36,233 nucleotides of DNA, taken from the IMG/VR virus record IMGVR_UViG_3300011115_000757, positions 1-36,233 of that record, one strand, 5' to 3'. Shown piece by piece: positions 1 to 36,233 of this stretch (position 1 is its first letter; the number at the start of each line of letters is the position of its first letter). The stretch is from a virus. Made by a program: the position numbers and the translations under genes. The notes below the pieces were generated by a model. That model made no database searches, was not told the origin of the DNA, and saw only the letters and a program-made list of their open reading frames with translations.

Positions 1-73
1 CGCCACGACACGTAAAGTTGGGTTTCGGATTCCACATATCGTTTTCTACGGAAGCCTGAAGTTGCCCAACATC
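1..73 (-). other. Exonuclease reading frame continuing past an in-frame stop
   Basis: Directly after the TAA that ends the exonuclease gene, the same frame stays open for 24 codons to the window edge. It encodes a stretch containing QLQASVEND, MWNPKPNF and TCRG. This resembles the C-terminal end of phage RecB/Cas4-like exonucleases, where a WNPxP-type segment precedes a cysteine cluster. I see the open frame; the family match is from memory. The next gene downstream, or the rest of this one, lies outside the window. Confidence 0.65.
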
Positions 74-628
74 TTATATCCAGCTACCCCACAGTTCATC
101 TTGTGAGTCAGACAGATAAGCAGTCTTTACAAAGTCATCAGCGAACAGGAACATCAGGCCCGCTTTGACTTTCTTTACTTCTGGGAAGTGCTTGAATATT
201 GCAAGGGACACAATCTCAAGCTGTTTGAGTTCGGCAAACTTGCTCGACTTGCCCGTCTTGTAATCCACAGTCAGGGCGGTATCCCCTTGCAAGATGATGA
301 TGTCTGCAACGCCACGCCACCACACGTTCTTATCAAAGAACCCGCATGGCTTCAAGTCTGCGGTCAAGCCAAGTTTGTTCTCACACAACTTCTCCCCGGG
401 CATGTCTTTCAACACTTTTAAAGCTGGCTCGATATGGCTGTACTTCTCAGGAATAGGGCGACCCTTACTTACGTATTCTTCAGCTATCTTATGAATCTCA
501 TTACCAAAAGTAATAGCCTCACTTAACGGCTCTTTGATATCCTTGACCACTTTGAGGTGGTAATACTTCTTGGGGCATTGCTGATACAACGCCAAACTGC
601 TGTACGACCACGTTATAGGTTTCGACAT
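74..628 (-). CDS. PD-(D/E)XK exonuclease, RecB/Cas4-like (ends at a premature stop)
   Basis: Predicted single-strand or dsDNA exonuclease of the PD-(D/E)XK superfamily (PDDEXK_1 type), acting in phage recombination or DNA degradation. The 184 residues show the N-terminal YQQCPKKYY segment with Cys18, the FGNEIHKIAEE helix with His46, the GVADI acidic residue (Asp109), the VDYKTGK core (Asp122, Lys124) and a QLEIVSL helix (Gln136). The ATG overlaps the polymerase stop as TAATG, with GGAG upstream, so I chose it over the TTG two codons earlier. The frame continues after the TAA with family-like sequence, so the product is probably truncated or the stop is an error. Family members usually run some 40 or more residues longer. 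Confidence 0.8.
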   Translation of the reverse strand: MSKPITWSYSSLALYQQCPKKYYHLKVVKDIKEPLSEAITFGNEIHKIAEEYVSKGRPIPEKYSHIEPALKVLKDMPGEKLCENKLGLTADLKPCGFFDKNVWWRGVADIIILQGDTALTVDYKTGKSSKFAELKQLEIVSLAIFKHFPEVKKVKAGLMFLFADDFVKTAYLSDSQDELWGSWI

Positions 629-2460
629 TAACAATCTCCATAGTTACGGGCCATTCCTGATTCGCAGTTAAGCGGCAGGTCTAAAGCCCAAGGGGGTGAT
701 GTACGCATACATTCTTCAATGTAAGCCCGAGCTTCGTCTGCCTCGTTCTCTGGTACTACGCAAGCCACGGCGTCATGCACGGTCAACACAACCCTGTAGC
801 GTTTTTCAATTTGGATGATCTGTTCACCAATGACACAACGTGCAACGGCTTGACACAGATTCTCAGCAACTTTGCCCCCGTATATTTTGTTTGGCCCGTT
901 GCGTGTCTCGTAAGTAAATTGACCCGTAGAGTTTTTTCGCAGGTCAGGATAGTTGAGGTACAGCCCGTTGGGTAGCGGTATCCCTGTGAATGGCGAAGTC
1001 TCCATCAGTCCAACCGAATCTACCTGCACTGGTTTGTTGTATGCAAGCGCTGTCAGAACCAAATTCAAATGATTCCACCACTCAGCAATACGACGATTCA
1101 CACCACGATACTGCTTGATGATGAACCGGCAAGTATCCAAGTCCAAGTCTTTGCCCATGTTTGACAACTGAGCTTGGAACTTCTCCGCGCCCATGCCGTA
1201 TCCAGCGCCAAGCACGGTGGTCTTACCAATGAACCGCTGTTCTGCGGTGACTTCACTCTCAACGATTATTCCGTAAATTGAAGCGGCCATGTGCTTATAC
1301 ACATCCGCCTTTCTACGAAACAAATCCAGCAAGTATGTTTCGCCCGCCAGCCACGCAAGCACCCGAGCTTCGATCTGCGCTGAGTCACAGTCGATGATGA
1401 CATGCCCACGGGGCGCAACGATACACCGCTTGAGCTTGCCGCCCTCTGCACCACGGCTTGGAAGGTTTTGCAGATTGACTTTGTCCGACCCGCCCCACCG
1501 CCCAGTGTGCGCGGCGTAGTATTTCAGAGGAATAGGTAGACGATTGAGCGACCCACAGATATGTCCTCTGCGTGAAATGTCAATGAACCGCTCCGTTCGT
1601 GTCTCTTCCAAAGTGGACTTTGCACCTATACGGGCCGCCACAATAGCTTGTACTGCTTCGCTAGGATGTCCAAGCAAGTGCAAAAAATCTTTGTCGCTCT
1701 TGGCAAACGCATAGATGTACTTGTCAGGGTCTGCGGGGCTTGGCTTCATTGGAGGCCGCACATTGTGCGACATCAGCAATTCAGCAAACTTGGCTGAGCT
1801 GTTCAAGACTTCTTTTGTTATCCCAGAATCAGTAAACAATTTGGCTTTGCGTTCACGAACCGCCGCCAAATGATCTTCCAATTTTTGCGTATCGAGTTCA
1901 AGTAACGGGTCACTGAACATCCTTATCGTGATATCAATGAGCCGCTTCTCTTTTATTGGGAATGTGGCGTCAAGCTCTTTAAACAACTTATAGGTCAGCT
2001 CCACATCGTTCTTGCAATACTCTCCGTATTGAGCCAACTGTTGCGCACCAAAGTCCTCGCGTCTCAAACCCTTGGCATCTACAACTTCAGTGCCTTTGAT
2101 ACCCAATCCAAAGTACTCGACCAGCTTGGCCAAACTGCCGCCCACATTCGTACCCAACACAGCCCGCGCCATAGACAACGTATCGAGCCATGCCTTGGGT
2201 TTCTGCCCAAACACCCAAGTCAATATGGCCGCATCAAACATGGCGTTATGGGCTAGGACGAAGTGGTTGTGCCAATCGAAGCCCGCCAGCCATTCAGCGG
2301 TCTCTTCCATGTCGCCCGTGAACCATTCGGCAGGGGCGTCGTTCACCTTGACCGATACCCCAATAACCTGAAAGCGCGAATCACGCACATACTCTTCAGT
2401 CGTCAACTTGGTCAGGCTATAGTCTGAGGCGTAGTAAGTCTCAAAGTCGATAGTGATCAA
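628..2460 (-). CDS. Family A DNA polymerase with 3'-5' exonuclease domain
   Basis: Replicative DNA polymerase of the Pol I family, 610 residues. The proofreading domain is N-terminal: Exo I is DFET (Asp5, Glu7), Exo II is LAHNAMFD (Asn72, Asp76), Exo III is YCKND (Tyr148, Asp152). The polymerase domain has motif A at residues 357-366 (DCDSAQIEAR, standing for the usual DYSQIELR), motif B near Lys413-Tyr421, and motif C VHDA at 561-564. There is no 5' nuclease domain, as is usual for phage enzymes. The start is TTG within TTGA, overlapping the stop of the upstream gene; no ATG exists before the catalytic Asp5, and GAGG lies 8 nt upstream, so TTG is the real start. Confidence 0.95.
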   Translation of the reverse strand: MITIDFETYYASDYSLTKLTTEEYVRDSRFQVIGVSVKVNDAPAEWFTGDMEETAEWLAGFDWHNHFVLAHNAMFDAAILTWVFGQKPKAWLDTLSMARAVLGTNVGGSLAKLVEYFGLGIKGTEVVDAKGLRREDFGAQQLAQYGEYCKNDVELTYKLFKELDATFPIKEKRLIDITIRMFSDPLLELDTQKLEDHLAAVRERKAKLFTDSGITKEVLNSSAKFAELLMSHNVRPPMKPSPADPDKYIYAFAKSDKDFLHLLGHPSEAVQAIVAARIGAKSTLEETRTERFIDISRRGHICGSLNRLPIPLKYYAAHTGRWGGSDKVNLQNLPSRGAEGGKLKRCIVAPRGHVIIDCDSAQIEARVLAWLAGETYLLDLFRRKADVYKHMAASIYGIIVESEVTAEQRFIGKTTVLGAGYGMGAEKFQAQLSNMGKDLDLDTCRFIIKQYRGVNRRIAEWWNHLNLVLTALAYNKPVQVDSVGLMETSPFTGIPLPNGLYLNYPDLRKNSTGQFTYETRNGPNKIYGGKVAENLCQAVARCVIGEQIIQIEKRYRVVLTVHDAVACVVPENEADEARAYIEECMRTSPPWALDLPLNCESGMARNYGDC

Positions 2461-2888
2461 GGGTGCATCCTCAAGCCCTGCGCGTATTGAGCCGCCCTGT
2501 TGTTTGCCATGTTTTGCTGGCCTATTGCGTTCTGCAAACCTGCCGAGTTTAAAGCCCCGTTGTACAAACTCTCAGCCGGAACCATCGCACCACTTACTGG
2601 AGACCTCACAATGTAATTCGCTGGATCAAAAAATATTTCGTTTTCTTCTTTTCTGTTCAGCACGATCGACATGGCCGCGTCTAAAGTTTTAGCGCGATTA
2701 AGTTCCTTACGCGCTTTGCGATAAGCGCGATTGAGCATACGGCGTTCGTACCATGTGAGGCTTAGTTCATCGGCCAGCTTCCCCAACTTCGTTAGGTGAC
2801 TGGCATCAAACTCCGCATCAAACTTTTCAAGTAAAGCTTTTAGCTGGTCAGGCAGTGGGGCGCGAAGTATCTTTTCAACAGCTTTCAT
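2457..2888 (-). CDS. Hypothetical protein, 143 aa
   Basis: I do not recognise this protein. The first two thirds are charged and helical, with a basic stretch around YERRMLNRAYRKARKELNRAK; the last 50 residues are rich in Asn, Gln and Ala and look flexible. It is encoded between the VRR-NUC nuclease and the DNA polymerase, overlapping both by 4 bases, so the three are translationally coupled and probably expressed from the promoter at 3229. A role in replication or recombination is inferred from position only. SD-like GGAG-type sequence from the upstream gene end precedes the ATG. Confidence 0.75.
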   Translation of the reverse strand: MKAVEKILRAPLPDQLKALLEKFDAEFDASHLTKLGKLADELSLTWYERRMLNRAYRKARKELNRAKTLDAAMSIVLNRKEENEIFFDPANYIVRSPVSGAMVPAESLYNGALNSAGLQNAIGQQNMANNRAAQYAQGLRMHP

Positions 2889-3178
2889 TTCTTCTCTCCT
2901 AGTAAGTTCTTCAACTCGTCAATGTTGTTTTCGTTTATCACAAGGGCTACGCCTCCAGCGTTGCGGATGCGTTGCAGTTCTCGGTCTTGTAAAGCGGTGG
3001 TCGTACCCTTGCCCGCTTTGCATTCAACAGCTATGAAGTAGCCATTCAGACAGATGATAATGTCGGGGATACCGGCACGACCTAGTCCATTGGCTGCGGG
3101 GAAAAAGTAGTATGCTTCATACGCCTTGAGTATGTCTACGCATTGCTTTTTTACTTTTCCTTCGGGGGTGAGTGCCAT
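2885..3178 (-). CDS. VRR-NUC domain nuclease
   Basis: A 97-residue stand-alone VRR-NUC domain, a PD-(D/E)XK-type nuclease family found in phages and in FAN1, acting on structured or nicked DNA. The core is visible: GIPDI (Asp39), a hydrophobic strand, then VECK (Glu52, Lys54) and Gln64 in the following helix. The ATG has AGGAG 8 nt upstream. A longer frame exists upstream but would run through the promoter and palindrome copy 1, so I rejected it. It is the first gene of a unit with its own strong promoter and runs on into the hypothetical protein, polymerase and exonuclease genes. Confidence 0.88.
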   Translation of the reverse strand: MALTPEGKVKKQCVDILKAYEAYYFFPAANGLGRAGIPDIIICLNGYFIAVECKAGKGTTTALQDRELQRIRNAGGVALVINENNIDELKNLLGEKK

Positions 3179-3200
3179 AGGTGTCTCCTGTATGGACTCT

Positions 3201-3229
3201 AATATAAGGGCTACTTTAGACTTTGTCAA
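3201..3229 (-). promoter_or_regulatory. Sigma70-type promoter for the nuclease-polymerase unit
   Basis: On the minus strand TTGACA (3224-3229) and TATATT (3201-3206) are separated by exactly 17 bp. The predicted start near 3194 leaves a leader of about 16 nt that still contains the AGGAG of the VRR-NUC gene. It lies downstream of a terminator and of palindrome copy 1, so it begins a new transcription unit. Confidence 0.8.
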
Positions 3230-3260
3230 GTCTTTTTTATAGGGGTATCTACTATACACC

Positions 3261-3289
3261 GAACATACCAACACCGTGTTGGTTTGTTC
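3261..3289. repeat. Palindromic repeat, copy 1
   Basis: Plus-strand left arm GAACATACCAAC, spacer ACCGT, right arm GTTGGTTTGTTC. One base in the middle of the arms is unpaired. It lies between the terminator at 3294-3320 and the promoter at 3201-3229, about 31 bp upstream of the -35 box. Confidence 0.95.
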
Positions 3290-3293
3290 AGGC

Positions 3294-3320
3294 AAAAAAA
3301 GACCCGCACATAGGCGGGTC
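3294..3320 (-). terminator. Rho-independent terminator
   Basis: Read on the minus strand: stem GACCCGC, 6-nt loop, GCGGGTC, followed by seven T. It lies 20 bp past the stop of the 285-residue hypothetical gene and would end the long leftward transcript before the nuclease-polymerase unit. Confidence 0.85.
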
Positions 3321-3339
3321 AAGAGGGGTGGAGCAAAGG

Positions 3340-4197
3340 TTAAGACACTATCATGAAATGTTTGTCATTGTACCTGTAACCTACATCACGCACAAGTTCG
3401 TCGTCTTGCATAAGTTGTAGCACCGCAATACGCTCTTGCCACGACTGGGGAAGACTTGTGTATTCAAGCGCCATGATTACATCATGCTCGTCTTTGAATA
3501 TGTAATGCCCGTCCTTCTCAGCTATGACAATAGTTTTATTGCTACTAATCAAGTTATCAAACTCACTTGCTAGTTCATACTCACCCATTGCTTTTTCAAA
3601 TTGCTCAGAACTAAAGGTTTCTTTGATATGCTTGTCGATTGCATCTGGCACAGGTAAGCCCCTAACCATGCAGTACATCCACTTTTGTAGATACACTCTG
3701 TCTTTAACGAGGGACATACTGCCAACGGGGTTGCGTAGGCTTCTCAGGCAAGCAACAACAGCGGAGTCGACCGTGTCTTTGGCCTTCTTCAAGAACTCGC
3801 TGTGATCCATTCGGATGAACGACTTCTTTACCTTGCGCATGGCAATGTCCAGCTTCTCTGTTCTGGTTGTGTTCTGCCCGCCACGGAAATTCTGAATACG
3901 CCACGACTTGATCTCGTACAAAGGTTTGTACGAATTACGCCTGTACCCTGAGTCAACAGATATCTGACCGAGCATCTCGCCTTCCTCTCGCACTATGACG
4001 ATGCGCGTGTAGGTAAAACCCTCCGGTGGATTACCTGCGGGGTCGTTGTACCTGAAGCCTATCGCCGTGTTGTGGGAATCCTTGTTGGTTGTGAAAACCC
4101 ACTTGGGGTTGTTGAGCGCGAGCTTGTCCACCAATACCTTAAGGAGTGGGTCGATCAACCTGTCTGCTGGTAGTCGTATGTTTGCAAAGTTACTCAT
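3340..4197 (-). CDS. Hypothetical protein, 285 aa
   Basis: Not recognised. It is a soluble-looking mixed alpha/beta protein without signal peptide or membrane segment. The N-terminal half has beta-rich stretches with many Tyr and Arg residues (for example GFTYTRIVIV and DSGYRRNSYKP); the C-terminal half is helical and ends near a short DVGYRYNDKH strand. It is the last gene before a strong terminator. The ATG lies 4 bases past the stop of the upstream 290-residue gene, so the two are probably co-translated; the SD is weak (GGTGA). Confidence 0.75.
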   Translation of the reverse strand: MSNFANIRLPADRLIDPLLKVLVDKLALNNPKWVFTTNKDSHNTAIGFRYNDPAGNPPEGFTYTRIVIVREEGEMLGQISVDSGYRRNSYKPLYEIKSWRIQNFRGGQNTTRTEKLDIAMRKVKKSFIRMDHSEFLKKAKDTVDSAVVACLRSLRNPVGSMSLVKDRVYLQKWMYCMVRGLPVPDAIDKHIKETFSSEQFEKAMGEYELASEFDNLISSNKTIVIAEKDGHYIFKDEHDVIMALEYTSLPQSWQERIAVLQLMQDDELVRDVGYRYNDKHFMIVS

Positions 4198-4201
4198 GTG
4201 T

Positions 4202-5074
4202 TCACCATTGAAATTTGTTGAGGATGTCGTCTACGCTGTGTTTCAACTCAGCGCGTGCGCTGGGTATCTTGCGTAAGTCTTCGGGGTCGATGCCATTGAT
4301 TGCTTTCTCTAGCATGCGACGAGCTTCTTCCAGCGCTGGGTCTTTCATCACATTCAACGCAGACAAAAGCCCGCACAGTTCTAATGCGTTGTTGACCAAG
4401 CTATCGCGGAAGATATTGCGTTTGCCATCTTCCTTGTCAGTCAGGGTTTCACTCATCCGTGACAGCATCTTGTGCAGTCTGTCCCACGGATCACGCATAG
4501 CTTCGACCATCTTGTTGTTAAACATCTTGTCGTACTGCTCGGCCAAGTCCTGACGCACCCGCTCTTCGCATTGAATACGGAAGTCCCCCTTCTCTGGAAC
4601 AGGGAGGAAGTTGTACTCGAACTTGAAACGGCGGGGCAATGACGAGACATCGGGGAACTCTGACGCATCAAAGTATTTACCGAGCTTGAACGCCTGCGCA
4701 CTGACCAACGACGGATAAGCTGTTATGAAGTCATTGACCAGCGAATTGAAGTTGGATTCCATAGTACCAAGTTGCTCTCGATAGCTGAAGAAGTTCTCCA
4801 TCGGTAACAAGCCTATGCCTTTCATCCACGGCAGGGTCTGCGTACCGTTCCACGCACGACACTTGGCCGCGTACTTCTCTATCTTGTTGAGATGATCACT
4901 GCCCGCCATGAGGTACTTGTACACAGAGCTTGCGTCTTGATCAGCTTCTTTAGCAGTATTCAAGTCAGCAGTGGTTTCCTTGTCACGCTTACGCGCAGTC
5001 CATGTACTGATGCGTAGTTCGACAAGCATGGCCATTGAGGCCAGCGATACTGGGGGTGCTTCAAATGATTGCAT
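4202..5074 (-). CDS. Hypothetical protein, 290 aa
   Basis: Not recognised. The composition (many charged residues, regular hydrophobic spacing, few Cys or Gly) points to a mostly alpha-helical protein, perhaps with coiled coil. Motifs such as LNKIEKYAAKCRAWNGTQTLPWMKGIGLLPMENF are distinctive only in their Trp-rich start, which I cannot assign. AGGAG precedes the ATG by 8 nt. Palindrome copy 2 ends 25 nt upstream of the start, suggesting that expression is controlled at this point. It pairs with the following 285-residue gene. Confidence 0.75.
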   Translation of the reverse strand: MQSFEAPPVSLASMAMLVELRISTWTARKRDKETTADLNTAKEADQDASSVYKYLMAGSDHLNKIEKYAAKCRAWNGTQTLPWMKGIGLLPMENFFSYREQLGTMESNFNSLVNDFITAYPSLVSAQAFKLGKYFDASEFPDVSSLPRRFKFEYNFLPVPEKGDFRIQCEERVRQDLAEQYDKMFNNKMVEAMRDPWDRLHKMLSRMSETLTDKEDGKRNIFRDSLVNNALELCGLLSALNVMKDPALEEARRMLEKAINGIDPEDLRKIPSARAELKHSVDDILNKFQW

Positions 5075-5099
5075 TTACTTTCTCCTGTTGATTGAAAAC

Positions 5100-5128
5100 G
5101 AACATACCAACACCGTGTTGGTTTGTTC
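5100..5128. repeat. Palindromic repeat, copy 2
   Basis: Identical to copy 1 over all 29 bp. It overlaps the stop codon of the 346-residue gene by 2 bases and ends 25 nt before the ATG of the 290-residue gene, just upstream of its AGGAG. Confidence 0.95.
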
Positions 5129-6167
5129 AGACCAGCTGGTCGTATACATTGAAATACTCAGTGTTTTGCTTGGTTGGGACTTCGCCTTCCCCAAGCGGTT
5201 CTTCAGCAAAGCATTCGTCACGATGCAGGTGCAGAATGGTTTCTTTGATGTACTCAACTGCCGAATCACGGGTAAGCGTGCGTGTCCATTGGTAAGATGT
5301 GCCAACACGAAAATGGCTTCCCTCACCTTGTTGTTTCATGATTACATAGTACGCAGTCACCCAGTTCTCGCTGAGTGGAGATGTGATCCAGTCCATGAGT
5401 ATCTTGCACGCTTGCGTGTGATATCCGGATGGAGTACGACGCCAATAACCACGCCCGCTATGCGGTAGGGCTTCGCGATTGCGTTTGTAAGTCCACGCAA
5501 TTGGATCCTTGGAGTGGTTATCTTCGTACCATTTATCAAACTCTGCCTCGCTTATGCAATCTAAAGATTTGTACAACTCATTCATTGCGTCCGTCATTTC
5601 TTGCTCGGGAATTTTTGGAAGGTTGTCGATCGACTGCACCAACTCCATCCATTCGAGAAACGGTTCGCAGTCTTTCAAGTACTTCTTCTCCATGCCACGC
5701 TTTTTACGGATTGCGTATTCGATTGGAACATCAATCATTTCTGTGGAATCAGGAGTAGCTTTGAATTTAAAACTCTTGTTGTGGGGCAACAAGAATTTTT
5801 TGTTTTTGTGTACAAGACACATACGCCCGTGATTCCATTCAAACCACATGTCCTTGGGTAAGAACGCATGGATGTTCTGAACCACATACGCAGAGTGATA
5901 TGTTGGCGAGGACACTTCGAATGTGTTGTCGGATCTCCATGTCACCAATGGTTTGTTGTAGTAGCACAGTTGGACTGTGTTGTCGTCAGGCATAGCGATG
6001 CTCGCCATGTGGTGTTTATCGCGATTCCCCAGTGGTCGACGACCAGCCGCCTGTTTACTGCGAATAGGTTTAGTCGCTTTGAATCTCTTCTCAGCTTCTT
6101 CAAAAGAAGCGATGATTGGCACTCCGGCTGTGTTGTAGCTGATATGCCATGTGTTTACATGTCCCAT
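5127..6167 (-). CDS. Hypothetical protein, 346 aa
   Basis: Not recognised. It is rich in aromatic residues (Trp, Tyr, His) with repeated beta-strand-like stretches in the first half and a helical second half. No catalytic motif is evident. The start overlaps the stop of the small ribbon-helix-helix gene by one base (TAATG), with AAAGGA 8 nt upstream, so translation is coupled to that gene. Its C-terminal codons run into palindrome copy 2. Confidence 0.75.
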   Translation of the reverse strand: MGHVNTWHISYNTAGVPIIASFEEAEKRFKATKPIRSKQAAGRRPLGNRDKHHMASIAMPDDNTVQLCYYNKPLVTWRSDNTFEVSSPTYHSAYVVQNIHAFLPKDMWFEWNHGRMCLVHKNKKFLLPHNKSFKFKATPDSTEMIDVPIEYAIRKKRGMEKKYLKDCEPFLEWMELVQSIDNLPKIPEQEMTDAMNELYKSLDCISEAEFDKWYEDNHSKDPIAWTYKRNREALPHSGRGYWRRTPSGYHTQACKILMDWITSPLSENWVTAYYVIMKQQGEGSHFRVGTSYQWTRTLTRDSAVEYIKETILHLHRDECFAEEPLGEGEVPTKQNTEYFNVYDQLV

Positions 6168-6328
6168 TACATTTTCCTTTCAATAAAGAGAGAAATCAGA
6201 TGGCGAACCACCTGTCCGTTTGTAGGCTCAAAGCCCATCAGTGATACCAATTGTTCTCTTACGGTCTGCAAGAGATCAAAGGTTTCTTTGTTAAGGGTAA
6301 TCGAGTACCCAGTTTTTGAATTACTCAT
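6167..6328 (-). CDS. Small ribbon-helix-helix (Arc/CopG-like) DNA-binding protein, 53 aa
   Basis: A short gene with the ribbon-helix-helix layout: a strand around residues 8-12 (YSITL), helix A at 14-30 (KETFDLLQTVREQLVSL), a turn with PTNGQ, and helix B (VVRHLISLF). Proteins of this fold bind DNA as dimers on inverted or direct repeats and are common phage regulators. The ATG overlaps the upstream stop as ATGA and its TAA overlaps the next ATG as TAATG, so it is embedded in the operon. It is the only clear DNA-binding regulator in the left arm and a candidate reader of the palindromes; that link is inference. Confidence 0.7.
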   Translation of the reverse strand: MSNSKTGYSITLNKETFDLLQTVREQLVSLMGFEPTNGQVVRHLISLFIERKM

Positions 6329-6585
6329 CGCTTGTTTTTCTCCGCAAGAATTTTCATGTTGGTCTCAAGCTCCATCTGCATGACCCCTGTCATTGGTGCG
6401 ATGGTTGCCGCCTTCGGGTCGGGCTCGCCTATGACGATGTTGTTGCGCCCGTCGTGCCCTGACCCAAGCCATGTTGTTGTGATGCGTGACGCACCGCCCA
6501 AGATACGCGAGATACCCATAGCCTCGTCTATGCTCAACAAAAACCTCTGATCCCCAACAAAAAGAATCACCTGATCATCTTCCAT
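6325..6585 (-). CDS. Hypothetical protein, 86 aa
   Basis: Not recognised. The start at MEDDQVILF is chosen because GGAGGTAA lies just upstream; the longer frame begins with an unlikely leader inside the neighbouring gene. The first 45 residues look like a small beta sheet (VILFVGDQRFLLS, then RITTTWLGSG), the last 25 form an amphipathic helix (QMELETNMKILAEKNKR). It overlaps the upstream gene by 11 bases and the ribbon-helix-helix gene by 4. Confidence 0.7.
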   Translation of the reverse strand: MEDDQVILFVGDQRFLLSIDEAMGISRILGGASRITTTWLGSGHDGRNNIVIGEPDPKAATIAPMTGVMQMELETNMKILAEKNKR

Positions 6586-7009
6586 ACTGTTTACCTCCAA
6601 GAACAATAAACCAATCCAATAAAGGACTACCCTTGTCGCACATGACCGAATAGAAATATCCATCCGTGATCAAGTTAAACAACTGCTTTGGAAACAAGTG
6701 AACACAAGGCCCATCCAACTCGCTCACTTCTTTCACCATCCAACGATGAAGTTTCTCCAGACCCTCGGGATGTTTTAGGTCAAGCGGAGTAACTCCAGCG
6801 TTGTGCATCGCGCCCATCGCCTCAGCGGTGTACCCGAAACCTTCCATGAATTCGACATCTGCGTCGATCCCTTGGATAAGTCTCATGCCCGCTGGGTTTA
6901 GGCGTATATCCAACCAAACAGTGTTGTACTCATCACCTGAAGCGTGATGCCATATACCGCACTTGATCAGTGGATCATCATCAGTCAGCAATGACGAGCT
7001 TTTGCCCAT
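6575..7009 (-). CDS. Hypothetical protein, 144 aa
   Basis: Not recognised. I start at MGKSSSLLT because GAGG lies 6-8 nt upstream; this overlaps the C-terminus of the VWA gene by 29 bases. Starting 12 nt earlier (MRFRMGK) is also possible. The middle contains a region with AEAMGAMHNAGVTPLDLKHPEG that recalls a single ankyrin-like helix pair, but one copy is too little to name it. Position directly after the VWA protein suggests it works with the AAA/VWA pair. Confidence 0.7.
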   Translation of the reverse strand: MGKSSSLLTDDDPLIKCGIWHHASGDEYNTVWLDIRLNPAGMRLIQGIDADVEFMEGFGYTAEAMGAMHNAGVTPLDLKHPEGLEKLHRWMVKEVSELDGPCVHLFPKQLFNLITDGYFYSVMCDKGSPLLDWFIVLGGKQYGR

Positions 7010-8300
7010 TCGGAACCTCATACTTGTCGTTGCCAATGATGCACCACAGAGTAGGCGCAGTGATCGCCGACCACTTCTGTCTGTTGGTGTGCATGTAACC
7101 ATCGCTCAGCATGATGATCGCGTCGGGCTTCAACTGTTTCTCTACTATCAGATCAACCACGACATCTGGGTCTGTGCCACCCCCACCCTTGGGATTGGTG
7201 CGATGCACAATGTCCTTCGTCGATCCAGTAAAGATCTCATGCGCCTGTACTTCTGCGTCCCAGTACACGATGTCGAGACGGTCGATGCCAACTGACTTGA
7301 CCAAGCCATTCATCTCAGAGAGAAAGTCTGTGAGCAGTGGCCCTTCTACAGAACCGGATGTGTCCATAGCCAGCAACAGATACTTCACACGCTTACCAAG
7401 GATGCTTGGCAGGATGATGTCTTGCCACAAGAAATTCTTGTGAGCCTTGCGCCATGAGATAGAGTCTCTGTCCTTGATGTTGTTGCGAGTGAATTTCTTC
7501 AACACATCACGCCAGTTGACCTTGGGATTGAGAAGCTCTCCGATCTCGCGCGGTGTGTTACCGCCCGTCTTGCCCGCATAGATCCCGCCTTGGCGTATGG
7601 CCTGCTCGATCTCGCGTTCAAGTTGCTTCTTATCTTCCTCGGACATCTCTTTCGCACCATCCCAGTCATGGTTGTCGAAGCCTTCCTTGTCACCGAACTT
7701 ACCAACATTCTGTTGGTTTGTTCCTTTGCCACGCTTGGAATTCTCATCATTCTCGTCGTCACCTGAGCCACCCTCGGGAGGGTTGTCACAAGGTACATCG
7801 CCACCTCGGCCACCCTCGCGCTTCTTCTTCATCAGAATGTCGAAGACCTGCTTGGTGTCCATGCCACGATAAGCGGGATCCAAAAGACCATTGAGCTCAC
7901 CTGTTTCTTTAGAACGGGGAAACGCGATGAATTCTTCATCGGGATCCATGTCGACCAGTTGGATGTTGATCACAAAGTCACAAGCCGCGCCCGCGATGCG
8001 AGAGTCGATATCGTTCAACGATTTCCATGTCGTCAGGTGACGGTAGCACTTGTGCATGTTCTCGTGCATGATCAGAAACGCCAACTCTTTGTCTGTCAAT
8101 GAGTCGACAAATTGCCTGCCGTAGCCTGCGTCACGCCCGTTAGTCCACGCAGTCATATGCGGGTCGTCATGAACCTTGGTTGACCCGACCATGAACAAGC
8201 CGACGAAAAATGCAAACTTCTGATTCCTCATCAAGCTCACATGCACTAGCTCAATCCGCTTCTCAGCGGGTAGCTTACTTTTCATGACTACTGTACTCAT
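6981..8300 (-). CDS. HExxH metallopeptidase-like / VWA domain protein
   Basis: A 439-residue two-domain protein of the DUF2201 type. The N-terminal domain has HENMH (His79, Glu80, His83), a zinc metallopeptidase signature, followed by the conserved ACDFVIN segment (Asp107). Residues 160-215 form a Gly/Asp/Asn-rich linker. The C-terminal VWA domain has a complete metal-ion site: DTSGS at 313-317, the GGGGTDPD loop and MLSDGY. Proteins of this class act with MoxR-type AAA ATPases in metal insertion, complex remodelling or proteolysis; a MoxR gene lies 1.2 kb upstream in the same operon. Palindrome copy 3 is embedded in the linker codons 193-202. Confidence 0.85.
   Translation of the reverse strand: MSTVVMKSKLPAEKRIELVHVSLMRNQKFAFFVGLFMVGSTKVHDDPHMTAWTNGRDAGYGRQFVDSLTDKELAFLIMHENMHKCYRHLTTWKSLNDIDSRIAGAACDFVINIQLVDMDPDEEFIAFPRSKETGELNGLLDPAYRGMDTKQVFDILMKKKREGGRGGDVPCDNPPEGGSGDDENDENSKRGKGTNQQNVGKFGDKEGFDNHDWDGAKEMSEEDKKQLEREIEQAIRQGGIYAGKTGGNTPREIGELLNPKVNWRDVLKKFTRNNIKDRDSISWRKAHKNFLWQDIILPSILGKRVKYLLLAMDTSGSVEGPLLTDFLSEMNGLVKSVGIDRLDIVYWDAEVQAHEIFTGSTKDIVHRTNPKGGGGTDPDVVVDLIVEKQLKPDAIIMLSDGYMHTNRQKWSAITAPTLWCIIGNDKYEVPNGQKLVIAD
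7695..7723. repeat. Palindromic repeat, copy 3, inside the VWA gene
   Basis: Left arm GAACTTACCAAC, spacer ATTCT, right arm GTTGGTTTGTTC. It is wholly inside coding sequence and encodes GTNQQNVGKF (residues 193-202) of the flexible linker, so the repeat tolerates translation without breaking either domain. Confidence 0.92.
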
Positions 8301-8482
8301 GTCTGTTTCTCCATGTGTTGTTTAAAGTCTTTGACAATGGCATCGCGCATCTTGTCATCCTCTAGGATGGCGTGAATAAACCTCTTTGCCCCATACTCTT
8401 GTTGCCTGTACTTGAACGCATAGCCCGTAGCTATGATCGCCCAACAAAACAAAGCTATTTCTGTGATTGATACTTCAATCAT
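8297..8482 (-). CDS. Small single-pass membrane protein, 61 aa
   Basis: Not recognised. Residues 3-20 (EVSITEIALFCWAIIATGYA) form one hydrophobic segment, followed by a basic and then charged helical tail of 40 residues, so it is likely anchored in the inner membrane with the tail in the cytoplasm. AGGAGG lies 9 nt upstream of this ATG, which decides the start. It overlaps the start of the VWA gene by 4 bases and may tether that protein to the membrane; this is inference from position. Confidence 0.72.
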   Translation of the reverse strand: MIEVSITEIALFCWAIIATGYAFKYRQQEYGAKRFIHAILEDDKMRDAIVKDFKQHMEKQT

Positions 8483-8639
8483 TTGGGTATCCTCCTGTTG
8501 CTTTAATCTCAAGAATCCACAACTCTAAGAGATGGGCTTCCTCGTTTAGGTCAAGCATGCGCAAGTGATGAGCAAGCTGCATGCCGGTTTGATAAACCAA
8601 TTCAACGGTTTGTTCTCGGGGGGTGACTGGTATCTCCAT
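8475..8639 (-). CDS. Hypothetical protein, 54 aa
   Basis: Not recognised. A short helical protein (TVELVYQTGMQLAHHLRML, then EEAHLLELWILEIKAT) with regular hydrophobic spacing. The start at MEIPVTP is chosen because the longer frame upstream overlaps the 84-residue gene completely and reads poorly. A purine-rich AGGGCGGG element precedes the ATG. It overlaps the following membrane protein gene by 8 bases. Confidence 0.6.
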   Translation of the reverse strand: MEIPVTPREQTVELVYQTGMQLAHHLRMLDLNEEAHLLELWILEIKATGGYPND

Positions 8640-8649
8640 GATTCCCGCC

Positions 8650-8904
8650 CTAGTTCGGTTTGTCTGTCTCAATGTCGGACAAAGCAAGAAACTGCATGTC
8701 ATACACAGTTGATACTGCTTCCATGACATCGCTCTTGTCCACTTCATGTCTGACAGACAGACCACAAAGCATGTTGACCAACACATTCCAGACCATCGCT
8801 GTGTCCAGATCGGAAGCATCAAACACCTGAGCCACAGCTGACTGCACTGCCCGTATGACAAGTTCTTCCTTGCCTTCGGCTTCTCGTACGCCTCGAATAG
8901 TCAT
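8650..8904 (-). CDS. Hypothetical protein, 84 aa
   Basis: Not recognised. Predicted all-helical (ELVIRAVQSAVAQVF, TAMVWNVLVNMLCGL, KSDVMEAVSTVYDM), acidic at the C-terminus. The ATG overlaps the stop of the upstream gene as ATGA with an SD (AGGAG) 6-9 nt before. It belongs to the run of six small genes between the AAA ATPase and the VWA protein. Confidence 0.7.
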   Translation of the reverse strand: MTIRGVREAEGKEELVIRAVQSAVAQVFDASDLDTAMVWNVLVNMLCGLSVRHEVDKSDVMEAVSTVYDMQFLALSDIETDKPN

Positions 8905-9143
8905 TTGGTTCTCCTGATGAATTTACCGTTCATGTCGAATTCGTAGTCGGGAAACTGCGCATCCAACTGCTTGGCCATGCGGGCCATGATGTTGCCCGCT
9001 TGGATGACAAGGCCGCGAGCCTCGAGTACTTCGCCCGTCGCGGCATTCTTGTTATATATGAGTTTATGCGCACGATTCTGCATGTTTTTGTATGTGGCCA
9101 CCATACCACGCCACCCGATCTTTGCTTCTTCCAATGTTGTCAT
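8901..9143 (-). CDS. Hypothetical protein, 80 aa
   Basis: Not recognised. A basic, helical protein (EEAKIGWRGMVATYKNMQNRAHKLI; later LVIQAGNIMARMAKQLD). CAGGAGAG precedes the chosen ATG; the longer frame would start inside palindrome copy 4. The repeat ends 21 nt before this ATG, as in the other palindrome-led genes. Overlaps its neighbours by 3-4 bases on both sides. Confidence 0.7.
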   Translation of the reverse strand: MTTLEEAKIGWRGMVATYKNMQNRAHKLIYNKNAATGEVLEARGLVIQAGNIMARMAKQLDAQFPDYEFDMNGKFIRRTK

Positions 9144-9298
9144 GATTTCTCTCCTGTTGTTGGTGAACATTCCAACACCGTGTTGGTTTGTTCGTCGTCT
9201 ACTACCACACTTATGATGCGCACACCATCAAAGATCTCGACGATCTCGTAGTCCGCGCCCGCTCTGTCGAGCACCTCGTAAAGTTCTGCTGGTGTCAT
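9140..9298 (-). CDS. Hypothetical protein, 52 aa
   Basis: Not recognised. The core MTPAELYEVLDRAGADYEIVEIFDGVRIISVVVDD looks like a helix followed by two or three strands. Its last 17 codons run through palindrome copy 4, giving the sequence EQTNTVLECS. AAGGAA lies 6 nt before the ATG, and both ends overlap neighbours as ATGA. Confidence 0.62.
   Translation of the reverse strand: MTPAELYEVLDRAGADYEIVEIFDGVRIISVVVDDEQTNTVLECSPTTGEKS
9165..9193. repeat. Palindromic repeat, copy 4
   Basis: Left arm GAACATTCCAAC, spacer ACCGT, right arm GTTGGTTTGTTC. It falls in the 3' coding end of the 52-residue gene and ends 21 nt before the next ATG. Confidence 0.93.
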
Positions 9299-9474
9299 TT
9301 CGTTTCCTTGTTGGATGTTCCAAAAAATCCCAATACCATTTTGTACTCGTCGGGATATGCGTCTCTCATATCGATCATCAACCTGAGAAAAGCGCAATCA
9401 TTCTGCACCTCCTCCCTAAAAATGACGAGGCACTCGACTACATACATCCATGCAACTATTGCGTTTGGGTTCAT
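9295..9474 (-). CDS. Hypothetical protein, 59 aa
   Basis: Not recognised. The frame fills the gap between the AAA ATPase stop and the 52-residue gene exactly, ending in an ATGA overlap, which supports it as real. It encodes an aromatic, helical protein (AIVAWMYVVECLVIFREEV, later DMRDAYPDEYKMVLGFFG). The ATG is 2 bases after the ATPase stop, with AAAGG upstream inside the ATPase end. It is too short to name. Confidence 0.65.
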   Translation of the reverse strand: MNPNAIVAWMYVVECLVIFREEVQNDCAFLRLMIDMRDAYPDEYKMVLGFFGTSNKETK

Positions 9475-9476
9475 GA

Positions 9477-10556
9477 TTAACCTTTCAACCCAGCAAACAT
9501 GTACTGGTTCTCACGCGCCCATGTAACGAACGACGGATGACCCATGACCCATGCTTTCTTAACAGGAATCTCGAGGATCTGGTTGATAAACACAGCTTGC
9601 GTTTCTTTGGGCATACGCTTGATGTAGCGCATCCATGTGGCGAATGTCTCACGGGTAGAGACAGCCACGGCCTTGAAAGCCAAGATACATTGAGCCGCTG
9701 GGCTTGTCGGTATCGGGGTCGAGTCGGGGCTGTTCAGGATGCTCTCGCTTGTGGGCAACTGATCAGACAATGAGATATACGCCTGCAAGTCCCGCGACGC
9801 TGATCTGCCGATCGTGCCGTCGAGTGCCGCGATCAACGCATTCTCTGATATGTTGTGACGCACATTGATCCAATGCGATGCCTTGTACGCAGTACGGGGG
9901 CAGAAGAACGCTTCTTGCGATGGATCGCTTGGTTGGTAGATGTATGTATTCTCTTTCTGCCCGCCATCCAAGTACGACGCCATGCAATGCGGATACTCTT
10001 TGACCCACGCCTGCATCTCAGGTGCAACACCGTTGTTCGCGGCCCAGACCAACCACTCGCTCGCTGTTGGTTTCATGTAGTTGATCCATGTCTCACGGCT
10101 ACGGGTATGCGCCTTGACATGGTCACCGACATTGTCCGACCCCAAGTTGCCCGTTGTGAACACGATGGTGTCAGGGTGCAACTCATAGTCACCCAGTCTG
10201 CGCTCATGCAGTAGAGGGTGCAGGGTGTTGCGCACATAGTCATCAGTCTTTGTCCATTCGTCGATCATGAGGACAAGGGGTTCACCAGTGTGCAGACCAT
10301 ATCGCGCTGCCGGATAAAAGTCCAAGGTGCGAGTCTCATGGTTAGGGATCGGCATACCGGACTGACCGACATCGGTGTTGGGGCCGTCGATGTAGATACC
10401 CTTGAAGCCGGTGCGCTTGATGATCTCTTTGTGCATGGCGGTCTTGCCGACACCGGGCTCGCCAGTCAGGTGGACTGCGTTCTCGCCCGCATTGAGGATG
10501 AGGTCAACCGTCTCGGTGAAGTTGAGACGACGGACAAATGAAATTTCTCTAGACAT
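9477..10556 (-). CDS. MoxR-type AAA+ ATPase
   Basis: A 359-residue AAA+ ATPase. Walker A is GEPGVGKT (residues 32-39), Walker B is LVLMIDEW with Asp99 and Glu100, sensor 1 is FTTGN with Asn137, and basic residues of HTRSRE follow. The order and the short N-terminus fit the MoxR/RavA branch, whose members remodel or load metal into target proteins together with VWA-domain partners. The partner here is the HExxH/VWA gene six small genes downstream. AAAGGAAAC precedes the ATG, and palindrome copy 5 ends 30 nt upstream of it. Confidence 0.88.
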   Translation of the reverse strand: MSREISFVRRLNFTETVDLILNAGENAVHLTGEPGVGKTAMHKEIIKRTGFKGIYIDGPNTDVGQSGMPIPNHETRTLDFYPAARYGLHTGEPLVLMIDEWTKTDDYVRNTLHPLLHERRLGDYELHPDTIVFTTGNLGSDNVGDHVKAHTRSRETWINYMKPTASEWLVWAANNGVAPEMQAWVKEYPHCMASYLDGGQKENTYIYQPSDPSQEAFFCPRTAYKASHWINVRHNISENALIAALDGTIGRSASRDLQAYISLSDQLPTSESILNSPDSTPIPTSPAAQCILAFKAVAVSTRETFATWMRYIKRMPKETQAVFINQILEIPVKKAWVMGHPSFVTWARENQYMFAGLKG

Positions 10557-10586
10557 TTTGTTTCCTTTGATAAGAAAGATTTATAA

Positions 10587-10615
10587 GAACAAACCAACAC
10601 CATGTTGGTTAGTTC
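10587..10615. repeat. Palindromic repeat, copy 5
   Basis: Left arm GAACAAACCAAC, spacer ACCAT, right arm GTTGGTTAGTTC. It contains the TAA stop of the zinc-ribbon gene and lies 30 nt before the ATPase ATG. Confidence 0.94.
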
Positions 10616-10899
10616 GACGAGCGGGGGTTTTTCTGATTCGTATCCATCAGAACCTGCGGGGCAGCTTCCGGTGTTACGAGCATGTACGGCCCCTTGCCGT
10701 ACGGTTGCACCACGCACCAAGATGCGCGATCAGCGACTGCGGCTTGTTGCCCGCAGTGTAGGCAGAGTCTGTAGCCAAGGGCCCAGCGCTCTGCATGGAC
10801 ATCATCCCCACAGTGGGTGCATGACATCCATTCGAAACGATCGTCATTACCAGGGTAAATCTGATCGTCATCCAATTCTGTAGAAATGGGATACAGCAT
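10609..10899 (-). CDS. Zinc-ribbon protein, 96 aa
   Basis: A small protein with four Cys in a CTHC (27, 30) and CLHC (46, 49) arrangement, a classic zinc ribbon. The rest is acidic at the N-terminus and Pro-rich at the C-terminus. Such proteins bind nucleic acid, RNA polymerase or a partner protein; nothing here decides which. Its ATG overlaps the upstream stop as TAATG and its own stop lies inside palindrome copy 5. Confidence 0.75.
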   Translation of the reverse strand: MLYPISTELDDDQIYPGNDDRFEWMSCTHCGDDVHAERWALGYRLCLHCGQQAAVADRASWCVVQPYGKGPYMLVTPEAAPQVLMDTNQKNPRSSN

Positions 10900-11108
10900 T
10901 AGTATTTGAGACCGGTTGCGGGATCAAGCAAACCTTTGAGCATGCCGCGATCCTCGAGCTTTTGGAAGTTGAAAGACAGCTTGGCAAAGTGGTCGGCCAA
11001 TTCCCTGTCGGTGATAAGCCCGCTGACCCACAGCTGGGCGGTGGTACGCATACCCGTGTGTACTGCGTCGAGATGTTGTTGTGTGACTGTGTCGTCTGTT
11101 ACTTGCAT
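10899..11108 (-). CDS. Hypothetical protein, 69 aa, first gene of the ATPase operon
   Basis: Not recognised. Helical, with HLDAVHTGMRTTAQLWVSG and a LITDRELADHFAKL segment. The start is the ATG 8 nt after GGAG; longer frames would run through palindrome copy 6. It is the first gene behind the promoter at 11252 and is followed with one-base overlap by the zinc-ribbon gene and then the ATPase. Confidence 0.75.
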   Translation of the reverse strand: MQVTDDTVTQQHLDAVHTGMRTTAQLWVSGLITDRELADHFAKLSFNFQKLEDRGMLKGLLDPATGLKY

Positions 11109-11139
11109 GATGCACTCCAATAAAGGACTTTGGTTTACT

Positions 11140-11169
11140 GAACAAACCAACGGGGGTGTTGGTATGTTC
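11140..11169. repeat. Palindromic repeat, copy 6
   Basis: Left arm GAACAAACCAAC, 6-bp spacer GGGGGT, right arm GTTGGTATGTTC. It lies in the leader between the promoter at 11252 and the 69-residue gene, 31 nt before the ATG. Confidence 0.95.
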
Positions 11170-11205
11170 AGCGCGGGATTTAGATACTTGTCGGTTACTA
11201 CCCAT

Positions 11206-11227
11206 CAATGTATCTAAAGATACATTG
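11206..11227. promoter_or_regulatory. Operator-like perfect palindrome
   Basis: Arms CAATGTATCT and AGATACATTG are perfectly complementary and separated by AA. The element overlaps the -10 box and the expected transcription start of the leftward promoter, where a repressor would block initiation. A further AGATAC half-site lies at 11182-11187. Confidence 0.7.
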
Positions 11228-11252
11228 TATCACAAAATAACTCATTTGTCAA
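11224..11252 (-). promoter_or_regulatory. Sigma70-type promoter for the ATPase/VWA operon
   Basis: Minus strand TTGACA (11247-11252), 17-bp spacer, TACAAT (11224-11229). It is the best promoter upstream of the 69-residue gene and would drive the long operon down to the terminator at 3294. Confidence 0.82.
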
Positions 11253-11286
11253 TAGGTGGTTCGTGTTTTTAGACCCTTAGTTTGCG

Positions 11287-11967
11287 TTATTCATCTTTTC
11301 GTTCGAGCTTTGATTTGCGTTGCGATGAGATGTGCGCAATCATCTTGTCTATCCCAAAGTCCAAGCCCGACTCGATCTCTTCCCACGATGCCGCAGGTGT
11401 TTCGTCTTTGACCGGATCAGGTTTCGGCTCTTCGCGCAACTTGATCGTCAGCACGGGCGGGCCATCTTCTTTCGCCATAGGAATCTCTTTCTTCTTGGGA
11501 ATGGCAAAACCCTTGGTCTTGAGTATCCCGTCGGTGTCGTAGCCCGCCAGTGATGCACTGTCCATCAGAATCTTGATATGGAACGGGTTCTTAGGGCGCA
11601 TCTCGATCAGTTCCTCATCGGGCGGGGCGATCAGGTGGCGGTGGGATTCTTGCTCAGGGAGTAATGCGTTCGGCTGGCCAGACGCAAACCGTTTGACACG
11701 ATACATCTTGGCCTCCATGAAATGGTACGGGTTTACGCACCACTTCGTGCCACATGTGTTGAGCAAGCGTGGGCCAGCGGGCGGGAATCGACACATGGTG
11801 AACAAGATACGCACGATCACATTGGTGTTGAACTTGCCCGCTAGGGGTGAGTTGGGGGATAGGATGGGCACAGCGCAGGCAGATTTGGGCCAGACATAGC
11901 AGAGGTTCTTGACCTCGCAGTTGTCGAGCAGATCGTCAGCGTTGTTGTACTTTGCGGTTCGAGTCAT
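11287..11967 (-). CDS. HNH-like zinc-binding protein, 226 aa
   Basis: The segment CGTKWCVNPYHF (Cys72, Cys77, His82) matches the C-x4-C-VNPxH zinc loop of HNH and homing endonuclease-type proteins. An earlier CxxxxxC (residues 17-23) may complete the metal site. The first 90 residues hold this module; the C-terminal 130 residues are Pro, Lys and Glu rich and probably flexible. No clear catalytic HxH pair is visible, so it may bind DNA without cutting. The ATG has AGGGAA upstream and a promoter at 12045 gives a leader of about 44 nt. Confidence 0.72.
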   Translation of the reverse strand: MTRTAKYNNADDLLDNCEVKNLCYVWPKSACAVPILSPNSPLAGKFNTNVIVRILFTMCRFPPAGPRLLNTCGTKWCVNPYHFMEAKMYRVKRFASGQPNALLPEQESHRHLIAPPDEELIEMRPKNPFHIKILMDSASLAGYDTDGILKTKGFAIPKKKEIPMAKEDGPPVLTIKLREEPKPDPVKDETPAASWEEIESGLDFGIDKMIAHISSQRKSKLERKDE

Positions 11968-12017
11968 GATTTTTTCCCTTTCTGAACTTCCATACCATAT
12001 ACTATATATGCTTCGCG

Positions 12018-12045
12018 ACTATATCATATGAAGCGGGCATGTCAA
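12018..12045 (-). promoter_or_regulatory. Sigma70-type promoter for the HNH-like gene
   Basis: Minus strand TTGACA (12040-12045), 16-bp spacer, TATAGT (12018-12023). Like the promoter at 11252 it is preceded by CTA, giving CTATTGACA in both, and an AGATAC half-site lies just upstream. Confidence 0.7.
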
Positions 12046-12526
12046 TAGATACAAGGGTTTATCGGGATAAGATATAGGATATAGTGTGTTGTTCCTGAAA
12101 TTGAGATAGTATAAAGGCGAAAAGAAAAGGGCGGGGCCAATCACACCATTCTCAACTTTTTCTATGTTTGGGGAGGGAATTCCTAGACCCGCTTTGTTCT
12201 AGGTCAATTTCTGGAACAACACATTATATTATATATTATATTATTATTATTATAGAGAGAGAGCTAGGAAATTCGGGCGTTTGCCCTTTGGTGGGTGTTG
12301 CGATAAGATATAGTTACGACGGATATATGGTATATGGTGTTGTTATTTGGATCTTGAAAACTGGGGCGATCGTAGTTTTTTGGAACTATTGTGTGCGTTT
12401 CATGTGGTCGGACTATGTTTTGCCCGTGGCATCTATATAGTTGCGTGTGCAACGCAATGTGAGTCATGCCCGCTTTGCACTTGGCGAGCGGGTCAAACGG
12501 GCGGCGTTAGATAAAAAAGTAATAAC
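12046..12526. other. AT-rich non-coding region with nested inverted repeats
   Basis: I find no convincing gene here. A 20-bp inverted repeat with one mismatch (12085-12104 against 12204-12223, core GTGTTGTTCC and GGAACAACAC) encloses about 100 bp. Inside its right side is a shorter repeat CCTAGA...TCTAGG (12182-12203). A run of TAT/TTA units follows (12224-12254), then GAGAGAGAG. The 12-mer GATAAGATATAG occurs at 12066 and 12302. Such layout is typical of replication origins or of a structured RNA. Confidence 0.6.
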
Positions 12527-12555
12527 GAACAAACCAACAATGTGTTGGTATGTTC
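12527..12555. repeat. Palindromic repeat, copy 7
   Basis: Left arm GAACAAACCAAC, spacer AATGT, right arm GTTGGTATGTTC. It lies in non-coding DNA, 560 bp upstream of the HNH-like gene and not next to any start codon. Confidence 0.95.
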
Positions 12556-12583
12556 ACAATGCCCGCAATGCAATGCCCTGCGG

Positions 12584-12732
12584 GGCTATCGCGTTCCTAC
12601 AGGTGACTGGTATCTAGCGATACGGGCGAGGCGGGCGAGTCCACCATGCCAGCCATGCGCACCACGCCCGCTCGGAGGCTACCGCGTTACTACAACAATC
12701 TATTCTACAGAACAGGGCTACAGCGTTACTAC
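12584..12732. repeat. Three 17-bp iteron-like direct repeats
   Basis: Consensus GGCTAYMGCGTTMCTAC at 12584-12600, 12677-12693 and 12716-12732 in non-coding, GC-rich DNA. Spacing is 93 and 39 bp. The surrounding sequence also contains five GCCCGC/GCGGGC hexamers. No gene in either strand is convincing between 12556 and 12783. Confidence 0.7.
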
Positions 12733-12783
12733 CACGGAACTGGCATCAGCCGCGCCCGCCCGACCGCAAGGCCAAGCGGGCAC

Positions 12784-12807
12784 AAAAAAATGGGGGCCGA
12801 AGCCCCC
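12784..12807 (-). terminator. Rho-independent terminator
   Basis: Minus strand stem GGGGGC, TTCG tetraloop, GCCCCC, one A, then seven T. It follows the stop of the 56-residue membrane protein by 4 bp. Confidence 0.88.
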
Positions 12808-12811
12808 AAAG

Positions 12812-12982
12812 TTATTCCGGTGTGAATTCCAATTCCCACAGAATCAGAACGGCCATGCCGAAAAAGGCCAACACGAAGGCCACCATTTGGCCGGTGTCAA
12901 TCGAGCCCGCCAGCCAACAGAAGAACGACACGGGTGCCATGATGGCCGAAAGAATACCGGTGAAACCAAGAAATGTACGCAT
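12812..12982 (-). CDS. Small two-helix membrane protein, 56 aa
   Basis: Two hydrophobic segments (residues 3-25 and 32-50) joined by a short polar turn, ending in ELEFTPE. The size and topology fit a small inner-membrane protein such as a holin-like or superinfection-immunity protein, but nothing in the sequence selects one. TTGGAG lies 7 nt before the ATG and is fused to the U-tract of the preceding terminator. It is enclosed by terminators on both sides. Confidence 0.72.
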   Translation of the reverse strand: MRTFLGFTGILSAIMAPVSFFCWLAGSIDTGQMVAFVLAFFGMAVLILWELEFTPE

Positions 12983-12991
12983 AGAAGACTC

Positions 12992-13015
12992 CAAAAGAAA
13001 AGCCCCCGAAGGGGC
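12992..13015 (-). terminator. Rho-independent terminator abutting a ribosome binding site
   Basis: Minus strand stem GCCCC, TTCG loop, GGGGC, then TTTTCTTTT. The U-tract runs directly into TGGAG, the SD of the next gene. Confidence 0.75.
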
Positions 13016-13022
13016 AAAGGGT

Positions 13023-13229
13023 TTACAGGAATTCACGGTAGATGAATTCAGCGAATATCTCACTGGGTTTTACCCAGTGATTCAGCGCGCGAAATTCCTC
13101 GAGTTTTTCACTGCACTCAGGTTGAGCGCACCAAACAGACCCCAAACGCGTACGCTTGCGGATAGTCTTGCTGTCTTGAACCAACTCGACTCGAGTAAAA
13201 AACACCAATTGACCAACGATTTTATCCAT
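13023..13229 (-). CDS. Hypothetical protein, 68 aa
   Basis: Not recognised. Basic in the first half (SKTIRKRTRLG), with two Cys (SVWCAQPECSEK) that could bind metal if paired in a dimer, and a helical, aromatic C-terminus. The leader CTTTTGGAGTCTTTC before the ATG is nearly identical to that of the next gene. Terminators lie on both sides, so it forms its own small unit within the leftward transcript. Confidence 0.7.
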   Translation of the reverse strand: MDKIVGQLVFFTRVELVQDSKTIRKRTRLGSVWCAQPECSEKLEEFRALNHWVKPSEIFAEFIYREFL

Positions 13230-13254
13230 GAAAGACTCCAAAAGAAAGAATAGG

Positions 13255-13279
13255 GAAAGACGGGCGCTGTCACCGCCCG
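13255..13279 (-). terminator. Probable weak terminator or leader hairpin
   Basis: Minus strand stem CGGGCG, 7-nt loop, CGCCCG, followed by TCTTTCCC, a poor U-tract. It lies 9 bp past the stop of the 257-residue gene and may only attenuate. Confidence 0.45.
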
Positions 13280-13288
13280 CCAGTATGG

Positions 13289-14062
13289 TTAGCCCAAGGC
13301 CAAAGAGGCCGCAGTCAACCGCTCAAGACCCTCGACCGAACCGGACTTGGCCCACTCAGCCGCACGCTTTTTCAGCGCATCATGTATGACCTTGATATCG
13401 GCCTGCAATTTAGCCTGCTCGGGCTTAGCCCTGTTTTCCAATTCCTTGGCAATGGCCGTGGCTTCACGCATTGACTTTGTGTCACCCTTGGCCACCAACT
13501 CGGCTTTTTGGTCGAGCAATTCACCATCGGACTTGGCCGCATACTTGGCCGCTTCAGCCGCACGCTTAGCCGCCATGCGCTCAGCATCCACAGTCTTAGA
13601 CTTAGGGCTTTGCCAGCCAAGAGCACGCAACCGAGCAATTTGACGCTCGAATTGACGCTCGGCCGCATCCGGTGTAGGCGCACCGCAGTCAAAGTATTTC
13701 GCAACAGCCCAAGACCGGACTTGCAAGTACTCCGGATAGGGAATCGGCACGAAGACCATGACCGGCTTGCCATCTTGATCGGTGACAGGTTTGCCCTCGA
13801 TATCGAGGCGGGCAGTGCGGGCTTTGACCTGCTTGCCGTCAACTGTTTCCCAGACTGTCAGCCAGTCCAACAGCAAGGCATCAGCTTGTTGCACTTGCTC
13901 TTCACCACGAGCCATCATTTTCTCACCATTGGAAGTAGACTGGAAAATCTCTTCCAAGGAGGCCTGAGCTTCAGCCAGTGAACGACCTGCGACCATCTCG
14001 ACCGCAGAACCAACAGCGCTTTGGGCGGGCGCAGTAACCGCTTGAGTGGCTTTGTTTGCCAT
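13289..14062 (-). CDS. Hypothetical protein, 257 aa, first leftward gene
   Basis: Not recognised. The N-terminus is Ala-rich; a central segment (residues 65-135) has strands and ends YLQVRSWAVAKYFDCGAPTPD; the C-terminal 120 residues are an Ala/Lys/Glu-rich coiled-coil candidate. No catalytic motif is seen. As the first gene left of the divergent region and led by palindrome copy 8 (36 nt upstream), it is probably the earliest expressed. SD is TTGGAG 9 nt before the ATG; the upstream extension MFERFARFF would read through the leader hairpin. Confidence 0.75.
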   Translation of the reverse strand: MANKATQAVTAPAQSAVGSAVEMVAGRSLAEAQASLEEIFQSTSNGEKMMARGEEQVQQADALLLDWLTVWETVDGKQVKARTARLDIEGKPVTDQDGKPVMVFVPIPYPEYLQVRSWAVAKYFDCGAPTPDAAERQFERQIARLRALGWQSPKSKTVDAERMAAKRAAEAAKYAAKSDGELLDQKAELVAKGDTKSMREATAIAKELENRAKPEQAKLQADIKVIHDALKKRAAEWAKSGSVEGLERLTAASLALG

Positions 14063-14098
14063 GATGTATTCTCCAATAAAGAATCGAGCAAAACGCTC

Positions 14099-14128
14099 GA
14101 ACAAACCAACAGGTTTGTTGGTATGTTC
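14099..14128. repeat. Palindromic repeat, copy 8
   Basis: Left arm GAACAAACCAAC, 6-bp spacer AGGTTT, right arm GTTGGTATGTTC. On the minus strand it is followed at once by a second small hairpin (TCGAGC, GTTTT, GCTCGA at 14083-14099) and then TTCTTTATTGGAG. Confidence 0.95.
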
Positions 14129-14552
14129 AGGTAGAAGGCATCACCCTTCCGCCATGATTTAATTATGACAGAATGATTAGATTTAGGGGAAAACCGCACA
14201 CCGGATTACACCCAATGTATCAGGTCGGCACAGCCCGCAATGCTAAAGAACAGGCCGGAAAAAAATCGCGAAACTTCCTCCGGCTACACCCCTTCTCAAG
14301 AACCTGGGTGAGAACTCCGAGACCCCCACACCCCCAAATTTCGACATGTGACTCCCCGCATACATACACAGTGTTTTGCACACCCGATGAGCAAAATTTA
14401 AAACAGGGGGGAGGGGGTATAAAAATTTTGGAGTTCTACCGGCAGCACTCCACCAGAAAACACCCCCGGGTAGGATTCCTTACCTCCTCTTGCAAACGCT
14501 AGTATGTTTCTGTTACAGTCGCGCATCCTCTTTACGGAGTGCCCTTGAAAGT
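14129..14552. other. Divergent non-coding region between early and late arms
   Basis: No gene is supported. On the minus strand TGTCATAAT (14162-14170) is an extended -10 candidate for the leftward genes, without a clear -35. A C-rich tract (14322-14335) faces a G-rich tract GGGGGGAGGGGG (14406-14417), and the latter is flanked by an 8-bp inverted repeat CAAAATTT...AAATTTTG. No convincing rightward sigma70 promoter was found, so late genes may need a phage factor. Confidence 0.6.
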
Positions 14553-14639
14553 ATGACAGTGCATTTGACGCCTGACAAAACAATTCCGTTTCCGGATAGC
14601 TTAGACCCGGAAGCGGGCGCGACGCTCTTTAACGCCTGA
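14553..14639 (+). other. 28-codon frame, likely the displaced 5' end of the terminase small-subunit gene
   Basis: ATG at 14553 opens MTVHLTPDKTIPFPD and ends with TGA after 28 codons, inside the second copy of the 64-bp repeat. The second repeat copy encodes almost the same peptide in the frame that leads into the annotated small-subunit gene. Removing one 64-bp unit joins this ATG to that gene. A GGAG lies 13 nt upstream, which is a long spacing. Confidence 0.55.
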
Positions 14640-14695
14640 CAAAACAATTCCGTTTCCGGACAACTTAGAACCGGAAGCGGGCGCGACGCTCTTCG
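14568..14695 (+). repeat. 64-bp imperfect tandem duplication
   Basis: Two units (14568-14631 and 14632-14695) differ at three internal bases and at the last two. Each holds TTCCGG...CCGGAA as an inverted pair 11-12 bp apart. 64 is not a multiple of 3, so the copies lie in different frames. The place, directly before the terminase genes, is also where pac or cos sites are usual. Confidence 0.9.
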
Positions 14696-14700
14696 AAAAC

Positions 14701-15321
14701 ATGCAGATCGCGTCAAACACGGCAGAGGTTCTCAAAGGACTTGGTGCGCAAGTAGAGGAAGATCTTGAAGCGCAGCTCAAAGCTGACAACGTATTCAAAG
14801 ACTTCTCCGAGCTGGCGAAGCAACAATATGAAGAAGCCATGATCCCTAAGCGGGGCCGTGGTCGCCCACGCAAAGATCCAAACGCCCCACCCGCTCCGAG
14901 TAAAACGCCCGCTTTGATGTACAGCCTCCCCGTGGCCGAGCGAATCGGCACGATGCTCAAAGAGTACAACAACCCAATCGTTGCAGATGCCGCAGAACTT
15001 AGGTTGGTAGTTACGAACAAACTACTTGATCTTGCATCATGCGGCGACCCGCGCATCGAGATCAAGGCAACTGAGATGCTGGGCAAGATAAGCGACGTGG
15101 GCCTCTTCTCAGAGAAGACCGAGATTACGGTTACGTACAACAACGTGTCCGACATTGACAACGCAATCAAAGACAAGATCCGTAAGATGCTCATGGCGCA
15201 GGGGGTTACCGATATTGCCCCGATAGATATTGATTTGGACAAAGAGTTTGGGCCTGCCCCTGAGTTAGAAATGGTTGAGGAAGTAGTTCCAGAACCAAAA
15301 GAGGAACCTGATGCGCTCTAA
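14701..15321 (+). CDS. terS: Terminase small subunit (probable)
   Basis: Likely the DNA-recognition subunit of the packaging motor. It directly precedes the large subunit and overlaps it by 11 bases. Residues 51-60 (RGRGRPRKDP) are an AT-hook-like DNA-binding motif; the middle is helical and the C-terminus is very acidic. This ATG has no SD, and the frame is open for some 30 codons upstream without a usable start, encoding FPDNLEPEAGATLF. I therefore think the true N-terminus lies upstream and was displaced by the 64-bp duplication. The name rests on position, size and AT-hook, not on a recognised family. Confidence 0.7.
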   Translation: MQIASNTAEVLKGLGAQVEEDLEAQLKADNVFKDFSELAKQQYEEAMIPKRGRGRPRKDPNAPPAPSKTPALMYSLPVAERIGTMLKEYNNPIVADAAELRLVVTNKLLDLASCGDPRIEIKATEMLGKISDVGLFSEKTEITVTYNNVSDIDNAIKDKIRKMLMAQGVTDIAPIDIDLDKEFGPAPELEMVEEVVPEPKEEPDAL

Positions 15322-16849
15322 CGTGCCCTCAAGTACGCTTGATGCGGAACTAAAGACGTTGCTGGCGCAGCTGGATAAGCTGCCAGAGCATCAGAAAGTG
15401 AAGATTCTGGAAGACCTGACCCGCCGTGAGGAACTCATAGCGAAGCAAAAGGCGCAAAACACCTTCATGGGGTTCGTGGAAAAGGTCTGGCCGGAGTTCA
15501 TTTCGGGTAGACACCACAAAATTATGGCCAGAGCCTTCGAGCGGGTGGTGAATGGCGAATGCAAACGCTTGATAATCAACATGCCACCCCGCCATACGAA
15601 GTCAGAATTCGCGTCTTACCTGCTTCCGGCTTGGTTTTTGGGCAAGTTTCCACACAAAAAAGTCATCCAAAGCTCAAATACGGCTGAATTGGCGGTTGGA
15701 TTCGGTCGAAAAGTGCGAAATCTTGTGGATTTGGACACTTACAAGGAGCTTTTCCCCGGTTTGGAGCTGCGGGCGGATTCAAAAGCGGCGGGCCGATGGA
15801 ATACGAGCAAAAACGGGGACTATTTTGCGATCGGTGTGGGCGGAACGGTCACGGGAAAGGGTGCTGACCTCCTGATCATTGATGATCCTCACTCAGAACA
15901 GGAAGCCGCGCTCGCCGCGAGCAACCCGGACGTGTTCGACAAGGTCACTGAGTGGTATACGTCTGGCCCACGGCAGCGTTTGCAGCCGGGCGGGGCAATC
16001 GTGATCGTGATGACACGCTGGGCTATGCGGGATTTGACCGGTCAGGTGCTCAAAGCGGCAGCGCAGCGGGGTGGGGAGCAGTGGGAAGTCATTGAGTTTC
16101 CAGCCATCATGCCCTCGGGCAAACCGCTGTGGCCAGAGTTCTGGAGTTTGGAAGAACTGGAAGCTCTTCGTGAGGAGTTGCCCAACAGCAAGTGGCAGGC
16201 TCAGTATCAGCAGAACCCCGTGGGTAATGAGAGCGCGATCGTCAAACGAGATTGGTGGAAGTGGTGGGAGGATGAGCGCCCACCCTCATGTGAGTACATT
16301 CTTCAGACGTGGGATACGGCGTTTGAGAAGAACAACCGGGCTGACTATTCAGCGGGCACGACGTGGGGGATATTCACCAATGAAGAGGACATGTCGAAAA
16401 ACATCATTCTTTTGAACACGTACAAGAAACGTGTCGAATATCCTGACTTAAAGAAAGATGTGCTTGAAGAGTACCGGGAGTACGACCCGGATGGTGTTTT
16501 GATTGAGAAGAAGGCGTCCGGTGCGCCCCTTATCTATGACTTGCGGGCGATGGGGATTCCGGTTCAGGAGTACACACCTAGTAAGGGCCAAGATAAAGTT
16601 GCCCGCCTGAACTCTGTCTCAGACATAATTGCGTCGGGCAAAGTATGGGTGCCTCGCACGCGCTGGGCAGAAGAGTTAGTAGATGAGATCGCAGAGTTTC
16701 CGTCGGGCGAGCATGACGACTTGGTGGACGCGACAACTTTGGCGCTCATGAGGTTTAGACAGGGTGGGTTCCTGCGCTTACCAAGCGATGAGCCTGAAGA
16801 GATCACATATTTTAGGAGCCGCAGAAAAGAGCGGTTCTATACAGTTTAA
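15311..16849 (+). CDS. terL: Terminase large subunit
   Basis: The 512-residue ATPase/nuclease motor that packages DNA into the prohead. The ATPase domain has a Walker A-like PPRHTKSE (92-99), Walker B LLIIDDPH (187-194, catalytic acidic residue near 192) and the VMTRW coupling motif (233-237). The RNase H-like nuclease domain shows QTWDTAF (Asp335), VLIEKKASG (Glu399) and GEHDDLVDA (Asp470), the expected acidic triad. The start is ATGCGC inside the end of the small-subunit gene. Confidence 0.96.
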   Translation: MRSNVPSSTLDAELKTLLAQLDKLPEHQKVKILEDLTRREELIAKQKAQNTFMGFVEKVWPEFISGRHHKIMARAFERVVNGECKRLIINMPPRHTKSEFASYLLPAWFLGKFPHKKVIQSSNTAELAVGFGRKVRNLVDLDTYKELFPGLELRADSKAAGRWNTSKNGDYFAIGVGGTVTGKGADLLIIDDPHSEQEAALAASNPDVFDKVTEWYTSGPRQRLQPGGAIVIVMTRWAMRDLTGQVLKAAAQRGGEQWEVIEFPAIMPSGKPLWPEFWSLEELEALREELPNSKWQAQYQQNPVGNESAIVKRDWWKWWEDERPPSCEYILQTWDTAFEKNNRADYSAGTTWGIFTNEEDMSKNIILLNTYKKRVEYPDLKKDVLEEYREYDPDGVLIEKKASGAPLIYDLRAMGIPVQEYTPSKGQDKVARLNSVSDIIASGKVWVPRTRWAEELVDEIAEFPSGEHDDLVDATTLALMRFRQGGFLRLPSDEPEEITYFRSRRKERFYTV

Positions 16850-16858
16850 GGACACATC

Positions 16859-19360
16859 ATGGCAATCAGTAAAGGTTTGTACGCAGCTCCACAGGGTTTA
16901 GAAGAACTCATTCCAGAAGGTGCGCCGGATATCGAGATTGAGATTGAAGATCCCGAGTCAGTGAACATTGGTCTGGGAGACATTGAGATTGATCTCAAAC
17001 CACAAAAGGAAACATCCAAGGACTTTGATGCCAACTTAGCTGACTACATGGACGACGATGATCTTGATTCGTTGGGTATGGACTTGGTGGAAGATTTTGG
17101 TAAAGACATCGACGACCGCAGAGATTGGATCAAAACTTACGTTGACGGTCTGAAGTTACTGGGTTTGCAGTACGAAGAAAGAACAGAGCCTTGGCAAGGC
17201 GCTTGTGGTGTCTTTCATCCTATGCTTACAGAATCAGTCGTGCGTTTCCAATCTGAGGCAATGATGGAAACATTCCCTGCTATGGGGCCTGTGAAGACAC
17301 AGATTGTTGGCGCGGTTGATCTACTGCGTGAAGAAGCCGCTGCTCGTGTGCGCGAGGACATGAACTACCAGCTGACTGAGGTGATGGTCGAGTACCGCCC
17401 AGAGCACGAGAAGATGTTGTGGTCGTTGCCACTCGCAGGTTCTGCGTTCAAGAAGGTCTACTACGACCCGAGCAAAGGCCGTCAAGTGGCGGTGTTCATT
17501 CCAGCCGAGGATATCGTTGTGCCGTATGGTGCGAGTAACTTGGAATCAGCAGAGCGGGTCACGCATGTGATGCGTAAGACCAAGAACGAAGTGTTGAAGT
17601 TGCAAGAGGCGGGCTTTTACAGCGACGTGGACTTGGGTGAGCCAACCCATGAGTTGGATGACATTGAGAAGCAAAAAGCTGAAGAGCAGGGCATGTCAGC
17701 CTTGAATGATGACCGCTTCCGTATCTTGGAGATGCACGTTGACTTGGACTTGCCCGGGTATGAACACAAAGACAAGAAAGGTAGAGTCACAGGAATCGCA
17801 CTGCCGTACGTGGTGACAATCGAGAAGGGCACACGCAAGGTATTGGCTATTCGGAGGAATTGGTATGAAGACGACGAACTCCACACAAAGCGTCAGCACT
17901 TCGTCCACTACCAGTACATCCCCGGATTCGGGTTTTATGGCTACGGTCTCATCCATCTTATCGGGGGCTACGCCAAGTCCGCCACCATGCTCATTCGACA
18001 GTTGGTGGATGCAGGAACTCTATCGAACCTCCCCGGCGGTCTCAAGTCCAGAGGACTGCGCATCAAAGGCGACGACACCCCCATCCAGCCCGGAGAATTT
18101 AGAGACGTAGATGTCCCATCCGGAAGTATCCGTGACAACATCTTACCGCTTCCATACAAAGAACCAAGTCAGGTTTTGTTTGCGCTGTTCCAAAACATTG
18201 TGCAGGAGGGTCGTGCGTTCGCATCATCAGGGGACATGAATGTGTCCGACATGAGTACCAACGCTCCTGTGGGTACAACACTGGCTCTGCTTGAGAGAAC
18301 TTTGAAAGTGATGACGGCTGTTCAGGCTCGTCTGCACTACACGATGAAGCAAGAGTTCCGCTTGCTCAAAACCATCATTGCCGACTACACCCCAGAGGAG
18401 TACGACTATGAGCCAGAAGATGCGGGTCGTAAGGCCAAGAAATCGGACTATGACAGCACGGATGTTATTCCTGTCAGTGACCCGAATGCAGCAACGATGG
18501 CACAGAAGATTGTGCAGTATCAAGCTGTTCTTCAGTTGGCTCAGTCTGCACCACAGCTCTATAACTTACCTCTGTTGCATCGCCAGATGATTGAGGTGTT
18601 GGGCATCAAGAACGCCAGCAAACTTGTGCCGGTGGAAGATGATGCAGTGCCAACTGATCCGATCCAAGAAAATCAGAACCTGCTCATCATGAAGCCGGTC
18701 AAGGCGTTTATTGAGCAGAATCACGAGGCTCACATTCAAGCGCACATGTCGGCTATTCAGAATCCAAAGATTCAACAGTTGATGCAGATGAACCCACAGG
18801 CGCAGGCCATCATGGCCGCAGCAATGGCGCACATCAACGAACACATTGCGTTTGAGTACCGCAAGCAAGTGGAGATGGCGATTGGCACACCGTTGCCAAC
18901 AGAAGAACAAAACAAACAAGTCTCTCCAGAGTTGGCAGACCGTATTGCCATGTTGACCGCACAAGCGTCCCAGCAGTTGACTCAGCAAGCTCAACAGCAA
19001 GCTCAACAACAGCAAGCTCAGCAGCAGATGCAGGATCCGATTGTTCAGATGCAGATGCAAGAACTTCAGATCAAGCAAGGCGAGTTGCAGTTGAAGCAAC
19101 AGAAACAACAAATTGATGCTGCTGCCAAAGCAGATCAGATTCGTATTGAAGAAGCACGTATTGCAGCACAGAAAGAAATCGCTGCAATGCAGGTCGCGGC
19201 AACTGCCGCTGCAAAACGGGATCAGCTTGCCAAACAGCAAGAAACTGAAGGGGCACGTATGGGGATTGATGTGGCGAAGCATCGCGCACAGTTGGCCGTA
19301 CAGCAAGCGCAACGGGCGGCGCAGAAACAGCCTAGCAACCAGAAAAAGGATCGTAATTGA
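16859..19360 (+). CDS. Portal protein, 833 aa
   Basis: Forms the dodecameric portal vertex. The order terminase-portal, the size, and the segments SVVRFQSEAMMETFPAMGPVK and YYDPSKGRQVAVFIPAEDIVV fit the large P22-like portals of short-tailed phages. The N-terminal 60 residues are highly acidic (DIEIEIEDPES). Residues 690-833 are Gln/Ala-rich coiled coil, matching a portal barrel or crown extension into the capsid. AAGGA lies 7 nt before the ATG, overlapping the terminase stop. Confidence 0.88.
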   Translation: MAISKGLYAAPQGLEELIPEGAPDIEIEIEDPESVNIGLGDIEIDLKPQKETSKDFDANLADYMDDDDLDSLGMDLVEDFGKDIDDRRDWIKTYVDGLKLLGLQYEERTEPWQGACGVFHPMLTESVVRFQSEAMMETFPAMGPVKTQIVGAVDLLREEAAARVREDMNYQLTEVMVEYRPEHEKMLWSLPLAGSAFKKVYYDPSKGRQVAVFIPAEDIVVPYGASNLESAERVTHVMRKTKNEVLKLQEAGFYSDVDLGEPTHELDDIEKQKAEEQGMSALNDDRFRILEMHVDLDLPGYEHKDKKGRVTGIALPYVVTIEKGTRKVLAIRRNWYEDDELHTKRQHFVHYQYIPGFGFYGYGLIHLIGGYAKSATMLIRQLVDAGTLSNLPGGLKSRGLRIKGDDTPIQPGEFRDVDVPSGSIRDNILPLPYKEPSQVLFALFQNIVQEGRAFASSGDMNVSDMSTNAPVGTTLALLERTLKVMTAVQARLHYTMKQEFRLLKTIIADYTPEEYDYEPEDAGRKAKKSDYDSTDVIPVSDPNAATMAQKIVQYQAVLQLAQSAPQLYNLPLLHRQMIEVLGIKNASKLVPVEDDAVPTDPIQENQNLLIMKPVKAFIEQNHEAHIQAHMSAIQNPKIQQLMQMNPQAQAIMAAAMAHINEHIAFEYRKQVEMAIGTPLPTEEQNKQVSPELADRIAMLTAQASQQLTQQAQQQAQQQQAQQQMQDPIVQMQMQELQIKQGELQLKQQKQQIDAAAKADQIRIEEARIAAQKEIAAMQVAATAAAKRDQLAKQQETEGARMGIDVAKHRAQLAVQQAQRAAQKQPSNQKKDRN

Positions 19361-19554
19361 AAGACTACCAAACGCTGTCTTATATAGCCAAAGAAATCCA
19401 GAAGTTAAAACAAGAGCGTGAAGCCTACGTTGCAGCAGGACGTTGTGACACGCTTGAAGAGTATCGCCGAGTATGCGGAGTTGTCCAAGGTCTGAACTAC
19501 GCAGAAAACATCATCCAAGACCTTGTGCAAAAAATGGAGAAATCTGATGAGTGA
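19357..19554 (+). CDS. Small helical protein, 65 aa, TTG start
   Basis: Not recognised. Entirely helical and probably coiled coil (TLSYIAKEIQKLKQEREAY; later YAENIIQDLVQKMEKSDE). The TTG overlaps the portal stop as TTGA with AAGGA upstream, and the stop overlaps the GroES-like start, so it is translated within the packaging-capsid operon. Confidence 0.75.
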   Translation: MKDYQTLSYIAKEIQKLKQEREAYVAAGRCDTLEEYRRVCGVVQGLNYAENIIQDLVQKMEKSDE

Positions 19555-19957
19555 ATTTGATGTCGCTGCTGTTGATCTGTCTGGCATTCTGAACAAGACC
19601 GCCGAAGAAAAAGCCAAGCAGTTGCCCGACCCAAAAACCTTCCGCCTTTTGTGCGTTGTTCCTGAAGCGATGGAAGAGTATGCGGACAGTGAAGTTGGCC
19701 TCATCAAGGCTGACAAAACTATGCACTATGAAGAAGTACTGACCCCAGTACTGTTCGTCATCAAGCTTGGGCCTGATGCGTACAAAGACCCCACCCGGTT
19801 CCCCAATGGGCCGTCGTGCAAGGAAGGTGACTTCGTCATCGTCCGCCCCAATTCAGGCACCCGTCTGAAGATTCATGGCCGCGAATTCAGGATCATCAAC
19901 GATGACTCAGTTGAAGCAGTTGTGGAAGATCCGCGCGGAATCACCCGTGCTGCATAA
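19547..19957 (+). CDS. GroES-like co-chaperonin
   Basis: A 136-residue protein whose second half reads as a GroES fold: CKEGDFVIVRPNSGTRLKIHG, EFRIINDDSVEAVVED, equivalent to the G-D-x-V, G-x-x-(I/V)-x-x-x-G-x-E-(F/Y) and D-D-(I/V)-x-A-V of GroES. A long loop precedes it. Phage co-chaperonins (T4 gp31 type) join host GroEL to fold capsid protein. The gene lies between portal and scaffold, 2.1 kb before the major capsid gene, which fits that role. GGAG precedes ATG 19547; the frame upstream belongs to the previous gene. Confidence 0.8.
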   Translation: MSEFDVAAVDLSGILNKTAEEKAKQLPDPKTFRLLCVVPEAMEEYADSEVGLIKADKTMHYEEVLTPVLFVIKLGPDAYKDPTRFPNGPSCKEGDFVIVRPNSGTRLKIHGREFRIINDDSVEAVVEDPRGITRAA

Positions 19958-19967
19958 GGAGTAACAC

Positions 19968-20966
19968 ATGGCAACGAAATTTGACGATACGTATGAGTTC
20001 CCAGATGAGGTAGAAGCCAAGAAAGCTGCTGCTGAAGAGAAACTTGAGATCGAGATTGAAGACGATACTCCCCCCGAAGACCGTGGCCGCAAGCCCATGA
20101 AGGAGAAGATAGAAGACCCGACCGACGAGGAGTTAGCTTCCTACGACGAGAAGGTACAGGCTCGGATCAAGAAGTTCACCCGTGGTTACCACGATGAACG
20201 CCGTGCGAAAGAGCAGGCTTTGCGGGAACGCGAAGCGACTGAAGCTTACGCAAGACAGATCATTGAAGAAAACAAAAAGCTTCAACAACAGCTCTCTAGC
20301 GGAAGTAAAGTACTAATTGAGCAGTCTCAGTCAAGCGCACAGCTTGAGCTTGAAGCGGCCAAGAAAAAGTACAAGGAAGCCTACGAACAGGCGGATGTAG
20401 ACGCATTAGCTGAAGCCCAAGCAGAAATTGCCAAGGCCACTTTGCGTTTGGACAGAGCCTCTGGTATGAAGCCCATAGAGGTAGAAGAGAAAGAGTACAG
20501 ACCTGCTGAATCCGAACAACCTAGGTTTACTCCTCGCACTCAAAAGTGGATTGATCGCAACAGCGATTGGTGGGGTAAAGACGAAGAAATGACTATGGCT
20601 GCGATGGGTATTGACAAAAAGTTGCAGCGCGAGTATGGTGCGGACTACGTAGGTACTGAAGAGTACTTCAAAACCATCGACAAAACGATGCGCAAACGAT
20701 TTCCTGAGCACTTTGAGAGTGAGCAGAGCTATGAGGATGACGAACCGCCTCCTAAGAAAAGAACGTCAGAACCGGTTGACGAGGATGATGAAGATGATCC
20801 GCCGCGCCGTGCAACACGAATTACTTCGCCTGTGGCCCCAGCTACACGGAGTACACCACCTAACCGTATTCGGTTAAAAGCATCAGAAGCCGCGCAAGCG
20901 CGTCGTCTTGGGGTGCCGATTGAAGAATACGCAAGACAGGTTGCTTTACTTAGAAAAGGTGCTTAA
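19968..20966 (+). CDS. Scaffolding-like protein, 332 aa
   Basis: Inferred scaffolding protein from position (between portal and capsid genes) and composition: acidic N-terminus with EKLEIEIEDDTPPEDRGR, long Glu/Lys/Gln-rich helices (residues 60-190), a Trp-containing helical domain around residues 205-260, and a basic Pro/Arg tail. Scaffolds guide prohead assembly and then leave. No catalytic motif. AAGGAG lies 7 nt before the ATG. Confidence 0.72.
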   Translation: MATKFDDTYEFPDEVEAKKAAAEEKLEIEIEDDTPPEDRGRKPMKEKIEDPTDEELASYDEKVQARIKKFTRGYHDERRAKEQALREREATEAYARQIIEENKKLQQQLSSGSKVLIEQSQSSAQLELEAAKKKYKEAYEQADVDALAEAQAEIAKATLRLDRASGMKPIEVEEKEYRPAESEQPRFTPRTQKWIDRNSDWWGKDEEMTMAAMGIDKKLQREYGADYVGTEEYFKTIDKTMRKRFPEHFESEQSYEDDEPPPKKRTSEPVDEDDEDDPPRRATRITSPVAPATRSTPPNRIRLKASEAAQARRLGVPIEEYARQVALLRKGA

Positions 20967-20968
20967 TC

Positions 20969-21433
20969 ATGACTGAACAGAAACAAAACCGCGCGGATCG
21001 CGCAATGGAGTCTCGGGCTACTAGCTATAGACCATCCTCTTGGCAAGCCCCCGAAGCGCTTCCTATGCCTGATGAACGCCCCGGTTGGAAACACCGTTAT
21101 GTCCGTTTGAGTACTTTGGGAACTGCTGACCCCAGCAATATTTCCTCTAAGTTACGTGAGGGATACGAACCCGTGAAAGCGGATGAATATCCTGAACTCA
21201 TGATGCACGCTGCCACCGAAGGCCGCTTTAGAGGCGGCATTGAGATTGGCGGGCTGTTGCTCTGTCGTATTCCAGCCGAGTTCATGGAACAACGTGCTAA
21301 GCACTTTGAGAATTTGAACAAGTCACAAATGGAATCGGTAGACAACAATTTCCTTCGTGAGAGGGACAGTCGTTCGAATATGGCGTTATTCGCTGATAAA
21401 AAGACGAATGTCACTTTCGGTTCTGGTTCTTAA
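20969..21433 (+). CDS. Hypothetical capsid-operon protein, 154 aa
   Basis: Not recognised by name. A soluble protein that begins with a charged, Arg-rich segment and has a folded middle (KHRYVRLSTLGTADPSNISSK, then GGIEIGGLLLCRIPAEFM) and a C-terminal helix. It starts 2 bases after the scaffold stop, AAAAGG upstream. A head-assembly or structural role is inferred from its place between scaffold and capsid genes. Confidence 0.72.
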   Translation: MTEQKQNRADRAMESRATSYRPSSWQAPEALPMPDERPGWKHRYVRLSTLGTADPSNISSKLREGYEPVKADEYPELMMHAATEGRFRGGIEIGGLLLCRIPAEFMEQRAKHFENLNKSQMESVDNNFLRERDSRSNMALFADKKTNVTFGSGS

Positions 21434-21447
21434 ATTAGGAGTCTAAA

Positions 21448-22104
21448 ATGGCTTATCCAACGGTATCTGCCCCCTACGGGTTGAAACCGATCAATCTGTA
21501 CGGCGGTACACCTTTTGCAGGTGCAACTCGTCAGTATCGGATTGCTTCAGGTTACAACACCGGCATTTTCAACGGCGATGTTGTAGAGATCATCAATGAC
21601 GGCACGATCATCAAATCTGCTATCACTTCTGCTCGCGCAACAGTAACCACATCACAAGTTATTGGTGTGTTCATGGGCTGCTCTTACGTTAACGCGCAAG
21701 GCCAAACCATTTACGCTCAATACTTCCCAGCAAACACCACTGCCCCAACAGGTACAGTTATTACCGCTTACGTGGTCAATGACCCTGATACCTTGTTCAA
21801 GGTTGTGATTGCTGCTGGTACTACGGCTGACGGCGCATCTTCTGGCCTGTTGCCTTCGTCTACCACTCAATACACCGTTATCGGTACAAACGTGGAATTG
21901 GTTCAGAACTCTGGTTTGACAACTACTGGCGACAGCCGTGTAGCTGTTGCAGCTTCTGCAACCACAGGAACACTGCCCATGAACGTCGTTGACGTTGTGC
22001 CTGAGACATCTTATGTCAATGGTTCTGGCAACATCGTGTTCCCCGAGCTCATCGTTCGTTGGAACTTTGAGATTCATACAACCACTATCGCTTCTGGCGT
22101 TTAA
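21448..22104 (+). CDS. Structural protein, possible capsid decoration protein, 218 aa
   Basis: A Thr/Val/Ala-rich, beta-strand-dominated protein opening with MAYPTVSAPYGLKPINLYGG, typical of phage head proteins encoded next to the capsid gene. No transmembrane or enzyme motif. It immediately precedes the major capsid gene with an SD (AGGAG) 7 nt before the ATG. Codon use is highly regular here and in the capsid gene, consistent with strong expression. Decoration is inferred from position. Confidence 0.7.
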   Translation: MAYPTVSAPYGLKPINLYGGTPFAGATRQYRIASGYNTGIFNGDVVEIINDGTIIKSAITSARATVTTSQVIGVFMGCSYVNAQGQTIYAQYFPANTTAPTGTVITAYVVNDPDTLFKVVIAAGTTADGASSGLLPSSTTQYTVIGTNVELVQNSGLTTTGDSRVAVAASATTGTLPMNVVDVVPETSYVNGSGNIVFPELIVRWNFEIHTTTIASGV

Positions 22105-22119
22105 TCAAGGAGCTAAATC

Positions 22120-23031
22120 ATGGCTATTTCACGCGCACAACTGCTGAAAGAGTTGCTCCCCGGATTGAACGCTTTGTTCGGTATGGAGTATGCTCGTTAT
22201 GGTGAAGAACACAAAGAGATTTATGAAACTGAGACCTCTGAGCGTTCCTTCGAAGAAGAAACCAAACTGTCCGGCTTCTCTGCTGCACCAGTCAAAAACG
22301 AAGGTTCTGCCATCGCTTATGACAATGCACAAGAGGCATGGTCAACCCGCTATACACACGAAACCATTGCCTTGGGTTTCTCAATCACTGAAGAAGCGAT
22401 TGAAGATAACTTGTACGACAGCTTGTCGTCTCGTTACACCAAGTCATTGGCCCGTGCTATGGCTTACACCAAACAGGTCAAGGCTGCTGCCGTCCTGAAC
22501 AATGGCTTCAGCTCCAGCTACCCCGGTGGCGACGGCGTGTCTTTGTTCAACGCCAACCACCCTCTGATCTCTGGTGGTGTCAACAGCAACACTCCTTCTA
22601 CCCAAGTTGATTTGAACGAGACTTCTTTGGAAGCCGCCGTTATCCAGATCGCTGGTTGGACAGACGAGCGTGGTTTGTTGATCGCAGCAAAACCCAAGAA
22701 GATGATTGTTCCCCCGAACTTGATGTTCGTTGCCAAGCGTTTGCTTGACACTGAACTTCGTGTATCAACTGCTGATAACGATATCAACGCTATCAAGCAG
22801 ATGGGCGCAATCCCCGAAGGCTACACTGTCAACCACTTCTTGACAGACACCAACGCTTGGTTCTTGACCACAGACGTGCCCAACGGTCTGAAGCACTTCG
22901 TTCGTACTCCGCTGTCTAACAGCATGGACGGCGACTTCGACACCGGCAACGTCCGTTACAAGGCCCGTGAGCGTTACAGCTTCGGTTGGTCTGATCCCCT
23001 CGGTATGTGGGGTTCTTCAGGTTCGTCCTGA
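22120..23031 (+). CDS. Major capsid protein
   Basis: A 303-residue HK97-fold type coat protein resembling the Mu gpT-like major head subunits: the N-terminal helix LLKELLPGLNALFG, the FEEETKLSGF strand, and the diagnostic GGDGVSLFNANHPL loop around residues 145-157, then KKMIVPPNLMFVAKRLL. It follows the decoration-like gene, has AAGGAG before the ATG, and is followed at once by a strong terminator, so it is the last and probably most abundant product of the first late unit. Confidence 0.9.
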   Translation: MAISRAQLLKELLPGLNALFGMEYARYGEEHKEIYETETSERSFEEETKLSGFSAAPVKNEGSAIAYDNAQEAWSTRYTHETIALGFSITEEAIEDNLYDSLSSRYTKSLARAMAYTKQVKAAAVLNNGFSSSYPGGDGVSLFNANHPLISGGVNSNTPSTQVDLNETSLEAAVIQIAGWTDERGLLIAAKPKKMIVPPNLMFVAKRLLDTELRVSTADNDINAIKQMGAIPEGYTVNHFLTDTNAWFLTTDVPNGLKHFVRTPLSNSMDGDFDTGNVRYKARERYSFGWSDPLGMWGSSGSS

Positions 23032-23039
23032 TAAACTGG

Positions 23040-23068
23040 AAAAGGGGCCTTGTGCCCCTTTTTCTTTT
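23040..23068 (+). terminator. Rho-independent terminator after the capsid gene
   Basis: Stem AAAAGGGGC, 5-nt loop CTTGT, GCCCCTTTT region, then TTCTTTT. It begins 9 bp past the capsid stop codon. Confidence 0.92.
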
Positions 23069-23078
23069 GGTGTATATT
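23050..23078 (+). promoter_or_regulatory. Weak promoter candidate restarting late transcription
   Basis: TTGTGC (23050-23055), 17-bp spacer, TATATT (23073-23078). The -35 is poor and lies in the terminator loop, so this is only a candidate. Downstream is an inverted pair GTATCTG (23103-23109) and CAGATAC (23135-23141). Confidence 0.3.
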
Positions 23079-23168
23079 GAAGGCATTCCGGGGTTATCCG
23101 GTGTATCTGACAGTCCCGGCTGACGACATGCAGACAGATACGCCTCAACTTGCATGTAAGGAAAAGAC

Positions 23169-23708
23169 ATGGCACGCACTACGTTTCAAGGCCCAGTCCG
23201 GTCACTCAATGGTTTTTATAGCCAAGGCCCCGGTGCTGTTTTGGCAATCACCTCTTCCACCACTCTCAGCCCTGCTGTTCACGGTGGTCGTATTCTTACC
23301 GTTGGCGGTTCTTTGGCATCCAATGTCGTTTTGACTTTGCCAACAATCAACGCTTCTTCTGACCCCAGCTCATCTGGCCCCGGCTCAGACCCCAACACCC
23401 AGAACAACGAAGGCGTTGTTTACACAATTTGGGTTCCCACAACCATCTCTACAAGCTCACTGAAGATTGGTACTGACGGTACTGATAAGTATGTTGGCTC
23501 TGTTTTGTCAATCGACACCGACTCTTCCAACGTAACTGTTGGATTTGTTCCTGCCGCATCCAACGACTTCATCAACCTCAACGGCGGAACAACCGGCGGC
23601 GTTGCTGGCACTTGGGTTCAAATTGTTGCAGTTGCTGCGTTGAAATACATGGTTACCGGCACTGTGCTGGGTACAGGCGTTGTAGCTACACCGTTTGCAG
23701 ATTCCTGA
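23169..23708 (+). CDS. Structural protein, 179 aa
   Basis: Not recognised by name. Ser/Thr/Gly/Val-rich, beta-structured, with a tandem of strands such as LTVGGSLASNVVLTLPTIN and YVGSVLSIDTDSSNVTVGF; this is typical of phage surface or decoration proteins. It is the first gene after the capsid terminator, with GGAAAA before the ATG. Confidence 0.68.
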   Translation: MARTTFQGPVRSLNGFYSQGPGAVLAITSSTTLSPAVHGGRILTVGGSLASNVVLTLPTINASSDPSSSGPGSDPNTQNNEGVVYTIWVPTTISTSSLKIGTDGTDKYVGSVLSIDTDSSNVTVGFVPAASNDFINLNGGTTGGVAGTWVQIVAVAALKYMVTGTVLGTGVVATPFADS

Positions 23709-23721
23709 TTAGGAGCCAATT

Positions 23722-24006
23722 ATGGCAATGCAATATGACGTCAAATCAGCGTATTTGGCAGCATCCGGATCAGCGTATGGCTCACGCACTCGCTTGAAGG
23801 GTGTGTACATCAACACTGGCGGTAGTGCGGCGACAGTTGAATTTACCAATGGAAATGGTGGCACGTCATTGATGAAAGTCGATGCACCTGCTTCAGCCAC
23901 AGGCAATCCTGTGTACATCATTGTCCCCGGTGAAGGCATACTGTTTGAAACAAGTCTGTACGCTGTTGTCACTGGCGCTGCCTCTGTGACGGTGTTCTAT
24001 GGCTAA
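23722..24006 (+). CDS. Structural protein, 94 aa
   Basis: Not recognised. A small beta-sandwich-like protein (TRLKGVYINTGGSAATVEF; PVYIIVPGEGILFETSLYAVV). AGGAG lies 7 nt before the ATG. Its end overlaps the next gene by 8 bases. A virion role is inferred from position. Confidence 0.68.
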   Translation: MAMQYDVKSAYLAASGSAYGSRTRLKGVYINTGGSAATVEFTNGNGGTSLMKVDAPASATGNPVYIIVPGEGILFETSLYAVVTGAASVTVFYG

Positions 24007-24322
24007 GTCACCCGCATGGCAGAGAGCGGAAGGGAAGAATCCCAAAGGCGGGCTGAACGCCAAAGGGCGGGCTTCCTACAACGCAGCAAATCCGGGGAAA
24101 CCCGGGTTGAAGCGTCCTCAACCAGAGGGCGGCAAACGTCGCGACTCTTTCTGCGCCCGAATGAAAGGCATGAAAGCGAAGCTTACGAGCGCCAAGACCG
24201 CAAGCGATCCGGATTCGAGGATTAACAAAAGTCTTCGTGCATGGAACTGCGCAGATGGCGGGTACGTCACCAAAGCTGATGGCTGTGCCACCAAAGGCAA
24301 GACGAAAGGTAAGTTTGTATGA
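23999..24322 (+). CDS. DUF6321-like protein with shared C-terminal peptide, 107 aa
   Basis: The segments KNPKGGLNAKGRASYN and RRDSFCARMKGMK are hallmarks of a phage family that I recall as DUF6321; function unknown. The protein is strongly basic. It ends DGCATKGKTKGKFV, a form of the C-terminal peptide found on several neighbouring proteins. It overlaps the genes on both sides (ATGA with the holin-like gene). Confidence 0.75.
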   Translation: MAKSPAWQRAEGKNPKGGLNAKGRASYNAANPGKPGLKRPQPEGGKRRDSFCARMKGMKAKLTSAKTASDPDSRINKSLRAWNCADGGYVTKADGCATKGKTKGKFV

Positions 24323-24525
24323 ACACGCACGATATAAAGGTAACTACAGATGGCGCAGCTGTGGCAGTAGCCGCAACTAGCGTTATGGGGTGGCTCACGC
24401 CAACAGTAGCTTTGATTGGTTCTTTGTTGACTATTGTCTGGATGTGCATCCGTATCTATGAAACAGACACGGTGCAGAAAATCATCAATCGTAAGAAAGA
24501 CAACGATGCCAGCAACAAGTCTTAA
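24319..24525 (+). CDS. Holin-like membrane protein, 68 aa
   Basis: One or two membrane segments (residues 14-43, centred on WLTPTVALIGSLLTIVWMC) are followed by RIYETDTVQKI and a basic tail. Size, topology and the charged C-terminus fit phage holins of the T7 gp17.5 kind, which time lysis by opening the inner membrane. No endolysin gene is seen beside it, so the call is moderate. Its 3' end overlaps the next gene by 20 bases. Confidence 0.6.
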   Translation: MNTHDIKVTTDGAAVAVAATSVMGWLTPTVALIGSLLTIVWMCIRIYETDTVQKIINRKKDNDASNKS

Positions 24526-25015
24526 ACAAAAGAAATTCATGGATGCTGCGGCGCATAACCCAGCATTTGCGAAAAAAGCGGGCATACCGCAGTCAGTGGC
24601 CCAAGACTTCAGCACTGCTAGTAAGGGTATGAAGTTTGGTAAGGATCGTTCGGTAGCAACCCGCGCCGATCGGCAATCAATCAACAATCCTAAAACCAAT
24701 CAAGGTAAACAGGAATTCTTTAAAAAAGGTGGCGAAATGAAAGAATCCAAAGCGATGGCCAAAAAAGAAATTTCATTCATGGAGAAAAAGGGTGCGCCTA
24801 AATCTATGGTGAAGCATGAGAAAGAAGAGTACGGCATGAAAAAAGGCGGTATGAAGAAGATGGCTTCTGGTGGAATCACCTCTGCCAAGATGGGCGCAGT
24901 AAAGACAGCCGCTCCCAGCAAAGATGGTGTTGCCGCCAAAGGCAAAACCAAGGGCACACAGGTCAAGATGTCCGGTTCTAAACCGCTGGGCATGAAAAAA
25001 GGCGGATACTGCTAA
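24506..25015 (+). CDS. Lys/Gly-rich protein with shared C-terminal peptide, 169 aa
   Basis: Function unknown. The N-terminal 60 residues form a small helical module (QKKFMDAAAHNPAFAKKAGI, then QSVAQDFSTASKGMKFG). The rest is low complexity with KKGG and KKMASGG units and a DGVAAKGKTKGTQVKM peptide. The start at MPATSLK is chosen because earlier codons only shadow the holin gene. Highly basic, so it may bind DNA or an acidic head protein. Confidence 0.72.
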   Translation: MPATSLKQKKFMDAAAHNPAFAKKAGIPQSVAQDFSTASKGMKFGKDRSVATRADRQSINNPKTNQGKQEFFKKGGEMKESKAMAKKEISFMEKKGAPKSMVKHEKEEYGMKKGGMKKMASGGITSAKMGAVKTAAPSKDGVAAKGKTKGTQVKMSGSKPLGMKKGGYC

Positions 25016-25027
25016 AAGGAGCCGATC

Positions 25028-25702
25028 ATGGCAAAGAATGCTGGAAGATTAGCTGGACTTGCTGCGCTTGCTGGCGCGGCATACATGATGTCCAAAAACA
25101 AGGATAAAGAGTCAGGCACGACCGACTCTAATCCTACTAGGGCAGCGCGTCCTGAATCGACTGAAACTCGGCTAGAAACTCCAGCACAGAGTATCGCCAA
25201 GGCGGACAAATCAGTTGGTTCTGGCCCTTCTCCTAATACAAAAGAACCATCTGGTACTCTTACTGACGGGACGGATAAGACTACGGTGGATTTGAACCCA
25301 GATCGTAATAAACCCGTGGTTAAGACCGATGTTAAACCCGTCGTTAGTCCTGTACCCCAACCAGTTTCAGATGCAGATAATAAATCTGCTGCGGCTATAC
25401 CAAGCGGTATTTTTGCTAGCACCCGCAGTAATACTCAAATTCCAGTTCTCCCGCTTGGTTCAAGTGATAAAAAAACATACGAGCGTAAGGCAGGTGCAAC
25501 TGCTAAAGAAGTTAAAGACTATAGAGATCAGCAAGACGCGCAAAAACGCATAGATGCATTGCGTTCATCTGGCGGGCGCAGAGCTGCTGGCGGAGCAATC
25601 AAAAAGATGGCTTCTGGTGGTATGACTTCCAAGCCGTCTTCAGCCTCCAAGCGTGCTGACGGAATCGCCTCTCGCGGCAAAACCAAATGCAAGATGTATT
25701 GA
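25028..25702 (+). CDS. Low-complexity protein with N-terminal hydrophobic helix and shared C-terminal peptide, 224 aa
   Basis: Function unknown. Residues 6-21 (GRLAGLAALAGAAYMM) form a hydrophobic Ala/Gly-rich helix that could insert in a membrane. The middle is Pro/Ser/Thr/Asp-rich and disordered. Near the end come IKKMASGGMTS and RADGIASRGKTKCKMY, matching the neighbouring genes. AAAGGAG precedes the ATG. An ejected virion protein is one possibility, by analogy only. Confidence 0.7.
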   Translation: MAKNAGRLAGLAALAGAAYMMSKNKDKESGTTDSNPTRAARPESTETRLETPAQSIAKADKSVGSGPSPNTKEPSGTLTDGTDKTTVDLNPDRNKPVVKTDVKPVVSPVPQPVSDADNKSAAAIPSGIFASTRSNTQIPVLPLGSSDKKTYERKAGATAKEVKDYRDQQDAQKRIDALRSSGGRRAAGGAIKKMASGGMTSKPSSASKRADGIASRGKTKCKMY

Positions 25703-25710
25703 GGTAAACC

Positions 25711-25929
25711 ATGATGGACGATCTGGAGAAGAACAAGGAAGCGCCCAAAGACATTGACGGCGCTTCTGCTGGGCGAAAGTTCAAGAAGAATGAACCCGGT
25801 ATGCCTGAGCAACCCGGTCAAGACATTCGAGTGGACGGTAAGCCATTGAAAAAAGCGTCTGGTGGCACAGCTTCTTCTCGCGCTGACGGTATTGCACAGC
25901 GGGGTAAGACTCGCGGAAAGATGATCTGA
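25711..25929 (+). CDS. Small basic protein with shared C-terminal peptide, 72 aa
   Basis: Function unknown and no fold is evident; probably disordered. The C-terminus LKKASGGTASS and RADGIAQRGKTRGKMI is the clearest form of the shared peptide. GAGG lies 6 nt before the first ATG. The stop overlaps the next start as TGATG. Confidence 0.72.
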   Translation: MMDDLEKNKEAPKDIDGASAGRKFKKNEPGMPEQPGQDIRVDGKPLKKASGGTASSRADGIAQRGKTRGKMI

Positions 25930-26288
25930 TGATGGCCTCTCGCGGCATGGGAGCAATCAACCCGTCCAAGATGCCGGGTAAGAAGATCATTCGTCGCAAG
26001 GACAAGCCACAAGATGTGGCTATGTACGCGGAAGGCGGGGAAGTAAAACTACATCCTCTAAACCCCAAGAATCCAAAAAACCCGGGCAATCCAAGGAACC
26101 CCGGTATGAAAGATGGAGGCGGTGTAAACGCTGCTGGCAACTACACCAAACCCGGTCTTCGCAAACGGATCGTGGCTCAGGTCAAAGCCGCAGCGACCCA
26201 AGGCACTGGCGCAGGTCAATGGTCGGCAAGGAAAGCACAGTTGGTAGCCAAGAAGTACAAGGCTGCTGGTGGGGGTTACAGAGATTGA
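25929..26288 (+). CDS. Basic protein with QWSARKAQ domain, 119 aa
   Basis: The last 45 residues (KPGLRKRIVAQVKAA, GQWSARKAQLVAKKYKAAGGGY) match a conserved phage domain that I associate with DUF5872, where it is often joined to the kind of sequence carried by the next gene. Upstream is a YAEGGEV segment and a repetitive NPKNPKNPGNPRNPG stretch. Function unknown. It ends in TTGA, coupling the next gene. Confidence 0.7.
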   Translation: MMASRGMGAINPSKMPGKKIIRRKDKPQDVAMYAEGGEVKLHPLNPKNPKNPGNPRNPGMKDGGGVNAAGNYTKPGLRKRIVAQVKAAATQGTGAGQWSARKAQLVAKKYKAAGGGYRD

Positions 26289-26518
26289 AAGCGCCGCAGC
26301 AATCCCTCAAAGATTGGACTGCCCAAAAGTGGAGAACCAAAAGTGGCAAACGCTCTTCTGACACAGGCGAAAGATATCTTCCAGAGGCTGCAATCAAAGC
26401 TCTCAGCCCTGCTGAGTACGCTGCGACAACGCGGGCAAAACGTGCGGGCAAAAAAGCCGGAAAACAATTCGTAAAGCAGCCACCCAAAGTGGCAAAGAAA
26501 ACAGCAGGGTTTAGATAA
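26285..26518 (+). CDS. DUF5872-like C-terminal half, 77 aa, TTG start
   Basis: Conserved segments SLKDWTAQKWRTKSGK, GERYLPEAAIKALSPAEYAA and GKQFVKQPPKVAKKT are familiar from small phage proteins, from memory of the DUF5872 group. The TTG overlaps the preceding stop (TTGA), the same arrangement as for the polymerase and the 19357 gene. The -1 frame is open upstream, so a frameshift fusion with the previous gene cannot be excluded. Function unknown; very basic. Confidence 0.75.
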   Translation: MKAPQQSLKDWTAQKWRTKSGKRSSDTGERYLPEAAIKALSPAEYAATTRAKRAGKKAGKQFVKQPPKVAKKTAGFR

Positions 26519-27444
26519 TGGCAAATACCTCTGGCGCATCCAGCTTTAACCTAGACCTTACCGAGTTGGTCGAGGAGGCATTTGAACGCGCCGGTGGTGA
26601 GCTGCGCACGGGCTATGACCTACGTACAGCCAGACGCAGTTTAAACATCATGTTTGCCGACTGGGCGAACCGTGGCATCAACCTGTGGACAATTGAGACC
26701 GGCACAATTGACTTGGTGCAGGGGCAAAACACTTATCCGTTGCCTGACGACACCATCGACTTGCTGGAGCATGTCATCCGTACAGGCGCAAACGTGGCTT
26801 CAACTCAGGCTGATCTCACCATCACACGTATCAGCGTCTCCACCTACGCCACTATCCCCAACAAGATCACCCAAGCCAGACCCATTCAGGTCTGGATTCA
26901 GCGTTACAACGGGCAGACTTCGCCGACAGGATTGACCCTGAACGGCGCAATCACCAGCACCGACACTGAAATCACGCTGGACTCTGCGGTTGGCCTTCCC
27001 GCTGCCGGGTTTGTCAAGATTGAGAACGAGATCATCAATTACGGGTACATCTCAGGAAACACCCTGTATAGCTGCTTCCGCGCCCAGCAAAATACAACTG
27101 CTGCAAGTCACGCATCTGGCACTACCGTGTATTGGCAACAAGTCCCAGCGATCACCGTCTGGCCTACCCCAGACAATGCACAACAGTATCAGTTTGTGTA
27201 TTGGCGCTTGCGACGAACCCAAGACGCTGGCGGCGGTGTCAATATCATGGACGTGCCGTTTCGCTTCATCCCCTGCATGGCCGCTGGTCTGTCGTACTAC
27301 ATCGCTGGGAAGATTCCAACCGGTGCGGAACGCTTACCGTTTCTCAAGTCTCAATACGACGAGGCTTGGGAGCTTGCCGCTTACGAAGATCATGAGAAAG
27401 CAGCCTTGAGACTTGTGCCCCGTCAAACCTACATTGGGAGGTAA
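26518..27444 (+). CDS. Head-tail adaptor (P22 gp4-like), 308 aa
   Basis: Begins with a helical segment (LDLTELVEEAFERAGGELRTGYDLRTARRSL, broken here only by Asp and Gly) followed by WANRGINLWTIE and QNTYPLPDDTIDLLE, a pattern shared by phage portal-adaptor proteins such as P22 gp4. The middle carries an inserted Ig/jelly-roll-like strand region (TLNGAITSTDTEITLDSAVG). It presumably forms the ring under the portal. Start overlaps the upstream stop as TAATG. Confidence 0.72.
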   Translation: MANTSGASSFNLDLTELVEEAFERAGGELRTGYDLRTARRSLNIMFADWANRGINLWTIETGTIDLVQGQNTYPLPDDTIDLLEHVIRTGANVASTQADLTITRISVSTYATIPNKITQARPIQVWIQRYNGQTSPTGLTLNGAITSTDTEITLDSAVGLPAAGFVKIENEIINYGYISGNTLYSCFRAQQNTTAASHASGTTVYWQQVPAITVWPTPDNAQQYQFVYWRLRRTQDAGGGVNIMDVPFRFIPCMAAGLSYYIAGKIPTGAERLPFLKSQYDEAWELAAYEDHEKAALRLVPRQTYIGR

Positions 27445-27446
27445 CG

Positions 27447-27872
27447 ATGGGCAATAGGTTTGCCAGCGGTAAGTACGCAATTGCTCAGTGCGATCGCTGC
27501 GACCAACGGTTCAAGTTGAAGGTTCTTAAGACTGAAATCATCAAGACGAAGAACTACAACCTCTTGGTTTGCCCCGAGTGCTGGGATCCCGATCAACCAC
27601 AGTTGCAGTTGGGTATGTGGCCAGTTGATGATCCGCAGGCTTTGAGGAATCCTCGCCCAGATCGAAGCTATGTGCTGTCTGGTACGAATGGTTTGCAACT
27701 TGTTCCAACTGGCAACGGGCCAGATGGGGCGGGAACAGTAGAAGCTGGTAGTCGAATCTTTCAATGGGGATGGAATCCGGTTGGCGGAGCATCGTTTTTT
27801 GATACTGCTTTAACTCCAAATTATTTGGTTTTAACGGTAGAACTTGGTACAGTTACGGTTACAACGACATAA
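27447..27872 (+). CDS. Zinc-ribbon structural protein, 141 aa
   Basis: An N-terminal zinc ribbon is visible: AQCDRCDQRF (CxxC) and LVCPECWDP (CxxC), with conserved flanking Phe and Leu. The remainder is Gly/Pro-rich, ending in strands (YLVLTVELGTVTVTTT). It lies directly after the adaptor gene, GGGAGG upstream, and such proteins are common at this position in podovirus-like genomes. Exact role unknown. Confidence 0.72.
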   Translation: MGNRFASGKYAIAQCDRCDQRFKLKVLKTEIIKTKNYNLLVCPECWDPDQPQLQLGMWPVDDPQALRNPRPDRSYVLSGTNGLQLVPTGNGPDGAGTVEAGSRIFQWGWNPVGGASFFDTALTPNYLVLTVELGTVTVTTT

Positions 27873-27882
27873 GGAGTCGATG

Positions 27883-28059
27883 ATGGACACAAAACAGGTA
27901 AAGAAGATCGCTGATAAAGAGGTCAAAGCCCATGAGCAGCGCATGCACCCCGGTGCAAAAAAGATGCGTGCTGGCGGCAAGACCAACAGCGACATGCTCA
28001 AGTATGGTCGCAACATGGCCAAGATCATGAATCAGCGTAGTGCTGGCAGAGGTAAATAA
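27883..28059 (+). CDS. Small basic protein, 58 aa
   Basis: Function unknown. Lys/His/Met-rich helix (KKIADKEVKAHEQRMHPGAKK) followed by RAGGKTNSDMLKYGRN. AAGGAG at 27871-27876 favours this second ATG over the one three bases earlier. It belongs to the same set of short basic genes as those at 24-26 kb. Confidence 0.7.
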   Translation: MDTKQVKKIADKEVKAHEQRMHPGAKKMRAGGKTNSDMLKYGRNMAKIMNQRSAGRGK

Positions 28060-28060
28060 T

Positions 28061-28261
28061 ATGGCTGAGTACAAACAACCTCAAAAAGCACCCATCCAAG
28101 AAGCTGGTATTGGTGACAACAAGAAGTATCTGCGCGAAGCAAATGTTTCAGTTGCCAATACACGCAGTGGCGAGTACAAACCTACCAAAACTGACGGCAT
28201 CAAAATCCGTGGCACTGGCGCGGCTACCAAAGGCTTGATGGCCAGAGGCCCAATGGCATGA
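28061..28261 (+). CDS. Small protein ending in TKGLMARGPMA, 66 aa
   Basis: Function unknown. The conserved-looking C-terminus TDGIKIRGTGAATKGLMARG resembles short proteins seen beside adaptor genes in other podovirus-like phages. The start follows the previous stop by one base. The end overlaps the next gene as ATGA. Confidence 0.7.
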   Translation: MAEYKQPQKAPIQEAGIGDNKKYLREANVSVANTRSGEYKPTKTDGIKIRGTGAATKGLMARGPMA

Positions 28262-28947
28262 ACTATTCTGAGCTTGTAGCTGCGGTCACTGACTACACTG
28301 AGAACACCGTACCCACGGTGAATATGAACACGTTCATAACTCAGGCAGAGCAGCGCATTTACAACTCGGTTCAGTTCCCTTCCATCCGTAAAAATGTAAC
28401 TGGCATCACGGTAGCCAACAACAAATACTTATCTTGCCCCGGCGATTTCCTGTCAACATTTTCGTTGGCTGTGATTGATGCGGATGGCAACTACGAGTAC
28501 CTGTTGAACAAGGATGTGAACTTCATCCGTCAGGCGTATCCAAAGCCAACTGATACAGCTCTTCCGAAGTACTATGCGTTGTTTGGCCCAACCACCACAA
28601 ATGCACCGAGTCCTATCATCACAAACGAGTTGAGTTTTATCCTTGGCCCGACACCTGATGCTGCGTATGACGTTGAGTTGCATTACTACTATTACCCCGA
28701 GTCAATCACGACAGCAACCACCACATGGCTGGGAGACAACTTTGACACTGTCCTGTTGTACGGAACACTTGTTGAGGCTTATACCTACATGAAGGGCGAG
28801 CCTGACGTTATGGCATTTTATGATACCAAGTACAAAGAAGCTCTGGCTCTGGCTCAACGCATGGGTGATGGTCTTGAAAGACAGGATGCTTATCGTAGCG
28901 GGCAGTTCAGGATGCCGCCGCTTCCTCAGAATAATGGGGTTCGTTAA
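28258..28947 (+). CDS. Head-tail adaptor / tail tubular protein, 229 aa
   Basis: Resembles the phage adaptor proteins that bridge portal ring and tail: an N-terminal helix (MNYSELVAAVTDYTE), the FITQAEQRIYNSVQFPSIRK segment, a beta core (NKYLSCPGDFLSTFSLAV) and a C-terminal helix (YDTKYKEALALAQRMGDG). I cannot place it in a named family with certainty. ATGA overlap with the preceding gene. Confidence 0.7.
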   Translation: MNYSELVAAVTDYTENTVPTVNMNTFITQAEQRIYNSVQFPSIRKNVTGITVANNKYLSCPGDFLSTFSLAVIDADGNYEYLLNKDVNFIRQAYPKPTDTALPKYYALFGPTTTNAPSPIITNELSFILGPTPDAAYDVELHYYYYPESITTATTTWLGDNFDTVLLYGTLVEAYTYMKGEPDVMAFYDTKYKEALALAQRMGDGLERQDAYRSGQFRMPPLPQNNGVR

Positions 28948-29369
28948 TGGCGTTCACAGGAAACTTTTCTTGCAACACCTTGCGGGCAGGGTTAGCCAAT
29001 GCAACGATCAATCTGACTTCAGATACGTTTTATTTGGCCCTGTACACAAATGATGCAACGCTGGATGAAACCACCACAGCCTACACTGCAACTGGCGAGG
29101 CTTCTGGTGGAGACTATGTAGCAGGCGGGCAAGTCGTAACGACGACTGTGACATCTGAAGCTACAGCGTCTGGCAGCGTTACATACGTGTCGTTTTCTTC
29201 ACCGTCTTGGACGGGGCAGATCACTGCAAGAGGGGCTTTGATTTACAAAGCCGGAGCCAATGGCGCAATCTGTGTGCTTGATTTTGGTAACGATAAAACA
29301 TCCAGCAATACTTTCACTGTGACGATGCCTGCCAACACCAGCACATCAGCACTCATTCGACTTGTTTAA
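28947..29369 (+). CDS. Structural protein, 140 aa
   Basis: Not recognised by name. Beta-rich, Thr/Ala/Gly-rich, with TFYLALYTNDATLDETTTAY and a C-terminal NTFTVTMPANTS; this style is frequent in tail-associated proteins of environmental phages. Starts by TAATG overlap with the adaptor gene. Confidence 0.7.
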   Translation: MAFTGNFSCNTLRAGLANATINLTSDTFYLALYTNDATLDETTTAYTATGEASGGDYVAGGQVVTTTVTSEATASGSVTYVSFSSPSWTGQITARGALIYKAGANGAICVLDFGNDKTSSNTFTVTMPANTSTSALIRLV

Positions 29370-29379
29370 GGAGTAAAAA

Positions 29380-29961
29380 ATGTCAGCAATAGAAAAAGCC
29401 CAAGCCGCCGATACCATCGGTAGCGCACTCACCAAAACCTTGGAGGCTGGTGAAACAGCATCCGCTAAAGGCGTCTACACCATGCAGTGCTTTGACAAGG
29501 ACGGCAATCTGAAGTGGGAGGCAGTATGTCCCAATTTGGTCGTCAATGGCGGTCTGCAAGATATGAACAACAAGTACTTCCTTGGCAGTGCTTACACCGC
29601 CACTTGGTACATTGGTTTGTACGGCGCAGGCGCAACAAACAGCCCAGCAGCAACAGACACCATGTCTTCGCACGTTGGTTGGACTGAAGTTGTTCCTTAC
29701 AGCCAAGCTACTCGCCCAGCATGTTCTTTTGCCACACCAACCACAGCCAACCCATCTGTGGCGACCAACTCAGCTTCTCCGGCAGTATTTAGCATCAACG
29801 CTACATCGACTGTTGGTGGCGCATTCTTGACCAGCAACAACACCAAGAGCGGTACAACCGGAACTTTGTACTCAGCTTCTGACTTCACATCCCCCGGAGA
29901 TCGTTCTGTTGTGTCAGGTGACACATTGAACGTGACATACACACTCAGCTTGGCTGGTTAA
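29380..29961 (+). CDS. Structural protein, tail-associated, 193 aa
   Basis: The central block (TWYIGLYGAGATNS, DTMSSHVGWTEVVPYS) is a recurrent phage protein family; function unsettled, usually placed with tail genes. The N-terminus is a helix (MSAIEKAQAADTIGSALTK), the C-terminus beta-rich. AAGGAG precedes the ATG. The preceding 140-residue gene carries an ALYTND motif that is similar in style to this gene's GLYGAG. Confidence 0.7.
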   Translation: MSAIEKAQAADTIGSALTKTLEAGETASAKGVYTMQCFDKDGNLKWEAVCPNLVVNGGLQDMNNKYFLGSAYTATWYIGLYGAGATNSPAATDTMSSHVGWTEVVPYSQATRPACSFATPTTANPSVATNSASPAVFSINATSTVGGAFLTSNNTKSGTTGTLYSASDFTSPGDRSVVSGDTLNVTYTLSLAG

Positions 29962-29972
29962 TAGGAGCAAAC

Positions 29973-30149
29973 ATGGCAACATTCAAAAAAGGCGATGTCG
30001 TAAAGCTGGCTGGCGTCGTACCCCAAGGCCCAGTAATTGCAATGCGCATGGACGACGACGGCAACGTGTCATATCTAATTGAGTGGACTGATGTTGATGG
30101 TAATCCTCAACAGCGTTGGTTTGCCGAGTCTGATTTGGCAGCAGTCTAA
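29973..30149 (+). CDS. YodC/DUF2158-like small SH3-type protein, 58 aa
   Basis: A short gene with the pattern KKGDVVKLAGVVPQGPV, then YLIEWTDVDGNPQQRWF and ESDL. This is the layout of YodC-like (DUF2158) proteins, small SH3-like barrels of unknown role. AGGAG lies 8 nt before the ATG. It sits between the tail-associated gene and the repetitive fibre gene. Confidence 0.7.
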   Translation: MATFKKGDVVKLAGVVPQGPVIAMRMDDDGNVSYLIEWTDVDGNPQQRWFAESDLAAV

Positions 30150-30168
30150 TATGAGCGGGGCATGACGA

Positions 30169-31800
30169 GTGTTTGGTTTAACCGCATTCTCTCAAGCCCC
30201 GTTTTCGTCGCTCAGTGGTAATACATTTGCTGCCTCAGTATCTGAATCAACCACAGCGACGGATAGTATATCTTCGCTTTTAACTTTTGTATCGGCGGTA
30301 TCAGAGACATCTACTGCCACGGATTCAACATCTTCGACAATAAGTTACCCCGCATCCGTTTCTGAAACTGCCACAGCCACAGACTCCATTTCTTCTGCGC
30401 AAACATTTGCAACAAACATTTCGGAAACATCCACTGCAACAGATAGTATTTCATCTAGAGCAACTTTTAATTCTGCTATATCAGAAACGTCAACAGCTAC
30501 AGATGCGGCCTCATCTCGTTTAACTTTTGTATCCGCCGTATCAGAAACAGCTACAGCTACGGATACAGACGCAGTAGCAGCCAGTACGTTTAATGCCCCG
30601 GTGGTTGAGACAGCAACTGCAACAGATTCCATTTCTTCAGCAGTAACATTCCGTTCGGCTGTTTCTGAAACATCTACTGCAACAGATTCAGATTCTGCGG
30701 TAGCAAAATTTATTGGCTCGGTATCAGAAACATCAACCGCAACGGACTCTGACTCAAGTAAACAAACATTTGTATCTGCGGTATCAGAAACATCAACAGC
30801 CACAGACAGTGTTTCGTCTAAGTCAACTTTTAATTCTGCTGTATCAGAAACAGCCACTGCAACAGACGCTATTTCGTCCGCAACTACATTCCGAAGTGCA
30901 GTATCAGAAACCTCAACAGCAACCGACGCTATATCATCAGCTCAAACTTTTGTAACAAGTATTTCTGAAACAGCAACTGCAACAGATTCAAATTCTGCGG
31001 TACAAAATTTTGTAGCAACAATAGCAGAGTCAGCAACAGCAACAGATGTTATGTCTGGCGTGATGTCTTTTGTTTCTTCTATTTCTGAGTCTGCTACAGC
31101 CACAGATTCTGATTCAGTAGCAGCCAGCACATTCAATGCCCCAGTGGTGGAGACAGCATCCGCATCAGATGCAATTGCATCTACAGCAAGTTTTGGTGGA
31201 GCGGTGTCAGAGACAGTGACAGCAACAGATTCAAATTCTGCGGCACAAACTTTTGCTACAAACGTAGCAGAATCAGCAACGGCAACAGATACGAATTCTG
31301 CAACTCAGACATTTATTTCAACCGTATCTGAAACAGCCACCGCCACAGATTCAACGTCAAGTTCATTTGTCTTTGATGGCGTAGTCAGTGAGTCTGCCAC
31401 GGCGACAGATACAAACGTGGCCTCAAACTTGTGGTTTACAAACATATCAGAATCCTCCGTATCTACGGATGCGATGGAAGCGTTTGCCACATTTGAGGCG
31501 CTGATTGAGGAGTTTGGCGGTGTAATTGATGCGGTCACTGCGTCTCAGATATTCATTGCCGCCATCCAAGAAACCATCACGGCATCAGACTCGTTCTTTG
31601 CCCGATTCTTGTGGGAACTCATCAACGACAGTCAAACCGCAAACTGGTCAAACATAGACACCTCAGAAGGCACAACTTGGGCGACAATCAACGCGGCCCA
31701 AAGTGCGGGCTGGGCAAATCTAAACACCGCAGAGTCCGCTGACTGGGCAGAAATAAATGACAGCAACCCCAATACTTGGACAAAGATTGGGACAACCTGA
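30169..31800 (+). CDS. Repetitive fibre-like protein, 543 aa, GTG start
   Basis: Probable virion fibre or appendage. After 24 residues it consists of 23 degenerate 20-21 residue units of the type SETATATDSISSAxTFxSAV (residues 25-486), then five 11-residue units of the type xxxxWxxIxxx (489-543). The regular Ser/Thr-rich units suggest a beta-structured shaft; the Trp units a terminal or interaction domain. The frame begins with GTG; an ATG at 30151 in the same frame is stopped after four codons (MSGA). SD-like CGGGG upstream is weak. Confidence 0.75.
   Translation: MFGLTAFSQAPFSSLSGNTFAASVSESTTATDSISSLLTFVSAVSETSTATDSTSSTISYPASVSETATATDSISSAQTFATNISETSTATDSISSRATFNSAISETSTATDAASSRLTFVSAVSETATATDTDAVAASTFNAPVVETATATDSISSAVTFRSAVSETSTATDSDSAVAKFIGSVSETSTATDSDSSKQTFVSAVSETSTATDSVSSKSTFNSAVSETATATDAISSATTFRSAVSETSTATDAISSAQTFVTSISETATATDSNSAVQNFVATIAESATATDVMSGVMSFVSSISESATATDSDSVAASTFNAPVVETASASDAIASTASFGGAVSETVTATDSNSAAQTFATNVAESATATDTNSATQTFISTVSETATATDSTSSSFVFDGVVSESATATDTNVASNLWFTNISESSVSTDAMEAFATFEALIEEFGGVIDAVTASQIFIAAIQETITASDSFFARFLWELINDSQTANWSNIDTSEGTTWATINAAQSAGWANLNTAESADWAEINDSNPNTWTKIGTT
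30241..31626 (+). repeat. About 23 tandem 60-63 bp coding repeats
   Basis: Each unit encodes 20 residues (21 in units 6 and 15), starting with S/V-E-T/S and containing TATD. Units 6-7 and 15-16 share VAASTFNAPVVET, showing internal duplication of larger blocks. Late units (20-23) are degenerate. Confidence 0.88.
31633..31797 (+). repeat. Five tandem 33-bp coding repeats (11-residue Trp units)
   Basis: Exact 11-residue period with Trp at position 5 and Ile/Leu at position 8: QTANWSNIDTS, EGTTWATINAA, QSAGWANLNTA, ESADWAEINDS, NPNTWTKIGTT. Confidence 0.88.
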
Positions 31801-31809
31801 GAGTAAGAC

Positions 31810-32268
31810 ATGGCATTGGTTTTAGCTGATCGCGTTCGGGAAACTACTACCACCGCTGGTACAGGCACAGTCACGCTTGCCGGAGCCGTAACAGGCTTTC
31901 AGTCTTTTGCTGTTGTTGGGAATGGCAACATAACGTATTACACAATTGCTGGGCAAGGCACTTCTGAGTGGGAAGTGGGTGTGGGTACGTATACGTCTTC
32001 CGGTACAACCCTGAGCCGAGACACGGTGCTGGCTTCCAGCAACTCAGGCAGCTTGGTGAATTTCAGTGCGGGTACAAAAGATGTGTTTGTCACCTACCCC
32101 GCAGGCAGATCAGTTACCGGCTCAACGGGCATGATGGAGAACGACACCACCATTGCGGCAAACTACACCATCAACAGCGGAAGAAACGCTTTGAGCGCAG
32201 GGCCACTCACGGTTAACACGGGGGTCACGATCACAGTCCCGACGGGTTCAGTATGGACTGTTGTCTGA
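31810..32268 (+). CDS. Fibre-module protein with shared C-terminal domain, 152 aa
   Basis: Probable tail-fibre-associated structural protein. The first 100 residues are beta-rich (TLAGAVTGFQSFAVVGNGN, then TLSRDTVLASSN), a type often seen in phage fibre genes. The last 45 residues ([33 protein letters not shown]) form a module repeated at the ends of the next two genes. The start is ATG 31810 after GAG; spacing to the previous stop is 9 bp. Confidence 0.72.
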   Translation: MALVLADRVRETTTTAGTGTVTLAGAVTGFQSFAVVGNGNITYYTIAGQGTSEWEVGVGTYTSSGTTLSRDTVLASSNSGSLVNFSAGTKDVFVTYPAGRSVTGSTGMMENDTTIAANYTINSGRNALSAGPLTVNTGVTITVPTGSVWTVV

Positions 32269-32300
32269 TAAACCAATAGAATGCAAGAAGGAGTTTAAAC

Positions 32301-33101
32301 GTGCCATCCTCATATACATCACTGCTAGGGTTTGTACAACCCGTAACTGGGGAACTCACCAACACGTGGGGTTCCACGGTTAACTCCCAGTTGACTCAAC
32401 TGGTTGAGGATGCTATCGCCCAATACTCTACAGTCAGCGTAACCTCTGGTGACTGGACACTGACCACAACCGGCGCTGGCGCACAAAACCAAGCGCGAAC
32501 AGCCATACTGATCGCCACAGGCGCACCGGGTACATCTCGATACATTTACGCCCCACAGCAGAGCAAAACCTACGTGGTGGTCAACAACTGCACTGACGGC
32601 AGCAATATTTATATTCGTGGTGGCACATCCAGCTCATACTCTGCTGGCGTACTGATTGGCCCAAACAGTTCTGCGCTGGTGGTGTGGAACAACAAAACTG
32701 CGGAGTACACAGCCGCCATATCCGGCACGACCATGACGGTGTCTGCGATTGCTGCGGGTGGTATTCAGGTTGGGCAGTTCTTGACCGGCACAGGCGTGAC
32801 CGCAGGCACATACGTCACAGAGTTCTTGACTGGCACAGGCGGGGCAGGAACTTACACTGTCAGCACATCTCAGACGGTCTCTTCGACAACCATGACTTCA
32901 GCCGACTTTGTGAAAGTCGCGGGGGGTGGCGGTGGAGCGACAGGCGGTGGCAACGATGAGATATTCTTCCAAAACGGACAGACCGTCACCGCAAGCTACA
33001 CAATCACCACAAACAAAAACGCTGGTACGTTCGGGCCGGTTTCCATCAATTCTGGTATCACAGTAACGGTTCCGACTGGTTCTGTGTGGACTGTGGTTTA
33101 A
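32301..33101 (+). CDS. Fibre protein with shared C-terminal domain, 266 aa, GTG start
   Basis: Fibre or receptor-binding candidate. The N-terminus [19 protein letters not shown] is a recurrent phage fibre opening with a Trp-containing segment after it. Residues 140-200 hold a Gly/Thr-rich strand repeat ([20 protein letters not shown]). A GGGGGATGGG hinge leads to the C-terminal module ending [14 protein letters not shown] with AAGGAG 8 nt upstream fixes the start. Confidence 0.75.
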
Positions 33102-33110
33102 GGAGAAAAC

Positions 33111-33404
33111 ATGTCTCAAGTATCAATTGCGGGAAATGCGAGCGGGTCGGGAACGATTACCGTCACATCCCCGAACACAAGTAGCAACTACACACAAACG
33201 CTGTCGGCAGTCAGCGGAACAATCCCTGTAGCGCAATCCAACACTGCGTTGGTGACAGGCGTTCCCATTTATGAAAACACCAAGACCGTGACAACCACAT
33301 ACTCAGTGACATCGGGATCGTGTGCAATGTCTACCGGCCCCATCACGCTGAATGCCGGTGTAACGGTAACTCTTCCGGCGGGTTCACGCTGGGTTGTTTT
33401 ATAA
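33111..33404 (+). CDS. Fibre-module protein with shared C-terminal domain, 97 aa
   Basis: A short beta-rich protein; half of it is the same C-terminal module (TTYSVTSGSCAMSTGPITL, GVTVTLPAGSRWVVL). The N-terminal half (SIAGNASGSGTITVTSPNT) is similar in style to fibre linkers. AAGGAG precedes the ATG. It is probably a separate subunit or a recombination product of the neighbouring genes. Confidence 0.7.
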   Translation: MSQVSIAGNASGSGTITVTSPNTSSNYTQTLSAVSGTIPVAQSNTALVTGVPIYENTKTVTTTYSVTSGSCAMSTGPITLNAGVTVTLPAGSRWVVL

Positions 33405-33413
33405 AGGATTGAT

Positions 33414-34004
33414 ATGGCATCACTTGTTTTAACAGGAGACACCAGCGGACAAGTCACACTTGCCGCCGCCGCAGTTGCAGGGACAAACACCATCACTGTT
33501 CAAGCGGCTACGGGGACAATGTCTGTCAATACACTGGCAACGGCTGTTGCATCCACATCAGGCACTTCTATTGATTTCACAGGCTTGCCAGCGTGGATTA
33601 AACGAATCACTGTAATTTTATCTGGTGTTTCGTTGAGTGGAACTTCAAATCCTCTTATTCAACTAGGTACAGGTTCGACTACTTTTACAACTTCTGGATA
33701 TTCAAGCGCATCAACTTATACAAACAATAGCGCAAATAATAGTTTGGGGGCAACTGCTACAAACGGATGTATATTCTTTGCTAATGGTACGGCGGCGGCG
33801 GCAGTAAGTGGAAATATAACAATCACAAATGTTTCTGGAAATGCGTGGGTTTTTTCTGGAGCTGGATACCATACTTCAGGTTTAACTTTAACTACTGGTG
33901 GCATTGTCACACTTGGGGCAGTATTAACTGCTGTTCGCATCACCACTGTTAACGGCACAGACACCTTTGATGCTGGCACAGTCAACATTCTGTACGAAGG
34001 ATAA
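33414..34004 (+). CDS. Tail fibre domain protein, paralogue A, 196 aa
   Basis: Contains the recurrent fibre domain DFTGLPAWIKRITVILSGVS, QLGTGSTTFTTSGY and the C-terminal VRITTVNGTDTFDAGTVNIL. It is a paralogue of the 176-residue gene two positions downstream. The N-terminal 40 residues (SLVLTGDTSGQVTLAAAAVAG) are a fibre-shaft type seen in phages. Weak SD (AAAGGA) before the ATG. Confidence 0.75.
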   Translation: MASLVLTGDTSGQVTLAAAAVAGTNTITVQAATGTMSVNTLATAVASTSGTSIDFTGLPAWIKRITVILSGVSLSGTSNPLIQLGTGSTTFTTSGYSSASTYTNNSANNSLGATATNGCIFFANGTAAAAVSGNITITNVSGNAWVFSGAGYHTSGLTLTTGGIVTLGAVLTAVRITTVNGTDTFDAGTVNILYEG

Positions 34005-34006
34005 AA

Positions 34007-34633
34007 ATGTCAATACTCGTTCTAACATCCGACACGCTGATTGGTACACCAGCCGTAGGGAATATTGAATATTCCAGCCCAATCTTTGCCGCAACACCGA
34101 TTGGCACACAGCGAGGCATTGTTCCAACTCAGCAGTATTACAGACTGAACGCTGACCTTGCAGGGGCAAATGTCAACACAGCGCAAAACATATTTGGTGT
34201 GGGTTGCACTTTGTCCGCAAGCACTGCGTATGAGTTTGAGATGATTTTTGCGTTAAGCAAATCTGCTGGTACAACATCAAATACCGTAGGTTTTGGCTTT
34301 GCTGGAACAGCAACATTAAATAACATTTATTATCTTTCGAGTGCAAGTGCGGCAACTTCTGTCACATCTGCCGCCTCTATAGGTTCATCTTATGGGTCAT
34401 TTGCAATAACAGCATCAAATGTCAATACAAATATGGTAACTATAAGTGCGGCTGTAACTTGGTTTGTAATTTTAAAAGGCACAGTATCAGTCAATGCTGG
34501 CGGTACATTCATTCCGCAATACACGCTATCAGCCGCACCGGGTGGTGCTTATTCAACACTAGCTGGTAGTTTTATTCGCATTGCACCAGTTGGCGCATCC
34601 GGTTCTAACACTTCAGTAGGAGCATGGGCATGA
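34007..34633 (+). CDS. Tail fibre / collar-like protein, 208 aa
   Basis: The opening SILVLTSDTLIGTPAVGNIE and the segment TPIGTQRGIVPTQQYYRLN are typical of phage fibre or collar-type proteins that follow this order. The rest is Ser/Thr/Ala-rich beta structure. It starts 2 bases after the previous stop, and its TGA overlaps the next ATG. Confidence 0.72.
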   Translation: MSILVLTSDTLIGTPAVGNIEYSSPIFAATPIGTQRGIVPTQQYYRLNADLAGANVNTAQNIFGVGCTLSASTAYEFEMIFALSKSAGTTSNTVGFGFAGTATLNNIYYLSSASAATSVTSAASIGSSYGSFAITASNVNTNMVTISAAVTWFVILKGTVSVNAGGTFIPQYTLSAAPGGAYSTLAGSFIRIAPVGASGSNTSVGAWA

Positions 34634-35160
34634 GCACAGTAATCGACGGATCAGCAAGCGTCACGATCAACAACGGTACGGTACTGGGGATTACCTCTGC
34701 CCCTGCTCAAGCAACAAACACAAGCGCAGTAGCTTATGACTTCACAGCGTTACCAAGTTGGGTGAAGCGGATCACCGTTATGTTTAATGGTGTAAGTGTA
34801 AATTTATCTTCAATTATTCAAGTTCAATTAGGAACTGGGTCAACAAGTTACACAACATCTGGGTATCTTGGCGGGGGTTGGTTTGCAAACACAACAAATA
34901 CTAACGTAACAACGGGAATACCTGTTATTGCGTCTGGCGCAGGTGCTAGTGCAAGGACTCTTTACGGAACAATGACTATCGCAAATATCACAGGCAACAC
35001 TTGGGTGGCTTCAGCAACTATATTTGATGGTAATGCATCAGGTTGTTTAAGTGGAAGCTCTATTGCTCTTGCCGCGCCTCTAACTGCTATTCGTCTCACC
35101 ACAGTTAACGGCACTGATACCTTTGACGCTGGCACAGTAAACATCATGTATGAAGGATAA
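34630..35160 (+). CDS. Tail fibre domain protein, paralogue B, 176 aa
   Basis: Same domain as the 33414 gene: DFTALPSWVKRITVMFNGVS, QLGTGSTSYTTSGY, and the C-terminus TTVNGTDTFDAGTVNIMYEG. The N-terminal 35 residues differ. The second ATG (34630) is chosen since AGGAG lies 7 nt before it and it forms an ATGA overlap; the first ATG is too close to the SD. Confidence 0.75.
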   Translation: MSTVIDGSASVTINNGTVLGITSAPAQATNTSAVAYDFTALPSWVKRITVMFNGVSVNLSSIIQVQLGTGSTSYTTSGYLGGGWFANTTNTNVTTGIPVIASGAGASARTLYGTMTIANITGNTWVASATIFDGNASGCLSGSSIALAAPLTAIRLTTVNGTDTFDAGTVNIMYEG

Positions 35161-35163
35161 GAA

Positions 35164-35376
35164 ATGACACACAGAATCGTAGTCAATTGTGAAACAGGCG
35201 TAACCACAATCGTTCAATACACACCTGAAGAACAAGCAATCCATGACGCAGCAGTAGCGGCACAAGCAGCGGCTGAGGCAGAAGCTAAGGCACTTGCTGA
35301 AGCACAGGCTTTGGCTGAAGCACAGGCGGCACAACCAGCGCCCGAACAAGGAGTAACCAATGACAGCCAAACTTGA
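35164..35376 (+). CDS. Small Ala-rich coiled-coil protein, 70 aa
   Basis: A short N-terminal strand pair (HRIVVNCETGVTTIVQYTPEE) and a long Ala/Glu/Gln coiled coil (residues 25-60). Small proteins of this shape lie among fibre genes of many phages and may aid fibre assembly; this is inference. It begins 4 bases after the previous stop and overlaps the next gene by 17 bases. Confidence 0.7.
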   Translation: MTHRIVVNCETGVTTIVQYTPEEQAIHDAAVAAQAAAEAEAKALAEAQALAEAQAAQPAPEQGVTNDSQT

Positions 35377-36160
35377 CGGAACAAACGGACTGCTCCAGCA
35401 GTACAACTACCAAGTCCCAACAACTGGGTTCTCCTACACATTTGCCGCTGGTGTAAATGTACTGGTGATGAATCCTGCTGGTACGCTGGCAACAGGCACA
35501 ATCACAATGCCAGCATCCCCTGCGGATGGTATGACCATTACATTCAGTTCAACTCAGACAATCACAGCATTGACTGTGAACGCCAACACTGGGCAGAGTA
35601 TTGTGCGCCCACCAACTTCTTTTGGTGCGGGTTCTGCTGTGACATTTGTTTATCGTTTGTCAAATACAACTTGGTATCCAATGACAAACTACGCAACAGC
35701 AGGTACTGTGTTGCAGGTTGTACAAGCTACTACAGATTCCCAATTAACAATAACAGGTGCAACTTATGCTGATATAACTGGTTTGTCTGCATCAATAACA
35801 CCAACATTTTCTACCAGCAAAATACTGATTCAATACAGAATCAATGGGTCTACTGCTGGAGGAACAACATATCATGCGTTTCAAATAGTAAGAAATTCAA
35901 CAGCAGTTGGAAATGGCGCACAAGGCACAAACAGAATTAAAGGACATAGTGCTGTTCGAGGTCAATTTTCGGATGCCAATCCTTATTGGACAACTTCTGG
36001 TGAATTTTTAGATTCTCCAGCAACAACTTCTGCAACAACTTACAAAATTCAAACTTCTACAAATGGTACTACCTATATAAATAGATCGCCATCAAATACT
36101 GACACCACAGACATGGTTAGCACTCTTTGCTCAATTACTTTGATGGAGATTGCACAATGA
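35360..36160 (+). CDS. Tail fibre protein, 266 aa
   Basis: Fibre or receptor-binding candidate. The N-terminal 100 residues are a beta shaft (TAKLDGTNGLLQQYNYQ; TITFSSTQTITALTVNANTGQ). From residue 125 a C-terminal domain of about 140 residues (ITGATYADITGLSASITP, STSKILIQYRINGS, SITLMEIAQ) matches a widespread phage fibre tip domain. AAGGAG lies 6-7 nt before the ATG inside the preceding gene. Confidence 0.75.
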   Translation: MTAKLDGTNGLLQQYNYQVPTTGFSYTFAAGVNVLVMNPAGTLATGTITMPASPADGMTITFSSTQTITALTVNANTGQSIVRPPTSFGAGSAVTFVYRLSNTTWYPMTNYATAGTVLQVVQATTDSQLTITGATYADITGLSASITPTFSTSKILIQYRINGSTAGGTTYHAFQIVRNSTAVGNGAQGTNRIKGHSAVRGQFSDANPYWTTSGEFLDSPATTSATTYKIQTSTNGTTYINRSPSNTDTTDMVSTLCSITLMEIAQ

Positions 36161-36189
36161 CCATAACAATCAACATCCTCTACGAATAA
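36157..36189 (+). other. 10-codon frame MTITINILYE, possible fibre remnant
   Basis: Starts by ATGA overlap with the fibre stop and ends 11 bp before the next ATG. The peptide ends TINILYE, echoing the TVNILYEG end of the paralogous fibre proteins. It may be a degraded fibre end left by recombination, or chance. Confidence 0.4.
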
Positions 36190-36200
36190 GGAGCATAAAC

Positions 36201-36233
36201 ATGCCAGTAACAATTTCGGGGACAAGCGGGATC
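36201..36233 (+). CDS. Start of a further fibre-type gene (partial)
   Basis: ATG after AAGGAG opens MPVTISGTSGI, a common opening of phage fibre proteins. The gene is cut by the window end. Confidence 0.6.
   Translation, partial: MPVTISGTSGI

Follow-up and report, generated by a model that had tools for sequence, protein, structure and literature searches.

A phage AAA+ ATPase, a DUF3150 protein and a metallopeptidase-VWA protein as a possible three-component machine for mobile DNA

We find three linked and constrained genes in a DNA-metabolism neighbourhood of the window, i.e., the whole stretch of 36,233 nt of viral DNA analysed here (IMG/VR record IMGVR_UViG_3300011115_000757). They encode a putatively MoxR-like AAA+ ATPase and a metallopeptidase-VWA protein, both with intact catalytic motifs, as well as a DUF3150 protein. 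From this we infer, with a probability of roughly 0.45, that the three proteins form one three-component machine for mobile DNA, i.e., a complex that would act at the replication or establishment stage and not in virion building. The conserved third partner of the ATPase/VWA pair is the DUF3150 protein and not the six variable small genes in between. The pair itself is not new: it is the gp24/gp25 pair of phage N4, and the literature also describes a MoxR ATPase with a metallopeptidase-VWA protein in jumbo phages.

The ATPase (component 1; 9477 to 10556, minus strand, 359 aa) was predicted to have complete Walker and sensor motifs, and all of them were found, namely Walker A GEPGVGKT (residues 32-39), Walker B VLMIDE (95-100) and sensor 1 TTGN137. 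It matches PHROG 1297 ('ATPase') with an E-value of 7.7e-46 over residues 15-354. The best Pfam match is the dynein-related AAA_5 (E 3.5e-6), while AAA_3 is unlisted; with a wider profile, the closest PDB match is midasin. Homologues in cyanophage MinM2 and pSYSA carry a MoxR annotation. Identity to 30 relatives ranges from 68 to 96% at a dN/dS of 0.06-0.13.

The metallopeptidase-VWA protein (component 2; 6981 to 8300, minus strand, 439 aa) combines a zincin-type DUF2201_N domain with a DUF2201 domain (PHROG 1314, N4 gp25-like). Both parts are seen by Pfam, i.e., PF13203 (putative metallopeptidase, E 5.7e-22) and PF09967 (VWA-like, E 2.4e-15). The HExxH motif (HENMH, residues 79-83) and the MIDAS set (DTSGS 313-317, T376, D400) had been described as intact, and both are identical in 24/24 aligned sequences. 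In the AlphaFold model, the two domains are separated by a low-confidence linker (residues 163-303), and a VWA fold covers residues 302-439 (best Z 11.2); the fold search with the whole model mainly tested this latter part. NorQD (9qhe_G) is among the structural matches, in the Foldseek list only. The zincin assignment draws support from Pfam and the catalytic motif, with MJ1213 selecase and an M48 peptidase as weak matches. Among distant homologues, the MIDAS is intact in 15/15 and HExxH in 14/15; the latter is lost in Variovorax plasmids, so at least one lineage can do without proteolysis. The common annotation of this protein as 'HNH endonuclease' is misleading.

The DUF3150 protein (component 3; 4202 to 5074, minus strand), which the original prediction had overlooked, scores 26.9 bits against PF11348, just above the Pfam cut-off of 24.9, and its plasmid and MinM2 homologues fall short of the model. 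All relative contigs that extend far enough contain it, and a whole-record search found it in 10/10 relatives. With 71-97% identity to 27 relatives and a dN/dS of 0.03-0.04, it has the most constrained amino-acid sequence among those measured in the block. With a pLDDT of 51, the structure prediction is unreliable and too poor for a fold search. A likeness to apolipoprotein A-IV among the profile matches was set aside, since it looks like generic helical-repeat similarity. A chromosomal search for DUF3150 relatives in 398 genomes returned a single genome (G002), itself found via DUF3150; this result is not used as absence because some genomes with known relatives were missed by the Pfam model on its own. 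Our literature search on DUF3150 found no paper.

Non-conserved pairing, named in the original prediction as a refuting result, did not occur in relatives: the order of the two genes is the same in 29/29 contigs where both could be modelled, and the pair is also kept in N4-like and jumbo phages. Wherever a contig is long enough, its genes follow the order ATPase-VWA-DUF3150-polA (29, 27 and 27 loci), with polA downstream of DUF3150 in 27/27. In the window, this is the family A DNA polymerase gene of the same block (628 to 2460, minus strand; PHROG 17, 7.4e-87). Of the proteins measured in the block, DUF3150, the ATPase and polA evolve most slowly, with median identities of 81, 77 and 77%, respectively. 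In cyanophage MinM2, the ATPase, DUF3150 and VWA-peptidase occur together and are the only shared proteins among those compared.

The small genes behave differently. The six predicted small ORFs between the ATPase and VWA genes were found, all on the minus strand, and they have ribosome-binding sites. They encode 59 aa (9295 to 9474, found in the slot of 5/29 loci), 52 aa (9140 to 9298, 14/29), 80 aa (8901 to 9143, 11/29), 84 aa (8650 to 8904, 8/29), 54 aa (8475 to 8639, 20/29, probably helical and found in more loci than any other) and 61 aa (8297 to 8482, 18/29 and elsewhere in locus L020). The 61-aa product, whose gene immediately precedes the VWA gene, had been called a membrane protein, and one N-terminal hydrophobic helix is indeed predicted (hydropathy 1.74, residues 1-19). 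Contrary to the claim that all genes overlap, only five of the seven junctions do so, by 4-8 bases; the ATPase is followed by a 2-base gap, and a 10-base gap separates 8650 from 8639. A dN/dS well below 1 implies purifying selection on the ATPase, the VWA protein and several small ORFs (0.10-0.18 for the 80-aa ORF); selection is less clear for the 52-aa and 54-aa ORFs (0.37-0.78).

That these genes encode dedicated adaptors of the complex, as originally suggested, is very improbable. The wide presence of the 54-aa helical and the membrane ORF would fit such a role, as would translational coupling to the VWA gene. However, none of the small genes occurs in all relatives, and the slot varies from 222 to 1696 bp; at its shortest, in L020, it holds a different, unrelated ORF. 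The slot of other phages likewise contains unrelated genes, e.g., an HNH endonuclease gene in the N4-like phage G7C, and none of the small ORFs was detected among the MinM2 or N4-like genes tested. We reject the adaptor reading because of this variability and the lack of detection in these phages. Of the original idea, an ATPase/VWA remodelling pair with conserved pairing is supported, while the part concerning the small genes is not.

The trio is also found on large plasmids from Burkholderiales and Acetobacteraceae, where it forms a compact three-gene operon. All three proteins are homologous to those of the window (DUF3150: E 2e-36 to Rhodovastum). The plasmid genes are directly adjacent in the order ATPase-DUF3150-VWA, whereas the window has DUF3150 on the far side of the VWA gene and carries the small genes as an insertion. 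Plasmids with DUF3150 have the VWA gene in 41/41 cases, directly adjacent on the same strand in 40/41, where the 41 plasmids are not independent since they mostly represent related Burkholderiales backbones. An AAA ATPase gene lies upstream in all inspected VWA-bearing plasmid cases.

One of the closest known systems is gp24/gp25 of N4-like phages (Schitoviridae), which are middle-transcribed core genes of this group (PMC4193335). The window shares the PHROG 1297 ATPase, the combination of DUF2201_N and DUF2201 in one PHROG 1314 protein, and the gene order, with the ATPase gene ahead of the VWA gene on the same strand and the pair near and upstream of the family A polymerase gene, as seen in the window, 27-29 relatives, LUZ7 and Presley. 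Homology to the N4-like pair is found by tblastn and PHROG at about 23-29% protein identity, with one gene between the pair compared to six in the window. The architecture described for the MoxR and metallopeptidase-vWA pair of group 2.2 jumbo phages is also that of the window (Iyer et al. 2021, PMC7824862); DUF3150 is absent from the text of that paper. Profile searches of six whole genomes of N4-like or jumbo phages, including LUZ7, Presley and G7C, gave no DUF3150, and neither LUZ7 ORF36/ORF38 nor Presley 32 matched it. DUF3150 is thus not needed everywhere the pair occurs.

Most likely, the module uses ATP to remodel its target and carries a tethered zincin protease, and it serves mobile elements in replication or establishment. 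By analogy with NorQ/NorD, the ATPase would form a hexameric ring on which the VWA domain docks, and the metal site of this domain might bind an acidic patch on the target. The flexible linker could then pass ATP-driven force on to the N-terminal zincin domain, and this domain would remodel or cleave the target, while DUF3150 may be the dedicated target or a target-delivering subunit. Only tentatively do we go one step further and suggest an undescribed AAA+/DUF3150/zincin-VWA proteolytic remodeller of lytic freshwater phages, cyanophages and large conjugative plasmids, which would act on a replication or establishment factor that mobile DNA has in common, with DUF3150 as dedicated substrate or adaptor.

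Building virus particles is unlikely to be the core job of the trio. A virion-assembly chaperone, i.e., a pair that folds or assembles tail or head proteins trimmed by the zincin domain, was proposed for the jumbo-phage pair in analogy to the MoxR-VWA pair of an archaeal two-tailed virus (PMC7824862), and some N4-like phages have virion genes near gp24/gp25 (PMC4193335). Plasmids make no virions, so the plasmid operon argues against this published proposal as core function. Furthermore, the structural block of the window (terminase, portal and capsid genes) is encoded on the other strand, and the module adjoins polA and nucleases. The module is thus neither restricted to viruses nor co-located with structural genes. 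A role in host take-over or counter-defence, where the machine would unfold and cleave a host defence or replication factor, is possible but rather doubtful. The early-side location in the phage is compatible with it, as is the occurrence in phages as well as on plasmids, given that both face the same host barriers. The lack of a match in 397 further genomes of one phylum, which suggests that the module is rare outside mobile elements, also fits. On the other hand, a fixed partner would account for the very strong constraint and the wide conservation better than a host target that changes fast, and a defence-system label was rejected, since known defence models (PADLOC) gave no convincing match. 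The MoxR-vWA-VMAP conflict systems are likewise three-component AAA+/vWA systems with a distinctive third protein; theirs is VMAP, and the conserved third gene here is DUF3150 (Kaur et al. 2020, PMC7159879).

Metal insertion or cofactor loading in the manner of NorQ/NorD or CoxD/CoxE seems improbable, even if the domain logic of an AAA+ ring and a VWA protein with MIDAS and linker is the same. NorQ/NorD, RavA/ViaA and other MoxR-VWA chaperones share the AAA+ ATPase (here a putative ring) and the VWA/MIDAS protein with the window, and NorD also the layout of N-terminal domain, disordered linker and VWA (PMC9976466). For the VWA partners of the NorQ/NorD and RavA/ViaA type, however, no zincin peptidase domain is described, while the N-terminal domain here belongs to a zincin metallopeptidase family that keeps its HExxH in nearly all homologues. 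In addition, no metalloenzyme target gene is kept adjacent in phages or plasmids, and none was matched in the window or the inspected neighbourhoods.

The link to plasmids bears on N4 itself, where gp24/gp25, core genes of a whole phage family, are listed in the sources consulted as unknown, vWFA-domain protein or putative ATPase, and where the main text of the CRISPRi-ART paper gives no result for them. The plasmid operon, compact and with its third partner defined, provides a small expressible system whose function can be tested outside the phage. The published virion-assembly proposal thereby becomes open to a direct test. The virus studied here is a small terminase/portal phage contig, and a DNA-level search of the region against phage records gave no match. 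Finally, the 5' leader of the ATPase gene contains the palindromic element AACCAACATGGTGTTGGTTTGTTC (10587 to 10610, minus strand), identified by comparing pattern matches with chance; similar copies are positioned before DUF3150 (at about 5106) and elsewhere in the window and its relatives.

The window is itself a virus record of 36,233 bases with a minus-strand block to the left, which holds genes for a family A DNA polymerase and nucleases, and a plus-strand block to the right with the terminase, portal, capsid and tail genes. Within the left block we find, as in the original prediction, an ATPase gene (9477-10556, minus), six small ORFs and a metallopeptidase-VWA gene (6981-8300, minus), where both large genes are clearly identified by Pfam and PHROGs. 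The reported overlap of all genes is observed for 5/7 junctions only. For the VWA protein, no catalytic motif varies across an alignment of 24 sequences; for the ATPase, 17 aligned sequences keep Walker A, the acidic pair of Walker B and sensor 1. The initial observation holds, and the pair is genuine.

The pair is, on the other hand, already known. For jumbo phages, a MoxR/metallopeptidase-vWA pair was described in 2021 with a proposed role in virion assembly (PMC7824862), and N4 gp24 and gp25, which are middle-transcribed, belong to the set of 14 genes that make up the core of N4-like phages (PMC4193335). Using tblastn, the VWA protein is matched in 504 and the ATPase in 266 phage records, many of them N4-like. 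In LUZ7 and Presley, the ATPase is followed by one small gene and the VWA gene, then by a helicase or exonuclease V and finally by DNA polymerase A; in G7C, an HNH endonuclease gene lies between gp24 and gp25, while nine genes separate the pair in Bacillus phage G. PHROG 1314 names the VWA protein itself 'HNH endonuclease', as do many phage records (e.g., RefSeq NC_013691, NC_023581). This is a misnomer, since both Pfam domains and fold are those of a metallopeptidase and VWA.

The small genes between the pair had been proposed to be dedicated adaptors, which does not agree with their distribution. Across the 29 loci that carry both members of the pair, the intervening stretch measures 222-1696 bases and holds between one and eight ORFs, and iterated profile searches recover the six window ORFs in only 5, 14, 11, 8, 20 and 18 of these stretches, respectively. 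The majority show higher rates of evolution than the large genes (dN/dS for the most part 0.16-0.78). They are mostly real genes, yet lineage-specific. The gene immediately preceding the ATPase (10609-10899, minus) encodes a small protein that shows the CxxC...CxxC pattern of a zinc ribbon and is kept in 27 relatives with a median identity of 68%, a conservation equal to that of the VWA protein.

Instead, the conserved third gene beside the pair is DUF3150 (4202-5074, minus), whose product matches PF11348 with a score just over the cut-off. It is located downstream of the VWA gene in 27 loci, i.e., in every modelled contig reaching that far (the three contigs lacking it stop 155-948 bases past the VWA gene), and in 10/10 whole records searched. 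Its median identity to the window is the highest of the block (81%, compared to 77% for ATPase and polA) and its dN/dS is 0.03-0.04. Two larger genes flanking DUF3150 (5127-6167 and 3340-4197, both minus) show no informative PHROG/Pfam match and evolve fast (median identity 36% and 41%), yet about 27 relatives keep them in synteny.

The sequence comparison adds a three-gene module including DUF3150 that spans phages and plasmids. In Synechococcus phage MinM2, the three genes are grouped with other small genes interspersed, and when the window block is compared by profile with the tested MinM2 genes, only the ATPase, DUF3150 and VWA proteins are shared; two Planktothrix phages also encode this DUF3150 relative. 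DUF3150 relatives occur on 41 plasmid records, all 41 of which carry a VWA relative, in 40/41 cases on the same strand at most 142 bases away. The three genes adjoin one another on inspected plasmids, with the ATPase about 3.6 kb upstream on a Simplicispira plasmid. A Manganitrophus plasmid (L040 9839-12861) encodes an AAA ATPase followed by DUF3150, together with DUF1257 and DUF2997 and without a VWA gene; DUF3150 may therefore join AAA proteins in other combinations. On pSYSA, the pair is present and DUF3150 is not nearby. Among 398 genomes sampled from one phylum, no DUF3150 relative was found beyond the genome serving as search centre. Given this single match and the occurrence on plasmids and phages, the module looks like cargo of mobile elements. 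A PRTRC (ParB/ThiF) cassette is found on 34/41 plasmids, mostly 6-12 kb from the operon, which is only suggestive because the 41 plasmids share ancestry and PRTRC is present on 372 plasmids.

In the predicted model of the VWA protein, a low-confidence linker (163-303) connects an N-terminal domain modelled with fair confidence to a VWA domain (305-439), whose fold is well supported by fold search (best Z 11.2, rmsd 3.0, 139 residues). The N-terminal domain carries HExxH, present in 14/15 distant homologues, and weakly matches the zincins MJ1213 selecase and an M48 peptidase. For the ATPase profile, midasin is nearest among solved structures, consistent with the AAA_5 clade. NorQ/NorD shares the plan of N-domain, linker and VWA; there, the VWA finger inserts into the pore of the ATPase, the linker is remodelled by ATPase action, and the MIDAS is needed for activity on the target but not for ATPase binding (PMC9976466; PMC13036017). 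By analogy, ATPase force would pass via the linker to the N-terminal domain, i.e., to a protease domain here versus a metal-loading domain in NorQ/NorD, and DUF3150 may be substrate or adaptor, as its linkage and constraint suggest. Remodelling without cutting is also possible, since HExxH has been lost on Variovorax plasmids, where the homologue (L039 12935-14218) retains the MIDAS. Concerning the stage, a part in virion assembly seems less likely than one in DNA replication or establishment, because the module also occurs on plasmids, has polymerase and nuclease genes as neighbours and lies on the strand opposite to that of the virion genes.

Finally, a palindrome of about GAACAAACCAACACGGTGTTGGTATGTTC is repeated within the minus-strand block at 3267, 5106, 7701, 9171, 10593 and 12533, far more often than expected by chance; beyond the window it is found mainly in close relatives. 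The ATPase and DUF3150 genes have copies in their 5' leaders, as does a nuclease gene, and one copy lies within the VWA linker. It may represent an operator, a promoter hairpin or a mobile repeat.
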